Below, one piece after another: positions 1 through 64,000 of a stretch of 64,000 nucleotides of DNA. Position 1 is the stretch's first letter; each line of letters starts with the position of its first letter. This DNA comes from an uncultured Bacteroidota bacterium. Lineage in GTDB: Bacteria; Bacteroidota; Bacteroidia; B-17B0; Aurantibacillaceae. The notes below the pieces were generated by a model. The model saw nothing but the letters and a program-made list of their open reading frames with translations, was not told the DNA's origin and ran no database searches. Both the position numbers and the translations under genes were made by a program. Location of the stretch: positions 124,001 through 188,000 of the forward strand of contig CAITNS010000079.1 of the NCBI GenBank assembly GCA_903893815.1, given 5' to 3'.

Positions 1-132
1 TTTTTTGTTTTTTTCGTAAAACACTTCTAATCCACCAAAATCTGTATTATTTGCAGATGATTTTTTAATGGATGATGGTTTAACAACATTACTACTTTCT
101 ACTTGCTCAATTTGTTCGATTTCTTCAGACAT
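1..132 (-). CDS. N-terminal fragment of a hypothetical protein, possibly a TPR protein with an N-terminal membrane anchor
   Basis: Reading the minus strand from an ATG at 132-130 gives 44 codons that stay open to the window edge. The fragment is acidic at first (MSEEIEQIEQVESS), then Lys/Ser-rich, and ends in FGGLEVFYEKNKK just before the edge. In Bacteroidota, anchored tetratricopeptide-repeat proteins often start with an acidic tail and a similar 'GLExFYEKNKK' stretch before a single membrane helix, so that family is my guess; the helix itself would lie outside the window. A near-consensus minus-strand -7 element (TATCTTCG, 7 of 8 positions) lies at 155-162, which supports the start. Function is not established. 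Confidence 0.55.
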   Translation of the reverse strand, partial: MSEEIEQIEQVESSNVVKPSSIKKSSANNTDFGGLEVFYEKNKK

Positions 133-223
133 ATTAAATTAAAATTTTGAGTTGCGAAGATAAATAAAATTATCTACTTATAAAAAAAGAAAATAGGGGC
201 ACTTTTCAACCTAAATACGCTCA

Positions 224-604
224 TTACTCCTCCGTAACAGCAATGTTTTTTGTCATATTTTCTCTATTTCTTATAGAAATTGAGGTTCCTCCGCTAACTT
301 TATACGGATAAGGGATATCCATATCTAAACCTACGGCATATATATAGTAGGTTCCTTTATAAAAATCGATGCTATAATTTCCTTGATTGTCAGCCGTTAC
401 AGATGTATTATAAGTGGTGCCATCGTCGCTAGGAAACTCAGACGTATTATATTTAATATAAACGACCGCATTAGGAATTGGTACCCCGTGGTGTTCAACT
501 ACACCTTTTAAAGTGGCTTTTCCGCCAACTTGATTTTTTTTACAAGCAACCGTAATGCTCAGTAATAAAAAGATAAACGATAATTTTAAAAGAGTAGATT
601 TCAT
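224..604 (-). CDS. Small lipoprotein with carboxypeptidase-regulatory-like domain
   Basis: This 126-residue protein has a lipoprotein signal peptide: hydrophobic residues 5-17 followed by the lipobox SITVAC with the lipidated Cys at 21. Residues about 30-105 look like a carboxypeptidase-D regulatory/transthyretin-like beta sandwich (GKATLKGVVEHHGVPIPNAVVYI, split as a strand-loop-strand with the typical 'G.V...G.PI..A.V' pattern, then TADNQGNYSIDFYKGTYYIYA). It should sit in the outer membrane or periplasm. It is the last gene of a three-gene minus-strand operon, starting 11 bp after the stop of the di-heme protein. That position links it to the MbnP/MbnH module, perhaps as a structural partner; this is inference. 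No catalytic residues were recognised. Confidence 0.8.
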   Translation of the reverse strand: MKSTLLKLSFIFLLLSITVACKKNQVGGKATLKGVVEHHGVPIPNAVVYIKYNTSEFPSDDGTTYNTSVTADNQGNYSIDFYKGTYYIYAVGLDMDIPYPYKVSGGTSISIRNRENMTKNIAVTEE

Positions 605-615
605 TTGATGTTGAA

Positions 616-1650
616 TTAAAAGTTATTATCAGAAAAACGGGAATCGGTTAAATATTTTGTGTCGGTTAAGGTTTTTAAAAAGGCAATTAAATCGGCTTTA
701 TTTTGAGGAGTTAATGGAATGCCACCCACTAATTGTGTTTCTAAAGTGGGACTTGCCACAATTCCAGAATTATAATGCTCTAAACACTGGTTTAAACTTG
801 TGAAACGTCCATCATGCATGTATGGTTCCGATTTTTCAATGTTTCGTAAAGAGGGCGTTTTAAATTTATATCTATCAGCAGCAGCTCCGGTTATATGGGC
901 TCTTCCGCTATCATTATAAACTACATTTATACTTAACCCATTATTTCGAAACTGATAATCTGTAAATAAAGGCTCTGTATGGCAAGAAGCACATTTTTGA
1001 ACAAATAAATTATAACCACTTTGTTCTTGAGCTGTAAAACTTTCTTTACCGGATTTAACTAGATCGTACTTACTGTTATACGAATACATCGTTCCCATAA
1101 ATTGAGCGATAGCTCTAAAAATACGTTGAGAATTAACTAAATCACTACCAAAGGCTTTTGTAAATAACTGTTTATACTTACCACTTGATGATAGTTTAGT
1201 CACCACATTGGTCATGGTTTCATTCATTTCAACTGGGTTAGTGATAGGCGCTAAAGGCATTACTTCGATATTTAATATACCGCCATCATGCATAAATGTG
1301 GGGCTCCAGTTTAAATTTTGAAGTACAGGTGCATTTCTATTACCTAATAAACCATTAATACCATGACTCACATCATGACCAGAATGAGCAAACGCGGCAA
1401 ATTGCTGGTGACAAGAGCCACAGGAAATAGTATTATCAGCTGATAAAATAGGATCGTAAAATAAAGTTCTACCTAATGTAAAACCATCGGCGGTTAAGGT
1501 ATTGGCACTGTAGGTATAAACTGGAGCAGGCCATCCTGGTGGCACAATTTCTTTTACATCGTCTTCTCCAATAATTGGTTTTATTTCAGGATCAACAGAG
1601 CATGATGAAAATAGTTGAACTAAGAAAAATATGTATATTAATTGTTTCAT
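616..1650 (-). CDS. MbnH/MauG-family di-heme cytochrome c peroxidase-like lipoprotein
   Basis: The 344-residue protein has a lipobox-type signal (LFSSC, Cys17) and two c-type heme motifs, C77-GS-C80-H81 and C220-AS-C223-H224, the layout of bacterial di-heme cytochrome c peroxidase/MauG proteins. The block PYMHDGRF (276-283) is a strongly conserved family stretch. In the characterised MbnH subfamily the enzyme oxidises a tryptophan of its partner MbnP to kynurenine, creating a copper site. Here an MbnP-like gene lies directly upstream; its TAA stop shares one base with this ATG (TAATG at about 1650), so translation is probably coupled. That neighbour is the main reason for preferring MbnH over a plain peroxidase. 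It should work in the periplasm or outer membrane and needs cytochrome c maturation. Confidence 0.85.
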   Translation of the reverse strand: MKQLIYIFFLVQLFSSCSVDPEIKPIIGEDDVKEIVPPGWPAPVYTYSANTLTADGFTLGRTLFYDPILSADNTISCGSCHQQFAAFAHSGHDVSHGINGLLGNRNAPVLQNLNWSPTFMHDGGILNIEVMPLAPITNPVEMNETMTNVVTKLSSSGKYKQLFTKAFGSDLVNSQRIFRAIAQFMGTMYSYNSKYDLVKSGKESFTAQEQSGYNLFVQKCASCHTEPLFTDYQFRNNGLSINVVYNDSGRAHITGAAADRYKFKTPSLRNIEKSEPYMHDGRFTSLNQCLEHYNSGIVASPTLETQLVGGIPLTPQNKADLIAFLKTLTDTKYLTDSRFSDNNF

Positions 1651-2429
1651 TAATTCACAACCGATGTTACTGTAAACATATTAGCGTAATTATCTGCAAT
1701 CGCACTCGATTCAGCTGTAATCCCAGTAATGACATTTGAATTATTAAAATTGTCAAAATTAGGGCTTGTAAACCAAGCGCCTAAATCGGCTTTTAAATTT
1801 AAAATTGGGATGTGGTTTTGTGTACAATTTGCTGCGTTGGGAAACGTGAGGTTAACAGTTCTTAAAGCATTATCTTTTCCTTCGAATCCTCCAATATGAT
1901 AAACAATCTTATTTGTTTGTTCTGAAGATTGAGGCGAGTGCCCCTCCATCTTAGCCATAATATAACCAGTATTCCATCCCCAAAACATATCGTTCATTGG
2001 GTCAAGTGCGCCCGTTTGTGCGCCAGCAGTATTTCTTGGAGCATCTACACCAATTAAAAAACGGATAGAATTATAACTGCCTGCCGGTACTTTTTTTACC
2101 ATTAAGTGCAGCGAATTAGGGTTTGATTGATCAATTAAATAATAACTTTCTACTTCGGTGTAAGTTAAACCATTGGAGGAAACTAATTGTACATTGCTCA
2201 GATAATATTTATAAATGTTTACATTAAATGTATCATTAGCCGAACTGACATAATTAGTTGATCCAAGAATTAAAGGCAAATTACCGACCATATTGTCAAC
2301 ATGAATTTCCAGAAAACCTGTTGTATCAATAGAATTTAATTCAGGAAATGGTTCTGGTGGAATGATGACGTCTTTTTTACACGATAATAAAACTATTGAC
2401 GCTAGAAAAATAATGATACTGTTTTTCAT
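1650..2429 (-). CDS. MbnP-like copper-binding family lipoprotein
   Basis: The 259-residue protein has a lipoprotein signal (VLLSC, Cys17). Residues about 38-245 match the MbnP-like fold as I know it: IHVDNMVGNLPL early, KYYLSNVQLV (74-83), the DPMNDMFWGWNTGY block (143-156, with Trp150 and Trp152) and YHIGGFEG (177-184). In MbnP proteins a conserved Trp is converted to kynurenine by MbnH and takes part in copper binding; which Trp corresponds here cannot be decided without an alignment. It is the first gene of the mbnP-mbnH-lipoprotein operon. A perfect -7 element (TACCTTTG) lies on the minus strand at 2444-2451, 14 bp ahead of the ATG. A second MbnP-like gene is at 10876. Confidence 0.82.
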   Translation of the reverse strand: MKNSIIIFLASIVLLSCKKDVIIPPEPFPELNSIDTTGFLEIHVDNMVGNLPLILGSTNYVSSANDTFNVNIYKYYLSNVQLVSSNGLTYTEVESYYLIDQSNPNSLHLMVKKVPAGSYNSIRFLIGVDAPRNTAGAQTGALDPMNDMFWGWNTGYIMAKMEGHSPQSSEQTNKIVYHIGGFEGKDNALRTVNLTFPNAANCTQNHIPILNLKADLGAWFTSPNFDNFNNSNVITGITAESSAIADNYANMFTVTSVVN

Positions 2430-2443
2430 GATTAGAGTTTACT

Positions 2444-2451
2444 CAAAGGTA
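2444..2451 (-). promoter_or_regulatory. -7 promoter element of the first mbnP-mbnH operon
   Basis: Minus-strand TACCTTTG is an exact match to the Bacteroidota -7 consensus TAnnTTTG and lies 14 bp before the ATG of the MbnP-like gene. A TTTG that could serve as the -33 element is present about 24 bp further upstream, slightly farther than usual. Confidence 0.55.
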
Positions 2452-2510
2452 CCAAAAAAAGTGAAATATTCATTGCAAAATATGACTAATCTCTTAATCC
2501 TAAAATCAAT

Positions 2511-4019
2511 TTATTCAACAAACCAGCCAATTAAGCGGCGGCGTAATTTACTGCTATATGTTTGAGTTTGATAATCGGTATAATTATTAGTGGCGTTAAT
2601 ACATTTAGAGAATTGTTTTACTCGGTATTTTACCTCTTCGCTCAATAAATCAAACAACTCAAAAGCTTCATCAAAATCAGCGGCATTATCTTTAATTCGT
2701 CCAAAATGATCATCTAACGATTGGTCGAGCACCAATTGCGGTTTTAATCCTTTGCGTAAACACTGTAAATAACGCTCACGCACTATAAATGCCTCTGCTG
2801 ATGAATTTAAAAAACGGGCTTTAATGTCTTCTGGTAACTCGTAATCGTTTTCTAATTCATAATCCCATTCATCTTTGTAGCGTTGCTCCAAATACATGTG
2901 CGGTGCTACAAATACGTGTTTCCAATCTATTGGGAATTGCCATAAATTAAATCGACGCGAGTTATTACCCAAATCAACAATATTAAATTTCTTTTTATGA
3001 GGCAATACACGCGAGCCACGCCCAATCATTTGGTGATACAAGGTTAAAGATTTAGTCGCTCTGTTTAAGATAATAGTTTCTACTTCGGGCTCATCAAAAC
3101 CAGTAGTTAAAATACTTACCGAACTTAAAATGCCATCTTTGGTATTTCTGAACCAATCCAAGGTTTCAGCTCTATCTCTATCACTAAAGGTACTATCTAA
3201 ATAACGAATAGGGTAGCCTTTTGATTTGAATAAATTATAAACCGCAATACTTGTTAAAATACCGGCATTAAAAATTAAGGTTTTGGTGCCTTTTCCAATT
3301 TCCTCATAAGCATCCAACAATTTACCTTGCATCATCGCTTGAGAATATAAAATCTCATGCGAACCTGTTGTAAACTCTCCATTATTACCAACTTTTAGCG
3401 TGCTAATATTAACGTCGTTGGAGTAAGTAACACCTTCTGCTAAAAAGCCTTGGTCAATTAATGAGGAGATGCTTTCACCTACAATAATTTCTTTATAGGT
3501 TTGGTAAAGTGGTAATTTTTTATTGCTGCTTAAAGGTGTTGCGGTTACTCCTAAAATATTAACGTTCTCAAAATAATGAAATATTTTACGGAACGAATTA
3601 TAGTGAGCCTCATCCACAATTACTAAACCAATGTCTTCTAAAAACTGTTCGTCTTCTTGCAAACGGTTATTTAAGGTTTCTACTAAAGCCGTAAAACTTT
3701 GAAAATCGGTTTGCTGTGCTAAGTTTTTAACTTCACTATTAATCACTTTATTTTTGATGCCAATGCCCAATAATACATCCGAGGTTTGCTTACTTAACTC
3801 AATACGATGTGTTAAGATTAATACCTTACGGTTAAAGTTATTGATGTAACGTTTAGCAATTTCAGAAAAGACGATGGTTTTACCGCCACCTGTTGGTAAT
3901 TGAAATAAAATATTTTCGTTAGGCTTTGCTTCCTTTAATTTATTGAAAATAGTTGTGACCGCTTCTTCCTGATAAGGATAAAGTTGACGGGCAGATATTG
4001 GTTCTTGAGTTTCTTCCAC
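2511..4019 (-). CDS. DEAD/DEAH-box superfamily II helicase
   Basis: This 502-residue protein carries superfamily II motifs in order: Walker A LPTGGGKT (41-48), motif Ia region LILTHRIEL (67-75), Walker B VDEAH (135-139), motif III TAT (159-161), and motif VI QMIGRGSR (330-337). The second RecA-like domain spans about 240-360 and a C-terminal part of about 140 residues follows. The layout fits ATP-dependent helicases of the 'type III restriction/SSL2-like' group that occur as stand-alone chromosomal genes; no restriction or methylase gene is next to it, so a restriction role is not indicated. It is cytoplasmic. It lies upstream of the mbnP operon on the same strand but 81 bp away, with a separate promoter candidate for that operon. 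Confidence 0.85.
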   Translation of the reverse strand: MEETQEPISARQLYPYQEEAVTTIFNKLKEAKPNENILFQLPTGGGKTIVFSEIAKRYINNFNRKVLILTHRIELSKQTSDVLLGIGIKNKVINSEVKNLAQQTDFQSFTALVETLNNRLQEDEQFLEDIGLVIVDEAHYNSFRKIFHYFENVNILGVTATPLSSNKKLPLYQTYKEIIVGESISSLIDQGFLAEGVTYSNDVNISTLKVGNNGEFTTGSHEILYSQAMMQGKLLDAYEEIGKGTKTLIFNAGILTSIAVYNLFKSKGYPIRYLDSTFSDRDRAETLDWFRNTKDGILSSVSILTTGFDEPEVETIILNRATKSLTLYHQMIGRGSRVLPHKKKFNIVDLGNNSRRFNLWQFPIDWKHVFVAPHMYLEQRYKDEWDYELENDYELPEDIKARFLNSSAEAFIVRERYLQCLRKGLKPQLVLDQSLDDHFGRIKDNAADFDEAFELFDLLSEEVKYRVKQFSKCINATNNYTDYQTQTYSSKLRRRLIGWFVE

Positions 4020-4330
4020 TATTCAAAAAAATAAGCCTATAAACTTAAGTTTTTTTTTGGTTAAGGACTGAAAAAGATGGAAATATTAAATAACGAGTTA
4101 TTGACAATTGGGGTTTTGATAAATAGGATAACTAATATATTGGATTTAGCTGATGTACGCGGATTTTTTTATTTCAATATTTCTAAGTTCTAAATGAAAT
4201 TATAAAGAAGCAAAGTTGTGTAAATAAGAACACTAATTTTACGGATTTAGAGAATGCAGGTGTTTCTATTTTACTTTTTTAATCGTTATAAATCCGTTTT
4301 ATCTGCGTTCCTATTAAATAATAAATTATG
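4020..4330. other. Gene-free stretch of 311 bp with a palindromic-element remnant
   Basis: No open frame of note. It contains a stretch with ends resembling the palindromic elements at 5431-5612 and 14660-14805: a left part ending in GCGGATTTTT near 4160 and a right part AAATCCGTTTTATCTGCGTT near 4290-4310. The right part ends about 20 bp downstream of the stop codon of the minus-strand gene at 4331. Confidence 0.5.
4147..4312. repeat. Degenerate imperfect palindromic intergenic element
   Basis: The arms share a 7-bp inverted core (CGGATTT/AAATCCG), and the right end carries the TCTGCGTT word seen in the right ends of the better preserved copies at 5431-5612 and 14660-14805. Copy quality is poor, so membership in that family is tentative. 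Confidence 0.35.
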
Positions 4331-5383
4331 TTACCTCAAAATAGTAACTGAACCTTTATATTGTTCGCCCTTTCCATCATTTAAGATATAGAAATATGTA
4401 CCTGTGGGAACATCATTGCCTAAGTACTTACCATTCCATAAATTATCATAATTGGTTGCGCTGTATATTTGTTTACCATAACGATTATAAATTTTGAGGT
4501 TGTTATCAGGGTATTTTTCTAAATTACCGATATAAAAAAAATCATTATCGCCATCATTGTTTGGCGTAAAAGCACTATAAAAAAACAATTTATCTCCTTT
4601 TGCTACTGTCACGGTTACAATATCACTATTAAAACATTGATGCTGATCCACTGTAGATAAAGTGTACGTAGTAGTAGTTATTGGCCAAACATCTGGTTGA
4701 GAAGTATTATAGTACTTAATATTATAATCTGGTTGCCAATAAAAAATAGTACCGCCAATTCCCACTAAAGTAATGGTTTGTCCTTCGTCAATGATTGTAT
4801 CAGGGCTCGCATCAACTACAGGTGGTTGAAATGGAGTTACGGTTACTTGCGAAACATTATTGGGACATAACCATCCTGAAACGGTTAATGTGTAAACGGT
4901 AGTTACAGAAGGATTTGACAATGGACGCGCTGCGCTAGGATTATTTAAACCTGTGGTTGGTTGCCAAGAAAATGTATGCCAGGTATTGTTGTTATTTACA
5001 GCACCAATTGTCACTCCTCCAGATTGGTTGTAACAATAGCCAGTATCAATCCCTGCATTAAAAAGATGCATCGCATCAAAGTTAAGCTTTACAACATCGG
5101 TTACAATGGTCGTATCAAAATCTGTTACAGTAAGCGTGTATGTAATTCCGTAACCAATACCTGTTAAAGTTGGATTAGCGACAGATGCTGAACTTAAAAA
5201 AGTACTTGGTGACCAAGAATATTTATAGGGTGCGGTGCCTCCAGTTGCACTTGGTGTGCCACCAATAACCACGCTTCCATTTATACAGGCAAATACATCA
5301 GGACCAGCATTTGCAGTTAATTGTGCAAAACTAAATTGAAGCGAAGAGATAAATAAAAGAATATAAAAAAGAGTCCTATTCAT
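4331..5383 (-). CDS. T9SS type B sorting-domain surface protein with three Ig/PKD-like repeats
   Basis: I start this protein at the ATG at 5383 (350 residues), not an upstream in-frame ATG, because MNRTLFYILLFISSLQFSFAQ is a clean signal peptide and a perfect -7 element (TATATTTG, minus strand, 5389-5396) sits 5 bp before it. Three Ig/PKD-like modules follow at about 22-105, 106-185 and 186-265, each with a W or Y-W core and a final 'YTLTV' strand. The last 80 or so residues (NNDGDNDFFYIGN, LKIYNRYGKQIY, W-N-G-K, PTGTYFYIL) form the gliding-motility-associated C-terminal domain, the T9SS type B signal. It is presumably exported across the outer membrane. The ligand or partner is unknown. It is a single-gene unit. 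Confidence 0.85.
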   Translation of the reverse strand: MNRTLFYILLFISSLQFSFAQLTANAGPDVFACINGSVVIGGTPSATGGTAPYKYSWSPSTFLSSASVANPTLTGIGYGITYTLTVTDFDTTIVTDVVKLNFDAMHLFNAGIDTGYCYNQSGGVTIGAVNNNNTWHTFSWQPTTGLNNPSAARPLSNPSVTTVYTLTVSGWLCPNNVSQVTVTPFQPPVVDASPDTIIDEGQTITLVGIGGTIFYWQPDYNIKYYNTSQPDVWPITTTTYTLSTVDQHQCFNSDIVTVTVAKGDKLFFYSAFTPNNDGDNDFFYIGNLEKYPDNNLKIYNRYGKQIYSATNYDNLWNGKYLGNDVPTGTYFYILNDGKGEQYKGSVTILR

Positions 5384-5388
5384 TAATA

Positions 5389-5396
5389 CAAATATA
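5389..5396 (-). promoter_or_regulatory. -7 promoter element that fixes the start of the type B surface protein
   Basis: Minus-strand TATATTTG matches TAnnTTTG exactly and lies 5 bp before the ATG at 5383. It overlaps the longer alternative reading frame start, which argues for the shorter protein. No clear TTTG -33 box was seen. Confidence 0.5.
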
Positions 5397-5430
5397 ATAA
5401 AGAAATATAATAAAATCATGTAAAAAATGG

Positions 5431-5612
5431 AACACTGATGGCACTGATTAAACAGATTTTCGCAGATTATTTAATACTATGATTTTAAAAGATGAGTTAA
5501 TTCAAATAAGGTTAAAGTAGTGTATTATAAAAATACTTCGATTATTTGAACAGACAATAAATTTATTTTATCAAATCTTATAAATCATATTCAATCAGCG
5601 TTATCAGCGTTC
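5431..5612. repeat. Imperfect palindromic element (182 bp) at the 3' end of the GLPGLI gene
   Basis: The left arm GAACACTGATGGCACTGATT (5431-5450) and the reverse complement of the right arm (5593-5612) agree at 16 of 20 positions. The right arm ends 8 bp from the stop codon of the minus-strand gene at 5621. A related element with the same placement is at 14660-14805. Arms built from repeated CTGAT/ATCAG words are typical of small non-coding mobile or terminator-like repeats in Bacteroidota; no target-site duplication was evident. Confidence 0.6.
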
Positions 5613-5620
5613 TATAAAAG

Positions 5621-6349
5621 CTACCAAATAGAAAATTGGTTATAAATCATTGCCTTTCCCCATTTTTCTTTTCCGAAATCTTTTTCGAGCTGCGCTTTTA
5701 ACTCAGCTGACTTATACGTTTTTTGTTTTGATTTTTTTGGTACTAAAGAAGTAGTTTCAGGTTTAACCATTTCTACACTTTTTGCAAAATAAATAACGCC
5801 TCCATCTTCAGTAGCTAAACCTAATATGGCACCAGGTAAACCTACAAAACTTTCGGGACCAATGGATGGAATAACTTCAGCACAAAACCAAGCATAAATA
5901 CGTGTACTATCATTGGCTTGCCAAATAGCTTTACGACATTGGTAACCACATATTGCTCGTTTACTATCTGTTATTTTCCAATTAAACTGACGTACGGTAT
6001 CTGTTACTAAAAATTTCTCACCCCAAATACTTTTTTCGGTTAATCGAAAATTAGTTTTATAATTTTGATAAGTAATGTTTTTGGAAGTTGCCCAACTCAT
6101 TCGCTCCACCAGGTCGCTTTCTTGTGGTTTAAAAACAGACAAGGAATCGTTGAAATACAATTCAAATAGATCTATTTTGTTTTTATCTTCTTCTTTTAGC
6201 CATTCTTTTACATCGCCATTATTTTTGAATTTTTTGTACAAATTAGTTTTTCGCTCATAGGTAATTTTACCATAGGTAATTTGAGAAGAAGCTGTATTTA
6301 GCATCGTCAAAAAACAAAAAACAGTCGCAATTACTAATTTAAAATTCAT
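5621..6349 (-). CDS. GLPGLI family secreted protein
   Basis: The 242-residue protein starts with a signal peptide (MNFKLVIATVFCFLTMLNTASSQ). It then shows the pattern of the GLPGLI family: ITYGKITYERKTNLYKK after the signal, a central region with two Cys near CGYQCRKA, a tryptophan-rich IYAWFCAEVIPSIGPE and the namesake motif GLPGAILGL with DGG following. Members are exported to the envelope and are encoded beside TonB-receptor-like barrels. That is the case here: its ATG region overlaps the end of the upstream barrel gene by 11 bp, so the two are co-translated. The biochemical role of the family is not known to me. Confidence 0.88.
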   Translation of the reverse strand: MNFKLVIATVFCFLTMLNTASSQITYGKITYERKTNLYKKFKNNGDVKEWLKEEDKNKIDLFELYFNDSLSVFKPQESDLVERMSWATSKNITYQNYKTNFRLTEKSIWGEKFLVTDTVRQFNWKITDSKRAICGYQCRKAIWQANDSTRIYAWFCAEVIPSIGPESFVGLPGAILGLATEDGGVIYFAKSVEMVKPETTSLVPKKSKQKTYKSAELKAQLEKDFGKEKWGKAMIYNQFSIW

Positions 6350-9077
6350 CTTCTTCTTTTGTTTTATTACTATTAAACTTAAATGTAGCTTTCAATAAAA
6401 AATAACGACTGATGATATTTGTTTTAATATCCGTAATTACATTACTACTAATATCACGATCCACACTAATGTTTTGATTCAACATATCATAGGCGTAAAA
6501 GCCTAAAATAAAATTCTCTTTTTTGAAAAATGTTTTAGAGAAAGAGGCATTCCACACTAAATAATTAATGTTATAGCCATTACTTCGGTTACTATTAATC
6601 GTATAATCAGCATTACTTTCTAATAAAAAGTTTTTTGGAAATTTGACACTTAATCTTCCTGAAATTCCTTGAGTAGAGTAGGGTGTACTGCTAGTCACAT
6701 TTAAAGAGGAATATGCTGAATTATAGCTATAATATCCAGATAATCCTGCTTCTACTTTTTCAAGATTTAATCTAAAATCTAAATTCAAGTTACTTCTAAA
6801 ATCTTGAGTTTTATTTTCTTGGTTATTGATAATTGTTTTATTCTCTGTATAAGATGACCAAAGGTTCGGCCCTACTTCTAACTTTTTTGAAAAGAAAGGC
6901 ATACTAGTTCCAATGTACCCATTTAGATTATAGTTGCCATTTACATTGATGGCCTGTGAAACTGTTCTTCCAATACTATCGAAAGAGGTAGCTGTTGCTA
7001 TATCATTATTAGTATAGTTGTAAGTTAATCCTGCCCAAGTGTATTTTCCACTAATTGATTTCCATGAATTGAAATTTAAATTAATGCCATGCGAAAATGT
7101 AGGTAATAAATTAGGGTTACCAATATTAATGAAGTTAGGATTGCTATTATCACGCACAGGTTGCAATTGACTAATAGTAGGATTTTGAGAACTAGTGGTA
7201 TATCTAACTTCCATTGATTTATTTTCAGAAAACTTATAACGTAAAGTTGAGAAGGGTAAAATATTATTGAAGTTTTGGGTGATGCGCTGACTTCTGAAAA
7301 CATTATTATTGTTTACAAATACATTACGTGCTTTAGTACCTATAGTGAAACGCAACTTCTTTACTTCGTAAATAAATTTTAAACCTGCACGGTTTATCTG
7401 CTTAACGTTTTCAAAATTATTAGTTAAAGTTGAATCTAAAACATTGTATTCGCCTCCAATATTATTCAATGCTTTTTTATCTTGTTTACTATTATAATAC
7501 ATAAAGTCATACGACCCTTCAATTTTTATTTTTTTAGTAAGAGGTTCTATAAATGATACGCCGCCAAAATGACTTTGGTTATCGTTTTCGCTTGTCTTTT
7601 TTTGATTAACGGAAGTTAAAAATGCGCTACTAACTGCATAAGAATAGTTGTCCGTTTTTAAAATACCATTTGAGTTGTTTTTAGAAAACGTATTGTTATA
7701 GTTCAACGTTAGTAATCTATCTTTTTTCTTAAAGCGTTTTAATAATTTTAAATTATTAGTAACATCATAACCATAACCATAATTCGCATTATTGATAGAT
7801 GTATTTCTGGTTTTGATATTATCCGCACTTAAAAAGTCTGTTTCATCAGAGCTAGAGGATGTATTGTTTAAAAATTTAACTTTTGAAGTAAAATTAAAAT
7901 CAGTTAAAGAATCAATTTTTTGCTCTAATCCTATATTAATGGCATGTGCTTCGTTTTTTTGTGTAGCTTGAGTTTCATTCGCAGATGTGTATGTGGTATC
8001 CGTTAAAAAGTACTGCGAGTTTTTAGCGGTTTTAGAAACAACTTCACTACTATTATATGAATAGTTGATGTTTAATTTAGTGTTTTTTGATAATTTATCT
8101 GTATAGTAAAACCCTGATTTAAACGTTACCGGAATTCCTTGTGGTTGGCTTGTTGAATATGACATGAACATGCCACCATCTTCATTTTCTTCCCTATCAA
8201 ACTCATTATTTAAACCATATTTATAAACATCGCCCCATCCAAAACTGGCGTTAGGTGTACTACTTCCTAAACCAAAGACCGAAATTTTTAATTTCTTTTT
8301 AAAGTAGTTTACTAACACTTCACCTTCATGAAATTTTTGAAAATCACTAGCGCCACTTATTTTACCGAAGTATCCTTTTTTAGACTCATCTTTTAATTTT
8401 AGATTTAAAACCTTCTGGGTTTCTTCCCCAGTGCTCGAATTGGCTACATCATCGCTTTTCTTTTCATACACTTGAACCGACTCAATTGAACTAGCTGCTA
8501 AATTTTTAGTGGCAACGGTTGCATCACCTCCAAAAAATTCATCACCATCTACTAGCACTTTATCAACGGCTTTTCCCTGCGAGGTAATTTTTCCATCAGC
8601 ATCAACTTTCAACCCTGGTAATTTTTTTAATAAATCTTCAACAGTAGCGTTTGCTTTAGTTTTAAAAGAATCAGCTGTATATATTAAGGTATCGCCTTTA
8701 TAATATACTGGGTCTTTAAATGCAAAAATAGTGACTTCATCTAAAGTAACATTTTTAGGTTGAAGTATAATTTTACCAAAATCATATTGCAAATTCTTGC
8801 TGTCACCAAAAATAAAGTAACCTTGATCGGCAAACTTTGGATGAGAAATAACAACCTGATAGGTATCGATAGGTAGCGGTTTTAATTTAAAAATACCATT
8901 TTCATCAGATCTTGTAAAACCAACCAAGGTTGAATCCATTAACTTAATAGCCATCACAATGGCATTAGGAAGTGGGCCTTTGGCAACTGTATCTTGGATG
9001 TTTCCTGAAACCGATAACTTCTGTGAAAAAGAAGAGATGGAACTTAATAGTAATAAATAGAGTAGGTATCTCTTCAT
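6339..9077 (-). CDS. Carboxypeptidase-regulatory-like / outer-membrane beta-barrel protein (TonB-receptor-like)
   Basis: I place the start at the ATG at 9077 (912 residues) because MKRYLLYLLLLSSISSFSQ is a signal peptide; the longer frame adds 25 residues with no such feature. Residues about 20-105 are a carboxypeptidase-regulatory domain (SVSGNIQDT..., GIFKLKPLPIDTYQVVISHPKF). About 120-215 resembles a receptor plug (TVEDLLKKLPGLKVDADGKI, VLVDGDEFFGG, SSIESVQVYEK). The rest is made of alternating aromatic beta strands ending in FLLKATFKFNSN, as in the OMP_b-brl_3 family. These barrels are usually found with GLPGLI proteins, as here. The likely site is the outer membrane. No substrate can be assigned, and no SusD-like partner is adjacent. 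Confidence 0.85.
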   Translation of the reverse strand: MKRYLLYLLLLSSISSFSQKLSVSGNIQDTVAKGPLPNAIVMAIKLMDSTLVGFTRSDENGIFKLKPLPIDTYQVVISHPKFADQGYFIFGDSKNLQYDFGKIILQPKNVTLDEVTIFAFKDPVYYKGDTLIYTADSFKTKANATVEDLLKKLPGLKVDADGKITSQGKAVDKVLVDGDEFFGGDATVATKNLAASSIESVQVYEKKSDDVANSSTGEETQKVLNLKLKDESKKGYFGKISGASDFQKFHEGEVLVNYFKKKLKISVFGLGSSTPNASFGWGDVYKYGLNNEFDREENEDGGMFMSYSTSQPQGIPVTFKSGFYYTDKLSKNTKLNINYSYNSSEVVSKTAKNSQYFLTDTTYTSANETQATQKNEAHAINIGLEQKIDSLTDFNFTSKVKFLNNTSSSSDETDFLSADNIKTRNTSINNANYGYGYDVTNNLKLLKRFKKKDRLLTLNYNNTFSKNNSNGILKTDNYSYAVSSAFLTSVNQKKTSENDNQSHFGGVSFIEPLTKKIKIEGSYDFMYYNSKQDKKALNNIGGEYNVLDSTLTNNFENVKQINRAGLKFIYEVKKLRFTIGTKARNVFVNNNNVFRSQRITQNFNNILPFSTLRYKFSENKSMEVRYTTSSQNPTISQLQPVRDNSNPNFINIGNPNLLPTFSHGINLNFNSWKSISGKYTWAGLTYNYTNNDIATATSFDSIGRTVSQAINVNGNYNLNGYIGTSMPFFSKKLEVGPNLWSSYTENKTIINNQENKTQDFRSNLNLDFRLNLEKVEAGLSGYYSYNSAYSSLNVTSSTPYSTQGISGRLSVKFPKNFLLESNADYTINSNRSNGYNINYLVWNASFSKTFFKKENFILGFYAYDMLNQNISVDRDISSNVITDIKTNIISRYFLLKATFKFNSNKTKEEDEF

Positions 9078-9232
9078 ATAGTTTTGCTTAGGGCGAAAGT
9101 AACAAAGTTTATAACGCAATGTTTTCAAAAGGATACAAAAAAAGTTAAACATAGTGTTAATGAGTTGTTAAAGGCAGTTTTTATTGATAAATAATACAGT
9201 TACTTTTAACTATTAAAATAATACTTCTTGCA

Positions 9233-9323
9233 TTTAACCGCAAGGACGCAAAGATTAAGCAAAGAATACTAAGTCTCTCTTAGAATTCTTTTGCGAGAAA
9301 ACTCTGAGAACTTTGCGGTTAAA
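9233..9323. repeat. Short inverted-repeat element at the 3' end of gap
   Basis: An exact 11-bp inverted repeat (TTTAACCGCAA at 9233-9243, TTGCGGTTAAA at 9313-9323) bounds 91 bp containing GACGCAAAG and CTCTGAGAACTTTG words. It ends 3 bp from the stop codon of the gap gene at 9327. A similar word order (CTCTCGGCGTTCTTTGCTGTTAAAT) recurs near 15590-15615. It could act as a terminator or be a decayed mobile repeat. Confidence 0.6.
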
Positions 9324-9326
9324 AAG

Positions 9327-10325
9327 TTAAAGCTTCTGCATCTTAACCACCAAATCCACTAATCGGCTGCTATACCCAAATTCATTATCGTACCAACCAA
9401 TTATTTTTACAAGGTTACCTACAACACTAGTAAAGTCAGAATCAAATACAACAGAGTGTGCATTGCCTACAACATCTACGGAAACTAAAGGATCTTCTGA
9501 GTATTCTAAAATTCCTTTTAAATCTGTTTCAGAAGCTTGTTTAAATGCTAAGTTAATTTGCTCTACACTGGGGTATTGAGTTAATACACACGTAATATCT
9601 GTTAATGAACCATCAGGCACTGGTACGCGCATACCGCAGCCGCCTAATTTATCTTCTAAATCAGGGAAAATTTTACCTAATGCTTTTGCTGCCCCAGTTG
9701 TTGTTGGAATAATACTTAAGGCTGCTGCACGAGCTCTACGTAAATCTTTGTGAGGTGCATCATGCAAACGTTGGTCGCCTGTGTAGGAATGAACGGTAGT
9801 CACATAAGCTTCTTCAATACCCCATTGTCTTAATACCTTTAGCATTGGAGATGCACAATTGGTAGTACATGATGCATTTGAAATAATGATATCGTCGGCT
9901 TCTAATAACTCATCATTAACCCCTAAAACCAAAGTTTTAATGGTATCATCTGTTGCAGGTGCTGATAGTATGACTTTTTTTGCACCGGCTGTAATATGTT
10001 TTTGAGCTAATTCTCTGGTTAAAAAATGTCCAGTTGATTCGATGACGATATCAATTCCTAATGCTTTCCAAGGCAAACTTTCAGGATCTTTAGCTGCAAA
10101 TATTTTTACCTCTTTACCATTTACATAAATGTGGTCGATATCATGTTTTATTTCTCCATCAAACTTACCATGAACCGAGTCATATTTTAATAAATGAGCA
10201 AGCGTTTTAGAATCGGTGATATCGTTAATAGCAACTATATTGATGTTTGGATTAGTAAAAGCACATTTAAAAAACACTCTTCCAATTCTTCCAAAGCCGT
10301 TGATGGCAACATTTATTTTTTTCAT
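9327..10325 (-). CDS. gap: Glyceraldehyde-3-phosphate dehydrogenase (type I)
   Basis: The 332-residue protein has the NAD-binding loop NGFGRIGR (9-16) and Asp35 in the position that favours NAD over NADP. The catalytic Cys153 lies in SNASCTTNC (149-157), His179 in TTVHSYTGDQ, and the C-terminal signature WYDNEFGYS follows. Length equals the family norm. It oxidises and phosphorylates glyceraldehyde-3-phosphate to 1,3-bisphosphoglycerate in glycolysis or gluconeogenesis, in the cytoplasm. It stands alone, flanked by repeat elements on both sides. A hairpin (11 bp per arm, one bulge) lies upstream at 10360-10406, in what is probably its leader. Confidence 0.97.
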   Translation of the reverse strand: MKKINVAINGFGRIGRVFFKCAFTNPNINIVAINDITDSKTLAHLLKYDSVHGKFDGEIKHDIDHIYVNGKEVKIFAAKDPESLPWKALGIDIVIESTGHFLTRELAQKHITAGAKKVILSAPATDDTIKTLVLGVNDELLEADDIIISNASCTTNCASPMLKVLRQWGIEEAYVTTVHSYTGDQRLHDAPHKDLRRARAAALSIIPTTTGAAKALGKIFPDLEDKLGGCGMRVPVPDGSLTDITCVLTQYPSVEQINLAFKQASETDLKGILEYSEDPLVSVDVVGNAHSVVFDSDFTSVVGNLVKIIGWYDNEFGYSSRLVDLVVKMQKL

Positions 10326-10875
10326 ATGTCTAAATTATTATTTTTTATTGTCATATGGTATAGCCAGTTTAGTCGAGTGTGTTTGTGTTTCGGCAAACAT
10401 GGCTATTTCATGATGGTAATTTAAGGTCTCGTAAATTTACACAAATAACCATCGATAATGTTTAATTTTCGTATTAAATAAATATAAAATTGCAATCATG
10501 TAACAGAAAAAGAATGATGTAAAGTTTGACTGTCTTCTATTTTACAGTCTTGAACTGTAGTATAAAAAACATATAGTTGTAAATGTTATTTTTAACCACA
10601 TAGATTCATATCGTACATAAGTTTAAGTCGTAGATAGAAGTTGCGCTTTTACATAGAAGCTATGTAAAAGAAATTTATTTCTCTATTTCAAACTGTCTTT
10701 ATTCGATTTTTTTTATGTTCTATGTGGCTATTATTTTTATAATAAGTGTTAATTTGTGAATGAATGGATCGGATTTCGTCTTTCAAAAAAGAACGTTTAC
10801 CTCATTTTACAATAAACACAATTATTCATAAAACTCGAGCTATCTTTTTTATTTATATTTATAACAAATAATAAG
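10326..10875. other. Gene-free 550-bp stretch between gap and the second mbnP, with a leader hairpin and a repeat
   Basis: It holds a hairpin at 10360-10406 (ATAGCCAGTTT against AAACATGGCTAT, one bulged base), probably in the gap leader. It also holds the palindromic element at 10594-10727. The last 130 bp are AT-rich and should contain the promoter of the plus-strand mbnP gene; TATATTTA near 10852-10859 is a 7-of-8 match to TAnnTTTG. No coding frame was recognised. Confidence 0.5.
10594..10727. repeat. Palindromic intergenic element with a perfect internal hairpin
   Basis: The outer arms are CCACATAG (10596-10603) and CTATGTGG (10720-10727). Inside is a perfect 11-bp hairpin, CTTTTACATAG-AAG-CTATGTAAAAG (10646-10670). 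The ACATAG/CTATGT word recurs throughout. Elements of this look ('ACCACATAGA...TTACATAGAAGCTATGTAA...TATGTGGT') are, from memory, spread through many Bacteroidota genomes. No open frame lies inside. Confidence 0.65.
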
Positions 10876-11556
10876 ATGCTAAAGCGAATTGTTTATATGA
10901 TGATGTGTTTATTGAAAGGAGTATTTCTTTTTTCACAATCAGCTTCATGTATCAAATTTAATCCAACTTTTGGTTCAGAAAAATTATCAGCAGATAGTGT
11001 TTATTATTTAAATGTATCGGATAGTATTAAAATAACCTCCTTACGATTTTATGTATCTAATATGGAATTATTGGATAATAACAAAAGTGTTTGGATAGAT
11101 TCCAATCCATGTCATTTAATAGACGCTTTTAACGAAAAAACATTATCAATTAATATTCCCTCAAACATAAGTCATAGTTCATTGAAGTTTAATTTGGGAA
11201 TAGACAGTACTACCAATGTTTCTGGCGCCATGGGTGGAGACTTAGATCCAACCAAAGGCATGTATTGGACCTGGCTAAGCGGTTACATTAATTTTAAATT
11301 AGAAGGAACTAGTAACATTTGTAAAACGCGCCATAACGAATTTCAATTTCATTTAGGTGGCTATCAACATCCTTTTAATAGTTTACAAACTGTATTTATT
11401 GAAATCTCTTCAAAGTCAACTATAGAAATTAATATTGATCTGCTTAAAATATTCCAACAGATTAATTTAGCTCAACAGCATCATATCATGTCGCCAGAGC
11501 AAGATGCCATGGATTTTTCGGAAAAGGTTATCAATTCATTAAGTATCAAAAAGTGA
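10876..11556 (+). CDS. MbnP-like copper-binding family protein (second copy)
   Basis: The 226-residue protein has a signal peptide ending near FLFSQ (residue 21) but no lipobox, unlike the copy at 1650-2429. The MbnP-like pattern is plain: SLRFYVSNMELL (55-66), GIDSTTNVSGAMGGDLDP (108-125), GMYWTWLSGYINFKLEG (128-144, with Trp131 and Trp133) and FHLGGYQHPF (158-167). In the family a Trp is changed to kynurenine by the di-heme partner and helps bind copper. It overlaps the next gene by four bases (GTGA, 11553-11556), so the two are translationally coupled. It should act in the periplasm. The difference in anchoring suggests that the two copies sit in different places. Confidence 0.82.
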   Translation: MLKRIVYMMMCLLKGVFLFSQSASCIKFNPTFGSEKLSADSVYYLNVSDSIKITSLRFYVSNMELLDNNKSVWIDSNPCHLIDAFNEKTLSINIPSNISHSSLKFNLGIDSTTNVSGAMGGDLDPTKGMYWTWLSGYINFKLEGTSNICKTRHNEFQFHLGGYQHPFNSLQTVFIEISSKSTIEINIDLLKIFQQINLAQQHHIMSPEQDAMDFSEKVINSLSIKK

Positions 11557-12563
11557 GAAAGGTTTGGAGCATAGGTATTGTTTTGTTTTTAGTGCTTTGT
11601 GCCTTTCAAATTACTAAAGAACCATTGTTTAGTGTGCCAACTAACTGGCCAAAGCCAATTTACGATTTTAGTAAAAATCCTTTAAAGTCACAAAAAGTTG
11701 AATTGGGAAGAGATTTATTTTACGACCCTTTGCTTTCTAAAAACAATCAAATTTCTTGCGCCAGTTGTCATTCGCCTTTTACGGCTTTTACACATGTGGA
11801 CCATGATTTAAGTCACGGTATTGAAGATAGAATTGGCACTCGTAATTCACCTGCCTTAATGAATTTAGCATGGCATCAATCCTTTATGTGGGACGGTTCA
11901 ATTAATCATTTAGATATGCAAGCATTAGCACCCATTAGTCATCCTGATGAAATGGGAGAGAAGATAGAATCGGTTGTTTTAAAATTACAGCGTACAAAAA
12001 ACTACCCAGCATTATTCTTAAAAGCTTTTGGAGATAGTATCATCACAGGCCAACATACCTTAAAAGCCATTTCGCAATTTATGTTGACTTTAGTAAGTTC
12101 AAATTCTAAATACGATAGTGTAATGCGAAGGCAAGCGCAGTTTACACCACAACAAAAAAATGGCTATGCCTTATTTCAAAAAAACTGCGCTGCTTGTCAT
12201 GCAGAACCCTTGTTTACTAATTTACAATTTGAAAATAATGGTTTAGAGGTTGACACCACTTTAAACGATTATGGCAGAATGCGAATTACCAAAAATAAAA
12301 GTGATTCTTTAAAATTTAAAGTTCCTACGTTGCGCAATATCGAATTTTCATTTCCATACATGCACGATGGAAGATTTAAAACCATTGCCGCTGTATTAAA
12401 ACATTATACTAATGGCGTTAAGCAAAGTTCAACGTTATCAGTTCATTTACAAAAACCAATGATATTGAGTTCAAACGATAAAGTTGATTTAACAGCCTTT
12501 TTATTAACCCTGACGGATAAAACATTTTTGTTTAACTCAAAGTTTGGGTATCCTAAAAAATAG
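11553..12563 (+). CDS. MbnH/MauG-family di-heme cytochrome c peroxidase-like protein (second copy)
   Basis: It starts with GTG overlapping the stop of the MbnP-like gene. The 336 residues begin with a hydrophobic segment (WSIGIVLFLVLCAF), a signal peptide or anchor; Cys16 could be lipidated but the residue before it (Leu) is not classical. Two heme motifs, C69-AS-C72-H73 and C212-AA-C215-H216, and the PYMHDGRF block (268-275) match the copy at 616-1650, including the segments FMHDG/FMWDG, NSKYD and TPSLRNIE/VPTLRNIE. The coupled MbnP gene points to the MbnH subgroup, which oxidises a partner Trp, rather than a peroxide-detoxifying CcpA. It needs periplasmic heme attachment. Confidence 0.86.
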   Translation: MRKVWSIGIVLFLVLCAFQITKEPLFSVPTNWPKPIYDFSKNPLKSQKVELGRDLFYDPLLSKNNQISCASCHSPFTAFTHVDHDLSHGIEDRIGTRNSPALMNLAWHQSFMWDGSINHLDMQALAPISHPDEMGEKIESVVLKLQRTKNYPALFLKAFGDSIITGQHTLKAISQFMLTLVSSNSKYDSVMRRQAQFTPQQKNGYALFQKNCAACHAEPLFTNLQFENNGLEVDTTLNDYGRMRITKNKSDSLKFKVPTLRNIEFSFPYMHDGRFKTIAAVLKHYTNGVKQSSTLSVHLQKPMILSSNDKVDLTAFLLTLTDKTFLFNSKFGYPKK

Positions 12564-12669
12564 TTTTATCGCATAATTGCATTAGTTTACCTCCTTTGTT
12601 TTTTAGCTAACAATACTTTTCATACATTTACTTTTAAGAAATAAAATAAAAAACTATAAGCCTAATTAT

Positions 12670-14037
12670 ATGAGAAAATTAATCACCACAACTGCATGTA
12701 TTACAGCCAGTGTATTAGCTTTTGCTCAAACAAATCCTGCTATTACTAGTTGGTTACAAAATACAGTAACAGTTGGGTCTTACTACACCTCAGGAAATTC
12801 TACAGTAATTACAAATAATATTTTAGTTAATTGTCAGTCTGTCCAATATTCAGCTAGTAATGTGTATGTTTCAACTAAAGGAGTACCTGCTTATCCAACT
12901 GGGCCTTTTTTAGATGGTAATCCTAGTCAAGCTACTAGTCAAAATGCTATTTTTAAATTTCCTTTAACACCTGTTCAAAATACGGCTACTGCTGTAAGCA
13001 CAACCGGTGGTAATATAGGTGTGTTTATTAATGGAGTTGCATTATTTGATTATAGAGATGGTGTTTCATGGAAAAATTCTACAAGTTCTTTATGCGGAGG
13101 TCCAATTCAGCCGCCCTGCATGGGAGATGGAGTTTGGAATAGAGATGCTATTGTTGGAGAACGTTTAGGCTTCGATTGTTCAAAAGGACATCCTGCCATG
13201 GGTAATTACCATCATCATCAAAATCCAAGTGCATTTAAATTAGATTTAAATGTTATTTCAACTGTTTGTAATTTGTATGACGCCGATGGTTTGTATGCTA
13301 TCGATAGTACAGTTCATTCGCCACTTATTGGTTTTGCATATGATGGCTTTCCAATTTATGGTGCTTATGGCTTTAAAAATGTTGATGGCACTGGCGGTAT
13401 TGTTCGCATGAAATCAAGTTTTACTTTAAGGAATATAACTACTAGAACAACCTATTACACTAGCACTGCTACAGTTACACCTGGGCCAGCAGTAAGTACA
13501 ACTTATCCGTTAGGATATTTTAGAGAAGATTATCAGTACAATGCAACTTCTGTAGCAACTCCTGATTATTTAGATATTCATAATGGTCGTTTTTGTGTTA
13601 CACCTGAATATCCAAATGGTATTTATTGTTATTTTGCAACTGTTACTTCAAATTGGAATTCATCGTACCCGTATGTTGTGGGTCCAACTTTTTATGGGAC
13701 AAAGGTTGCCGCAAAAGTAACTTCCATTTCTGAATCAGTTACAACCTATACTGCTTCTTCAACCGGTATTAATTCTAATTCAATTAATGATGGGAAGGTG
13801 AATATTTTTCCAAATCCTGCTTCTGATTTAATTGCCATTCAAATTAAAGATTTAGTAAAAGAAAACTATGATGTTGTTTTATATGACGTCACTGGTAAAG
13901 TAGTTGAACAAAAAACATTGTATCAAGGAAGTACCATTGTGTATTTTGATACGAAGACCTTATATAGCGGAGTTTACTTTGTTAAAATAATTGTTGGAGA
14001 TAATGTCATCACCAAAAAAATTATCATTGAAAAATAA
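12670..14037 (+). CDS. YHYH-domain protein with T9SS type A sorting domain
   Basis: The 455-residue protein begins with a signal peptide (MRKLITTTACITASVLAFAQ). The YHYH-type domain covers about 95-345: CMGDGVWNRDA, GNYHHHQNP (178-186, a His-rich variant of the YHYH motif) and FAYDGFPIYGAYG (about 221-233), a strongly conserved stretch. Residues about 377-455 (VNIFPNPASD ... SGVYFVKI ... KKIIIEK) are a type A T9SS sorting domain, so it should be exported to the cell surface or medium. It lies 106 bp downstream of the MbnH gene on the same strand. The His cluster suggests a metal-binding role; a link to the copper module is inference from position. A terminator follows at 14065-14085. Confidence 0.85.
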   Translation: MRKLITTTACITASVLAFAQTNPAITSWLQNTVTVGSYYTSGNSTVITNNILVNCQSVQYSASNVYVSTKGVPAYPTGPFLDGNPSQATSQNAIFKFPLTPVQNTATAVSTTGGNIGVFINGVALFDYRDGVSWKNSTSSLCGGPIQPPCMGDGVWNRDAIVGERLGFDCSKGHPAMGNYHHHQNPSAFKLDLNVISTVCNLYDADGLYAIDSTVHSPLIGFAYDGFPIYGAYGFKNVDGTGGIVRMKSSFTLRNITTRTTYYTSTATVTPGPAVSTTYPLGYFREDYQYNATSVATPDYLDIHNGRFCVTPEYPNGIYCYFATVTSNWNSSYPYVVGPTFYGTKVAAKVTSISESVTTYTASSTGINSNSINDGKVNIFPNPASDLIAIQIKDLVKENYDVVLYDVTGKVVEQKTLYQGSTIVYFDTKTLYSGVYFVKIIVGDNVITKKIIIEK

Positions 14038-14064
14038 TCTAATTTTTTTAGTTTAATCACAGAG

Positions 14065-14085
14065 ACCCGCTTCATAGCGGGTTTT
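14065..14085 (+). terminator. Rho-independent terminator of the YHYH gene
   Basis: A 6-bp GC-rich stem ACCCGC-TTCATA-GCGGGT (14065-14082) is followed by TTTCTGTTT. The outer CAGA/TCTG bases extend the stem imperfectly. It lies 28 bp after the stop codon. Confidence 0.75.
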
Positions 14086-14134
14086 CTGTTTATAAGATTA
14101 CGTTAATGGTTTTAGATAATTTAATATCTTTGAT

Positions 14135-14657
14135 ATGAATTTTTTTAACCAATCACTCTACCATATCATCGAATCTAGGAGACTTTGAATTAAACGAGTT
14201 ATATAAATCTTTTCAAGGAGCTATTACTAGCATTAAAGTAAATTTAGATTACTCAGAGTATTGTTTATTTATCTCTGATAATTTCGAAACCTATTTTGGT
14301 TATACTGCCGATGAATTAATTAAACATTGGGATTCTTTTCTGCGATAAATTATTTATCAAAGCAAGACAATAGTATAGCGAAGGAGAGATTTTAAGTGAA
14401 ACTAATTTCCCTGACTTTTTCTAGTATTACGAAATGAGCCTTGTTTGATAGCCAATGATGCTCAAAATAGTTTGCTAACTAAAAGCATAAATGAAGCCTA
14501 TTTAATTAATAATGATATTGCTTCATTATTATTTGTTCCCATAGTTGATTTCATTTTGTTTTTCGTTAAATGAGCGTAATTTATTTGAAGAAGAAAAAAA
14601 CAAAAGATTGAAGAACTAAGTAATATGGTGGAACGACTAAAATTGAAGATTAGGTAG
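14135..14657 (+). pseudogene. Decayed PAS-type sensor/regulator gene
   Basis: No intact frame exists, but pieces of one protein can be read on the plus strand in changing frames. The first spans about 14190-14348 and gives GDFELNELYKSF, then YCLFISDNFETYFGYTADEL, a PAS-like start, and ends in a stop (TAA). Near 14567-14590 comes NERNLFEE, and near 14600-14657 a coiled-coil tail QKIEELSNMVERLKLKIR with its own stop. Several frameshifts and stops separate them. An ATG lies at 14135-14137 behind an exact TATCTTTG -7 element (14125-14132). The order PAS then 'EELSNMV' helix recalls PAS-domain signalling proteins; the output domain, if there was one, is gone. Confidence 0.6.
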
Positions 14658-14659
14658 AA

Positions 14660-14805
14660 TAGAACACAGATAACGCCAATTTTGTATGATTAAAATATAA
14701 TTTTTATAATTTAATTATTATTCATTTTTTTTTGATTTATTACTATTCAAACCTATGTGATTTAAATCTTACAAATTCATTACCATCTGCGTCATCAGCG
14801 TTCTA
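14660..14805. repeat. Imperfect palindromic element (146 bp) at the 3' end of the FAH gene
   Basis: The left arm (14660-14680, starting TAGAACACAGATAACGC) and the reverse complement of the right arm (14785-14805, which reads TAGAACGCTGATGACGC) agree at about 16 of 21 positions. The right arm ends 8 bp from the stop codon of the minus-strand gene at 14814. The right arm word ATCAGCGTTCTA is shared with the element at 5431-5612. Confidence 0.6.
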
Positions 14806-14813
14806 AAAAAATA

Positions 14814-15425
14814 CTACTTCACTTCAAATTCCAAAAACAAATCGCCTTTTATGTAGCCTTGAATTTTATCGCCAATAGCCACCGGGCCAACACCCTCAGG
14901 AGTACCAGTATAAATTAAATCGCCCACTTTAAGAGTCACAAATTTTGAAACGTATGAAATCACTTTATCAAAGCTAAATAGTAAATCTTTAGTGTTACCT
15001 ACTTGGCGTGATTCGCCATTAATTTTTAATTCAAAACTAATATCATCTAAATTTCCTAAAGATGCTTTTGAAACAAATTTACCAATAGGAGCAGAGGCAT
15101 CAAATGCTTTTGCTTTTTCCCAAGGCAAACCTTTTGCCTTACATTGCGCTTGTAAATCTCTGGCAGTAAAATCGATACCCAAACCTATTTCATCATAATA
15201 TTTATGTGCAAATTGTTCCTCGATGTGTTTACCCACCTTGTTTATTTTAATCACAATTTCAATTTCGTGATGTAAATCCTTGGTAAAATCAGGATAATAA
15301 AAAGGATCAGAGTCTTTTAATAAAGCTGTATCGGGCTTCATAAAAAAAACCGGTTCAGTTGGTATAGCATTATTAAGTTCTTTAGCGTGTTCGGCGTAAT
15401 TACGTCCTATGCAAATAATTTTCAT
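14814..15425 (-). CDS. Fumarylacetoacetate hydrolase (FAH) family protein
   Basis: The 203-residue protein starts MKIICIGRNYAEHAKEL, the usual opening of short single-domain FAH hydrolases, followed by EPVFFMKPDTALL. Metal ligands expected for the family are visible as E54-x-E56 in HHEIEIVI and Asp85 in LGIDFTARDLQ. The end has GDLIYTGTPEGVGPV. Family members cleave or decarboxylate beta-diketo acids (acylpyruvate hydrolase, oxaloacetate decarboxylase and others); the exact substrate cannot be read from the sequence. It is cytoplasmic. It is divergent from the L-2-hydroxyglutarate oxidase gene, with a repeat-rich 230-bp gap between them. Confidence 0.9.
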   Translation of the reverse strand: MKIICIGRNYAEHAKELNNAIPTEPVFFMKPDTALLKDSDPFYYPDFTKDLHHEIEIVIKINKVGKHIEEQFAHKYYDEIGLGIDFTARDLQAQCKAKGLPWEKAKAFDASAPIGKFVSKASLGNLDDISFELKINGESRQVGNTKDLLFSFDKVISYVSKFVTLKVGDLIYTGTPEGVGPVAIGDKIQGYIKGDLFLEFEVK

Positions 15426-15439
15426 AACAATTTAATTTT

Positions 15440-15616
15440 TCTCAATATAGAGATTTAGAGGCACAGAGTTACACAAAGAGTTTTTGTATTACAATTATTT
15501 TCATAAAATGTTTTTAACCAAATAGAAAAAACTCATAGAAGCCCTTTTCTATGCGGCCTCTTTTTCTTAGTGGTAAACTGTTAAAAATACTCTCGGCGTT
15601 CTTTGCTGTTAAATCA
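15440..15616. repeat. Composite of dispersed intergenic repeat words
   Basis: The gap between the divergent FAH and lhgO genes contains fragments like the other repeats in the window: GGCACAGAGTTACACAAAGAG (15460-15480), a TTAACCAAATAGAAAAAACTCATAG block (15514-15538) resembling the 10594-10727 family, and CTCTCGGCGTTCTTTGCTGTTAAAT (15590-15614) resembling the right end of 9233-9323. The last word overlaps the -33 box of lhgO. Confidence 0.4.
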
Positions 15617-15635
15617 ACAAAAACCTATATTTGAA
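15604..15635 (+). promoter_or_regulatory. Promoter of the L-2-hydroxyglutarate oxidase gene
   Basis: TTTG at 15604-15607 and an exact -7 element TATATTTG at 15628-15635 are 20 bp apart, the Bacteroidota primary sigma factor pattern. The ATG follows at 15656. Confidence 0.65.
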
Positions 15636-15655
15636 CAATTTACAAAACAGTTCAC

Positions 15656-16879
15656 ATGAGCACTACACATTACGATATTATTATAGTTGGAGGAGGCATT
15701 GTTGGTTTAGCTACGGCTTATAAATTACAATCTCAAAATCCTACAAAAACCATTTTAGTTTTAGAAAAAGAAAAAGAAGTGGCTGCTCACCAAACGGGCC
15801 ATAACTCAGGCGTTATACATTCTGGTATTTACTACAAGCCAGGATCCTATAAAGCCATTAAATGTGTGGAAGGCAGAAGAGAATTATTAGCCTTTGTGAA
15901 AGAACATAACATACCACACGATATTTGTGGGAAAATTATTGTGGCTACTGAGGAAAGCGAATTAGCACATATGAATAAAGTATTTGCTAATGGGGTGGCT
16001 AATGATGTAGAAGGCATTGAAATGATTGATGCCAATCGCATTAGCGAAATTGAACCGCATTGCAAAGGTATAGCTGGTATTTGGGTTCCCTGCACTGGTA
16101 TTATAGACTATACCGATGTTGCTAGAAAATATGTGGAGTTGATACATGCTAAAAACAATGGCTGCAAAGTTTTAACCAGTCATAAAGTAACTGATTTTAT
16201 AAAAAAGAGTGACCATACAACAGATGTGGTTACGGAAAAAGGAAATTTTAATGCAACCTATATTATTTCGTGTGCGGGTTTGCAAGCGGATAGAATCACA
16301 AAAAAGGATCATGTAAAAACCGATTCGGCTATTGTAGGATTTAGAGGAGATTATTATGATTTAACTGAAAAGGGTAGAAGCAAGGTGAAGAATTTAATTT
16401 ACCCTGTACCAAATCCTGAGTTTCCATTTTTGGGTGTACACTTTACACGTATGATTAAAGGTGGAGTAGAATGCGGACCAAATGCGGTGTTTGTGTTTGA
16501 CCGAGAAGGTTATAGTAAAACAGCTTTTAGTTTAAAAGATACCTTGGCGGCTTTTGGCTTTATGGGAACATGGAAGTTCTTTAAAAAACATTGGCGTTTT
16601 GGTTTAGATGAATACCGCGGAGCATTTAGTAAAGCTTACTTCTTAAACCGCTTACGTAAATTGATTCCTGATTTACAAATGGATGATATTGAACCAGCTC
16701 GTTGTGGTATTAGAGCCATGGCTTTGAGTGGAGAAGGTAATATGTTAGATGATTTTAAAATTGAATTCTCAGGTAACTCCATGCACGTTATTAACTCACC
16801 TTCTCCAGCGGCAACAGCTTCGTTGGCTTATGGTAATGAGATAGCGGAACAGGCTAAGAAGTATTTTAAGTTAGGATAA
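15656..16879 (+). CDS. lhgO: L-2-hydroxyglutarate oxidase (FAD-dependent)
   Basis: The 407-residue protein has an N-terminal FAD-binding Rossmann motif, IIIVGGGIVGLATA (8-21), the Glu at the end of the second strand (LVLEKE) and QTGHNSGVIHSGIYY (46-60). This last block and a C-terminal RCGIRAM region are typical of the YgaF/LhgO group within the DAO superfamily. LhgO oxidises L-2-hydroxyglutarate to 2-oxoglutarate and passes electrons to the membrane quinone pool. It stands alone downstream of a well-formed promoter. A glycerol-3-phosphate dehydrogenase-like specificity is less likely, given the near full-length match to the LhgO pattern. Confidence 0.9.
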   Translation: MSTTHYDIIIVGGGIVGLATAYKLQSQNPTKTILVLEKEKEVAAHQTGHNSGVIHSGIYYKPGSYKAIKCVEGRRELLAFVKEHNIPHDICGKIIVATEESELAHMNKVFANGVANDVEGIEMIDANRISEIEPHCKGIAGIWVPCTGIIDYTDVARKYVELIHAKNNGCKVLTSHKVTDFIKKSDHTTDVVTEKGNFNATYIISCAGLQADRITKKDHVKTDSAIVGFRGDYYDLTEKGRSKVKNLIYPVPNPEFPFLGVHFTRMIKGGVECGPNAVFVFDREGYSKTAFSLKDTLAAFGFMGTWKFFKKHWRFGLDEYRGAFSKAYFLNRLRKLIPDLQMDDIEPARCGIRAMALSGEGNMLDDFKIEFSGNSMHVINSPSPAATASLAYGNEIAEQAKKYFKLG

Positions 16880-16977
16880 CATACCCTAAGAAACAATCCA
16901 CTCAATTTTTTAAGTCTTCTTTAATTTCATATCTTACTTGCAATCAAGCAAATAAATACAGACCTTTGCCGCTGAAA

Positions 16978-18843
16978 ATGAAGAAAAAAGTTGAAATTTT
17001 AGCACCGGCAAAAAACCTAGTGCAAGGCATGGCAGCCATTAATGCTGGTGCCGATGCCGTATATATTGGTGCACCTCAATTTGGGGCTCGTTCAAATGCT
17101 ACAAACTCTATTGAAGATATTGAGAAGTTAGTGCAATATGCCCACTTGTTTAAAGCGCAGGTATTTGTAGTCGTGAATACCATTTTATATGATCATGAAT
17201 TGGAAGATTGCAAAAAAATGATTCATGAATTATACGCTATTGGCGTGGATGCCTTAATTGTGCAGGATATGGCCGTGATGGAAATGGATTTACCGCCAAT
17301 TGTTATTCACGCCAGTACACAAGCTAATAATCGCGATCCTAAACATGTGAAGTTTCTAGCAGATGCAGGGATGAAACGTGTAGTTTTAGCAAGAGAATTA
17401 AACTTAGATCAAATAAAAGACATTGCCAAAGCAACCGATGTGGAGTTGGAATTCTTTGTATCAGGTGCACTTTGTGTATCATTTAGTGGTAATTGTTATA
17501 TGAGTATTGCTAATGGTGAACGTAGTGCCAACAGAGGCTCTTGCGCTCAAAATTGTCGTTTACCTTACAATCTAGTGGACGGAACAGGAAAGACTTTAAT
17601 TGCTAATAGTCATTTATTATCTATTAAAGATTTAGATTTAAGCGACCAATTACCAAACTTAATAGAAGCGGGAGTAACCTCTTTTAAAATTGAAGGTCGT
17701 TTAAAGGATATGGTATATGTCAAAAATAACACATCTTTCTTACGTAAGAAACTAGATGCCTTTTTAGAGAATAACGATCAATTTCAAAAAGCATCATCTG
17801 GTAGAACCTTCTTTAATTTTGATGCGGAGATGGACAGAAGTTTTAACAGAGGTTATACTGATTACTTTGTTAACAAACGTACTGAGAAAATTGGATCTTG
17901 GGATAGTCCAAAATCACAAGGGCAATACATTGGTAAATTGATTGAAACCAAAGCCAATGGTTACATTATTGAAAATTACGAAAAACTAAATAACGGCGAT
18001 GGTTTGTATTTCTTAAACGAAAACAACGAACCAGATGGCATGCAAATTAACATCATCGTTAATAATATTGTTGTTCCAAATACCTTTAAAAATATTCCAT
18101 CAGGAACTGTTATTTACAGAAATTCGGATGCAGAGTTTAATCGATTAGTAGAACGTGATGATAGCGCTGTTAGAAAAATTGGTGTTAACTTAACTTTTAC
18201 GGAAACAAACGATGGCTTTATGTTAGTGGCTATTGACGAAGACGGGCACCAAAGCATCTCTTCATTTGAATCGGTTAAAGAATTAGCTAAAAACGAAGAA
18301 TCTACCACACCAAACATTATCAAAAACTTATCTAAAACAGGTGGCACACCTTTTATAGTAGACGACGTTAAAGTTGAATTTTCTCAAAATTGGTTTTTAC
18401 CAATCTCAAAAGTTAACGAAGTAAGAAGGGTAGTGCTAGAACAATTGATCGACATTAGAGTAAAAGAATATCACCGCAAAGAATTTCAAATTCAAAAAAC
18501 AGATCATCCTTATCCTGTGCCTCAATTAGATTTTACTTACAACGTGTCGAACCAAATGGCCAGAGCCTTTTATAAAAGACATGGTGTAACCGAAATTGAA
18601 AAAGCATTTGAGTTACAGTGGGATCCAGGAAAATCTCGTGTCATGGTGACTAAATATTGCGTGAAATATGAATTAGGAAAATGCGCGCGATTCCAAAGAG
18701 AAACTATGGGCGAAAAAGTTGTGGAACCATTAACTTTAACACACGGCAATAATGCTTACAAATTGAAATTTAATTGCAAACCTTGCGAAATGGAAATTTG
18801 GGAAAAAGATGCTGAGTTAGAATTTGAAGACGACGATTATTAA
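16978..18843 (+). CDS. U32 peptidase family protein (TrhP/RlhA-like)
   Basis: The ATG at 16978 is chosen over an upstream TTG at 16966 because family members begin directly with KxVEILAPAKN. The 621-residue protein has the U32 core: AGADAVYIG, STQANNRD and the signature ELEFFVSGALCVSFSGNCYM (split as F-V-S-G-A-L-C and S-G-N-C-Y, about 155-175), then RGSCAQNCRLPY and FKIEGR. Cys pairs in the C-terminal part (KYCVKYELGKCARF and FNCKPCEM) could bind a metal or cluster. E. coli relatives take part in hydroxylation of tRNA or 23S rRNA bases rather than proteolysis, so an RNA-modification role is likely. It is followed 12 bp later by an SRPBCC-type gene. Confidence 0.88.
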   Translation: MKKKVEILAPAKNLVQGMAAINAGADAVYIGAPQFGARSNATNSIEDIEKLVQYAHLFKAQVFVVVNTILYDHELEDCKKMIHELYAIGVDALIVQDMAVMEMDLPPIVIHASTQANNRDPKHVKFLADAGMKRVVLARELNLDQIKDIAKATDVELEFFVSGALCVSFSGNCYMSIANGERSANRGSCAQNCRLPYNLVDGTGKTLIANSHLLSIKDLDLSDQLPNLIEAGVTSFKIEGRLKDMVYVKNNTSFLRKKLDAFLENNDQFQKASSGRTFFNFDAEMDRSFNRGYTDYFVNKRTEKIGSWDSPKSQGQYIGKLIETKANGYIIENYEKLNNGDGLYFLNENNEPDGMQINIIVNNIVVPNTFKNIPSGTVIYRNSDAEFNRLVERDDSAVRKIGVNLTFTETNDGFMLVAIDEDGHQSISSFESVKELAKNEESTTPNIIKNLSKTGGTPFIVDDVKVEFSQNWFLPISKVNEVRRVVLEQLIDIRVKEYHRKEFQIQKTDHPYPVPQLDFTYNVSNQMARAFYKRHGVTEIEKAFELQWDPGKSRVMVTKYCVKYELGKCARFQRETMGEKVVEPLTLTHGNNAYKLKFNCKPCEMEIWEKDAELEFEDDDY

Positions 18844-18855
18844 TTAACGATAAAC

Positions 18856-19266
18856 ATGATATCCTATTCGTCCATCGCAAAAGCTTCCTTAAAAGATGTA
18901 TGGGAGCATTTTATTTATAAAATTGATAATCCTCAGCACTTTGTGCCAGGAGTCAGTAACATCATAATTAAAGAAAAAAATGATGACTATGTTATTCGTC
19001 AAATGAATATTCAGATGAAAGATGGTCCAAAAAATAAGGTTGTAGAAAAAATCACTTCAGTTCCATATCATGTTAAATTCGAGATTATCGAACATCTCGT
19101 TTTTACTGTTCATGTAGATAATTTCGCTGAGTTTATTTCTGAAAAAGAAACAAAAGTGACGTATGCCATGCACTGGAAAAATAAAGCAACTGGTGAAATG
19201 CAAACCAATGAAACCATCATCAAAGATGCTGTTTTGAAAACTATTGCTTTTATCGAAGGCTATTAA
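18856..19266 (+). CDS. SRPBCC/START-like small protein
   Basis: The 136-residue protein has no signal peptide or membrane helix. MISYSSIAKASLKDVWEHF is the usual opening strand and helix of the SRPBCC (Bet v1-like) fold. Long alternating beta strands follow (DYVIRQMNIQM, VKFEIIEHLVFTVHVDNFAEF, KVTYAMHWKNK), then a closing amphipathic helix. The size and lack of catalytic motifs resemble the AtaL-like/DUF1857 group, whose function is unclear. It is 12 bp downstream of the U32 gene and is probably in the same transcript. It could bind a hydrophobic ligand, but nothing in the sequence names it. Confidence 0.7.
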   Translation: MISYSSIAKASLKDVWEHFIYKIDNPQHFVPGVSNIIIKEKNDDYVIRQMNIQMKDGPKNKVVEKITSVPYHVKFEIIEHLVFTVHVDNFAEFISEKETKVTYAMHWKNKATGEMQTNETIIKDAVLKTIAFIEGY

Positions 19267-19414
19267 GCAAAAGATTATCTTAAATCAAACCGAAACGATT
19301 AATAAAATAGCGTTACTTCTATTTTATCAATATCTGATTTCTGAAATCTGTTGGATCTTTATTTTAATGATTGTCACTTAATTTTTTGTATTTTTAGTAC
19401 ATTAAATAACAACC

Positions 19415-21517
19415 ATGAATAAAATTATACCTTTTGTTATTTCTACTATCCTATCAGGAATAATAGCGGCACAAACACCTTTACATTGCGGTGCAGATGA
19501 AATGCGTATTGCTACCTTAAAGCAAAATCCTGAGATAGCTAAAGCAGTGATTAAAAGAGATACGCAGTTAGAAAACTTTACGCAAAGTTTTATACAGAAT
19601 GCAAATTTTAATGCTGCTAAAACGAATAGCACAGCTACTTATGTAATTCCTGTGGTTTTTCACGTCATTCATAATTATGGTTCCGAAAACATCTCAGATG
19701 CTCAATTAAAAGATGGATTAGATATCGTTAATAAAACATTTAGAAAACAGCACCCTAATAATAGCAGCATTGTAGCAGCCTTTCAACCAATTCATGCCGA
19801 TTGCGATATTGAATTTCGTTTGGCAACCATCGACCCAAATGGAAATTGTACGAGTGGAATCAATCGTATTGCTTCTCCATTAACTTCAAGTGGAGATCAC
19901 CGCGTTAAAAATTTAATTCACTGGCCACCCACACAGTATTTGAATGTGTATGTAGTTGCAAATGCTGCTGGTTTAGCTGGACATGCTATTTGGCCAAGTG
20001 ATGCAGATACTATTCCGTTATGGGATGGGATTGTTTTATCGCACAGTTATGTAGGTACTTTTGGAACATCCAATCTGACGCAATCAGTTGCGTTTGCTCA
20101 TGAATGCGGTCACTATTTAAATTTGCAACATATTTGGGGTGGCAATAATGTTCCAGGTTTTTATTTTTACCCTTGTGCAGACGTCAATAAAGATTGTAAT
20201 ATTGATGATTTAGTGGCTGATACGCCTCCAACTATTGGTTGGCAAAGTTGTAATTTAAATGGAGCATCTTGTGGTAACGTGGTAGATAATGTTCAAAATG
20301 CAATGGATTATAGTTATTGCAATATCATGTTTACTAATGGGCAAAAAGCTCGAATGACGGCCTGTTTAAATTCTTCTATTGCAGGAAGAAATAATTTATG
20401 GCAAACATCCAATTTAATCGCAACAGGAGTTTACACTACTGCACCATTATGTAAAGCGAATTTTATAAGTAATAAAACCATGGTTTGCCCAAGTTCAAGC
20501 TCTGTAACATTTACTAATACATCATATAACGGAACATTTACATCTATACAATGGTTATTTGCTGGAGGCACGCCTTCTGTATCAAGCGTTTCTAATCCAA
20601 CAGTAAGCTACTCAACACCTGGTTCTTATCATGTTGAATTAAAAGTAAAAAACGGAACAGACTCTTCTATCGTTATCAAACAAAATTATATCAATGTACA
20701 ATCTAATACTGGTGTAGCTTACCCTTTTACAGAAAGCTTTGAATCAGTAACTACATTAAATGGTACGGAATGGTACTCCAATAATTTAGATACAAGTAAT
20801 ACTTGGCAATTAACCAATTTGGCCTCAACTACAGGCAGCACAAGCATTATGATAGATAACTTTAACAGTAACGTAGATGGCAAAGATGAATTATATAGTC
20901 GTGCGATTAATTTAGCTGGCGCATCAAATGTGAATGTGAATTTTAAATATGCTTATGCTAGAAGAGATACTAACAGTGTAGATCAATTGCAATTATTTGG
21001 ATTAAATTCTTGTGGCGGGATATCACTTCAACGTTTTTCAGCCGTTGGTGGAACTTTACAAACGGTACCGATTCAAACAACAGCATTTTATCCCACCCAG
21101 TTAGCTAATTGGAAATCAGAAACTGCTGCTTTACCAGCATTTTTATTGACTACTGGTTTTCGGTTAAAATTTGTATTTAGTGGGCATGGTGGTAATAATA
21201 TTTTTATTGATGATATCAATATTGATATTACTACAGGAACAAAAGATATTTCAGAAATGATGGAAGATGTCACTCTTTTTCCTAATCCTTCTGCTGGTTC
21301 TTGTGCTTTGAAATTTAATTTATCACAAACAAAAACATTAACTATCAATATATTTAATATCATTGGAGAAAAAGTATATATTCATTCTAAAACCTATTAC
21401 GAAGAAGGTAATCAGGAAATTAAATTAAATACCAATCACCTTTCGAATGGAATATATATTATTCAAATAAGTGATGGAACAAGGGCAATTAATAAGCAAT
21501 TGGTAATTAGTAAATAA
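19415..21517 (+). CDS. Secreted M43-family zinc metalloprotease with PKD and T9SS type A domains
   Basis: The 700-residue protein has a signal peptide (MNKIIPFVISTILSGIIAAQ), a propeptide-like stretch to about residue 75, then VIPVVFHVIHN, the usual start of the pappalysin-type catalytic domain. The zinc site is HECGHYLNLQH (229-239). Asn in the position of the classical Gly is common in Bacteroidota M43 enzymes. The Met-turn Met297 is in NAMDYSYCNIMF. A PKD module spans about 342-430 and a fibronectin/jelly-roll-like module about 435-610, as in other M43 proteins. Residues about 619-700 (VTLFPNPSAG ... GIYIIQI) form the T9SS type A domain. It should be exported and degrade extracellular protein. 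Confidence 0.9.
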   Translation: MNKIIPFVISTILSGIIAAQTPLHCGADEMRIATLKQNPEIAKAVIKRDTQLENFTQSFIQNANFNAAKTNSTATYVIPVVFHVIHNYGSENISDAQLKDGLDIVNKTFRKQHPNNSSIVAAFQPIHADCDIEFRLATIDPNGNCTSGINRIASPLTSSGDHRVKNLIHWPPTQYLNVYVVANAAGLAGHAIWPSDADTIPLWDGIVLSHSYVGTFGTSNLTQSVAFAHECGHYLNLQHIWGGNNVPGFYFYPCADVNKDCNIDDLVADTPPTIGWQSCNLNGASCGNVVDNVQNAMDYSYCNIMFTNGQKARMTACLNSSIAGRNNLWQTSNLIATGVYTTAPLCKANFISNKTMVCPSSSSVTFTNTSYNGTFTSIQWLFAGGTPSVSSVSNPTVSYSTPGSYHVELKVKNGTDSSIVIKQNYINVQSNTGVAYPFTESFESVTTLNGTEWYSNNLDTSNTWQLTNLASTTGSTSIMIDNFNSNVDGKDELYSRAINLAGASNVNVNFKYAYARRDTNSVDQLQLFGLNSCGGISLQRFSAVGGTLQTVPIQTTAFYPTQLANWKSETAALPAFLLTTGFRLKFVFSGHGGNNIFIDDINIDITTGTKDISEMMEDVTLFPNPSAGSCALKFNLSQTKTLTINIFNIIGEKVYIHSKTYYEEGNQEIKLNTNHLSNGIYIIQISDGTRAINKQLVISK

Positions 21518-21564
21518 GCAATAGTTTATCTTTATTTTTGCTATTTCCTTAGTATCTTTAGCCT

Positions 21565-23589
21565 GTGTCATTTAAACTCATATCCGACTTTCAACCAACT
21601 GGTGATCAGCCAACTGCTATTAAACAATTAGTTGAAGGGTTAAACTCCGAAACCAAACATCAAGTATTGTTAGGCGTTACTGGTTCAGGTAAAACATTTA
21701 CAGCTGCTAACGTAATTCAGCAAGTTAATAAACCGACCTTGATTTTAAGTCACAACAAAACTTTGGCCGCTCAATTGTATAGTGAGTTCAAGCAGTTTTT
21801 TCCAGAAAATGCGGTAGAGTATTTTGTGAGTTATTATGATTATTATCAACCCGAAGCGTATTTGCCTACTACAGGAACATACATTGAAAAAGATTTACAA
21901 GTTAATGATGAGATAGAAAAACTACGAATCAGTGCTTCATCAGCATTATTATCGGGTAGGAGGGATGTGATTGTAGTCTGTTCAGTCTCTTGTATTTATG
22001 GTATTGGTAACCCAACTGACTTTAAAAAGAATATTATTGAAATTGCAGTTGGCAAGGTGATCTCTCGCAATAAATTATTGCACCAATTAGTAGGCGCTTT
22101 ATATTCAAGAACCACAGAGGAATTTAAACGAAGTACATTTAGAGTAAAAGGCGATACGGTAGATGTGAATTTATCCTATGCGGATTACGCCGTTCGAATC
22201 AGTTTTTTTGGTGATGAAATTGAATCCATTGAAACTTTTGATCCATTACATGGAACCATCATTGAGAAACATGAAGACTTTAGAATCTATCCTGCCAACA
22301 TCTTTGTAACAGCCCCAGATACTTTACAAAATGCGATGGTTAATATTCAGGATGATATGGTAAAGCATTTGGCCTTTTTAAAATCGCAAGGGAAAGATAT
22401 TGAAGCTAAGCGTATTGAAGAACGCGTAAACTATGATTTAGAAATGATGCGTGAATTGGGCTATTGTAGTGGCATAGAAAATTATTCTCGTTACATGGAT
22501 GGTAGAGCGCCTGGTACAAGACCTTTCTGTTTGTTAGATTATTTCCCAGAAGATTATTTAATGATTATTGATGAGAGTCATGCAACATTACCACAAGTAA
22601 GGGCTATGTTTGGTGGCGACTTTTCACGAAAACAAAATTTAGTAGAGTATGGATTCCGTTTACCATCAGCGATGGATAACCGACCTTTGAAATTTGAAGA
22701 ATTTCAATCGATGCTAAATCAAGTTATTTACGTTTCAGCAACACCTGCAGAATACGAATTAGAGCAAGCAGAAGGAATTGTGGTAGAACAATTAATTCGT
22801 CCAACAGGTATTTTAGATCCCATCATTGAAGTTCGTCCTAGTGGAAATCAAGTAGATGATTTATTGGACGAAATACATAAAGTAGTTGAAAGAGACGAAC
22901 GTGTTTTAGTAACCACTCTTACAAAACGAATGGCAGAGGAGTTATCTAAATACTTAACCAAATTGCAAATACGTTGTCGTTACATTCATAGCGAAGTTGA
23001 TACCTTGGAGCGTGTTGAAATTTTACGTCAATTACGTGTTGGTATGTTTGATGTATTAATTGGTATTAACTTATTAAGAGAAGGCTTAGATTTACCAGAA
23101 GTATCTTTAGTGTGTATTTTAGATGCAGACAAAGAAGGTTTTTTAAGAAACGTCCGAAGCTTAGTTCAAACATCGGGTAGGGCTGCTCGTAATATTAACG
23201 GACGAGTAATTATGTATGCTGATAAAATAACAGACAGCATGCGTATTACGATTGAAGAAACAGGTAGAAGAAGAAAACGTCAAATAGAATACAACTTCAA
23301 AAACGGTATTACACCAAAGCAAGCTGGTAAAAAAGCTTTATTACAGCCTAACGATCATGGCATAGAAGTAACTGTTGATGGTAAATTAGTAAGAACTTAT
23401 ATTGAACCAGAAGAGTTAAGTTACGCAGCAGATCCTGTTGTTCAATACATGAGTAAAGATGAATTGAAAAAACAAATCACCAAGTTAAAATCTGCCATGT
23501 TGAAAGCATCCAAAGAAATGGACTTTATGAAAGCTGCAAGTTTACGCGATGAAATGTATGGGTTGGAAAAATTATTGGAAGATAAATAG
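21565..23589 (+). CDS. uvrB: Excinuclease ABC subunit B
   Basis: The 674-residue protein starts at GTG (21565); the following SFKLISDFQPTGDQPTAI is the invariant UvrB opening, so no other start fits. Walker A is GVTGSGKT (37-44), the beta-hairpin region contains YYDYYQPEAY, the DESH motif follows LMIID, and helicase motifs V/VI are present (INLLREGLDLPE, RNVRSLVQTSGRAARN). A UVR domain ends the protein (about 635-670). It damages-scans DNA with UvrA and directs UvrC incision in nucleotide excision repair. A -7 candidate TATTTTTG is at 21533-21540. prmC begins 2 bp after the stop codon, so the genes form an operon with the TonB-like gene. Confidence 0.97.
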   Translation: MSFKLISDFQPTGDQPTAIKQLVEGLNSETKHQVLLGVTGSGKTFTAANVIQQVNKPTLILSHNKTLAAQLYSEFKQFFPENAVEYFVSYYDYYQPEAYLPTTGTYIEKDLQVNDEIEKLRISASSALLSGRRDVIVVCSVSCIYGIGNPTDFKKNIIEIAVGKVISRNKLLHQLVGALYSRTTEEFKRSTFRVKGDTVDVNLSYADYAVRISFFGDEIESIETFDPLHGTIIEKHEDFRIYPANIFVTAPDTLQNAMVNIQDDMVKHLAFLKSQGKDIEAKRIEERVNYDLEMMRELGYCSGIENYSRYMDGRAPGTRPFCLLDYFPEDYLMIIDESHATLPQVRAMFGGDFSRKQNLVEYGFRLPSAMDNRPLKFEEFQSMLNQVIYVSATPAEYELEQAEGIVVEQLIRPTGILDPIIEVRPSGNQVDDLLDEIHKVVERDERVLVTTLTKRMAEELSKYLTKLQIRCRYIHSEVDTLERVEILRQLRVGMFDVLIGINLLREGLDLPEVSLVCILDADKEGFLRNVRSLVQTSGRAARNINGRVIMYADKITDSMRITIEETGRRRKRQIEYNFKNGITPKQAGKKALLQPNDHGIEVTVDGKLVRTYIEPEELSYAADPVVQYMSKDELKKQITKLKSAMLKASKEMDFMKAASLRDEMYGLEKLLEDK

Positions 23590-23591
23590 AA

Positions 23592-24473
23592 ATGAAAATA
23601 GCCTCCAACAAACTCTCAGACCTTTACGAATTCTACAAAACAGAATTAGGTTCTATTTATGATACTAACGAATTGTATGCCATTTTTGAATTGGTCTGCG
23701 AACATTATTTAGGTTATTCTAAAACAGATACGCGATTAAAATTTCAAGAGAATTTAAATCAATCTGATGTTTTAAAAATATACGATACGGCTAAAGCCTT
23801 AAAAACAGGAATGCCAATTCAATATATTTTTGGAGAAGCAGATTTTTATAATTTAAAATTTAAAGTCAACAATTCTACTTTAATTCCAAGACCAGAAACA
23901 GAAGAATTAGTGGACTTAATTATAAAATCTCAAACGACTGATAACATAGCTCCAACAACTATTCTTGATATTGGAACTGGTTCTGGTTGTATTCCTATTG
24001 CTTTAAAAAAGAATATTCCAAACTCAAAAGTAACAGGTATTGACATCTCTAAAGAGGCATTGGAAGTTGCTAAATCAAATACCGTTAAAAACAACGTTGT
24101 TGTTGAATTCATAAAATTGGATATTTTATCAGCATTCGACTCATCACTTATCACTCATCACTTATCACTCATTGTCAGTAATCCACCATACGTTCTAAAT
24201 TCCGAAGCTAAACTAATGGATGCCAGAGTACTGGAACATGAACCTCATTTAGCACTTTTTGTGAAAGAAACAGATCCTATCATTTTTTATAAACGAATTA
24301 TTGATTTGTGTACTAAGCACTTAGAAGAAAAAGGCTACTTATTTTTTGAGCTTAATCCAATGTATGCAAATGATGTAAAAAAGTATGCAAATGACAGTAA
24401 AATATTTAATTTTACCGAGATTGTGAAAGATATGAGTGGTAAAGAACGATTTTTAAAAGCACAGAAAAAATGA
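23592..24473 (+). CDS. prmC: Peptide chain release factor N5-glutamine methyltransferase
   Basis: The 293-residue protein has the N-terminal helical domain, then IPRPETEELVDLII, the SAM-binding loop ILDIGTGSGCIPIAL and the catalytic NPPY motif (197-200). It methylates the GGQ glutamine of release factors RF1/RF2 with S-adenosylmethionine. Oddly, the segment just before the motif, where relatives read 'FDxIVSNPPY', has extra residues (SSLITHHLSL, about 184-193) encoded by a tandem 14-bp repeat at 24141-24168. It lies 2 bp after uvrB and overlaps the next gene by four bases (ATGA). The insertion seems to be tolerated, since the frame is intact. Confidence 0.95.
   Translation: MKIASNKLSDLYEFYKTELGSIYDTNELYAIFELVCEHYLGYSKTDTRLKFQENLNQSDVLKIYDTAKALKTGMPIQYIFGEADFYNLKFKVNNSTLIPRPETEELVDLIIKSQTTDNIAPTTILDIGTGSGCIPIALKKNIPNSKVTGIDISKEALEVAKSNTVKNNVVVEFIKLDILSAFDSSLITHHLSLIVSNPPYVLNSEAKLMDARVLEHEPHLALFVKETDPIIFYKRIIDLCTKHLEEKGYLFFELNPMYANDVKKYANDSKIFNFTEIVKDMSGKERFLKAQKK
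24141..24168 (+). repeat. Tandem 14-bp repeat inside prmC
   Basis: Two exact copies of TCATCACTTATCAC follow one another and a partial third (TCATT) comes next. The repeat encodes the extra residues SSLITHHLSL directly before the catalytic NPPY motif. Confidence 0.85.
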
Positions 24474-25255
24474 GATACTTATTCATATTACTAACGCTTT
24501 TATGCTCCGTTTCATTTTCTCAAGAAAAAATAGAAACAACGGTAGACAAACCTGCCCAACCAATTGGTGGACAATTAGATCTTGATTATGTATTTCAATC
24601 ACAAGTTATTTATCCTGAAAATTTATTGAAAAATAAAATCAGTCAAGATGTGGCTATTTATTTTATTGTTTCGGCAGATGGTTCTGTAAAAAATATTGAG
24701 TTTAAAAATGAATATAAAGAAGAGTTTAAAAATGAAGCGAAACGTTTATTAAGATATTTTTTATTTTCCCCAGCAACTATTGGAAATGTGAACGTGGCTT
24801 CACAAAATTTTTTAGTATTTAAGTTCAATGTTGATACTTATAAAAAATTCACAAAAGCAAGAGGTTTCTTGATTCATAAGGAACAAGTCTTATTCGATAC
24901 TAGTTTTGTTGTGTTTTCAAGAGCTGATTCATCACCAGAATATTATAAAGGAGAAGAAGCTTTAGGAGAATTTGTTTTAGCAAACCTAGAATATCCAGAC
25001 CTAGCAATTCGCCAAAATTTACAAGGTGCCGTCGTTATGAATTTTATAGTGGAGCCAAACGGAACCATTAGTAATATTTCTATCGAGAAAGAATTTAATC
25101 ACTTATGCACCAAGGAGGCTTTGCGTATTATGCGCGAAACCAAATGGAAAGCTGGTACTAATGATGGAAAGTTAATACGTTACAAAACTAAATACCCTAT
25201 TATATTTAACTTAAACAACATTAATAAAGATAACGCCACCAGCGAGCAACGCTAA
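24470..25255 (+). CDS. Secreted protein with two TonB C-terminal-like domains
   Basis: The 261-residue protein has a cleavable signal peptide (MRYLFILLTLLCSVSFSQ) rather than the N-terminal membrane anchor and proline-rich arm of true TonB. Two domains with the TonB C-terminal pattern follow. The first, about 45-130, has VIYPENLLKNKISQDVAIYF and VSADGSVKNI; the second, about 165-255, has LEYPDLAIRQNLQGAVVMNF, VEPNGTISNISI and CTKEALRIMRETKWKAG. Such proteins are common in Bacteroidota, with no defined partner. Without an inner-membrane anchor it probably does not energise transport; binding a receptor or envelope component is possible. It is the last gene of the uvrB-prmC unit, overlapping prmC by 4 bp. 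Confidence 0.82.
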   Translation: MRYLFILLTLLCSVSFSQEKIETTVDKPAQPIGGQLDLDYVFQSQVIYPENLLKNKISQDVAIYFIVSADGSVKNIEFKNEYKEEFKNEAKRLLRYFLFSPATIGNVNVASQNFLVFKFNVDTYKKFTKARGFLIHKEQVLFDTSFVVFSRADSSPEYYKGEEALGEFVLANLEYPDLAIRQNLQGAVVMNFIVEPNGTISNISIEKEFNHLCTKEALRIMRETKWKAGTNDGKLIRYKTKYPIIFNLNNINKDNATSEQR

Positions 25256-25265
25256 TAATTACTAT

Positions 25266-25296
25266 CGAACTAAGCTTGTCAATTCGAGCTTAGTCG
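25266..25296 (+). terminator. Stem-loop between the TonB-like gene and hutH
   Basis: CGAACTAAGCT (25266-25276) pairs with AGCTTAGTCG (25287-25296) with one bulged base and a 10-nt loop, 10 bp after the stop codon. There is no T-tract, so it may be a degraded repeat of the CGAGCxxAGTCG type rather than a classical terminator. Confidence 0.4.
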
Positions 25297-25334
25297 TGAA
25301 CCTAAGGGCCTTATCATTTAAATAAGCATAAAGA

Positions 25335-26822
25335 ATGAACCACGAAATTTCAACAGACAAACAAATCACCTTAAAAGATATACAACATATCTTAGATTCA
25401 AATCCAACGCTTGTATTATCTGATAAAGTAAAAAAAGATATTACTGCTTGCCGCGAATATTTAGATAAGAAAATGGCTTCACAAAAAGTGCCTATTTATG
25501 GTATTAATACTGGATTTGGCTCTTTATGTAATGTGATTATTCCCGATAATGAATTAGAACAATTACAGAGAAACTTAGTCATGTCTCATGCTTGTGGCAT
25601 GGGCGATGAAGTGCCTTTAGAAGTTGTACGTTTAATGTTGCTATTAAAAATTCAATCTTTGTCCTACGGAAAAAGCGCGGTACAATTACAAACAGTTGAA
25701 CGTTTAATTGATTTATATAATCACAAAATTTATCCAATTGTTTATGAGCAAGGTTCATTAGGTGCTTCAGGTGATTTATCCCCTTTAGCTCATTTATCTT
25801 TGCCTTTATTGGGAATGGGCGAAGTAAACTACCAAGGAAATAAATGCACTGCTGCTTCTGTTTTAAAACAATTAAACTTAGAACCTATCACTTTAAAATC
25901 AAAAGAAGGGTTAGCCTTATTGAACGGAACACAGTTTATGAGCGCTTATGGCGTTTGGTGTTTATTAAAATCAAACAAATTAAATACACTAGCTGATTTT
26001 ATTGGTGCCATTTCTTTAGATGGATTTGATGGGAGAAGCGAACCTTTTAAAGACAATATTCATATTATTCGTCCGCATAAAGGACAATTACAAACAGCAC
26101 GCGCGATTCGCGAAAATTTAAACGGTAGTGAAATTTTAGCGCAAACAAAAGTACAAGTGCAAGACCCATATTCTTTCCGTTGTATTCCACAAGTGCATGG
26201 TGCAACAAAAGATGCAACTGCTTATGTGAATTCTGTTTTTGAGACTGAGATTAATTCGGTAACTGATAATCCAACAGTGTTTCCAGAAGATGATGAAATT
26301 ATCAGTGGGGGAAATTTCCACGGACAGCCTTTAGCTATTTCATTGGATTTTTTAGCGATAGCTATTGCAGAGTTAGGAAGTATTTCTGAAAGACGTGTGT
26401 ATCAATTAATTTCAGGTATTCGTAATTTACCAGCATTTTTGGTAGCAAAACCAGGTTTAAATTCAGGATTTATGATTCCTCAGTATACTGCAGCAAGCAT
26501 TGTGAGTCAAAATAAACAATTATGCACACCAGCAAGTATTGATAGCATTGTATCGAGTAACGGGCAAGAAGATCATGTGAGTATGGGAGCAAATGCTGCT
26601 ACTAAATGCTACAAGGTAATTGAGAATGTAGAAAAATTATTAGCAATTGAATTATTAAACGCTTCTCAAGCTATTGAATTTAGAAGACCTTTAAAGTCAT
26701 CTCCAAAAATTGAAGCTTTATTAGTTGATTTTAGAAAACTAATTCCATTTATTAAAGATGATAAAATTATGTATCAGGAATTAGAAGCAACTTTACAATT
26801 TGTAAAAACAATGAATATTTAA
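25335..26822 (+). CDS. hutH: Histidine ammonia-lyase
   Basis: The 495-residue protein shows the aromatic ammonia-lyase pattern: YGINTGFGSL near residue 55-64 and the Ala144-Ser145-Gly146 triad in GSLGASGDLSPLAH, which cyclises to the MIO prosthetic group. Further conserved blocks are LNGTQFM, QDPYSFRCIPQVHG and SSNGQEDHVSMG. It removes ammonia from L-histidine to give urocanate, the first step of histidine degradation. Tyrosine/phenylalanine lyase activity is less likely because the histidine-lyase block QDxYSxRCxPQVHG is intact. A formimidoylglutamase is encoded 30 kb away (56676). Urocanase and imidazolonepropionase genes are not in the window. Confidence 0.95.
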   Translation: MNHEISTDKQITLKDIQHILDSNPTLVLSDKVKKDITACREYLDKKMASQKVPIYGINTGFGSLCNVIIPDNELEQLQRNLVMSHACGMGDEVPLEVVRLMLLLKIQSLSYGKSAVQLQTVERLIDLYNHKIYPIVYEQGSLGASGDLSPLAHLSLPLLGMGEVNYQGNKCTAASVLKQLNLEPITLKSKEGLALLNGTQFMSAYGVWCLLKSNKLNTLADFIGAISLDGFDGRSEPFKDNIHIIRPHKGQLQTARAIRENLNGSEILAQTKVQVQDPYSFRCIPQVHGATKDATAYVNSVFETEINSVTDNPTVFPEDDEIISGGNFHGQPLAISLDFLAIAIAELGSISERRVYQLISGIRNLPAFLVAKPGLNSGFMIPQYTAASIVSQNKQLCTPASIDSIVSSNGQEDHVSMGANAATKCYKVIENVEKLLAIELLNASQAIEFRRPLKSSPKIEALLVDFRKLIPFIKDDKIMYQELEATLQFVKTMNI

Positions 26823-26851
26823 AATCACACTATTTTATCACTTCTAGCTGT

Positions 26852-26875
26852 CACACTGAGCGCAGTCGAAGTGGT
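26852..26875 (+). repeat. REP-like GAGCGCAGTCGAAG element
   Basis: CACACTGAGCGCAGTCGAAG with flanking bases lies in the 69-bp gap between hutH and the next gene. The same core (GAGCGGAGTCGAAG) forms the right arm of the hairpin at 57711-57793. This word is, from memory, among the most frequent intergenic repeats in Bacteroidota. Confidence 0.6.
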
Positions 26876-26891
26876 GATCGAGAATAAAAAA

Positions 26892-27464
26892 ATGAAAAAA
26901 CTATTCTTTATATTCCTATTAACTTTTTCTTGCAAAATTGCTCTTGCATGTCAATGTCCTTTAAGTAGCTTAGACCAAAAAGAACTGCAGAAATATGAAA
27001 TCATCTTTAAAGGTAAAATCAAAGCCATTAAATTAGATAAAGAAAAAAGTGAAGCCATTTTTATAGTATCAGAATTGTATAAAGGAATGTTAGCTGATGA
27101 CTTTAAAATTATATTTAATGATGCTGATGTTTGTAAATTGGAATTAAGGGCAGGGGATGAGTGGATCATTTATACAAACTACTTTCAAATTGATAATGCT
27201 AAATTAGATTTTTGTAGTAGAAGCCGTAAATATATAAAAAACATAAAAGAAGATTTTTTTGCTGAAACAACAGGTATTTCCTATGACGATGAATTACGTT
27301 ATTTACAAGAAAACCTAGGTTTACACAAACTCATGAAAAATAATCCTAATATTGTAGAAAACAGAAATATCATTCCAAACAACAATCAATTTATAATAGT
27401 ATTAATTTGTTCTATGTTGGGATTAATTGTATTCTATAAATTATTCAATAAACTATTTAAATAA
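26892..27464 (+). CDS. Secreted CxC protein with C-terminal membrane helix (netrin/TIMP-like candidate)
   Basis: The ATG at 26892 is preferred (190 residues) because MKKLFFIFLLTFSCKIALA forms a signal peptide; an upstream in-frame ATG-like start at 26871 lies within a repeat. The mature protein begins with Cys20-Gln-Cys22, followed by a beta-rich stretch (EIIFKGKIKAIKLD, EAIFIVSELYKGM) and two further Cys (VCKLEL, DFCSRS). A C-x-C start and 'F.GkI' strand recall netrin-like/TIMP-like OB folds; this is a weak structural guess. A hydrophobic helix at about 166-185 followed by Lys residues would anchor the end in the membrane. It lies 10 bp before the pyrophosphatase gene and may be co-transcribed. 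Confidence 0.7.
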   Translation: MKKLFFIFLLTFSCKIALACQCPLSSLDQKELQKYEIIFKGKIKAIKLDKEKSEAIFIVSELYKGMLADDFKIIFNDADVCKLELRAGDEWIIYTNYFQIDNAKLDFCSRSRKYIKNIKEDFFAETTGISYDDELRYLQENLGLHKLMKNNPNIVENRNIIPNNNQFIIVLICSMLGLIVFYKLFNKLFK

Positions 27465-27474
27465 AGTACTACAA

Positions 27475-28110
27475 ATGAAAGTTCAATTACATAAAGCACA
27501 TCCTTGGCATGGAATCTCCATTGGAGAAAAATGCCCTGAAATCATTACTTCATTTATCGAAATGGTTCCTGCAGATCATATTAAATATGAAATCGATAAA
27601 GCATCTGGTTACAGAAAAGTAGATAGACCACAAAAATTTTCGAATATCATTCCTGCTTTGTATGGTTTCGTTCCTCAAACTTTTTGTGGCGAATTAATTG
27701 CTGAAAGAGCAAACCAAAGAACCGGGCGTACTGATATTATCGGTGATGGAGATCCTTTAGATATTTGTGTGTTAACAGAACGTAACATTACTAGCGGTGA
27801 TATTATTGTAGAAGCCATCCCTATTGGAGGTTTCAGAATGATTGATAAAAACGAAGCCGATGATAAAATCATTGCAGTCATGGCAAAAGATGAAATTTAT
27901 AGTAAATGGAAAGACATTTTAGATTGTCCAGAACCTTTGATTAATCGTTTACGTCATTACTTTTTAACTTACAAAAATATTCCTGGCGAGTCAGCTGCCA
28001 TTGTAGAAATTACAGAAACATATGGCAGAGAAGAAGCTCATGAAGTAATTAGAAGAAGTATGAAAGATTATGATAAATCTTTCAGATCTCACATGAATTT
28101 AGGTATGTAA
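27475..28110 (+). CDS. ppa: Inorganic pyrophosphatase (family I)
   Basis: I start at the ATG at 27475 (211 residues), since the extra upstream residues overlap the preceding gene and are not family-like. The family I signature DGDPLDI (about 92-98) carries the metal-binding Asp residues. The N-terminal substrate region shows KYEIDKASGYRKVDRP and YGFVPQTFCGE. It hydrolyses pyrophosphate to phosphate in the cytoplasm, pulling biosynthetic reactions forward. Length and end match soluble bacterial and plastid-type enzymes. A strong inverted repeat that serves both this gene and the convergent giant gene follows at 28163-28201. Confidence 0.95.
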   Translation: MKVQLHKAHPWHGISIGEKCPEIITSFIEMVPADHIKYEIDKASGYRKVDRPQKFSNIIPALYGFVPQTFCGELIAERANQRTGRTDIIGDGDPLDICVLTERNITSGDIIVEAIPIGGFRMIDKNEADDKIIAVMAKDEIYSKWKDILDCPEPLINRLRHYFLTYKNIPGESAAIVEITETYGREEAHEVIRRSMKDYDKSFRSHMNLGM

Positions 28111-28162
28111 ATACAGTCATGATGTTTTCCAAATGGCGAATCAAAATTTTATACATGATACT

Positions 28163-28201
28163 AAAAACAAAAGGCAGCTTAATTAGCTGCCTTTTGTTTT
28201 T
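28163..28201. terminator. Bidirectional terminator between ppa and the giant adhesin gene
   Basis: A perfect 17-bp inverted repeat (28163-28179 and 28185-28201, core GGCAGCT/AGCTGCC) with a 5-nt loop has an A-run on the left and a T-run on the right, so it can stop transcription from both sides. It overlaps the stop codon of the minus-strand gene. Confidence 0.9.
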
Positions 28202-31200
28202 ATCTTGCAATTAATACATAACCAGGGACTATATGTTCTTTGTCTTTTTTATCAATTACTTTTATGATATAAAAATAAGTAGCATCAGGACAATTTTCGC
28301 CATTATTGGCTTTACCATCCCATGATGCATTTAATACATCCCAGCTATATAACAATTGTCCCCAACGATTATAAATGGTTCCTTCAGCAGATTTAACTGC
28401 TGACACTTTAATTTTAAAAATATCATTAGCACCATCATTATTAGGAGTAAATACATTTGGTACTTCAATTACAAATCCACTTTCTACAATAATTGTATGT
28501 GAAACGGTATCTGAACATAAACTTGAACTTGCAATTAAAGTAACCGTATAAGTTCCTTCGTCAGTAAAAATTGAATTTGGATTTTGATTTGTAGAAACGT
28601 CACCATTTCCCAAAGTCCAACTCCAAGAAGTAGCATTTAAACTTTCATCTGTAAAATTAACTGCTAAAGGTGCTTCGCCTGTTGTTGGATCATAAGCAAA
28701 TTCCGCAGTCACATTAGCTTGTGAAACACTTGTGGTAGCAGTTTGAATACAACCTGTAACTAAATTAGTAACGGTTAGCGTGTAAATACCAGTATCTGTA
28801 ACCGTTGGTGTAGCAGTATTTGCTCCCGAAGTAATACTTGTTGCAGTTGGTCCACTCCAACTATAAGAAATCACATCTGTTGTTGTTGAAGTTCCCATTA
28901 ATGTTGTAATCGATGAGTTACATGGCATGAAGCTCGCTGCACCTGCATCCGCATTTGGTGGAACTATATTACTAGTGATAGTAATCACCGTATTTGTTTC
29001 GCAACCATTAATTGCATCGGTCATAGTAGCCGTATAATCTCCTGCAGCACTAGCAATAACCGGATTGGTTACTGATCCTCCCGAAGGAATTGTCCAAGTT
29101 GCATTATTAGGCGTTGCTGATAAAGTACTACTAGAAGTTGAACATGTAATTACTGAACTAGAAGCGACAGTTGAAATAGTAGGTGGCGTTGTATTTGTTG
29201 CCACAGATGCCGTTAATGTATTATTAACACAACCATTTGCAGGGTTTGTAACAGATAGATTATAGGTTCCACCAACGTTAGTCGTTATTGAAGAAGTATT
29301 AACACTTCCTATAATTCCTGTCCCTGACCAAGTATAAGTAATTGTAGATGGATTTGAAACAGCTGTAACTGTTACTAACGTATTTGTACAAGTAACAGAA
29401 CCACTAGGAGTAACCGTTACAGATGGAACAGTAGAATCTGTTCCAACTGCTACTTGTGGCAAATTGGTAGAGCAATTATTAACTGTATTTGTAATAACAC
29501 AAGTATAATTTCCTGCTGCTGTAAATGTTGGACTAGCCGTTGTTGCACCTGAACTTGGCGTTGGTGTCCAAGAGTAACTTAGATTACTGACAGTAGACGT
29601 TAATGAAACACTTGGTGATGGAATTGCACAAGTTATAGTAGCCGTAATATCAGGTAAAGCAAATGTTGGAATATTTGCATCAGCTGTAATAGATACGGTT
29701 CCAATAGCTGACGAACATCCATTAATGTTATTAGTAGCAGTCACAGTAAATACACCACTTCCTCCAACACTTGGATTACTAATTGTTATATTACTAATTG
29801 TTCCAGTTGAAGGGGCCGTCCAGCTATACGTTGTGCTTGGATCTGAATTACTCGACGCTGAAATAACAACCGAAGGTGCTGCGCAAGTTGTTGTAAAAGC
29901 ATTCGTAGATAAATTTATACTTGGCGCAGTTGTATTGGTTGGAACAGTTACTGTGTAACTTCCTACACAACCATTAACTGTATTAGTCATTGCAATAATA
30001 TAATTACCACCTGAACCAATAGTTGGAGTTAAAGTAGTATTTCCAGATATGATGTTTGGTCCAGACCAAGAATAACTCACATTTGAACTTGGAGTAATAG
30101 TAGAGCTAATTGCAATAGATGCACTAATACACGTAATTGATGAAGCTGGAGTTGCAGTAGCCGTAGGCGCTATAGTATTAAGACTAACAGCAACCAATGG
30201 AACATTTGTACTACAACCATTAGTTGTATTTGTTACCACGCAAGTATAGTTTCCTGCGGCTGTAAATGTAGGACTAGTTGTTGTGCCACCAGTATTTGGT
30301 GTTGGGCTCCAAGAGTATGTTAAACCAAGTGGTGAAGCAGCAATGGTTATTGTTGGAGTAGGAGTCGTACAATTTACAGTAGTTGCATTAGTTGATAAAG
30401 TAAATGTTGGAATATTAGCATCAGCCGTAACATTAACTGTTGCAGGAGCAGATGGACAACCTGAAACTGTATTTGTTATAGCTACAGTAAATGTTCCATT
30501 ACCTCCAATACTTGGATTACTTATAGATGTATTACTAATGGTTCCAGTTGATGGAGCAGTCCAAGTATAACTAGTATTAGGATTTGAGTTGCTCGTAACC
30601 GTAACTGTAGTGCTTGGATTTAAACAAGTAGTTGTAACGGATGTTACACTTAAACTTAAAGTTGGTGTGGTAGTATTACTTGGTACTGCAACATTTGTAG
30701 TTCCTGTTACACCAGAACATCCATTGATTGAATTAGTAATAGTTACCGTGTAATTACCACCGGTTCCAACAATTGGATTTGTTGTAGCCGCGCCTGATAA
30801 AATATTTGGGCCAGACCATGCATACGCATAATTTGTTCCAGTAGGAGTTGAACTTAATGTCAAACTTGTAGTACTACATGTAATACTTCCTCCAGCAGTT
30901 GAAATAGTTGCTGTTGCATTAACAAGTGTTGTATTAGTTGGTACAACAACTTGATAAGCCTGCGAACAACTTGCTGTATTAGTAATAGTAATAGTATAGG
31001 TTCCACCTGAAGAAACAGAAGTTGCTGAAGATGTTGGCGAAGCAATAGTTCCAGGTCCAGCCCAAGAATAAGTTAATGGAGAAATAGTTGATGTGATACT
31101 TATAGATGCAGAGCTAAGAGCACAGGTGATAGAGTTTGAAGCTGCACTAACAGCTCCATTAGGTGTACCTGCACTAGGCGCAACTTGAACCGTAGATGTT

Positions 31201-34200
31201 GAAAAGCAGCCGGTACCAGGATCAGTAGCAGTTAAAGTATAAATACCTGCACCACCAACAGTGGTTGTATTTGTTGTTGAGCCGCTACTCCAATTTAAAT
31301 TTGAACCTGCTGTTGCACTTCCAGTTAATGTTACCGATGGAGCTGCACATGTAATTACTTGATTAGAACCTGCAGTAACTGTTGGTGTTGTTAAATTATT
31401 AGTAACCGTACCAACTGCATTTACCGTACTTGAACAACCTGTTAAATTACTAGTTGTTACTAACGTATAATTTCCTGTAACAGTTGCCGTAACATTAGCT
31501 GTTGTATTACTTCCTAAAATTCCTGGTCCCGACCAATTATAAGTTACTCCACTTGTTGGACCACCAACTAAAACAGTGGAAGTTTGCGTACAAGTTAATG
31601 TGCCATTAGTAGCAGACGCCGTTGGAACGGTTGTATTAATATTTGCGGCTAATGTTGTTGAATAAGAACAACCTGCAGCACTCATCACGTTTAATGTATA
31701 CGTTCCAGAACCTTGTCCAACAGCATTTTGAGAATTAGGTCCACTCGAAATAGAACTTCCTCCTGGAGCCGTCCAAGTATAATTTGCACCTGCTAAACTC
31801 GAATTTAAATTAACGGTATTAGTTGCACATGTTATAGTTCCAGACGAACTAGCGGTTGACGTTGGAATTGGATTAACTGTAATTGTTCTTACAGAAGTAT
31901 TCACACAACCATTTACATCTGTTCCCGTAACTGTGTAGTTAGTTGTTGAAGTAGGGGAGAATGGAATTCCATTAGATACTCCGCCTGTCCATGTATAAGT
32001 ATTAGCACCCGTTCCATTTAATGTAGTTGATTGTCCATTACAAATTACTGAACCAGTTGATGTTGATGAAACCGTAGGTAATGGGTTAACGGTTATAGTT
32101 CTCACAGCTGCATTTGTGCAACCTGAAGCAGCTCCACTAACCGTATAAGAAGTTGTAGTGGTTGGAGAAAATGCTATTCCGTTTGAAACTCCACCAGACC
32201 AAGTATAAGTGCTAGCTCCACTTCCGCTTAATGTAGTTGAACCACCTAAACAAATAACTGAATTCGTAGCATTTGCATTGACGCTTGGTAAATTAGTAAC
32301 CGTAATTGTTCTTACTGCCGAATTTGTACAACCTGTAACAGCATTAGTTCCAATAACCGTATAAGTTGCATTAGCTGTTGGTGTAAATGCTACTCCATCT
32401 GATACGCCACCAGTCCATGTATAGGTGTTTGCTCCAGTTCCACTTAAGGTTGTTGAACTTCCATCACAGATAACTGAACCTGTTGTTGTAGAAGTAACTG
32501 TTGGCCTTGGATTAACAGAAACTGTACTTACTGCATTTGAAGAACATCCATTTGCATTGGTACCGGTAACAGTATAATTAGAAGTTGCAGTTGGAGAAAA
32601 AGCTGCACCATCTGTTACACCACTTGTCCAAGTATATGTTGTCGCGGTTCCACTTCCCGTTAAGGTAACTGAGCTGCCGTTACATATGACTGAGCTACTA
32701 GGCGAAGCGGTGACTGTTGGTAAAGAATTTACTGTAATAGAGGCAACAGCTGTATTTGTACAACCATCGACGGAGGTACCTGTAACCGAATATGTAGCCG
32801 AAGTAGTCGGCGAAAATGCAACGCCGTTGCTTATACCTCCTGTCCAAGTATATGAACTAGCTCCAGTTCCGCTGATTGTAGTTGAACCTCCATTACAAAA
32901 AACAGAATTAGAAATGGTAGCGGCCACAGTTGGTGTTGTATATAAAAACACGGTTTTAGTTAAAGTTTGTTTATAACCACAAACACCTCCAACAAAACAC
33001 GTATAGGTCATTTGAGTACCTGGTGCTACTGAAATAGTTTGAGTAGTTTGTCCGGTAGGTTCCCAAGTATAACCAGTGGCTCCACTAGGAGCGGTTAATA
33101 TAGAACTTTGTCCAGGACAAATAGTACCAGGAAGGGCTGTAATGGCAGGTAATGAAACGCCAGAAATAGCTTGAATATTATAATTACAAATATCTCCACT
33201 CCAACCATCAACCATCACGTAGTAATCATTACCAACAGTTAAGCTATTTCCTGTAACGGTGTACGTACTAACGCCTCCAAAAAAAGAACCAGAAGCATTT
33301 TCTCTATAATCTGATACTGGAGTAAATCCACAACATGCAGAAGAGGAAGAAAAAATTTGCATTTGAACACCTCTTGGAGTTCCAGGAGTTGATGTAATTG
33401 AATTGGTTCCAACTCCCCAGCAATTAGACACTGTAACTCTTAAAGAAACAGTTGAACTTGCTGCAGTAAATCGCACCCATGAATTATTATCTATATAAAC
33501 ATCATTTAATGCTGAACCAGCTCCCCATGAACCCCCAGCTCCAAAAGGACCAGCAGGATTTGCATTTACGCTATAAGTATAAGTAGGGCCTGGTCCTTCT
33601 CCATTTCCTCTCATATTACAAGGATGATCTCTGTTGTAAGCAGGACTAGTAGTTGCGGAATATCCATTAATATCACATATATACAAAGCGCTAGCACATA
33701 AATCGTTAGTTGGAGATTGAACACAAAAACCAAAACTACCTTGAGCAGAACCGTAACCCCAATATCTTAAATATACAGTACTACCAGGCGTTAAACCCGT
33801 TGCTCTAATAAATGGCTGTAAATCGTTATATCCAGCAGGGTAATTATAATCATCAGAACAAGTATAACTTGTTAATGCTCCGCAGGTACCTGTATAAAGC
33901 ATCATTACACCATCTTGTATCCAGCCAGCAGCTTCATTAGGAGTAGGGGTTACGTATACATTTCCGCTTGCAGGAACAGTAATAGCAAACCATACATCTT
34001 TAGTAGTGGTTGTATAACCTCCAGAGGATAGTGCTCCATAAGTATTTGTTCCATTATTATAATTTTCACAAGTAGCTGGTGGTGTTCCAGGAATTGCACT
34101 TGCCGTAGCTCCAATATTTGAATAGGTGAAGTTATTACATTCAGCAGTTATAGCAGGAATTTGAATCGCATTACAAGGTTCATCATTAGGTTGAGATCCC

Positions 34201-35033
34201 GCAATAATACTGGTACCTGAAACACATACACTAAATGTGTTACCTGCTGTAGAATAATAATCATATACTCTAAAATAATAGGTCACACCTGGCGTTAAAC
34301 CGGATGCGATGGTCGTTTCTGTTCCACCAGAGAATGTATTATCTGTACAACTTAAAGATGTAAAACCGCCACAAGTGCCATCAAATAATTCAATCACGGG
34401 ATCCATAGCAGCAGAACCAGCTACTTGAATGGTTTGAGTATAATTTGTTGCTGTAAATGTGTACCATACATCATCATTTGCTGTTCCTGCGCATGGTAAT
34501 TGCGATTGCGTTGCGCCAAAGGTTGTGCCTATTGTATTAATACAACCTGCATTTACTGATAAATTTATTGCAGACGCACAATTGTCATTTGCTGGAGCCG
34601 CTGGAGGATTTGCCAAACACATTGTAAAAGTACTAGAACCTGATCCAGTACCATAATGATATAAACGAACATAATAGGTAGATCCAATTGTTAATCCATT
34701 AGCTACAAGAGATTCTGATTGTCCATTAAATGTATTATCAACACATCCGCTTGAAACTAAAGCCGAACAAGTTCCTGAAAACAATTGCATGACCGCATCA
34801 TACGTTGCAGAACCTGTAACCGATAATGAGTGACTTGTACCACTTGCCACAAATCTGTACCAAGCATCATCATCTGCATTTCCAACACATCCAATAATGT
34901 TTTGAGAAGTACCTGCTGTGCCTATAACACAGGCGCCGTTAGTTAATAAAACAGCACCAGAACAGTTCTCGGATTGAGCCCGAGAAAAATTAAATGTTAC
35001 AATCAATAAAAGAGTTAAATATATTTTTTGCAT
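28200..35033 (-). CDS. Giant multi-domain surface protein with T9SS type B sorting domain
   Basis: The 2277-residue protein has a signal peptide (MQKIYLTLLLIVTFNFSRAQ). Residues about 21-620 hold four Cys-containing beta-sandwich modules resembling pre-peptidase C-terminal-type domains (W-Y/F-x-F core, 'LFSGTC', 'TYYVRLY'). About 630-700 is an Ig-like module (CPGQSS...TGYTWEPTG). Five repeats of about 71 residues follow (SVICNGSSTTLSGTG... TYTWTGGVS...GCTN.AV.TITV, about 700-1055), then about thirteen repeats of about 80 residues (ITC...YSWSGP...GGNYTVTITN..NGC). A PKD module (EAPLAVNFTD) and a gliding-motility-associated C-terminal domain (VFTPNNDGANDIF to the end) finish it. It is probably a SprB-type adhesin or surface fibre. 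Paired Cys in each repeat may form disulfides. A small secreted protein gene lies 34 bp upstream on the same strand. Confidence 0.9.
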   Translation of the reverse strand: MQKIYLTLLLIVTFNFSRAQSENCSGAVLLTNGACVIGTAGTSQNIIGCVGNADDDAWYRFVASGTSHSLSVTGSATYDAVMQLFSGTCSALVSSGCVDNTFNGQSESLVANGLTIGSTYYVRLYHYGTGSGSSTFTMCLANPPAAPANDNCASAINLSVNAGCINTIGTTFGATQSQLPCAGTANDDVWYTFTATNYTQTIQVAGSAAMDPVIELFDGTCGGFTSLSCTDNTFSGGTETTIASGLTPGVTYYFRVYDYYSTAGNTFSVCVSGTSIIAGSQPNDEPCNAIQIPAITAECNNFTYSNIGATASAIPGTPPATCENYNNGTNTYGALSSGGYTTTTKDVWFAITVPASGNVYVTPTPNEAAGWIQDGVMMLYTGTCGALTSYTCSDDYNYPAGYNDLQPFIRATGLTPGSTVYLRYWGYGSAQGSFGFCVQSPTNDLCASALYICDINGYSATTSPAYNRDHPCNMRGNGEGPGPTYTYSVNANPAGPFGAGGSWGAGSALNDVYIDNNSWVRFTAASSTVSLRVTVSNCWGVGTNSITSTPGTPRGVQMQIFSSSSACCGFTPVSDYRENASGSFFGGVSTYTVTGNSLTVGNDYYVMVDGWSGDICNYNIQAISGVSLPAITALPGTICPGQSSILTAPSGATGYTWEPTGQTTQTISVAPGTQMTYTCFVGGVCGYKQTLTKTVFLYTTPTVAATISNSVFCNGGSTTISGTGASSYTWTGGISNGVAFSPTTSATYSVTGTSVDGCTNTAVASITVNSLPTVTASPSSSVICNGSSVTLTGSGTATTYTWTSGVTDGAAFSPTATSNYTVTGTNANGCSSNAVSTVSVNPRPTVTSTTTGSVICDGSSTTLSGTGANTYTWTGGVSDGVAFTPTANATYTVIGTNAVTGCTNSAVRTITVTNLPSVNANATNSVICLGGSTTLSGSGASTYTWSGGVSNGIAFSPTTTTSYTVSGAASGCTNAAVRTITVNPLPTVSSTSTGSVICNGQSTTLNGTGANTYTWTGGVSNGIPFSPTSTTNYTVTGTDVNGCVNTSVRTITVNPIPTSTASSSGTITCATNTVNLNSSLAGANYTWTAPGGSSISSGPNSQNAVGQGSGTYTLNVMSAAGCSYSTTLAANINTTVPTASATNGTLTCTQTSTVLVGGPTSGVTYNWSGPGILGSNTTANVTATVTGNYTLVTTSNLTGCSSTVNAVGTVTNNLTTPTVTAGSNQVITCAAPSVTLTGSATAGSNLNWSSGSTTNTTTVGGAGIYTLTATDPGTGCFSTSTVQVAPSAGTPNGAVSAASNSITCALSSASISITSTISPLTYSWAGPGTIASPTSSATSVSSGGTYTITITNTASCSQAYQVVVPTNTTLVNATATISTAGGSITCSTTSLTLSSTPTGTNYAYAWSGPNILSGAATTNPIVGTGGNYTVTITNSINGCSGVTGTTNVAVPSNTTTPTLSLSVTSVTTTCLNPSTTVTVTSNSNPNTSYTWTAPSTGTISNTSISNPSIGGNGTFTVAITNTVSGCPSAPATVNVTADANIPTFTLSTNATTVNCTTPTPTITIAASPLGLTYSWSPTPNTGGTTTSPTFTAAGNYTCVVTNTTNGCSTNVPLVAVSLNTIAPTATATPASSITCISASIAISSTITPSSNVSYSWSGPNIISGNTTLTPTIGSGGNYIIAMTNTVNGCVGSYTVTVPTNTTAPSINLSTNAFTTTCAAPSVVISASSNSDPSTTYSWTAPSTGTISNITISNPSVGGSGVFTVTATNNINGCSSAIGTVSITADANIPTFALPDITATITCAIPSPSVSLTSTVSNLSYSWTPTPSSGATTASPTFTAAGNYTCVITNTVNNCSTNLPQVAVGTDSTVPSVTVTPSGSVTCTNTLVTVTAVSNPSTITYTWSGTGIIGSVNTSSITTNVGGTYNLSVTNPANGCVNNTLTASVATNTTPPTISTVASSSVITCSTSSSTLSATPNNATWTIPSGGSVTNPVIASAAGDYTATMTDAINGCETNTVITITSNIVPPNADAGAASFMPCNSSITTLMGTSTTTDVISYSWSGPTATSITSGANTATPTVTDTGIYTLTVTNLVTGCIQTATTSVSQANVTAEFAYDPTTGEAPLAVNFTDESLNATSWSWTLGNGDVSTNQNPNSIFTDEGTYTVTLIASSSLCSDTVSHTIIVESGFVIEVPNVFTPNNDGANDIFKIKVSAVKSAEGTIYNRWGQLLYSWDVLNASWDGKANNGENCPDATYFYIIKVIDKKDKEHIVPGYVLIAR
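29424..30921 (-). repeat. Tandem duplication of a three-module block inside the giant gene
   Basis: Two consecutive blocks, about 30162-30921 and 29424-30161, encode the same order of three different Ig-like modules. The first modules share WSGPNI-LSG/ISG...GGNY. The second share TAPSTGTISN...ISNPS and end in ADANIP. The third share WSPTP/WTPTP...TTxSPTFTAAGNYTC and end with NCSTN or GCSTN. The block thus appears to have been duplicated as a unit of about 740-760 bp. Confidence 0.75.
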
Positions 35034-35067
35034 ATATATAAATTAATAAAATTAAGATGAATGAATG

Positions 35068-35439
35068 TTATTTGCGTTCGTATTTACCAACGCTGTATTC
35101 CATGGGAGTGAAGCCATTTTTTAATATAGCTTGCTTAATTGAAGTGGGACTAAAAGATTTATCACCTTCCGAAGTCACTGTTTTTTCTTTAACAACCAAT
35201 ACAATTTGTCCCATATTTTTTTCAGACTTAAATTTCACTTTTGCTTCTGAAACCATCTCTAAAATTGACATTGATTGTTCCATCGCATCTAATTTATCTA
35301 GAGCTCCTGTTCCAGAAAAAGTGTAATAGTGCATCGTGAAAAATTCATTTTGACCAAGTATATTCTTTTCTTGCGAAAAAAGATTGCTACAAAAACTAAA
35401 AAATAGTGCAATAATTAAATAAGGTAACTTTTTACTCAT
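35068..35439 (-). CDS. Small secreted protein of unknown function upstream of the giant adhesin
   Basis: The 123-residue protein starts with a signal peptide (MSKKLPYLIIALFFSFCSNLFSQ); the SFCSN Cys could be a lipobox but lacks the usual Leu at -3. After it comes a compact region: LDKLDAMEQSMSILEMVSEAKVKF, IVLVVKEKTV, SPTSIKQAILKNGFTPMEY. The helix-strand-strand-helix order recalls a heavy-metal-associated (ferredoxin-like) fold, but there is no CxxC, so metal transfer is not indicated. I do not recognise the family. It lies 34 bp upstream of the giant type B gene on the same strand, so both are probably transcribed together, which makes it a candidate accessory protein. Confidence 0.7.
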   Translation of the reverse strand: MSKKLPYLIIALFFSFCSNLFSQEKNILGQNEFFTMHYYTFSGTGALDKLDAMEQSMSILEMVSEAKVKFKSEKNMGQIVLVVKEKTVTSEGDKSFSPTSIKQAILKNGFTPMEYSVGKYERK

Positions 35440-35637
35440 CTGATTTTAAGGTTGTGTTTAACACAAAAATATATCAATTATTTGATTCAAAAGCTCCCCT
35501 ATTTGTTAAAAAGCTATTAAATCAATTTAGTGAACAATTACTTAATATGGAATCATGTTTACAAAAAAAATTAAATGGAAGCCCATGTTTTTTCAACAAA
35601 TTTGATAACAGTCAATAAGTACAAGAAAAAATCAGTT

Positions 35638-35667
35638 TTTGTTTTAAAAACTATTTAATTATATTTG
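35638..35667 (+). promoter_or_regulatory. Promoter of the SPOR protein gene
   Basis: TTTG (35638-35641) and an exact TATATTTG -7 element (35660-35667) are 18 bp apart. The ATG is at 35690. Confidence 0.7.
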
Positions 35668-35689
35668 TTTAATTAACCACTTAATTTAT

Positions 35690-36562
35690 ATGAAAAAACT
35701 ATTAATATTTTTTGCACTAACGAGCTTTTCAACTATTTTTTCACAAATTACTATTAATGGAAACTTTCCTAGCTCTATGAGTGCAGGCTCATCTATTGAT
35801 GCAGATGTTAAAATTAACAAAGGAACCGTAGGTAATTTTGCTAAATATCAAATGGATGTACCTGCTGGTATTATTGTTTCCTCTACAGATGCTAAGAATG
35901 GTAATTTCACTTTTGAAAATCAACGTGCTAAAATTATATGGGTTTCTGTTCCAAGCGATCCAGAATTTACAATAAAGTTAAAAGTTCAAGCGGCATCTGA
36001 TGCTCCTAGTTCAGTTACTTTCTCTCAAAAATTTTATTACTTAGAGAATAATGAGAAAAAAGAAGTAGAAGCAACTCCAGTTGTTATCTCTATTGGTGGT
36101 GGAAGTGCAGTTGCTGAAACATCTTTACCAACTGAATCTAAACCAGTTGAACCTATTGCTACAACACCTGCACCAACCGAAACTAAGCCGGTTGAACCAG
36201 TTGCTACAACACCTGAGCAAACTGAAACCAAGCCAGTTGAACTAGTTTCTGCAACACCTAAAACAACTGAAACTAAACCTATAGAAGCCTCTCCTGTTAA
36301 AAAAACAACTGCACCAGCTTCATCTGCTTCAGAAGCAGGAATGACATTTAAAGTTCAAATTGGAGCTTATTCAACTGAGCCAAGTAAAAGTAGATTTGCT
36401 GGAGCTGGGAAAGTGAATATTGATATGATTAACGGATTGTATAAAGTAACTACAGGAAACTTCAAAACTAAAGAAGAAGCCATCAAATACCGCGACGAAT
36501 TACAATCAAAAGGTTATTCTGGTTTTATTGCAAAATATAAAGACGGAGTTCGTATCAACTAA
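35690..36562 (+). CDS. Secreted SPOR-domain protein with Pro/Thr-rich repeats
   Basis: The 290-residue protein has a signal peptide (MKKLLIFFALTSFSTIFSQ), then a beta-sandwich module to about residue 140 (GSSIDADVKINKGTVGNFAKYQ, FENQRAKIIWVSVP), which looks cohesin-like. Residues about 145-205 are a flexible linker of imperfect repeats around 'TETKPVEPVATTP' (four copies). The last 73 residues (FKVQIGAYS, GLYKVTTGNFKTKEEAIKYRDEL, GYSGFIAKYKDGVRI) form a SPOR domain, which binds glycan strands lacking stem peptides. It should be periplasmic, linking something to peptidoglycan. It is followed by a PorP/SprF gene 39 bp later, so a role in the T9SS or surface machinery is plausible. Confidence 0.85.
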   Translation: MKKLLIFFALTSFSTIFSQITINGNFPSSMSAGSSIDADVKINKGTVGNFAKYQMDVPAGIIVSSTDAKNGNFTFENQRAKIIWVSVPSDPEFTIKLKVQAASDAPSSVTFSQKFYYLENNEKKEVEATPVVISIGGGSAVAETSLPTESKPVEPIATTPAPTETKPVEPVATTPEQTETKPVELVSATPKTTETKPIEASPVKKTTAPASSASEAGMTFKVQIGAYSTEPSKSRFAGAGKVNIDMINGLYKVTTGNFKTKEEAIKYRDELQSKGYSGFIAKYKDGVRIN

Positions 36563-36567
36563 ACAAT

Positions 36568-36616
36568 ACTTTTTCTAATTAATCGTTCTAAACCTAAATC
36601 CTTGATTAGAAAAAGT
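36568..36616 (+). promoter_or_regulatory. Strong hairpin covering the TTG start of the PorP/SprF gene
   Basis: ACTTTTTCTAAT (36568-36579) and ATTAGAAAAAGT (36605-36616) form a perfect 12-bp stem that extends by one G-T and two A-T pairs into the TTG at 36602-36604. The start codon is therefore inside the stem. There is no T-tract, so it is not an obvious terminator. Confidence 0.6.
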
Positions 36617-37564
36617 TTCATACTCATTTTTATTATGATTTCATTTTATGGAATTGCTCAGCAATATCCATGGTGGTCTCAATATAGAAATAATCAAACT
36701 TTATACAATCCCGCATTTTGCGGAACAAAACGGCTAATTGATATCAGAATTAATTATCGTAATCAATGGACCAGTTTTGAAGGTGCTCCAAAAACTTATG
36801 CTTTAGCTTTAAATTCAAGATTATGGAAAGGGAGATTAGGAGTAGGTGGATTTATTTTTAAAGATGATATTGGTCCGTTTAGAAATTTGAACAGTAGCTT
36901 AACTGCTGCTTACCATCTGAAATTTGCAGATTCAGAATTATCATTTGGCGTTCAGGGAAATTACTTAAAAACAAGTTTCGTTGGAAATGATATTACGCTG
37001 AGACATCAGCAAGATAAGGCTATTAATCAATATGCAACAGATAAAACAGGAACTTTTGATGGTAGTTTTGGTTTATTATATTATAATGATCGTTTCCATT
37101 TAGGAGTTGGAGCAAATAATATTGATGGTAGTAAATTAGAATTTTATAAAAACGATTCTCTTAAAAAAGGAAATTTCACAAATGTACCGCATTATAATAT
37201 TTCGGCAGGTTTTAACTGGGCTGATAATCCGGAGTTTACATTTGAAAATTCAGTTTTAGCAGTTTACGTTCCCGGAATTCCTTTTTCATTTGATTACACC
37301 TTACGTGTACATATGAAAAAACAATTAATCGGAGGTTTCAGTTTTAGATTAAATGATGCCATTGCTCTTAATTTAGGATACACCATTAAAGAAAATTTTC
37401 AAATTAATTATTCATATGATATCGTAACTTCTCCTCTAAGAAAATTCCAAAGTGGGTCTCACGAATTATCACTCATATTCTCTTCAATGTTGGGGAAAGA
37501 TAATAAAAGAAGAGGATTAGATAAGCGATTTATCAAACAAAAATATCAATACCTCATTAATTAA
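36602..37564 (+). CDS. PorP/SprF family type IX secretion outer-membrane protein
   Basis: TTG is taken as start because the next ATG (36633) would remove the signal peptide; from TTG the protein reads (M)IRKSFILIFIMISFYGIAQ and then QYPWWSQYRNNQTLYNPAFCGT, the standard PorP/SprF opening 'Q..YNPAyAG'. The 320 residues continue with beta strands of a 14-stranded-type barrel (INYRNQW, GRLGVGGFIF, AYHLKF, SFGVQGNYLK). PorP/SprF proteins tether or export specific type B cargo such as SprB. The giant type B protein gene lies 1.6 kb away on the opposite strand, so it is a natural candidate partner. The start codon lies in a hairpin (36568-36616). Confidence 0.88.
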   Translation: MIRKSFILIFIMISFYGIAQQYPWWSQYRNNQTLYNPAFCGTKRLIDIRINYRNQWTSFEGAPKTYALALNSRLWKGRLGVGGFIFKDDIGPFRNLNSSLTAAYHLKFADSELSFGVQGNYLKTSFVGNDITLRHQQDKAINQYATDKTGTFDGSFGLLYYNDRFHLGVGANNIDGSKLEFYKNDSLKKGNFTNVPHYNISAGFNWADNPEFTFENSVLAVYVPGIPFSFDYTLRVHMKKQLIGGFSFRLNDAIALNLGYTIKENFQINYSYDIVTSPLRKFQSGSHELSLIFSSMLGKDNKRRGLDKRFIKQKYQYLIN

Positions 37565-37617
37565 ATAGGTGATTTCATTTTTTTTCGTTAAATTGGTATA
37601 AGTAATAAATAGGCTTT

Positions 37618-38553
37618 ATGATATTTGCGGTAATTGATTTAGGAACGAATACGTTTAATTTGCTTTTAGCAGAGAGACTTCCTAATGATACTTTCAAAAA
37701 GGTATTTAATACTAAAATTGCGGTTAAATTAGGCGAAGGAACTATCAACTCTGGTTACATTGCCGACGCCCCATTTCAAAGAGGTGTTAATGCCTTAAAA
37801 CAATTTCAACAATACTTATTAGATTATAATGTAGAGCATACCTATGCTTTTGCAACTTCCGCTATTCGGTCGGCTAGCAACGGACATGAATTTGTAGCAC
37901 AAGCAAAAAAAGTGGCAGGAGTTACCATTTCAGTTATTGATGGAAACGAAGAGGCAGATTTAATTTATTATGGCAATCGAATGGCTGTAAAGATGAATGA
38001 ATCTATTTCCTTAATAATGGATATTGGCGGAGGTAGTACCGAATTTATTTTAGGAAACGAACACACCATTTTTTGGAAAAAAAGTTTTTTGTTAGGTGCA
38101 GCTCGCTTATTAGAAAGATTTAAATTATCAGATCCAATTACATTTGATGAAATCGTTGACTTTAATGCGTATTTAAGACACGAATTAGCTCCTTTATTTG
38201 AAACCACCAAACATTATAAACCAACTGAATTAATTGGTTCTTCTGGTGCCTTTGATTCTGTTGTGGATGTTATTGCAGGTGAGTTTAGTTCAGAGGCATT
38301 AAGCGACTTACATACAGAATACAGTATAGATTTAAATCAATATGCATTTATTAGTAAAAAAATAAAAGAATCCACTATTAAAGAACGTTTTCATATAACA
38401 GGATTAATTGATATGAGAGTGGATATGATTGTGATTTCATTATTGTTAATTGATTTTATTTTAAAAGAATTACATTTAAAACATATGAGAGTTTCTACTT
38501 TCTCATTAAAAGAAGGAGTTATTAGCAAAAAATTAGGATTACACCTTTTTTAA
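37618..38553 (+). CDS. Ppx/GppA phosphatase family protein
   Basis: The 311-residue protein carries the ASKHA-fold phosphate loops of exopolyphosphatases: FAVIDLGTNTFNLLL (3-17), AFATSAIRSASNG and MDIGGGSTEFILG. Length matches the short, two-domain form, which lacks the C-terminal HD-like part of E. coli Ppx. It should hydrolyse polyphosphate or pppGpp in the cytoplasm; the two activities cannot be told apart here. It is the first of three same-strand genes, ahead of an unknown gene and a GNAT acetyltransferase. No polyphosphate kinase is adjacent, although Ppx genes often neighbour ppk. Confidence 0.9.
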   Translation: MIFAVIDLGTNTFNLLLAERLPNDTFKKVFNTKIAVKLGEGTINSGYIADAPFQRGVNALKQFQQYLLDYNVEHTYAFATSAIRSASNGHEFVAQAKKVAGVTISVIDGNEEADLIYYGNRMAVKMNESISLIMDIGGGSTEFILGNEHTIFWKKSFLLGAARLLERFKLSDPITFDEIVDFNAYLRHELAPLFETTKHYKPTELIGSSGAFDSVVDVIAGEFSSEALSDLHTEYSIDLNQYAFISKKIKESTIKERFHITGLIDMRVDMIVISLLLIDFILKELHLKHMRVSTFSLKEGVISKKLGLHLF

Positions 38554-38562
38554 TTAATTCTG

Positions 38563-38570
38563 TAAATTTG
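38563..38570 (+). promoter_or_regulatory. -7 element ahead of the unknown gene at 38575
   Basis: TAAATTTG matches TAnnTTTG exactly and ends 4 bp before the ATG, which would give a leaderless or nearly leaderless transcript. No clear TTTG -33 box is present, so it may be fortuitous. Confidence 0.35.
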
Positions 38571-38574
38571 AAAA

Positions 38575-39138
38575 ATGATTATCCAAAGTCCATATACACT
38601 ATCTGTTTCTGATTCTTTTAAAGAAGAATCGTTATCGAAAAATACATGGTTAGTTATTTTGCACGCATCAAGAACCCCTCCACATATTGGTATTTTAATT
38701 GATGGGAATTATAATTCATTAACTATTAAGGGACATGAATTGGATATTAACATTAATGTTCTTTTAAAAACGATACAGCAAAAAAAAATTGAAACCTTAT
38801 TTATTCAATTAAAGAAACATCCTGTGTTTAGTGCAGATTACCAAAAAGAAATTTGCCAATTTTATATTAAGCAATTTACTCAAGTAAAAGTAAATGAAGC
38901 ATCTTGCTTAAGTCCAATTAAACTATTTTTGCAAGAATTTTATGCCATTCGTGAAAACAAAGAAGAGTTGTTGTTTGAATTAATCGAACGATTAAAACAA
39001 AATCAATATATCAATTTAACCTTTGGAATAAATATTTATAGCAAGATAGAAGAAGGTGAGTTTTCGTTACCAATGTATTCTAATAAACAACTACAAGAAA
39101 TTATAAAAATAGAACGCGCTAATTATTACAAAGAATAA
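38575..39138 (+). CDS. Hypothetical protein between ppx-like and GNAT genes
   Basis: The 187-residue protein has no signal peptide or membrane helix and I do not recognise a family. It is mixed alpha/beta: TWLVILHASRTPPHIGILI near the start, a helix-rich Lys/Gln stretch (LLKTIQQKKIETLFIQLKKH), a region with Cys residues (EICQFYIKQF, EASCLSPIKLFL) and a charged end. It begins 21 bp after the Ppx/GppA gene. Its stop shares one base with the ATG of the acetyltransferase (TAATG at 39138), so those two are translationally coupled. The position suggests a shared cellular process but does not say which. Confidence 0.75.
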   Translation: MIIQSPYTLSVSDSFKEESLSKNTWLVILHASRTPPHIGILIDGNYNSLTIKGHELDININVLLKTIQQKKIETLFIQLKKHPVFSADYQKEICQFYIKQFTQVKVNEASCLSPIKLFLQEFYAIRENKEELLFELIERLKQNQYINLTFGINIYSKIEEGEFSLPMYSNKQLQEIIKIERANYYKE

Positions 39139-39659
39139 TGTTTATTAAATCTGAAGATATTTATTTAAGAGCACTAGAACCAGCTGATTTAGCAGTATTA
39201 TATACTACAGAAAATAATACCAGCGTATGGAAAGTGAGTAACACCTTAACGCCATATAGTAAAGCTATTTTAGAACTGTATTTAGAAACCGCTCATCAAG
39301 ATATTTATACAACCAAGCAATTGCGATTAATGATTTGCGAAAACTCAACTGATAAAGCAATTGGCACCATTGATTTATTTGATTTTGACCCAATGAATGC
39401 AAGGGTAGGAGTAGGAGTTTTAATTTTCGAATACTTTAGAAAAAAAGGTTATGCTAGCCAAGCGATAGAGTTGGTAAAAGATTATGCTAGCAAAACCTTA
39501 TTATTAAATCAACTATTTTGCAATATTAGCGCATCAAATAAAGAAAGTGTAAGCTTGTTTGAAAAATGCGGTTTTGAAAAAATTGGGACTAAAAAACAAT
39601 GGAACAAAATTTCACCAAATCAATTTGAAGATGAATGGATGTATCAACTGATTTTTTAG
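39138..39659 (+). CDS. GNAT family N-acetyltransferase
   Basis: The 173-residue protein shows the GNAT layout: DIYLRALEPADLAVLY at the start, strand beta4 with RVGVGVLIFEYF, the acetyl-CoA pyrophosphate loop RKKGYASQA, and the late ISASNKESVSLFEKCGFEKIGT block. The pattern resembles the RimJ/RimL/SpeG-like group. It transfers acetyl from acetyl-CoA to an amine; SpeG-like spermidine acetylation is possible but not demonstrated. It overlaps the preceding unknown gene by one base. Its 3' end overlaps the convergent methyltransferase gene by four bases. Confidence 0.88.
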   Translation: MFIKSEDIYLRALEPADLAVLYTTENNTSVWKVSNTLTPYSKAILELYLETAHQDIYTTKQLRLMICENSTDKAIGTIDLFDFDPMNARVGVGVLIFEYFRKKGYASQAIELVKDYASKTLLLNQLFCNISASNKESVSLFEKCGFEKIGTKKQWNKISPNQFEDEWMYQLIF

Positions 39660-40609
39660 CTAACCTTCTTAGCCACTACAATCATTTCTTCACCAATATT
39701 TAATAACTCTAACGTTTTGTAAATTAAGTTATGAATTTTCATGTATAACTTTAGTTTCCAAAGTGGTTTTTGAGTAAAGGTATTAAAGTATTGTTGTCTT
39801 TCTGAAGCCTTAATTGCATTATTAGCTTGTTGTTGCGTTTGTTTCTTATCTCCTCTTAACCTTTTTAATAAAGGAAGGATAGTGTACATAATAAACAACT
39901 TAATTTCAAAAGACGATTTTATGGTTTTGACTTCGTAACCATGTTTTTTTAATAACTGAGTAATTGTTTTTTTACCAAGATAGTTTACATGATCTAAGCC
40001 CATCATTTTCCAATTATCCTTATGTTTTTTCGCAAAATAAGAATCAATTTGGGGAACCTGAATAACAATATAACCATCTTTAGATGTAATACGAGCACAT
40101 TTGGCAATCACTTCATCCGCTTTGTCAATGTGTTCTAAAACATCCCACATGGTCACAATATCGAACTTTTTATCTTCTTTCATATCAAAGAAATCGATAT
40201 GATCTACAGGTAATTTTAAATCATTTTTAGAGTAGAGGTAAGGTTGTTCCGAAATTTCAATACCATATACATCGTAACCTAGCATTTGTCCGGTTAACAT
40301 AAAATGTCCCCAACCAGCACCTAAATCAAATAACGAACCGCTTGGTTTATATTTTTTAATTAAATCATAACGTAATTTATGACGTTCAATTTTCACAAAA
40401 TTATTTCCATTACGAACAGCATTAGCAACGTTTTCGTCCTTATAATTTTCGTAAGAAATTTGTTTTCTAAAATAAGGTGGAATAAAAGTAAAAGAACACT
40501 TATTGCATTCTACAACTGAAAATTTTTCTTTTTGGTATAAAACTTTAAAATCAGCTGGATTTTTATTGTCGCAAACGCAACAGTTAATGTCTTCAAAAAT
40601 ATCGGGCAT
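39656..40609 (-). CDS. Class I SAM-dependent methyltransferase with N-terminal zinc-ribbon-like motif
   Basis: The 317-residue protein begins with C10-C-V-C13 and C35-NK-C38, a small zinc-ribbon pattern found in methyltransferases of the Methyltransf_23/sugar O- or C-methyltransferase type. The SAM loop is SLFDLGAGWGHFM (92-104), followed by YDVYGIEISE and FDIVTMWDVLEHI. A Lys-rich helical tail (from about 230) follows. Bacteroidota homologues often act in lipopolysaccharide or cell-surface glycan modification; the substrate is not visible here. It converges with the GNAT gene (4-bp overlap) and follows the coiled-coil protein gene by 8 bp, so it is probably in that transcript. Confidence 0.85.
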   Translation of the reverse strand: MPDIFEDINCCVCDNKNPADFKVLYQKEKFSVVECNKCSFTFIPPYFRKQISYENYKDENVANAVRNGNNFVKIERHKLRYDLIKKYKPSGSLFDLGAGWGHFMLTGQMLGYDVYGIEISEQPYLYSKNDLKLPVDHIDFFDMKEDKKFDIVTMWDVLEHIDKADEVIAKCARITSKDGYIVIQVPQIDSYFAKKHKDNWKMMGLDHVNYLGKKTITQLLKKHGYEVKTIKSSFEIKLFIMYTILPLLKRLRGDKKQTQQQANNAIKASERQQYFNTFTQKPLWKLKLYMKIHNLIYKTLELLNIGEEMIVVAKKVS

Positions 40610-40617
40610 AATATTGG

Positions 40618-42486
40618 TTATGGTTTGGTTTCTTGTTCAAATATAGATTCGGTAATGGCTTTTGTATCTCTAAAATAGGAAACTCCACCCCAGCTAAACA
40701 TTTTCTTTTGGTAAACATATACATCGTTAGATTCTTTTACAACTAAACGTTGAAGGATAACAACACCAGTTCCAACAATCGTTTCTTCTGTTACTCCTAA
40801 AGGATATTTAGCTAATAAAGCTTGTTTTTTAGCGTCGATTTCTGCGGCTACTACTGTATCAGATTTCAAAAGTTTTTCTATTTCTGCTAATTTACCTTTT
40901 GCGTATGAATCGCCAGCTTTAGCAATCAAAGCTTCTTCATAAGCTGTTTTAGATTCTTTATAACGTTTCATCCCAAAAAAATTATCACCTTTATCTTTAG
41001 CCTCTTTGTATCTATCAACTGTTAATGGGGGCGGAGTTATTTTAGTTTTATTTGCTGCTTCTTTTGCTAATTTATCAGCAGCTTCTTTATCTTCTTTTTC
41101 TTTTGCTAAACGTGCAGTTTCTGCGGCTTTTTCGGCAGCGTCATCTGCAGCCTTTTTTGCCGCCACTTCTTTAGCTAATCTTTCTGCCTCCAGTTTATCT
41201 GCTGCTGCTTTTTTAGCAGCATCTTCCTTCGACATTTTATCTAATGCTTCCTTATCTGCCTTCTCTTTAGCTAAACGATCTGCTTCTGAGGCTTTTGCTG
41301 CTGCCTCATCCGCTGCTTTCTTAACTGCGGCTTCTTTTGCTAATCTTTCTGACTCTAGTTTATCAGCTACTGCTTTTTTAGCAGCTTCTTCTTTTGACAT
41401 TTTTTCTAATACTTCTTTATCAGCTTTTTCCTTTGCTAAACGTGCTGCCTCAGCATCTGCTTTCGCCTTATCTAACGCTGCTTTTTTAGCCGCAGATTCC
41501 GCATCTGCTTTTGCTTTTTCTTCAGCAGCTTTCTTTGCAGCAGCTTCGTCTGCTGCTTTCTTAGCTGCAACTTCTTTTGCTAATCTTTCAGCTTCTAATT
41601 TATCCGCTGCTGCTTTTTTAGCAGCTTCCTCTTTTGATAGTTTGTCTAATGCTTCTTTATCCGCTTTATCTTTAGCTAAACGTGCTGCATCAGCCTCTGC
41701 TTTTGCCTTATCTTCTGATGATTTTTTTGCCGCAGCTTCCGAATCTGCTTTTGCTTTGGCAGAGTCTTCAGCCGCCTTTTTATCAGTTTCTGCCTTTTTA
41801 TTTAAGGCCTCTTGATCTTTTATTATAATTTCAATTTGAGCTAATTGAGCTTTAGGATATGCCTCGGCAGGTTTATATGTAAGTGCTTGGCTATAACCAG
41901 CTCTTGCCATTGCCCAATCCTTTTTCTTAAAAGCAGCATCACCAGCTTTAATTGCTGCCGTATAATTTGCTTCTAGTTCTTTTTGTTTATTTAATGCGTC
42001 TAGTTCTAATTGTCTTAATCTTTCTAAAACTGATAACATTTGATTACTGTAGGCTTCATCATAATCAAAATTGTCAGAGGTAGCATTATAATTTACCTTT
42101 ACTAAAGGTTGGTTTAATTCCGAATAATCGATACCTGGCAGAGGTTCAAATAAACTAATTGACTCAATGTTAAATCCTTTAAAATCACCTTTCACTTTAT
42201 CTGCTGGAACTCCTCTAGTTGAAACTGTAAATTTTTTAGTACAATGTCCTGGCTTAGTAACAATAATCAGATAATCTCCATTAGACGGAATCTGAAATTT
42301 AAAAGCTCCATCATCACCAGTCATCGTTTCTAAAACCTTAGTTGAACCTTGCATTAAGGTAATTTTAGCTCCCTGTAATTTTTTTCCAGATTTTTCTACT
42401 CTACTCGAAAATGGTAAAGTCCATTCTTGAGAAAATGATGAAAAAGAAGAAAAAAGAAAAAAAAGTATAAATCGGGTAAACGTCAT
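40618..42486 (-). CDS. Envelope protein with carboxypeptidase-regulatory domain, TPR-like modules and a Lys/Ala-rich repeat coil
   Basis: The start at 42486 (622 residues) is chosen because MTFTRFILFFLFSSFSSFSQ is a signal peptide; the longer frame would overlap the divergent gene. About 30-90 is a carboxypeptidase-regulatory-like sandwich (KLQGAKITLMQGSTKV, DGAFKFQIPSNGDYLIIV). A TPR-like helical pair follows (GDAAFKKKDWAMARAGYSQAL). About 230-490 is an Ala/Lys/Glu/Asp coil of three to four long repeats around 'LAKEKADKEALDKMSKEEAAKKAAADKLEAERLAKE', then a second TPR-like unit (GDNFFGMKRYKESKTAYEEAL) and a 60-residue end. The coil resembles that of TolA in composition, but there is no TolA domain. 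It may span the periplasm. It lies 8 bp upstream of the methyltransferase gene. Confidence 0.8.
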   Translation of the reverse strand: MTFTRFILFFLFSSFSSFSQEWTLPFSSRVEKSGKKLQGAKITLMQGSTKVLETMTGDDGAFKFQIPSNGDYLIIVTKPGHCTKKFTVSTRGVPADKVKGDFKGFNIESISLFEPLPGIDYSELNQPLVKVNYNATSDNFDYDEAYSNQMLSVLERLRQLELDALNKQKELEANYTAAIKAGDAAFKKKDWAMARAGYSQALTYKPAEAYPKAQLAQIEIIIKDQEALNKKAETDKKAAEDSAKAKADSEAAAKKSSEDKAKAEADAARLAKDKADKEALDKLSKEEAAKKAAADKLEAERLAKEVAAKKAADEAAAKKAAEEKAKADAESAAKKAALDKAKADAEAARLAKEKADKEVLEKMSKEEAAKKAVADKLESERLAKEAAVKKAADEAAAKASEADRLAKEKADKEALDKMSKEDAAKKAAADKLEAERLAKEVAAKKAADDAAEKAAETARLAKEKEDKEAADKLAKEAANKTKITPPPLTVDRYKEAKDKGDNFFGMKRYKESKTAYEEALIAKAGDSYAKGKLAEIEKLLKSDTVVAAEIDAKKQALLAKYPLGVTEETIVGTGVVILQRLVVKESNDVYVYQKKMFSWGGVSYFRDTKAITESIFEQETKP

Positions 42487-42558
42487 AAGGTACAAAGCTG
42501 TAGTTTTGTATAACGGTTTAAATTTAACTAAAATTACATAAAGCCCACCACAAAAATT

Positions 42559-43701
42559 ATGCACAAAAACACAATTGAAACAAATTTTAGCTTTTGGGAA
42601 ACTCAAACTTATTTAAAGGAAATTGACCTCATAATTGTGGGTAGTGGAATAGTAGGATTAAATGCTGCTATAAGCTATAAAGAAAAGCATAAAAAAGCTA
42701 AAGTCGTTATTTTAGAAAGAGGAATTCTTCCACACGGAGCTAGCACAAAAAATGCAGGATTTGCATGTTTTGGTAGTGTAAGTGAACTATTATCGGATAT
42801 AAAAAAAAGCAAAGAAGAGATAGTTTGGCAAACTGTTGAAATGAGAATTAAGGGATTAGCGATTCTTAAAAAACGATTAGGTGAAAAGCAAATTGATTAT
42901 AAAGAACTAGGTGGTTTTGAATTATTTGACTCTAAAGATAGATTTGAAGAGTGTAGTCATTCAATAGATTATTTTAACAAACAAATTAAGTCATATACTA
43001 GAACAAAAAACACCTATAGCATTGAAAATAAAAAGATTAAAATCTTTCAATTCAAGCAAATAAAAGGTTTAATTTTAAATAAAAAAGAGGGGCAAATTGA
43101 TACTGGTATGATGATGCAAAACCTTATTCAATTAGCATTAAGCAAAGGTATTATCATTTTAAATTCAATATCAGTCAATAAAATAAATGATTTAAAGCAA
43201 AATGTTGCGTTAAACACTTCCATAGGCGAATTAAAAGCAAAGCATGTGATTGTTGCAACTAATGGTTTTGCAACTGAATTGCTAAAATTAAAAGATGTGA
43301 AACCTGCCAGAGCTCAAGTTTTAATTACCAAACCAATTGATGGTTTAAAAATAAAAGGAACTTTTCATTACGATGAAGGCTATTATTATTTTAGAAATAT
43401 TGGTAAAAGAGTTTTGTTTGGCGGTGGACGAAATTTAGACTTTGAAAAAGAAACCAGCTCAGTGTTTGTGTTAAATACTAAAATTCAAAAACATTTAGAG
43501 ACTTTATTACAGACCATTATTTTACCTGATACCACATTTGATATTGAACAACGCTGGTGTGGGATTATGGGAGTGGGTGATGAAAAAAAACCAATTATTA
43601 AGAAAATTTCTCCAAATATAGTTTGCGCTGTTCGAATGGGTGGAATGGGTGTAGCCATTGGTTCTTTAGTTGGCCAGTTAGCCGTAGATGAGTTATCATA
43701 A
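42559..43701 (+). CDS. FAD-dependent oxidoreductase (DAO family)
   Basis: The 380-residue protein has the Rossmann FAD motif LIIVGSGIVGLNAA (about 24-37), Glu at strand end (VVILERG), the DAO-type STKNAGFACFG block, and late HVIVATNGFA, RVLFGGGRN and QRWCGIMG segments. The C-terminal end has RMGGMGVAIGSLVGQLA, which contacts FAD in the family. It oxidises an amino acid or amine-like substrate; glycine/D-amino acid oxidase or a GlcD-like role cannot be chosen from sequence. It is cytoplasmic. It is divergent from the coiled-coil protein gene, 72 bp away. For the plus strand, a TTTG box and a 7-of-8 TAAATTTA element lie in that gap. Confidence 0.85.
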   Translation: MHKNTIETNFSFWETQTYLKEIDLIIVGSGIVGLNAAISYKEKHKKAKVVILERGILPHGASTKNAGFACFGSVSELLSDIKKSKEEIVWQTVEMRIKGLAILKKRLGEKQIDYKELGGFELFDSKDRFEECSHSIDYFNKQIKSYTRTKNTYSIENKKIKIFQFKQIKGLILNKKEGQIDTGMMMQNLIQLALSKGIIILNSISVNKINDLKQNVALNTSIGELKAKHVIVATNGFATELLKLKDVKPARAQVLITKPIDGLKIKGTFHYDEGYYYFRNIGKRVLFGGGRNLDFEKETSSVFVLNTKIQKHLETLLQTIILPDTTFDIEQRWCGIMGVGDEKKPIIKKISPNIVCAVRMGGMGVAIGSLVGQLAVDELS

Positions 43702-43939
43702 TTAGTGATTATTGGCTACAAAAAATAAATGATTTGAGTATTACTATTTAACATAATGTTAATTATAAGTTATTTATAAATCGCAAGTTATTAATAATCA
43801 GATGGCTAATATTAAACGACTAATGTGCTAAACGCATTTTCGTGACTTATTTTTGCCACCGTATTAATCCCGTAAGATTAATGAAATAGCTCTTAATTAT
43901 TCTATTTCATTATTGTCTTATATAAAAATTATAAGAAGT

Positions 43940-44989
43940 ATGAAGTTATCCATGTTCAAATTTAATTTGCCAAAAGAATTGTTGGCAGAATATCCTTCCA
44001 AAAATCGCGACGAAAGTAAATTAATGGTTGTTGATCGCGCCACAGGAAAAATTAGTCACAAAAAATTTAAAGACATTATCAATTATTTTGATGATGGCGA
44101 TGTAATGGTATTAAATGATACCAAAGTATTTCCAGCTCGTATGTATGGAAATAAAGAAAAAACAGGTGCTAAAATCGAAGTGTTTTTATTACGCGAATTA
44201 AACGCTGAAAGTCGTTTATGGGACGTTTTAGTTGACCCAGCTCGTAAAATACGTATTGGAAATAAATTATATTTTGGAGAAAACGATAACGTTGTTGCTG
44301 AAGTAATTGATAATACAACTTCAAGAGGAAGAACATTACGTTTTTTATTTGATGGCCCTTACGAAGATTTCAGAAAAGCACTGTATGACTTAGGAGAAAC
44401 TCCTTTACCAAAATACATTAAACGTGAGGTTGAAGAAAGCGATATTGAACGTTACCAAACGGTATTTGCAAAGCACGAAGGTGCTGTGGCTGCCCCTACT
44501 GCTGGTTTACATTTTAGCCGCGAATTGTTAAAGCGTTTAGAAATTAAAGGCATTAACTACGCTAGCGTAACTTTACACATAGGTTTAGGAACGTTTAGAA
44601 TGGTTGAAGTGGAAGATTTAACCAAGCACAAAATGGATAGTGAAGAAGCGATTATTACAGAAGAATCTTGTAAAATTATCAATAACGGAAAAGACAAAAA
44701 GAAAAAAGTGTGTGCAGTTGGAACAACCGTAATGCGTGCTTTAGAATCATCTGTTTCTACAACGGGACATGTAAATCCATACAGTGGCTGGACAAATAAA
44801 TTTATTTTTCCTCCTTATGATTTTTCTGTTGCAAATTGTATGATTACTAACTTCCATATGCCTGAATCTACTTTGTTAATGCAAGTAGCAGCTTTTGGTG
44901 GTTATGATTTGGTTATGAAAGCATACAAAGAAGCAATCAAAGAAAAATACCGTTTCTATTCTTATGGAGACGCTATGTTGATTTTGTAA
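43940..44989 (+). CDS. queA: S-adenosylmethionine:tRNA ribosyltransferase-isomerase
   Basis: The ATG at 43940 gives 349 residues and the usual start [15 protein letters not shown] a few codons in; an upstream TTG at 43913 would add nine unlike residues. Conserved QueA blocks are present: [69 protein letters not shown] and [11 protein letters not shown]. It transfers and rearranges the ribose of SAM onto preQ1 in tRNA to give epoxyqueuosine, the penultimate step of queuosine formation. It stands alone, with two overlapping small hairpins (43863-43911) in its leader and a terminator after it. Confidence 0.97.
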
Positions 44990-45012
44990 GAAACCTAATG
45001 TAAATATTAATT

Positions 45013-45043
45013 AAAAGCCATAACGAGAGTTGTGGCTTTTTTT
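45013..45043. terminator. Terminator between queA and the convergent GT39-like gene
   Basis: AAAAGCCATAAC (45013-45024) pairs with GTTGTGGCTTTT (45029-45040), with one G-T pair and a 4-nt GAGA loop, followed by a T-run. The A-run on the left makes it potentially bidirectional; it ends at the stop codon of the minus-strand gene. Confidence 0.85.
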
Positions 45044-46481
45044 ATTGATAAAAAGTAATTTTTACACCTTTGTAAAATGACACCACAGAGTTAGAAGATT
45101 TCTGTTTAGATAAATTAGTTTTAAATTCAGTATCTTCAGGATTTAAATCTTCAAATGCATCAACAACAATAACTCTTTTATAGTTAGTTAAATCAACCCC
45201 AATGTCCGCCAATGATTTGCAGATTAGTACATTTGGAGCATTGGTTAATTTCTTTTTTTGAAGTTTTAAATAATCCTTTTCATAATAATAGCAAAATAAT
45301 GATGGTACCGCATTAAATTTCACTATGATTAAATCCTCAGCTTTTGTTATTTGTTTTATGAAACCAACGGCATTTTTATAATCCATTGGTTTAGTAGTTT
45401 TATAATCTATTTTAAAAGAGAAGTAGATAAAAAACAACATAAAAAAAATGATGCCGATATATTTATTTTTTAGAAACGAAAAACCGTAGGCAACTAAAAT
45501 GTAAATAAAAGGAACTGCAAATATTAAATATCTATCTAAGAATATAGAAACTTTTATGCCAACTATATAAACTATAACAATTGAACCTAATCCTACAATG
45601 ATTGAATAAATAGCAGCAAAATTTGATTCTTTGGTTTTGTATTTATAACTCAATACGAGTCCCAAAGCAATAGCAAGTAGTAATGGAATAATTAAATAAT
45701 AGTCAAAGAAAAAATCAGAAAGTACTTCTAATAAGTATGAGAACTCTGATTTTTTTAGCCAGAATACACTACCTGGACTATTGAATGCAAATATTAGTAA
45801 AAACTGTTTTTTAGTAAATCTTATTAATATTAATACGATTGTTATAAGTAATGAATATGAAAATTTAATTTTTTGTTGCTTGTCAAAATAAAACAACATA
45901 AACAATACTTCAAACACTAAAACTAATCCTGCAATGTAATGCGTATAGACTATTAAGAAATTTACTAGGCCCAATATACAAATATGCTTCCAAGTATTTT
46001 TTTCTTTAAAATTTAAAAAGAAATATGATGACACTAAAACTAATAAACCAATTAAAGCATATGCCCTAGCCTCATGTGAATAGAAATAAAGAAAATTGTT
46101 TGATAAATATAAAAATGAAACAACTATAGCTGTTGTTTTATTAAAAAACTTATTTGCTATTAAGAAAATAACGCCAGCTGATAATGAGCTAAAAATAACA
46201 CTTAATAGTCTTACACAATACTCAGAATCATTAAATAGTTTAATCCATACACTTAAACAATAATAATAAAACGGAGGATTATTGTCCCATTCTGAAACAT
46301 GTTTGATATGTCCAAAATTTAACCATGCACTTTCAACGCTAACAATTTCATCGTACCAAAAAGATGAAAAATCTAATTGAATGACTTTAAATAAAATATT
46401 GACTAAAACAATGATTAAAAAATATAACCACAAGCTATTGGTTATTTTTTTGGAGTTATTAGCAAAAAACTTGTCTAACAT
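45042..46481 (-). CDS. GT39-like membrane glycosyltransferase (ArnT/PMT family)
   Basis: The 479-residue protein has about ten hydrophobic helices and, after the first helix, the loop SSFWYDEIVS with Asp44-Glu45, the acidic pair expected in GT39 (dolichyl-phosphate-mannose transferase/ArnT-like) enzymes. WDNNPPFYYYCLSVWIKLFNDSEY is the second conserved loop. Family members move a sugar from a polyprenyl-phosphate donor to a protein or lipid on the outer face of the inner membrane. It begins 4 bp after the T9SS cargo gene and is the last of a four-gene minus-strand unit, suggesting that it glycosylates that cargo or an associated component. The acceptor is not known. Confidence 0.8.
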   Translation of the reverse strand: MLDKFFANNSKKITNSLWLYFLIIVLVNILFKVIQLDFSSFWYDEIVSVESAWLNFGHIKHVSEWDNNPPFYYYCLSVWIKLFNDSEYCVRLLSVIFSSLSAGVIFLIANKFFNKTTAIVVSFLYLSNNFLYFYSHEARAYALIGLLVLVSSYFFLNFKEKNTWKHICILGLVNFLIVYTHYIAGLVLVFEVLFMLFYFDKQQKIKFSYSLLITIVLILIRFTKKQFLLIFAFNSPGSVFWLKKSEFSYLLEVLSDFFFDYYLIIPLLLAIALGLVLSYKYKTKESNFAAIYSIIVGLGSIVIVYIVGIKVSIFLDRYLIFAVPFIYILVAYGFSFLKNKYIGIIFFMLFFIYFSFKIDYKTTKPMDYKNAVGFIKQITKAEDLIIVKFNAVPSLFCYYYEKDYLKLQKKKLTNAPNVLICKSLADIGVDLTNYKRVIVVDAFEDLNPEDTEFKTNLSKQKSSNSVVSFYKGVKITFYQ

Positions 46482-46485
46482 ACTA

Positions 46486-47934
46486 TTATTTAATCACCGA
46501 AATTTTTGAACTACTGAGTAGGCTATTTGAATCAAAAATTTGTAATAAGTATAAGCCATCAGATAATGAAGATGTTTCGATTGTTTTTATAAATTCATCA
46601 ATTGTATTTGATAAAATAACTCTTCCATTTAAATCAATGATTTGATAATGTAAATTTTTATAATTCTTATAATTGGAAATCTTAAGATGAATATAATCAC
46701 TTGTGGGATTTGGATAAATTCCTAGCAAAATCTTAGTTTGTTCCTTTTCCTGAATACCGATGATACTTCCCCCAAAAGAACCTAAACTATCTACTTTCAT
46801 AAAAAACACGTCGTTTAAGACAGCATTATATCCATTAGTTTTTCCAACTGCCACAAATCCTTTATCTTTTGTTTTTGAAATAGAAAAAAATTCTTCATAC
46901 ATAGTTGTTCCTTCACTAAAAAAATTGACATAACCATATGAACTATTATACATATCAATTAAACCATCATAACCGAAAACTGCGTTTTTAGTAGACCCAC
47001 AATTAGCAATATTTCCATTCAAACTTTGAGCAGCACAATTATAAAATTCATCTTGATTACTAACATCTCTATAATTATAAAGAGGATTTCCTGAAATTAA
47101 ATCGTAAGTAAGGATTAATGTTTCTCGATTATTATTAATAGAAAGACTTTTTGTTGTTCCACAAATAAAAATATTTGAATTTTGTAATTGAATTATTCCA
47201 TTCCCAAAATCTTCCTTAACGCCTCCATAAAATTTACGCCACAATGTATCACCGTTTATGTCAAGTTTAATTGCCCAAACATCTCCCAAGCTATCATTAA
47301 AACTTTTTGTATAACCAGTTAAAGCATACTTACCATCAGAGGTTTGTATCACCGATTTAAATTCGTCGTCTTTTAGTCCACCAAATGTTTTTGTCCATGT
47401 TGTATCTCCATTAGCATCTGTTTTTATTACAAATCCATCAGCATTACCTTTCCCATAACTATAAGTGGTTCCTGCAATTATAAAACCTCCATCGGCTGTT
47501 GCATCCATACTATTGGCAAAATCCCAGTCGCTCCCACCATATGTTTTTTGCCAAATTAAGTTGCCAGTTTTATCTGCTTTTACTAAAAATACATCGTAAC
47601 CACCTACTCCACTTGAACTTGTATAACCAGCCATTACATAACTCGAATCAGCTAACTGTACAATACTTTTTCCAATTTCGTTACTTACTCCGCCAAATGT
47701 TTTTTGAAATTTTACCTGACCCATACTGTCAAGTTTTAATAAATACATATCTGTATTTCCTTGACCAATGCTACTAGTAGAGCCCGTAATAATATAACCA
47801 CCGTCTAAGGTTTGCTTTACATCATTACCTTCATCATAACCATTACCACCATACCTACAATAAAATTTTTTAGGTGGTTGAGCATTGGTGGCAATTCCAA
47901 TAACTAAAAACAAAATAATAATTAAAAATCTCAT
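46486..47934 (-). CDS. T9SS type A surface protein with DGGYIITG-type propeller repeats
   Basis: The 482-residue protein has a signal peptide (MRFLIIILFLVIGIATNAQ). Residues about 22-300 are repeats of about 50 residues with the pattern 'GG...DEG..V..T.DGGYIITG.T.S.G.G..D.YL.K.D..G...W.KT', probably beta-propeller blades. Residues about 400-482 (ILLGIYPNPTSDYIHLKI ... LSDGLYLLQI) form a type A T9SS sorting domain. It is presumably exported and displayed. It follows the outer-membrane barrel gene by 3 bp and precedes the glycosyltransferase gene by 4 bp, so all are probably made together. No enzymatic motif was recognised. Confidence 0.85.
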   Translation of the reverse strand: MRFLIIILFLVIGIATNAQPPKKFYCRYGGNGYDEGNDVKQTLDGGYIITGSTSSIGQGNTDMYLLKLDSMGQVKFQKTFGGVSNEIGKSIVQLADSSYVMAGYTSSSGVGGYDVFLVKADKTGNLIWQKTYGGSDWDFANSMDATADGGFIIAGTTYSYGKGNADGFVIKTDANGDTTWTKTFGGLKDDEFKSVIQTSDGKYALTGYTKSFNDSLGDVWAIKLDINGDTLWRKFYGGVKEDFGNGIIQLQNSNIFICGTTKSLSINNNRETLILTYDLISGNPLYNYRDVSNQDEFYNCAAQSLNGNIANCGSTKNAVFGYDGLIDMYNSSYGYVNFFSEGTTMYEEFFSISKTKDKGFVAVGKTNGYNAVLNDVFFMKVDSLGSFGGSIIGIQEKEQTKILLGIYPNPTSDYIHLKISNYKNYKNLHYQIIDLNGRVILSNTIDEFIKTIETSSLSDGLYLLQIFDSNSLLSSSKISVIK

Positions 47935-47937
47935 AAC

Positions 47938-49185
47938 TTATCGTTTAAATTTTTTAGCAATACTTACAAAAGCTCCTTGACCGTATGTGTTAGTTGGAGA
48001 GATATAACCTTGTAAACTATTACTTCCTATTCTGAAAAACCAAGATTTTGAAACATACGAAAATGCCAAACCTACATTTAATTTTGAGTAACCACCATAT
48101 GCCACGTGCAAAGCACCTACAATTTTTGGCGTAAAATGATACTCTGCATCTGTAAAGAAATAGGGTTTGAAGTTGGAATTAAATAAATACCTAAACCCTA
48201 CCGCTAAATAAAATTTATCAGTAAACTGAATTTTATTGATGATTAATAGATTAGTTGGGATATTTACATTAAAGGATTCTTTACGAGCATTAGTGGTTGT
48301 TTTAATGATACTATCTCTATTTATAGCCGATAAGGTTGAGTCCTGCAAATCCAATAAATTATCAATGCGGTAACCATCAAATTTAAAAGTTGAATCGCTA
48401 CTATACTGAACGCTGTTATCAAACCAATGTAAAAAGCCAATATTGTTTGCGTTTACGGTTAACACACTGCCCTTCCCTAGCTTACCTTTATAAGGTGTTT
48501 CAAAAAATATATCAGCACTAGCACCAATTCCTGAATAAGCAAACGGATTATTTTTATTGGTTGTATCACTTAACGCCATATTAAAATCTGAATTAAATAC
48601 TAATTCAGTTCCATCCGAATTGGTATATAACGAAGAACCCTCTTTTGCTTTCACATAAAATAATTGCTGGCCTTTTAAAATAGAAATAGATACTCCAACC
48701 TTTGCAGTTGTATCGATTTTATGCCATATAAATCCCAATTTTAATTCTTGAAAACGTAAAGAATTAATATTGGAACCCGCTAAATTTTTCGTTTCGCCTA
48801 AGTAGGGTTTGTTACCATAAAACACCAACTGATAAAAATCTTTGGTGTAAGCCGCATTAAAAATACGTTGATCTTTAAAACCAATTAAATAGGAGTATTT
48901 TGAGTTTCTACCAAAAAAAGCAGAAATATCATAATTCATATTTGCCCCCATCAAATTAAGAGCTTTCATCGAATTGTTTGAGGCGTCTTTGGTTTTTTTG
49001 TCAATATTACCACCATAAATAAATTTATTTAAAAGTGAGTTATAAATGCCATTTGAACCTAATTCGTACTCGCCGTTAATAGAAATGCTTCTACCAGTTT
49101 GACCAAAGTTTAGGAACTCAGAATTATACTGAGAAAAAACAGATAATGAACTAAGAATTAGAAATAGTACCAGCCGTGTTTTCAT
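47938..49185 (-). CDS. DUF5723-like outer-membrane beta-barrel protein
   Basis: The 415-residue protein has a signal peptide (MKTRLVLFLILSSLSVFSQ) and consists of amphipathic strands typical of a PorP-like/DUF5723 barrel: NYDISAFFGRN, YSYLIGFKDQRIF, YLAVGFRYLFN, VGALHVAYGGYSKLNVGLAFSYVSKSWFFRIG. It ends in the basic FVSIAKKFKR. DUF5723 proteins are often encoded with T9SS cargo and lipoproteins, as here; a porin or export-associated role is a fair inference, but not tested. Its start overlaps the stop of the upstream lipoprotein gene by one base, and the T9SS cargo gene begins 3 bp later. Confidence 0.75.
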   Translation of the reverse strand: MKTRLVLFLILSSLSVFSQYNSEFLNFGQTGRSISINGEYELGSNGIYNSLLNKFIYGGNIDKKTKDASNNSMKALNLMGANMNYDISAFFGRNSKYSYLIGFKDQRIFNAAYTKDFYQLVFYGNKPYLGETKNLAGSNINSLRFQELKLGFIWHKIDTTAKVGVSISILKGQQLFYVKAKEGSSLYTNSDGTELVFNSDFNMALSDTTNKNNPFAYSGIGASADIFFETPYKGKLGKGSVLTVNANNIGFLHWFDNSVQYSSDSTFKFDGYRIDNLLDLQDSTLSAINRDSIIKTTTNARKESFNVNIPTNLLIINKIQFTDKFYLAVGFRYLFNSNFKPYFFTDAEYHFTPKIVGALHVAYGGYSKLNVGLAFSYVSKSWFFRIGSNSLQGYISPTNTYGQGAFVSIAKKFKR

Positions 49186-50783
49186 TATTTTGCTCTAACG
49201 TTATAATTTAAATAGGCATGAACTACTAGATCTAAATAGCTATCCTCATTAATTTTTATTGGTGTTGGCTGATTTGGAAGGTATAAATAACTTACAAATT
49301 TAATTTGCTTACATTGAGTGAGGTTAGTGATTTTAGTTTTATCAAACGAGGCAATTAATTTAGAGTCTACATAATTTAACACCACATTGTTGCCATCTGT
49401 TATAGCCGACTCGATAATATTTTGACCAGGAACAAATAATGAATCAATAATTTGATTTTGATCGTTAAGCATATAGCCTTGGATTTGAGCTCTAAAAGGA
49501 TAGTTATTTCGTGTTTGCATAATAATATCGCAAGAATTAACATCATTCAACTCCTTTAATTGAGTTAAATCTACTTTCGAAAAATTAACTAAACTAAAAT
49601 AGTTCGCTGATAATGCTAATGGAATGTCCACATCAGCAATTACTTTTAAGCCTCTTCCATAAAAAGCAAAATCGTTACCTGCCGAAATATTACCCAAGGG
49701 GTTTAATGTTGCCTTAATAGAATAACCTAAATAGTTTGGTAAATTTTGTAAGAAAGGATTTAAGTTGGAATTAGATGAATTAACATTGATTTGTTTTAAC
49801 CAAGGAAAAACAGGATTTGATGGATTGTTGGTTTTGTTAGCCCTATTTACATTGATAGATTGTAACAAATTACCGGCGTTTAGAGTAACCACATTTGCGG
49901 GAGAGGTTTTAATAGATTTCATACTATTAATTGAGCTACTCATCTCGACACCAAACTCATTAATTATTCTAAAATTAATAGCCGATTGTGTAAGCATTAA
50001 ATTACTAGGACTAAAATTCCCTAAAAAACCTAGGGATGTAGAGTCTGGTCCAAACGATAAATCTTGTTGTCCAAAATAGCCTTGCACATATTCAGGTACA
50101 ATATCCACAAAAGATAATTTAATAATTAAACCTTGTCCAGGTTGTAAAGTACTAGCTACTCCAGATGGACTAGTACTTATGGTATAAGTTTGTACTAGAG
50201 TATTTACTTTATTACCTGATTGCCCGGTTAAATTAATATTGTATCCATTTAGTGGATAGGTTTTAGTAAAAGACGAATTCCCTGCTACCGTTTGGTTTAT
50301 CGTTAACAAATTGCCCCACAAAGAAGCTGAGTTTATAATGTAATTAAAATCTAAAGGTTGATTATAGGTATTTGAATATTCAACTTTTAAATATCCCGAT
50401 CTAACAATTGCTTTATTTAATTCTACTCCATTACTGACATCAAATTTAATTTCTCTATCAGTAGTAGAGGCGGCATTCGAATAAATCACTACTCCAGCAT
50501 TTAATGCTTGAGAAAATAGAAGAGTATAACCAAGTGTAACCGTAGTATCTGGTAAATTAACCAAACTATCCATGGTATAATTTATTAAATCCTTACTAAA
50601 AGCAATGTGTAATAGGCCGTTCGGGTCGGCTTGAAAAATAGTATCACCAAAAAAATTGCTAATGTTTAAATAGCTTTTTGCTAATGGTATTGCCAAATCC
50701 ACATCCCAAGTAGTTTCTTTTTTACAAGACACTACCGAAATCAATAAAAATAGACCGATTATTAATTTTTGTAAAAAACGCAT
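49185..50783 (-). CDS. Large lipoprotein of unknown function, first gene of the surface operon
   Basis: The 532-residue protein has a lipobox signal (MRFLQKLIIGLFLLISVVSC, Cys20) followed by KKETTWDVDLAIPLAKSYL. The rest is beta-rich with no motif I recognise; YNINLTGQSGNKVNT and PSGVASTLQPGQGLIIKLSF hint at repeated sandwich folds (a LEA- or Ig-like structure is possible). It is probably in the outer membrane. It heads an operon: its stop overlaps the DUF5723-like start by one base. Two further genes, the T9SS cargo and the glycosyltransferase, follow with gaps of 3 and 4 bp. A role as accessory lipoprotein of a surface display unit is inference. Confidence 0.72.
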   Translation of the reverse strand: MRFLQKLIIGLFLLISVVSCKKETTWDVDLAIPLAKSYLNISNFFGDTIFQADPNGLLHIAFSKDLINYTMDSLVNLPDTTVTLGYTLLFSQALNAGVVIYSNAASTTDREIKFDVSNGVELNKAIVRSGYLKVEYSNTYNQPLDFNYIINSASLWGNLLTINQTVAGNSSFTKTYPLNGYNINLTGQSGNKVNTLVQTYTISTSPSGVASTLQPGQGLIIKLSFVDIVPEYVQGYFGQQDLSFGPDSTSLGFLGNFSPSNLMLTQSAINFRIINEFGVEMSSSINSMKSIKTSPANVVTLNAGNLLQSINVNRANKTNNPSNPVFPWLKQINVNSSNSNLNPFLQNLPNYLGYSIKATLNPLGNISAGNDFAFYGRGLKVIADVDIPLALSANYFSLVNFSKVDLTQLKELNDVNSCDIIMQTRNNYPFRAQIQGYMLNDQNQIIDSLFVPGQNIIESAITDGNNVVLNYVDSKLIASFDKTKITNLTQCKQIKFVSYLYLPNQPTPIKINEDSYLDLVVHAYLNYNVRAK

Positions 50784-50837
50784 AACACAAACTTACCGTT
50801 TTTTAAACATAATAACAATCAAATATTTGGCAAAGTT

Positions 50838-50871
50838 TTTGTTAAAGAATGTCGGAAAAATATTACTTTTG
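50838..50871 (+). promoter_or_regulatory. Promoter of the small membrane protein gene
   Basis: TTTG (50838-50841) and TACTTTTG (50864-50871), an exact match to TAnnTTTG, are 22 bp apart. The ATG at 50878 follows. This promoter lies inside the reading frame that would start at the upstream TTG, and so favours the shorter protein. Confidence 0.6.
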
Positions 50872-50877
50872 CTTTAC

Positions 50878-51315
50878 ATGCTATATTCTTTTAGATTTTA
50901 TGTAAGTTGGATAGTTGCTGCGGTAGTTATGTACGTTGCTTTTTACTTCTGGCACGGCGTATTTTTAAATGATTTAAACCGCATTACTTTTTCAAAAGGG
51001 TTATTTTTAGGCTTAGCTGCTTTAGTTTATTTAGTGATTTCTTTAACACTTTATAGAACTTACGAATCAAAATTAATAGATAAGTATATTTCACATCCTA
51101 TGTTAAGAGGTATAGTAGCTGGCTTTATTTTAGGATTTATATTATTTGCTGTAGTGACCGTTTTAGGTATTTCGTTTTCTAAAGATATCAACTTCACCTA
51201 CATTGTTGCCGATTGTGCTTGGCAAATTGCCGAACAAGTAATTGGCGGTTTAATTATAGGATTAGGTAAAGTGTTAATATTTGAACCAATCCCTGAATTG
51301 ATGCACAAGAATTAA
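50878..51315 (+). CDS. Hypothetical membrane protein (four predicted helices)
   Basis: From the ATG at 50878 the protein has 145 residues; an upstream in-frame TTG at 50827 would give 162 but sits ahead of the promoter candidate at 50838-50871. It starts MLYSFRFYVSWIVAAVVMYVAFYFW, then has further hydrophobic helices near 30-50 (GLFLGLAALVYLVISLTL), about 80-100 (GIVAGFILGFILFAVVTVLGIS) and about 120-138 (QVIGGLIIGLGKVLIF). I do not recognise the family. It is divergent from the lipoprotein operon and convergent with rarA. Confidence 0.65.
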   Translation: MLYSFRFYVSWIVAAVVMYVAFYFWHGVFLNDLNRITFSKGLFLGLAALVYLVISLTLYRTYESKLIDKYISHPMLRGIVAGFILGFILFAVVTVLGISFSKDINFTYIVADCAWQIAEQVIGGLIIGLGKVLIFEPIPELMHKN

Positions 51316-51424
51316 GGTCTTTTACCATATAAGAAACATAAGATAGTTTTCTTGCTTATTTATAACTAATTCTACATCTACTTTCTTAATCAAAAAACTT
51401 ATATGACTTATATGGTTAAAAAAA

Positions 51425-52699
51425 TTAGTAGCCGTATTTTTCCTTCCATCTTTCCTTTAAAAACTCTTTCAAGTCTCGTTCTCTCGAATATTCTGATGGA
51501 TTATAAAAAGTAGTGCCACTAATTTCATTGGGTAAAAATTCTTGGGATACAAAATGGTTATCATAGTCGTGCGAATACTTATACTCTTCGCCATAACCAA
51601 GTTCTTTCATCAATTTGGTTGGGGCATTTCTTAAATGCAAAGGCACTGGTAAATCGCCCGATTTTTTAACTTCTTGTTGGGCTAAATTTATAGCCATATA
51701 ACTACTATTACTTTTTGCTGAACAAGCTAAATACGTTACCGTTTGCGCTAAAATAATTCTACTTTCGGGATAACCAATAACATTAACCGCTTGAAAACAA
51801 TTATTAGCAATAACCAATGCTGTAGGATTTGCATTTCCAACATCTTCTGAAGCTAAAATTAGTAAACGACGGGCAATAAAACTTGGGTCCTCCCCCCCAT
51901 CAATCATTCGGGCTAACCAATACACAGCACCATTAGGATCTGAACCTCTGATGGATTTTATAAAAGCCGAAATAATATCGTAATGCTGTTCGCCCGATTT
52001 ATCATATAAGGCTAAGTTTTGTTGAATGTATTGCTTTACTATTTCATCCGTAATAATAATCTCCGGTTCACTAATGCAATTAATCACTATTTCGAGGGCA
52101 TTTAATAACTTACGTCCATCACCACCCGAAATTCTTAATAAAGCTTCTGTTTCTTTTAAGACAATATTTTTTCGTTTTAAAATATCATCGCTAGTAATCG
52201 CATTGTTTAACAATTGAATTAAGTTATCCTTTGTAAGATGTTTTAAAACAACTACTTGACATCTTGATAAAAGCGCTGGAATAACTTCAAAAGATGGATT
52301 TTCGGTGGTTGCTCCAATTAAAGTTACGATGCCTTTTTCAACAGCATTTAATAATGAATCTTGTTGTGATTTACTAAAACGGTGAATCTCATCAATAAAC
52401 AAAACTGGTTTTTCTTGTTTAAAAAAACCACCATCTGCTGATGCTTTTTCAATGACTTCCCTCACATCTTTTACTCCCGAATTAATAGCACTTAATGAAT
52501 AAAAAGGGCGTTTTAAAGTTTGTGAAATAATTTGTGCTAAAGTAGTTTTTCCAACACCTGGTGGTCCCCATAAAATAATAGAAGGTAATAAATTTTGCTC
52601 TATTGCTTTGCGAAGAGCTGATTCTTTGCCAATAATATGTTCCTGACCAATGTAATGGTCTAAATGATTGGGTCTGACTCTTTCTGCTAAAGGCTCCAT
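51425..52699 (-). CDS. rarA: Replication-associated recombination protein A (MgsA/RarA)
   Basis: The 424-residue AAA+ protein has [20 protein letters not shown] at the start, Walker A GPPGVGKT (45-52), Walker [11 protein letters not shown] (101-110, DEIH at 103-106), sensor-type TTENPSFE and the RarA-specific C-terminal tetramerisation part ([21 protein letters not shown]). It works at stalled replication forks with SSB in bacteria. It is cytoplasmic and the length is normal for the family. It is a single gene on the minus strand, convergent with the membrane protein gene. Confidence 0.96.
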
Positions 52700-52848
52700 A
52701 TTATTAATATGCTATAAAGATACCATCATTTCATTGAAAGGAATGATATAAAACGTGGATAATAGTACTAAAAAATATTAATAAATTGTAAACACCGCAT
52801 TTGTGGCACTATTATTTCATTAAATTTACCGAAACAAAAAATAATACA

Positions 52849-53313
52849 ATGAAATTAAAACATATTATCATCTCTGCTTCTTTTGTAGCACTTGGAGTAT
52901 TAAGCATTAACGCCATTAAAAAAGGTGAGCCAAAAGATACTCTAGACAAACGTAAGTTTACAGTTACCATGACTGAAATAAAAGAAGGCGGTCCTCCAAA
53001 AAAAGGTGTAGAAGATGAATTAGAATTTAAAGCAGGAAAAGGAATGTTTAGTACATTTTTGTTTGATAAATTAGAGTATAAATGGATTAAGTATGAAATC
53101 ACTAAAGATTCTACTTATACAGATGAAGATCAAAACGAGAATCATTATACTGAAGCAGAAGTTACAACTACAGATGCAAATGACCAAACAATGGTTATGA
53201 AAGTTTATTTAGATAATTATGATATCAGTGGGGAAATTAAGATTACTAAAAAAGACAAACTCAAAAAGAAATTTGAATTTACTGGTAAGGAAAAAGCTAC
53301 TAAAAAGAAGTAA
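52849..53313 (+). CDS. Small secreted basic protein of unknown function
   Basis: The ATG at 52849 gives 154 residues; an earlier TTG frame (52801) overlaps the likely promoter (TTTG at 52800-52803, TAAATTTA at 52821-52828, gap 17 bp). The N-terminus MKLKHIIISASFVALGVLSINAIKKG is a signal-like helix, so export is likely. The remainder is very charged and polar (ITKDSTYTDEDQNENHYTEAEVTTT, then a Lys-rich end KKDKLKKKFEFTGKEKATKKK), with a probable beta-sandwich core but no family I can name. A strong terminator follows at 53332-53374. Confidence 0.7.
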   Translation: MKLKHIIISASFVALGVLSINAIKKGEPKDTLDKRKFTVTMTEIKEGGPPKKGVEDELEFKAGKGMFSTFLFDKLEYKWIKYEITKDSTYTDEDQNENHYTEAEVTTTDANDQTMVMKVYLDNYDISGEIKITKKDKLKKKFEFTGKEKATKKK

Positions 53314-53331
53314 TTGAAGTTTACATTGCTT

Positions 53332-53374
53332 AAAATAGCCTTCTGAAGTTTATCAGAAGGCTATTTTTTTTATG
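53332..53374 (+). terminator. Rho-independent terminator after the small secreted protein gene
   Basis: A perfect 15-bp stem (53332-53346 and 53353-53367, core AGCCTTCTGA/TCAGAAGGCT) with a 6-nt loop is followed by a run of T residues. Confidence 0.9.
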
Positions 53375-53428
53375 AAAAGAATAGGACAAAAACCAATGGA
53401 TTTAATTTAAAAATAACGTCGAAAACCT

Positions 53429-53458
53429 TTTGTAATTCCAGCCAAAAAATTATATTTG
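53429..53458 (+). promoter_or_regulatory. Promoter of the fused ketoacid dehydrogenase E1 gene
   Basis: TTTG (53429-53432) and an exact TATATTTG -7 element (53451-53458) are 18 bp apart. The ATG is at 53476, 17 bp downstream. Confidence 0.72.
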
Positions 53459-53475
53459 TAAGATAAGGAATTACT

Positions 53476-55893
53476 ATGCAAGAAGGAGTTATGTCAGCCG
53501 CAAAAGGCTTAAGTTTTGAAGATTTCAAAAAAATTGTGCTTAACGATTTTCGCATCATTAACGAAAGCCGTCAAACAAGTTTATTAGGCCGAAAAGAAGT
53601 ATTAACTGGAAAAGCCAAGTTTGGTATTTTTGGTGATGGAAAAGAGTTAGCACAAGTAGCTATGGCTAAAGTGTTTCAAAATGGGGATTTTAGAAGTGGT
53701 TACTACCGTGATCAAACTTTTATGATGTCTATTAATCAATTATCTTTACAAGAATATTTTGCAGGTTTATACGGACACACTGATTTAGATAAAGAACCTA
53801 TGAGTGGCGGTCGTCAAATGGGCGGACACTTTGGAACCCATAGTTTAAATGCTGATGGTTCATTTAAAGAATTAGTGAATCAAAAAAATTCATCAGCCGA
53901 TATTTCTCCAACAGCAGGACAAATGCCTCGTTTGTTAGGATTAGCTTATGCCTCACATTTTTATAAAGTAAATACGGCCTTACACCAAGGAAAATTTTTA
54001 AACTACAGCAATAAAGGAAACGAAGTAGCTTTTGGAACTATTGGCGATGCCTCTACATCTGAAGGATTATTTTGGGAAGCTATCAATGCAGCTGGTGTAT
54101 TGCAAGTGCCCATGTTGATGAGTGTGTGGGATGATGGACACGGTATATCTGTACCTAAAAAATACCAAACTACTAAAGAAAGTATATCTGAGATTTTAAA
54201 AGGATTTCAAAGAGATAATGGTGGCAATGGTTACGAAATATTTAAAACCAAAGGTTGGGATTACGCTCACTTATGCGAAACATATGAAAAGGCCGCTAAA
54301 GTTTGTAGAGAGCAACATGTGCCTGTTTTAGTTCACGTTGAAGAAGTAACACAACCTCAAGGACACAGCACATCTGGATCTCACGAACGTTACAAATCTA
54401 AAGAACGTTTACAATGGGAAATTGATTTTGATTGCGTGAAGAAAATGCGTGAATTTATTATTCAAAACGCCTTGGCAGATGACGCTACTTTAAACGCAAT
54501 TGAAGAAGGTGCAAAAACAGCCGTGAGAACAGCTCAAAAAGCAGCTTGGGCAGATTATTTAACGCCAATAAAAGCAGAAGTTGCTGAGGTTACTTCATTG
54601 TTTGATGAATTATCCGGAAGTGCCAATGCAGCAATTATTAGTTCTATCAAAACAGAATTAAACACGATTAAAGAACCTATTCGCAGAGAAATTCACAATG
54701 CAGTAAAAAAAGTATTACGTTTAACAAAAGGCGAAAACTCTACTTCTCGAGCTAAATTAACAGACTGGTTAAGTTTATCTAATATCGAAAACACAGATCG
54801 CTATAGTTCACATGTGATGTCACAATCCACACAACAAGTTTCTTCAGTAGCTCCAGTAGCAGCTATTTACAATGAAGAAAAACCAGTTGATGGAAGAGAA
54901 TTATTAAGAGAAAACTTTGATTATATTTTAAATAAATATCCTGAAACCTTAATTTTTGGAGAAGACTCTGGTAAAATTGGTGGTGTAAACCAAGGCTTAG
55001 AAGGACTACAAGCAAAATATGGCGAACACCGTGTATTTGATACAGGTATTCGTGAAGCAACTATTATGGGACAAGCTATTGGATTATCGATGCGTGGTTT
55101 AAGACCAATTGCCGAAATCCAATACTTAGATTATTTATTGTATGCGCTTCAAATTATGAGTGATGATTTAGCAACTGTGCAATGGAGAACTAAAGGGATG
55201 CAAAAAGCACCAGTAATTATTCGTACTCGCGGGCATCGTTTAGAAGGAGTTTGGCACAGTGGTTCGCCAATGGGAATGATTATTAGTGCTTGTAGAGGTA
55301 TTAACGTTTGTGTGCCTCGTAACATGACTCAAGCCGCAGGTTTTTATAATTTATTATTAGAAGCAGATGAGCCATCATTAGTAGTAGAGCCTTTAAATGG
55401 ATATCGTTTAAAAGAAAATTTACCATCTAATATTGGAGAATATAAAGTAGCTTTGGGAATTCCTGAAACATTAATTCAAGGAACCGATGTTACTTTAGTA
55501 ACTTATGGGTCTTCTATTCGTATTGCACAAGATTCCATCAAACAATTAGAAGAGCATGGCATTTCAGTTGAATTAATTGATATTCAAACCTTATTACCAT
55601 TTGATACTAACCATTTAATTGTTGAATCCTTAAAGAAAACAAATAGAGTGGTAATTTTTGATGAAGATGTACCAGGTGGAGCAAGTGCTTATATGATGCA
55701 AAAAGTATTAGAAGACCAAGGTGGTTACCAGTATTTAGATTCAAAACCTATTACCATTGCATCTAAAGAACACAGACCAGCCTATGGTTCGGATGGAGAT
55801 TATTTCTCAAAACCAAGTGCTGATGATGTGTTTGATGTTATTTACAATTTGATGTTAGAAGTTAATCCTAATAAATACACTAAAATCTATTAA
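53476..55893 (+). CDS. Fused alpha/beta E1 component of a branched-chain 2-oxoacid dehydrogenase
   Basis: The 805-residue protein joins the two usually separate E1 subunits. The alpha half (to about 460) has the TPP/Mg motif GDASTSEG...N (190-204), QMPRLLGLAYASH and STSGSHERYKS. The beta half (from about 471) has VDGRELLRENFDYIL, GEDSGKIGGVNQGL, VFDTGIREATIMGQAIG and the C-terminal KPITIASKEHRPAYGSDGDYFSKPS. It decarboxylates 2-oxoacids, probably the branched-chain 2-oxoisovalerate type, and acylates the E2 lipoyl domain. E2 and E3 genes are not adjacent. MSAAKG at the second ATG (53491) is a possible alternative start, but the promoter distance favours 53476. Such fusions are common in Bacteroidota. 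Confidence 0.9.
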   Translation: MQEGVMSAAKGLSFEDFKKIVLNDFRIINESRQTSLLGRKEVLTGKAKFGIFGDGKELAQVAMAKVFQNGDFRSGYYRDQTFMMSINQLSLQEYFAGLYGHTDLDKEPMSGGRQMGGHFGTHSLNADGSFKELVNQKNSSADISPTAGQMPRLLGLAYASHFYKVNTALHQGKFLNYSNKGNEVAFGTIGDASTSEGLFWEAINAAGVLQVPMLMSVWDDGHGISVPKKYQTTKESISEILKGFQRDNGGNGYEIFKTKGWDYAHLCETYEKAAKVCREQHVPVLVHVEEVTQPQGHSTSGSHERYKSKERLQWEIDFDCVKKMREFIIQNALADDATLNAIEEGAKTAVRTAQKAAWADYLTPIKAEVAEVTSLFDELSGSANAAIISSIKTELNTIKEPIRREIHNAVKKVLRLTKGENSTSRAKLTDWLSLSNIENTDRYSSHVMSQSTQQVSSVAPVAAIYNEEKPVDGRELLRENFDYILNKYPETLIFGEDSGKIGGVNQGLEGLQAKYGEHRVFDTGIREATIMGQAIGLSMRGLRPIAEIQYLDYLLYALQIMSDDLATVQWRTKGMQKAPVIIRTRGHRLEGVWHSGSPMGMIISACRGINVCVPRNMTQAAGFYNLLLEADEPSLVVEPLNGYRLKENLPSNIGEYKVALGIPETLIQGTDVTLVTYGSSIRIAQDSIKQLEEHGISVELIDIQTLLPFDTNHLIVESLKKTNRVVIFDEDVPGGASAYMMQKVLEDQGGYQYLDSKPITIASKEHRPAYGSDGDYFSKPSADDVFDVIYNLMLEVNPNKYTKIY

Positions 55894-55948
55894 TAAACTT
55901 AATTTTACGTGTTATTATAAAAGGATATACTTTAAAAATATAATATAT

Positions 55949-56560
55949 ATGAAGTTAACTACACTATTCTGTGCTATTGCATTTTTATTTGCGGTAAATA
56001 ATTTATCGGCACAAGAAGCAAAAAAAGAAGAAAAGAAAATTCAGGAAGTTATAAATATTCAAGCTGACCCGGTTTCTTTGCCACCTGATGCAGATGGAAA
56101 TATACCAGTTGATACTTCTGCGCCAAAAGGAATGGCTTCAAGTGAAATTTTGAAACGCGCAGTAAATTTTGTGAAAATGGAATCAACTAAATACACAAAA
56201 GGTAATGGTGTTACCACTGGAACTAAAGCTGAGTGTGTAGTTACGTTTCCATACAAACCAAAAGAATTAAATCCGGTTGCTGATGTCCAAGGAACTATTA
56301 CTATGCACGTAAGTATTGATGCAAAAGAAGGTAAATACCGTTATACAATTTCTAAATTAAATCATAGTGCTAAAAACGGTGATTATACTGGCGGCGATGT
56401 GTATAGCGAAGTTCCAAAATGTGGTAGTATGAAGTTACCTACAGAGTTATGGAAACGTATTAGAAGTGAAGCATTTAAACAAACTGGCATTATTGCTAAT
56501 GAGATTAAAGAAGCAATGAAAGTATCCAGCACAACGCCAGTGAACATTGACGAGTGGTAG
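55949..56560 (+). CDS. Secreted DUF4468-like protein
   Basis: The 203-residue protein has a signal peptide (MKLTTLFCAIAFLFAVNNLSAQ), an acidic and basic linker, then a compact domain from about 60 to 190: EILKRAVNFVKMESTKY, VQGTITMHVSIDAKEGKYRYTISKLNHS, and an amphipathic end helix WKRIRSEAFKQTGIIANEIKEAM. The 'GT.TM...I..K.GKYRYTI..L.H' pattern is that of the TBP-like DUF4468 fold of Bacteroidota periplasmic proteins. Function is unknown. It stands 55 bp after the E1 gene; whether it is co-transcribed is not clear. It is probably periplasmic. Confidence 0.7.
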   Translation: MKLTTLFCAIAFLFAVNNLSAQEAKKEEKKIQEVINIQADPVSLPPDADGNIPVDTSAPKGMASSEILKRAVNFVKMESTKYTKGNGVTTGTKAECVVTFPYKPKELNPVADVQGTITMHVSIDAKEGKYRYTISKLNHSAKNGDYTGGDVYSEVPKCGSMKLPTELWKRIRSEAFKQTGIIANEIKEAMKVSSTTPVNIDEW

Positions 56561-56675
56561 TAAAATTGTTTTAAGAAAAAATTATTTCATTTTTGTTAGT
56601 TCGAGCGTAGTACAGAACAGTAACTAAGCATATCGGCAAGGCTCGATGTAAGAATACACAACATTGTATTGAAAA

Positions 56676-57710
56676 ATGAAGTCATTAGAAATATATTCAA
56701 AAAAAGATATTGATCATCTTACCCGAAAACGAACCAATGAAATAAAAATTGGTGAGGATGTCACAGTTTTAAAATCAGAAATTAATTGGGAAGAAGAATT
56801 ATTAAATTCTAATTGTAAATTTGTTTTACTTGGTATTCCAGAAGATATTGGAGTGAAAGCTAATTATGGTCGTGGTGGAGCTCACACTGCTTGGAAACCA
56901 GCTTTGGATAGTTTTTTAAGTCAGCAAAGCAATGAATTTTTAAATGGAAAAGAAGTTTGTGTTTTAGGCCATATTTTTGTGGAAGACCTGATGGAAAAAT
57001 CCGAGTCGTTGCAAGCTAAAAACAAAACAGACATGACTCAATTACGTAACTTAGTTTCAATAATTGATGAACGTGTTACAGAGATTATTACAAAAATTAT
57101 TTCTTGTAAAAAAATTCCTATTATTGTGGGTGGCGGGCATAATAACTCCTACCCTATTATTAAAGGCTGCTCATTAGCGCTTGATAAAAAAATAAATGTC
57201 ATTAATTGCGACCCACACACTGATTTTAGATCTTTAGAAGGCAGACATAGTGGTAATGGTTTTAGTTATGCATACAAAGAAGATTACATGAATAACTATT
57301 CTGTGTTTTGTATGCACGAACAATATAATACAGCAAGCGTTCTAAAAGATTTTACAGCTAATAATCATCATTTGTATTTTAGTAAATATGAAGATGTATT
57401 TGTAAGAGAAAGTAAAAACTATTCAGAAACTCTAATACAAAATATTGGATTTGTAAAAAACGATGTTTGTGGTGTTGAAATTGATTTAGATGCCATTACC
57501 AATGTTCCATCCAGCGCCAAAACTAGTAGTGGAATTTCGCCTGTGCAAGCAAGACAATACGCTTATCAATGTGGGAAACAATTATCCGCTTTATATTTTC
57601 ATATTGCAGAAGGGGCTCCTATTCTATCTCACATTAAAGCAGATAACAAAACTGGTAAATTAATTGGGTACTTAATTGCTGATTTTATTAAAGGTGTAAA
57701 TGATAAGTAG
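56676..57710 (+). CDS. hutG: Formimidoylglutamase (arginase/ureohydrolase family)
   Basis: The 344-residue protein keeps the manganese ligands of the arginase fold: His155 in VGGGHNN, Asp179, His181 and Asp183 in NCDPHTDFR, and Asp270/Asp272 in VEIDLDAI. ANYGRGGAHTAWKPAL near the start is the family N-terminal block. Arginase would normally have a DAHxD and SFDVDG-type pattern; the variant 'DPHTD' and 'EIDLD' fit the Bacteroidota formimidoylglutamase branch better. It turns formimidoylglutamate into glutamate and formamide, the last step of one histidine-degradation route, matching hutH at 25335. It is followed by a hairpin that converges on the histidine kinase gene. Confidence 0.85.
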   Translation: MKSLEIYSKKDIDHLTRKRTNEIKIGEDVTVLKSEINWEEELLNSNCKFVLLGIPEDIGVKANYGRGGAHTAWKPALDSFLSQQSNEFLNGKEVCVLGHIFVEDLMEKSESLQAKNKTDMTQLRNLVSIIDERVTEIITKIISCKKIPIIVGGGHNNSYPIIKGCSLALDKKINVINCDPHTDFRSLEGRHSGNGFSYAYKEDYMNNYSVFCMHEQYNTASVLKDFTANNHHLYFSKYEDVFVRESKNYSETLIQNIGFVKNDVCGVEIDLDAITNVPSSAKTSSGISPVQARQYAYQCGKQLSALYFHIAEGAPILSHIKADNKTGKLIGYLIADFIKGVNDK

Positions 57711-57793
57711 TTTCGACTCTTCTCAGCTAACGGATTGATGTTTCAATGACTTCAATAACCAAAATATTTATCGGTGGCTGAGCGGAGTCGAAG
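57711..57793. repeat. REP-like hairpin between hutG and the convergent histidine kinase gene
   Basis: The left arm TTTCGACTCTTCTCAGC (57711-57727) and the right arm GCTGAGCGGAGTCGAAG (57777-57793) are inverted copies with two mismatches over 16 positions. They flank a loop of about 50 bp. Placed between convergent genes, this may work as a bidirectional terminator. The right arm shares GAGCGxAGTCGAAG with the element at 26852-26875. Confidence 0.65.
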
Positions 57794-57796
57794 TCA

Positions 57797-59773
57797 CTAT
57801 ACATTAAAGACAATTTCAAAATGAGCACCGTTATCGTTATAAATTTTAAGTTCGGCATTTATTTGTTCTGAAAGAATAGCTACAATATCTAATCCTAAAG
57901 AATCTGAACTCGTTAAATCAAAATCCGCAGCCAATCCCTGTCCGTTATCAGACACTTTTAGTTGATAGGTGTTTTTAACTAGTTTCGATAATTCTACTTT
58001 AATAATACCATCTTTGCCATTAAAAGCATGCTTGTAGGCATTCGACATTAATTCATTTGTAATTAATCCTAAAGGAATAGCAGTATCTAAATCTAATTCA
58101 AGTTCAATTAAATGAGATTGGATTGTAATATTTTTTTTGGTTAAAGAAAAACTTCCTGAAATTTGATTGATTAAACTTTCTAAGTATTCATTAAACAACA
58201 ATCTAGTCATTTGATTATTGCGATACAATAATTGATGTAATAAAGCCATGGAGTTAATTCGATCTTGAGCTTCTCCTAATGAATTTTGAATCTCTAAATT
58301 AGTTGTTTTAGCAGATTGTAATTTAAGTAAGCTTGAAATTATCTGTAAATTATTTTTGACACGATGATGCACTTCTTTAATTAACAAGTCTTTTTCAGAT
58401 AAGGATTTATCGATAATCTCGTTTCGAGTTTCAATTTGTTTATTTTTAATTTCCAATAACTGCTTTTGGTTATTAGCTCTTTTTAATTGCACTATCATAA
58501 ACACAATCACAATTATCAAAATTAAACCACAAAATATGAGGGCATTTCTAAACGTTTTTTGGTTACTCACTTCTGCATTTTTTTCTCTAATATTTTTTTG
58601 ACTCTCAGTTATCACAACTTCTCTCTCTGACACTTGATTGGCCACTTGAGCTAACAATAATTCTCGCAAATTATTTTTAGATTCAATACTATCCTTAAAT
58701 ACAATATATTTTCCATAATAATCAATAGCCATTCTATATGCGCCAGTTTTATCATAATAAATGGCATACTGTTTAATTAAATTAAGTTGAGTTTTATAAT
58801 CATCAATATCTACTAATAATGATTTTGCGCTATCTAAATACAATTTACTAACTTCTAATTTATTTAAAGCTAAATAACACTTTGAAATTTCTAATTGACT
58901 AATAGCTGCATTATGAAAATTTTTAATATTCTTACTACTCGCTACATCTTTTTTTAATAAGGGGATGGCCTTATCAAATTGCTTTAATTCCATTAACGAT
59001 TGGCCAATATTACCCTCAATTAAACCAACCGTAAATTCATTATCAATACTTAATTTATTATCTGGAAATAATTTATAAAACTCATCTTTTGCTTTTTTAA
59101 ACCAAAAAATAGCACTATCCTGATTTCTAAATTTCGCCCAAAAAAGCCCCCTATTATTACAAAAGTTAATAAACATTGAACTACTATTTTTTTCTTCTAG
59201 AAACTCTTGCCATTGCTCATGTAAACACTCTTTATATAATTGCATTTCATAATAAATAGTACTTAAACGTGGATTTAAAACCCATTCACTAATTTTAGAA
59301 TCTCGCTTTAAAAGACCTACTAAAGTTCTATGGAGTTCAACGGTTTTATTCAATTGCCTAATACTTAAATAGGAGTTTTTAAGGATATATAAAATTGCAA
59401 CACTGTCATTAAGTGTCTTTATTTTATTTCTGACTAATAAATCTGTGAAAATGGGTATCGCCTTTGAATAATTCTTGTTCAAGAAATAAATCTCTCCCTC
59501 TATTTTAGTTAACTTATCTAAAATATCATCTTTGTGGTCAACAATAGCTTTTTCTCTAATGCTATTCAATTCATCTTTTATAAAAGGATAGCATTGAGGT
59601 TTATAAACACTTGAAAGCGTATCAAAAGCATTGACTTTGCCTGCTAAACTTTGTGCTTTAAAAAATCTCAAGAATTTTTTCTCATAACTAACTTGCGATT
59701 TAATATTAGCTACAAACAGTAGTAACATTAAACCAATTAAAACTTGTTTAGCCATATGCAAAATATTTTTCAA
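57797..59773 (-). CDS. TPR-containing sensor histidine kinase (HisKA_2 type)
   Basis: The 658-residue protein starts with a signal-like helix (MAKQVLIGLMLLLFVANIKSQ; two ATGs, 59773 and 59755, are possible). About 55-380 is a helical region of TPR-like repeats (SIFLRQLNKTVELHR..., KAIPLLKKDVAS, CYLALNKLEVSKLYLDSA). A membrane helix follows (ALIFCGLILIIVIVFMIVQL, about 408-428), a coiled coil, and the phosphoacceptor block EVHHRVKNNLQIISSLLKLQS (His at about 468-469), typical of HisKA_2/HWE-like kinases. A HATPase domain ends it (TNELMSNAYKHAF, DNGQGL, SLGLDIV). The ligand is unknown and no response regulator is adjacent. Confidence 0.88.
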   Translation of the reverse strand: MKNILHMAKQVLIGLMLLLFVANIKSQVSYEKKFLRFFKAQSLAGKVNAFDTLSSVYKPQCYPFIKDELNSIREKAIVDHKDDILDKLTKIEGEIYFLNKNYSKAIPIFTDLLVRNKIKTLNDSVAILYILKNSYLSIRQLNKTVELHRTLVGLLKRDSKISEWVLNPRLSTIYYEMQLYKECLHEQWQEFLEEKNSSSMFINFCNNRGLFWAKFRNQDSAIFWFKKAKDEFYKLFPDNKLSIDNEFTVGLIEGNIGQSLMELKQFDKAIPLLKKDVASSKNIKNFHNAAISQLEISKCYLALNKLEVSKLYLDSAKSLLVDIDDYKTQLNLIKQYAIYYDKTGAYRMAIDYYGKYIVFKDSIESKNNLRELLLAQVANQVSEREVVITESQKNIREKNAEVSNQKTFRNALIFCGLILIIVIVFMIVQLKRANNQKQLLEIKNKQIETRNEIIDKSLSEKDLLIKEVHHRVKNNLQIISSLLKLQSAKTTNLEIQNSLGEAQDRINSMALLHQLLYRNNQMTRLLFNEYLESLINQISGSFSLTKKNITIQSHLIELELDLDTAIPLGLITNELMSNAYKHAFNGKDGIIKVELSKLVKNTYQLKVSDNGQGLAADFDLTSSDSLGLDIVAILSEQINAELKIYNDNGAHFEIVFNV

Positions 59774-60078
59774 GTTTAGCAGTAGTAATGTATGTTAAAG
59801 ATATTACTATAAATGTTAAAAAAATATCCATAATTAACTAACTATTGCATTGTTTATAACTAGTTATCCGCTTTATTCACATAGCTAACAAGTCAGTTAA
59901 TACAAATGCGCCTTTACTTATTAATAGCATTAATACTGATTTACAGTAATTTACATAAGTAATAACAAGCTATTAACATACTAATAAACATACTTATTAA
60001 GACTTGATAATCATCTCAAAAAATCGTAACTTCCGTTATTAGAAAGTATTGAGCATTTTTACCCTCCTTACTAAAATT
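59774..60078. other. Gene-free AT-rich stretch upstream of dnaB (305 bp)
   Basis: No open frame was recognised. It is rich in TTA/TAA words and has two neighbouring DnaA-box-like words, TTATCC (59864-59869) and TTATTCACA (59873-59881, one mismatch to TTATCCACA). It should hold the divergent promoters of the histidine kinase and dnaB genes, but I could not mark an exact TAnnTTTG element. Confidence 0.4.
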
Positions 60079-61647
60079 ATGCAAAACTTCGATAACCAAA
60101 ATAAAACCCGCAAAAAACTATACACTCCTTTAACTACTAATGAAATTGGTAAACTACAACCACAAGCCATCGAATTAGAAGAAGCAGTTTTAGGTGCTAT
60201 GCTTTTAGAGAAAGATGCTTTAAGCGCTGTAATTGACGTGCTTTCGGCTGAAAGTTTTTACAAAGAACAAAATGGAACAATTTTTAAAGCGATATACAAT
60301 TTATTTAATCGCTCAGAACCTGTTGATATTTTAACCGTTACACAAGAATTAAAACGTAATGGCGAATTAGAATTAGTTGGTGGATCTTTTTATGTATCAT
60401 CACTAACGAATCGTATTGCATCCTCTGCAAACATTGAGTACCATGCACGTATTGTTGCTCAAAAGTATTTACAACGCGAGTTAATTCGCATTAGCACTGA
60501 AACAATTAAATCGGCTTATGAAGATAGCACCGATGTGTTTGAATTATTAGATGCAACCACACAACATATTTTTGAAATTTTAGATTCTAACGTGCGTAAG
60601 CAACACGCTGGCATGACATCGTTAATAGCGCAAGCCATTAATGAAATTGAATTGGCAGCTCAACAAACCGATGGTTTATCGGGTGTTCCATCTGGCTTTA
60701 CCGCTTTAGATAGAATTACAGGTGGTTGGCAAAAATCAGATTTATTGATTTTAGCGGCTCGTCCTGGTATGGGTAAAACCGCCTTTGTTGTTACCATGGC
60801 AAAAAATGCAGCGGTTGAATTTAATAAGCCTGTTGCAATTTTCTCGTTAGAGATGTCCTCTTTACAATTAGTAAAACGTTTAATTTCTTCAGAAACAGAA
60901 ATTAATCAAGATAAAATTTTAAAAGGAAATTTAGATAATCATGAGTTTGTTCAATTAAATGAGCGTATTAAAAAATTATCTGTAGCGCCTTTATACATTG
61001 ATGATACACCTGCCCTATCCATCTTCGAATTACGTGCTAAGGCTCGTCGTTTAAAAGAACAACAAAATATTTCTTTAATCATTATCGATTACTTGCAGTT
61101 AATGAGTGGTGGACCTGATAGTAAAGGAAATCGTGAACAAGAAATTTCTTCTATCTCTCGTGGTTTAAAATCGTTAGCTAAGGAATTAGAAATACCAATT
61201 ATTGCTTTATCACAGTTAAGTCGTCAGGTAGAAAACAGACCAGGTGGTAGTAAACGACCACAGTTAAGTGATTTACGTGAATCGGGAGCTATTGAGCAAG
61301 ATGCGGATATGGTTATGTTTATTTACCGTCCTGAATATTACGGTATTGAAGTAGATGAAAATAACCAACCAACTAAAAACAGAGCAGAAATTATTATTGC
61401 CAAAAATCGTCACGGATTAATTGTTGACGTGTCGTTGAAATTTATTGGTCAGTTTGCTAAGTTTACAGATTTGGATTATAACGAAGGGTCTGATATTTAC
61501 GCGAGTAACTCTTCTTCAGGCATGGTTCAAAACACTGACTTCTTATCTCAACCAACCACTAAAACTATTCAATCAACTAAGTGGGACGATGATGATGCGC
61601 CAAGCACCGATATCATTAGAAGAAATGATATTGATGAAGTGTTTTAA
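60079..61647 (+). CDS. dnaB: Replicative DNA helicase
   Basis: The ATG at 60079 gives 522 residues; an earlier TTG at 60049 adds ten unlike residues. The N-terminal DnaB domain opens with LPPQA-type LQPQAIELEEAVLGAMLLE. The RecA-like core has Walker A ARPGMGKT (227-234), Walker B LIIIDYLQLM, the arginine-bearing SRGLKSLAKEL, the glutamine motif ALSQLSRQVE, and SGAIEQDADMVMFIYRPEYY. It unwinds DNA ahead of the replisome as a hexamer. The C-terminal end past about 470 is acidic and polar. No intein is present. It is a single gene with a terminator just after it. Confidence 0.97.
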   Translation: MQNFDNQNKTRKKLYTPLTTNEIGKLQPQAIELEEAVLGAMLLEKDALSAVIDVLSAESFYKEQNGTIFKAIYNLFNRSEPVDILTVTQELKRNGELELVGGSFYVSSLTNRIASSANIEYHARIVAQKYLQRELIRISTETIKSAYEDSTDVFELLDATTQHIFEILDSNVRKQHAGMTSLIAQAINEIELAAQQTDGLSGVPSGFTALDRITGGWQKSDLLILAARPGMGKTAFVVTMAKNAAVEFNKPVAIFSLEMSSLQLVKRLISSETEINQDKILKGNLDNHEFVQLNERIKKLSVAPLYIDDTPALSIFELRAKARRLKEQQNISLIIIDYLQLMSGGPDSKGNREQEISSISRGLKSLAKELEIPIIALSQLSRQVENRPGGSKRPQLSDLRESGAIEQDADMVMFIYRPEYYGIEVDENNQPTKNRAEIIIAKNRHGLIVDVSLKFIGQFAKFTDLDYNEGSDIYASNSSSGMVQNTDFLSQPTTKTIQSTKWDDDDAPSTDIIRRNDIDEVF

Positions 61648-61668
61648 ACTATAGAATTTAGCAATTTG

Positions 61669-61708
61669 TAAAGGTGGTTTCATTTAAAGAAACCACCTTT
61701 ATTTTTGT
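61669..61708. terminator. Bidirectional terminator between dnaB and the GloVer-repeat gene
   Basis: TAAAGGTGGTTTC (61669-61681) pairs perfectly with GAAACCACCTTTA (61689-61701) around a 7-nt loop, followed by TTTTTG. It overlaps the stop codon of the minus-strand gene. Confidence 0.88.
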
Positions 61709-63105
61709 ACGACTATTTTTTTAGTAGTACTCAATCCTTTATCATCAGTTATTTTTACAAAATAAATTCCATCAGTTTGCGATTGTATAGAAAGATTTTG
61801 TTTGCCAATTTCTAGTGATCGATTAAAAATAGATTCTCCTAATGTATTTGTTATTACAACATGAGATTTAGTTTTTATGTCAATTGTAAATGAACCGTTA
61901 TTTGGGTTTGGGTAAAGACTAAAATCGAATAATTTATCCTTTTTTGAAATATTTGTGATTACGTTAGTTTCAATAATATTTGTATAATATGGAGAAGCGC
62001 CATTAACACCATTAAAATCAATTTTTTTTGTATAACTATTGTTTATTGGATTAAACTCAAAAAGTACACCTTTATTATTAACCCCTCCACTAAAAGTCAT
62101 TCCATAAATTTTTCCATTTGATGATTGGAATAAAGAACCAGTGGGGTTGCTGCCATTGGACACACCAGCAAAATTTAATTTGGTAATGTATATGTTATTT
62201 ACAAAATCATATTGAAACAAAACCCCCATATTATTCGCACCATACTGTTGATTCATTCCATACAGTTTTCCATCCTGAGCTTGAATTAAAGAACCTGCTG
62301 GCCAACAGCCAATTTGAGATAAAATCGAAAATTCATACAATTTTAAATAAATATTAAAATCATATTTAAAAATATCACCTTTAGCAGCTCCTCCTCCATT
62401 TAAAGTCATTCCATATATGTTTCCATCTGATGCTTGTATTAAAGATCCTGTAGGATTTCTACCATTTATTACTCCTGAACAATCTATTTTATTTATAAAT
62501 ACATTTGTAATTGGATTATATTGAAATAGAACACCATAGTTATTAGTACCGCCTTCCCATGTCATTCCGTAAAGATTGCCGTCTGAGGCTTGTAATAATG
62601 AACCATAAGGTGTTTTCCCGTTGGTTATTCCAGCAAAATCTATTTTTTTAGAAATTATATTGTTGGTCTGATCATATTGAAATAATACTCCAAAATTATT
62701 TGCCCCCCCTTCAGAAGTCATACCATATAATTTTCCATCTATAGCCTCCGTTAAATATCCTAAAGGATACGCTCCTGATAAAGTGCCGTCAAAGTCAATT
62801 TTCTTGATTAATAAATTTGTATTTGGATTGTATTGAAATATAACCCCTTTATCATTATTTCCTCCAGAATTTGTCATTCCATACAACATACCGTCAGAAG
62901 CTTGCATAAGAGAACCCATTGGATAACTCCCAGTTGTTAGTCCGTCAAAATCAATCTTAGTTGTATAAATATTCGTAGAAGCATCATAATGAAAAAGAAC
63001 TCCCATATTATTTGCCCCACCGCCAAATGTCATTCCCCATAAATCTTGGGAGTGAAAATTTTGTGAAACAAAGACAAAGCAAATAATCACTAATATTTTT
63101 TTCAT
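61699..63105 (-). CDS. GloVer-repeat surface protein with T9SS type A sorting domain
   Basis: The 468-residue protein has a signal peptide (MKKILVIICFVFVSQNFHSQ). Seven repeats of about 50 residues follow (about 20-375), each with 'GMTxxGGxNNxGVLFQY...TNxxxxKIDFxGxxxGxxPxGSLxQASDGxLY'. This is the pattern of the choice-of-anchor tandem GloVer repeat (TIGR03803-like), which probably forms a propeller. Residues about 393-468 (LYPNPNNGSFTIDI ... QTDGIYFVKI ... TKKIVVQK) are a type A T9SS domain, the exported-protein anchor. No catalytic motif was seen. It begins 18 bp after the upstream YfhO-family gene on the same strand, so a shared transcript is possible. Confidence 0.88.
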   Translation of the reverse strand: MKKILVIICFVFVSQNFHSQDLWGMTFGGGANNMGVLFHYDASTNIYTTKIDFDGLTTGSYPMGSLMQASDGMLYGMTNSGGNNDKGVIFQYNPNTNLLIKKIDFDGTLSGAYPLGYLTEAIDGKLYGMTSEGGANNFGVLFQYDQTNNIISKKIDFAGITNGKTPYGSLLQASDGNLYGMTWEGGTNNYGVLFQYNPITNVFINKIDCSGVINGRNPTGSLIQASDGNIYGMTLNGGGAAKGDIFKYDFNIYLKLYEFSILSQIGCWPAGSLIQAQDGKLYGMNQQYGANNMGVLFQYDFVNNIYITKLNFAGVSNGSNPTGSLFQSSNGKIYGMTFSGGVNNKGVLFEFNPINNSYTKKIDFNGVNGASPYYTNIIETNVITNISKKDKLFDFSLYPNPNNGSFTIDIKTKSHVVITNTLGESIFNRSLEIGKQNLSIQSQTDGIYFVKITDDKGLSTTKKIVVQK

Positions 63106-63123
63106 AAAATAAATTTTAATTTA

Positions 63124-64000
63124 TTAAAAAGCAATCTCTTTTTTCTTATTCGCAAAAAACAAACTTACTCCTACCACAATTAATAATAAGATAGAGCCTA
63201 TTAAAGCGACGCTATTCCCTGTTTTATAAACTTGTGGTTCAAATTTAAATTCTACTTTATGTTTTCCTGCTGGTAATTCCATGCCACGTAATACATAGTT
63301 TACGCAAGTGTGCGGCGTTAAAGTACCATCTACATAAGCGTTCCATCCTTTAGGGTAATAAATTTCAGAAAATACAGCAAAGCCTTTTTCTTTTGATTCT
63401 GTTTCATACACTAAATCATTTGGCTTGTATGATTGTAAAGTAATTTTACCATCATTATTGTAAGAGTTTGAAACTGCTCCTTTATTTTTTTCTTGTATTA
63501 CCGCTTCGCGTTTAGTATTGATACCATACAAGGCTACAATTTCCGAATCGGCACTTGCCACTGTTTTAATATTTTTAACGAACCAAGCATTACCATTAGC
63601 TTGCGGATTAGGAATAGCAAACACTTGATCTTTTGCTGGAACAATGACATACTTAGTATTCAACATATTTAATACACTAAGCTTAGCCATGTGGATACGC
63701 ATTAAACTATCATTTTGCGCAGCTTCATTTAAGCCATTATAAAATTCATTAATTTCTCCTCCACCATTGTCAGGCTTAAGGTGAAAATCAATAATCTCTT
63801 GATATTTTTTCAATTTAGCACCATGGTAACCACCAACCGATTTATGGTAATAAGAGGTGGCTGCATCATTAAACGTACTAGTTGATAAATTCAATACACG
63901 ATAATCTAAACTCTTGTCTTGTAATATTTGTTCGTCTGCTTGTGTTTTTACTGGTGGCGCATCATATTGAGCTTTTGGTACATAATTTTTATTATCCAAA
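63124..64000 (-). CDS. YfhO family membrane protein, C-terminal part
   Basis: The frame is open to the window edge, so this is the last 291 or so residues of a longer protein; the apparent start at the edge (TTG) is probably internal. It shows SLDYRVLNLSTSTFNDAATSYYHKSVGGYHGAKLKKYQE, the region expected before the last membrane helix in Bacteroidota YfhO proteins, then FAVFSEIYYPKGWNAYVDGT and VNYVLRGMELPAGKHKVEFKFEP. It ends in one membrane helix (SVALIGSILLLIVVGVSLFFA) and a basic tail. YfhO relatives are large GT39-like membrane proteins linked to teichoic acid or surface glycosylation. The full role is not visible here. Confidence 0.85.
   Translation of the reverse strand, partial: LDNKNYVPKAQYDAPPVKTQADEQILQDKSLDYRVLNLSTSTFNDAATSYYHKSVGGYHGAKLKKYQEIIDFHLKPDNGGGEINEFYNGLNEAAQNDSLMRIHMAKLSVLNMLNTKYVIVPAKDQVFAIPNPQANGNAWFVKNIKTVASADSEIVALYGINTKREAVIQEKNKGAVSNSYNNDGKITLQSYKPNDLVYETESKEKGFAVFSEIYYPKGWNAYVDGTLTPHTCVNYVLRGMELPAGKHKVEFKFEPQVYKTGNSVALIGSILLLIVVGVSLFFANKKKEIAF

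What the first reader, a model, noticed from the sequence alone, without database searches (positions are those of the whole stretch)
45042..50783. Four-gene surface operon that includes its own glycosyltransferase
Lipoprotein, DUF5723-like barrel, T9SS type A propeller protein and a GT39-like enzyme are spaced by -1, 3 and 4 bp. A dedicated GT39 enzyme next to a T9SS cargo suggests cargo-specific O-glycosylation during export, which I have not seen described as a module.
Basis: partly seen in the sequence, partly recalled or inferred. Interest (0 to 1): 0.52.

Follow-up and report, generated by a model that had tools for sequence, protein, structure and literature searches.

The report
Swappable half-propeller and sugar-enzyme cassette
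In a group of Bacteroidota, the second half of a secreted surface propeller protein and the membrane-enzyme gene behind it are exchanged together between relatives, with the enzyme drawn from several different sugar-transferase families, which suggests that the two parts work on the same surface sugar.

Summary
The four genes, coordinates and spacings (-1, 3, 4 bp) are as stated. Lipoprotein and DUF5723 barrel are a stable base; the propeller usually follows. The glycosyltransferase is not a fixed fourth member but one occupant of a variable slot. Among 87 genomes of the family, 60 have a readable gene behind the propeller: 35 carry a same-strand polytopic protein there (22 of the window's type, 13 of four other types), 4 a convergent one, 3 a convergent MBOAT pair, 18 nothing of the kind. 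None of 18 control propellers has such a neighbour.

The unexpected part: in the window's genus the propeller is mosaic. Lipoprotein, barrel and blades 1-4 show no link with the slot enzyme; blades 5-7 and the T9SS signal do (0 of 2000 label shuffles each). Half a propeller and the enzyme are exchanged as one cassette.

Cargo-specific O-glycosylation is possible but not favoured: the enzyme's nearest solved fold is ArnT, no Ser/Thr acceptor is specific to the enzyme-bearing allele, and the window-type enzyme persists in two genomes whose propeller was replaced. I favour an enzyme that alters a surface glycan matched by the variable half. The cassette is well supported; its biochemistry is inferred.

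The parts
49185..50783 (-). Lipoprotein, 532 aa, stable base of the locus
   Evidence: ORF; no Pfam family; relatives in 50 of 60 related genomes; C20 invariant in 16 aligned; no slot-type signal in either half
47938..49185 (-). DUF5723 protein (predicted outer-membrane barrel; the barrel is recalled), 415 aa, stable base
   Evidence: PF18990 2e-14; match in 53 of 60 relatives and 79 of 87 family genomes; no slot-type signal
46486..47934 (-). T9SS type A cargo: seven-bladed SBBP/delta-60 propeller with sorting domain, 482 aa
   Evidence: Por_Secre_tail 1.8e-12; model pLDDT 90.7 with blades at 33-398 and a C-terminal beta domain at 403-480
47215..47934 (-). Conserved propeller half, residues 1-240 (signal peptide, blades 1-4)
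   Evidence: blade identities .53 .56 .46 .38 over 63 sequences; no slot-type signal
46486..47214 (-). Exchangeable propeller half, residues 241-482 (blades 5-7 and T9SS sorting domain)
   Evidence: blade identities .20 .18 .35, sorting domain .22; slot-type signal reached by 0 of 2000 shuffles in each of blades 5, 6, 7 and the sorting domain; DNA identity falls at this place in G016-G008, G000-G008 and G000-G016
45042..46481 (-). Slot enzyme, type T1: polytopic PMT_2-domain GT-C glycosyltransferase, 479 aa
   Evidence: PMT_2 4.5e-14; D44 E45 P69 P70 R91 E137 R139 H181 R317 Y318 among 13 columns invariant in 25 sequences; model pLDDT 89.1, pTM 0.90, best solved match ArnT
45042..47214 (-). The exchanged cassette as inferred: propeller C-half plus enzyme
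45013..45040 (+). Terminator-like stem (12 pairs) between the convergent neighbour gene (43913-44989 +) and the end of the enzyme gene; could serve both
   Evidence: 3 sites found, 2.2 expected, so the count itself is not significant

Best explanation
The locus has a fixed base (lipoprotein and DUF5723 barrel) and an exchangeable cassette. The cassette is the C-terminal half of a T9SS-type seven-bladed propeller (blades 5-7 and sorting domain) together with the next gene, usually a polytopic GT-C glycosyltransferase. Exchange with one break in the propeller, at the joint of blades 4 and 5, and the other beyond the enzyme swaps the whole cassette, so that within a genus each propeller allele goes with its enzyme type; this part is shown by the sequences. 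Inferred mechanism: the enzyme uses a polyprenyl-phosphate sugar in the periplasm to alter a surface or lipid-linked glycan, and the variable half of the propeller, shown at the cell surface with the barrel and lipoprotein, is matched to that glycan (it binds it, or is anchored to it), so that enzyme and propeller change together. The enzyme families at this place (PMT_2, PIG-V-like, LA_3751-like, and convergent DltB/MBOAT) have in common the modification of surface polymers rather than of one protein.
For: Slot occupancy: 35 of 60 same-strand polytopic (31 with 7 or more predicted helices, 4 cut short), 4 convergent, against 12 of 217 background genes of 200 aa or more (8 of 123 and 4 of 94) and 0 of 18 control propellers. 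Several sequence clusters of polytopic slot proteins, with profile links 0-2 94.6, 0-4 97.4, 0-5 91.5 and 3-17 75.8. Slot label changes: 30 on the lipoprotein+barrel tree, 26 on propeller N-half, 19 on propeller C-half, 63 rows each. In the window's genus T1 (11 rows, one of them from another genus), T2 (3) and no-enzyme/convergent (6) each form a C-half clade. Blade-wise test: signal only in blades 5-7 and the sorting domain. G062-G072: lipoprotein 0.89, barrel 0.95, propeller 0.30; the foreign propeller sits inverted with its own PIG-V-like enzyme. Fold: ArnT, which modifies lipid A (recalled), is the best match. Precedent for a T9SS surface propeller binding a polysaccharide: PorZ binds A-LPS (PMC8545088, abstract and discussion read); PorZ 5m11 is among the structural matches, rank 15, with a low TM-score.
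Against: Adjacency alone could make the two genes travel together. Between genera, propeller C-halves with the same slot label are no more alike than others (0.225 against 0.220), so no general enzyme-specific signature was found. In T1 genomes the enzyme's partial correlation with the C-half (0.46) is hardly above that with the N-half (0.43). G000 and G003 share 0.86 of the C-half but only 0.57 of the enzyme. G087 (T5) and G066 (T2) sit among no-enzyme propellers in the C-half tree. Binding of a glycan was not tested; 18 of 60 slots have no enzyme next to the propeller; types T6 and T7 have no firm family match.
Confidence: 0.5

Rival explanations
1. Cargo-specific O-glycosylation: the enzyme glycosylates its own propeller in the periplasm, on blades 5-7 or the sorting domain, before T9SS export.
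For: Same slot linkage and co-exchange. T9SS cargo is known to be glycosylated at the C terminus in P. gingivalis and T. forsythia (PMC7468200, abstract) and on the sorting domain of Cel9A in C. hutchinsonii (PMC11858162, abstract). O-glycosylation at D(S/T)(A/I/L/V/M/T) is reported for Tannerella (PMC8550257, abstract in a search listing).
Against: T1-invariant residues of the C-half are nearly all shared with no-enzyme alleles; the exceptions (N299, G307, G313, G385) include one Asn but no Ser or Thr. D-S/T motifs are not enriched (T1 mean 3.24, none 3.95). The window-type enzyme is kept without its propeller in G072 and G081. Nearest fold ArnT. MBOAT pairs at the same place do not fit.
Confidence: 0.25
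2. Linked diversity only: the place is a recombination hotspot of surface antigens under phage or predator pressure; propeller and enzyme are each diversified and travel together because they are neighbours, with no shared target.
For: Identity returns in the conserved flank beyond the slot. Enzymes of several families and MBOAT genes gather here, some convergent. No between-genus signature.
Against: None of 18 other propellers has such a neighbour. In G001/G014 propeller and enzyme left the base together. Foreign propellers sit with their own PIG-V-like enzyme in G072, G081, G089 and G094.
Confidence: 0.2
3. A polymorphic-toxin-like pair: the variable C-half is an effector and the membrane protein its immunity partner.
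For: Constant N-part, variable C-part and a downstream gene that goes with it resemble polymorphic toxins, which exist in Bacteroidota (PMC7073777, abstract in a search listing).
Against: The variable half stays a propeller plus sorting domain in the model; many alleles have no downstream partner (18 of 60); putative catalytic residues of the enzyme are invariant.
Confidence: 0.05

Closest known systems
HMW1ABC two-partner secretion (adhesin with its own glycosyltransferase)
   Same: Secreted surface protein, partner gene and a glycosyltransferase in one operon (passage of PMC5422565)
   Different: HMW1C is cytoplasmic and modifies Asn; here a polytopic GT-C enzyme, a T9SS cargo, several exchangeable enzyme types and no proof that the cargo is the substrate
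PorZ of the P. gingivalis T9SS
   Same: Surface beta-propeller with a T9SS C-terminal domain, in a complex with outer-membrane barrels; binds A-LPS (PMC8545088)
   Different: PorZ has two propellers, and no dedicated enzyme next to it is mentioned in the parts read; here one seven-bladed propeller with a variable half
ArnT and other GT-C transferases
   Same: Fold (5ezm best match), PMT_2 domain, invariant acidic pair D44 E45
   Different: About 14% identity in the structural match; acceptor and sugar unknown; sits in a propeller operon
Polymorphic toxin systems
   Same: Constant N-part, exchanged C-part and a downstream gene that goes with it
   Different: The C-part is half of a propeller plus secretion signal; the downstream gene is an enzyme of several families

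Membership tests
T9SS type A cargo | C-terminal sorting domain | tested here: met
   PF18962 47.8 bits (cut-off 27), TIGR04183 40.6 bits (cut-off 23); in genus g2 many orthologs lack the YPNP motif
T9SS type A cargo | Secretion through T9SS | not testable with these tools
   needs a T9SS mutant
GT-C glycosyltransferase with PMT_2 domain | Domain match, polytopic membrane fold, conserved acidic residues in the first loop | tested here: met
GT39 (protein O-mannosyltransferase proper) | Closest to PMT by sequence or fold, protein acceptor | tested here: inconclusive
   Best solved fold ArnT rank 1, Pmt4 rank 23; no significant PDB sequence match; acceptor unknown; CAZy was not searched
Surface protein with dedicated glycosyltransferase | Adjacent and co-inherited | tested here: met
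   within genera only
Surface protein with dedicated glycosyltransferase | Enzyme modifies that protein | not testable with these tools
   needs mass spectrometry
Polymorphic toxin | Variable C-terminal toxin domain | tested here: not met
   C-half is blades 5-7 plus sorting domain in the model
PorZ | Two propellers and a C-terminal domain | tested here: not met
   One seven-bladed propeller; PorZ 5m11 TMq 0.36

The most novel reading that the evidence does not exclude
A self-recognition or serotype device: half of a secreted propeller acts as a lectin for the very sugar that the enzyme of the same cassette puts on the cell surface, so that exchanging the cassette changes lock and key together and marks cells as kin or hides them from phages.
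Probability: 0.15. Interest if true: 0.87.

Novelty: new variant of a known kind. Interest (0 to 1): 0.66.

Why it matters
It would show that a T9SS cargo can be built from a constant and an exchangeable half, with a membrane sugar enzyme inherited as part of the exchangeable half. That gives a direct genetic handle on two open questions in Bacteroidota: what the many SBBP propeller cargos bind, and which GT-C enzymes act on surface glycans or on secreted proteins. The cassettes are natural swap experiments.

Tried and rejected
Promoter scan: 27 promoter-like sites against 38.2 expected in shuffles, so no information on an internal promoter. PDB sequence searches with enzyme, barrel and lipoprotein gave no significant relative. 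A T1-specific Ser/Thr site in the C-half was sought and not found. A general C-half signature per enzyme type across genera was sought and not found. The idea that the convergent 340+463 aa pairs are a sugar-phosphate synthase plus GT-C was dropped: the larger protein is MBOAT/DltB-like. The first DNA profiles for the window came out empty because a protein record was read in place of the window and were redone. Rows dropped: of 79 family genomes with a barrel match, 1 is the window, 1 (G064, weak) was not fetched, 11 had no propeller next to the barrel in the stretch fetched and 6 ended at a contig edge, leaving 60. Trees used 63 rows with barrel over 350 aa and propeller over 400 aa, so incomplete rows are out; they were built with the quick method.

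Full report
WHAT IS THERE. The four minus-strand ORFs at 45042-50783 are real and tightly packed, with spacers -1, 3 and 4 bp. Pfam gives PMT_2 for the enzyme, Por_Secre_tail for the propeller, DUF5723 for the barrel and nothing for the lipoprotein. In the 64 kb window the enzyme is the only predicted protein with seven or more hydrophobic helices. The genome has 148 matches to the T9SS tail model and 10 to PMT_2; on reading both lists, this is the only pair within 1 kb.

WHAT IS CONSERVED. Lipoprotein and barrel were found in 50 and 53 of 60 relatives, mostly as neighbours, and the best propeller match usually follows the barrel (order). The enzyme is patchy: 36 of 60 have some match. In that set, matches of 37% identity or more sit behind a propeller, and a weaker one (G025, 28%) is its convergent neighbour. 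So the base is lipoprotein and barrel, usually with the propeller.

THE SLOT. I extended the survey to the 87 genomes of the family held; 79 have the barrel. I fetched the locus in 77 beyond the window and listed gene order. Sixty have a propeller with a readable next gene. Of these, 35 carry a same-strand polytopic protein: 22 T1 (the window's type), 4 T2, 6 T3, 1 T5 and 2 T6; 31 have seven or more predicted helices, and 4 are short because of a contig end or, in G012, a broken frame. Four have a convergent polytopic protein, three (G068, G069, G071) a convergent MBOAT with a partner gene, and 18 nothing of the kind. Background: 12 of 217 genes of 200 aa or more; control propellers 0 of 18. 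The binomial value (about 1e-28 for 35 of 60) ignores shared descent and is given only for scale. More telling is that the types fall into separate clusters by phmmer at 1e-8, though profiles link several of them, and that siblings differ: G070 and G069 have barrels 92% alike but T1 against MBOAT; G062 and G072 have barrels 95% alike but T1 against a T3 cassette. Family evidence for the other types: T2, PMT_2 in G016; T3, sub-threshold PIG-V in G073; T4, PMT_2; T5, LA_3751 family putative glycosyltransferase, 44 bits, under its cut-off; MBOAT/DltB; T6 and T7 none that is firm. In named records, 22 loci were found with the T1 alignment; of the 20 at 32% identity or more, 18 have the propeller directly upstream on the same strand and 2 (L149, L155) have it divergent; the two distant ones (L161, L162) have none (and for the contigs already read there).

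THE MOSAIC PROPELLER. Trees of lipoprotein plus barrel need 30 changes of slot label over 63 genomes, the whole propeller 19, its first half 26 and its second half 19. In the window's genus the second-half tree has one clade for T1 (11 rows, one of them from another genus), one for T2 (3) and one for no-enzyme or convergent (6), at support 99, 100 and 100. Residue windows show the boundary: up to residue 240 same-type and different-type pairs are about equally alike; from 241 on they are not, for example residues 281-320 with 0.43 within T1, 0.67 within T2 and 0.18 between T1 and none. A label-shuffling test per region gives no clear signal for either half of lipoprotein or barrel or for blades 1-4 (lowest 85 of 2000, blade 2), and 0 of 2000 shuffles for each of blades 5, 6, 7 and the sorting domain. 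The boundary is the joint between blades 4 and 5 of the predicted seven-bladed propeller. Over 63 sequences blade identities are .53 .56 .46 .38 and then .20 .18 .35, sorting domain .22. DNA profiles show identity falling inside the propeller and returning in the next conserved gene (G016-G008, G000-G008, G000-G016).

PAIRING. In G001 and G014 propeller and T1 enzyme sit together elsewhere, away from lipoprotein and barrel. In G072, G081, G089 and G094 a foreign propeller sits inverted with a PIG-V-like enzyme 4 to 6 bp behind it, or overlapping by 8. In G072 and G081 the old T1 enzyme is still there, 82% and 65% identical to that of G062, with the N-terminal motifs kept. Within genera the second-half similarity, after allowing for the first half, follows the slot label (0 of 2000). 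Results against: none of this holds between genera (0.225 against 0.220); the enzyme correlates with both propeller halves about equally (0.46 and 0.43; barrel 0.08; 0 of 999 permutations for the first); and G000 and G003, 86% alike in the second half, have enzymes only 57% alike.

WHAT THE ENZYME IS. Thirteen columns are invariant in 25 T1 and T1-like sequences, among them D44 E45, P69 P70, R91, E137, R139, H181, R317 and Y318. The model (pLDDT 89.1, pTM 0.90) matches ArnT best, then oligosaccharyltransferases, ALG9/ALG12 and Pmt4. That ArnT acts on lipid A and belongs to GT83 is recalled. The fold does not settle the acceptor.

HOW IT MAY WORK. Shown: a constant base, a constant first half of the propeller, and an exchangeable second half plus enzyme. 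Inferred: the enzyme alters a surface glycan and the variable blades match it. I prefer this to glycosylation of the cargo because no Ser/Thr acceptor is specific to the enzyme-bearing allele, because the D-S/T motif is not enriched, because the old enzyme can outlive its propeller, because acyltransferases appear at the same place, and because a T9SS propeller, PorZ, is known to bind LPS polysaccharide (PMC8545088). Cargo glycosylation remains the main rival; mere linkage is the second. How likely: that the cassette is real and exchanged as a unit, about 0.85; the glycan-matching mechanism with it, 0.5.

PRINT. Searches. 'Type IX secretion' with 'glycosyltransferase family 39' gave 0 papers and 'DUF5723' 0 papers. 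No title or abstract start listed in those nine calls described such a cassette; I read only the parts named here, and preprints and most subscription papers are not in the library. The idea of a surface protein with its own glycosyltransferase is not new (HMW1ABC, passage read).

Noticed in passing
L178 5619-8035, L171, L175, L095 3807-6220: MBOAT (DltB-like) plus a 338-340 aa partner lie convergent to, or near, the propeller in three g2 genomes and in G005 of g1; a second kind of surface-modifying enzyme at the same place.
   Followed up: partly
L181 7074-9122, L198, L187, L167 and others: A TPR/PD40 protein of 657-835 aa (SPOR-like end by eye) is often the next gene after the slot in genera g2 and g8, so the enzyme sits between two conserved genes.
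   Followed up: partly
window 50827-51315 (+): A small protein with about four helices, divergent from the lipoprotein, keeps this place in other genera and families (for example L120, L121, L122); unknown function.
   Followed up: no
L119 130975-136512 in contig coordinates (G043:C18): In another family a propeller is followed by a T2-like and then a T1-like enzyme, two GT-C types in a row.
   Followed up: partly
L098 7428-8874 (G012): The T1 enzyme is split into 173 and 310 aa pieces; decay or a sequencing error.
   Followed up: no
L102 7569-9008 (G024): The T1 frame runs to within a few bases of the propeller but has no ATG, GTG or TTG in about its first 75 codons.
   Followed up: no
L089 and L092, after the barrel: In G001 and G014 the place left by propeller and enzyme holds two other genes (299 and 261 aa) that were not identified.
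   Followed up: no
Propellers of genus g2, sorting domain: Many g2 propellers lack the YPNP motif at the start of the T9SS sorting domain that g1 propellers keep, so their export or anchoring may differ.
   Followed up: no
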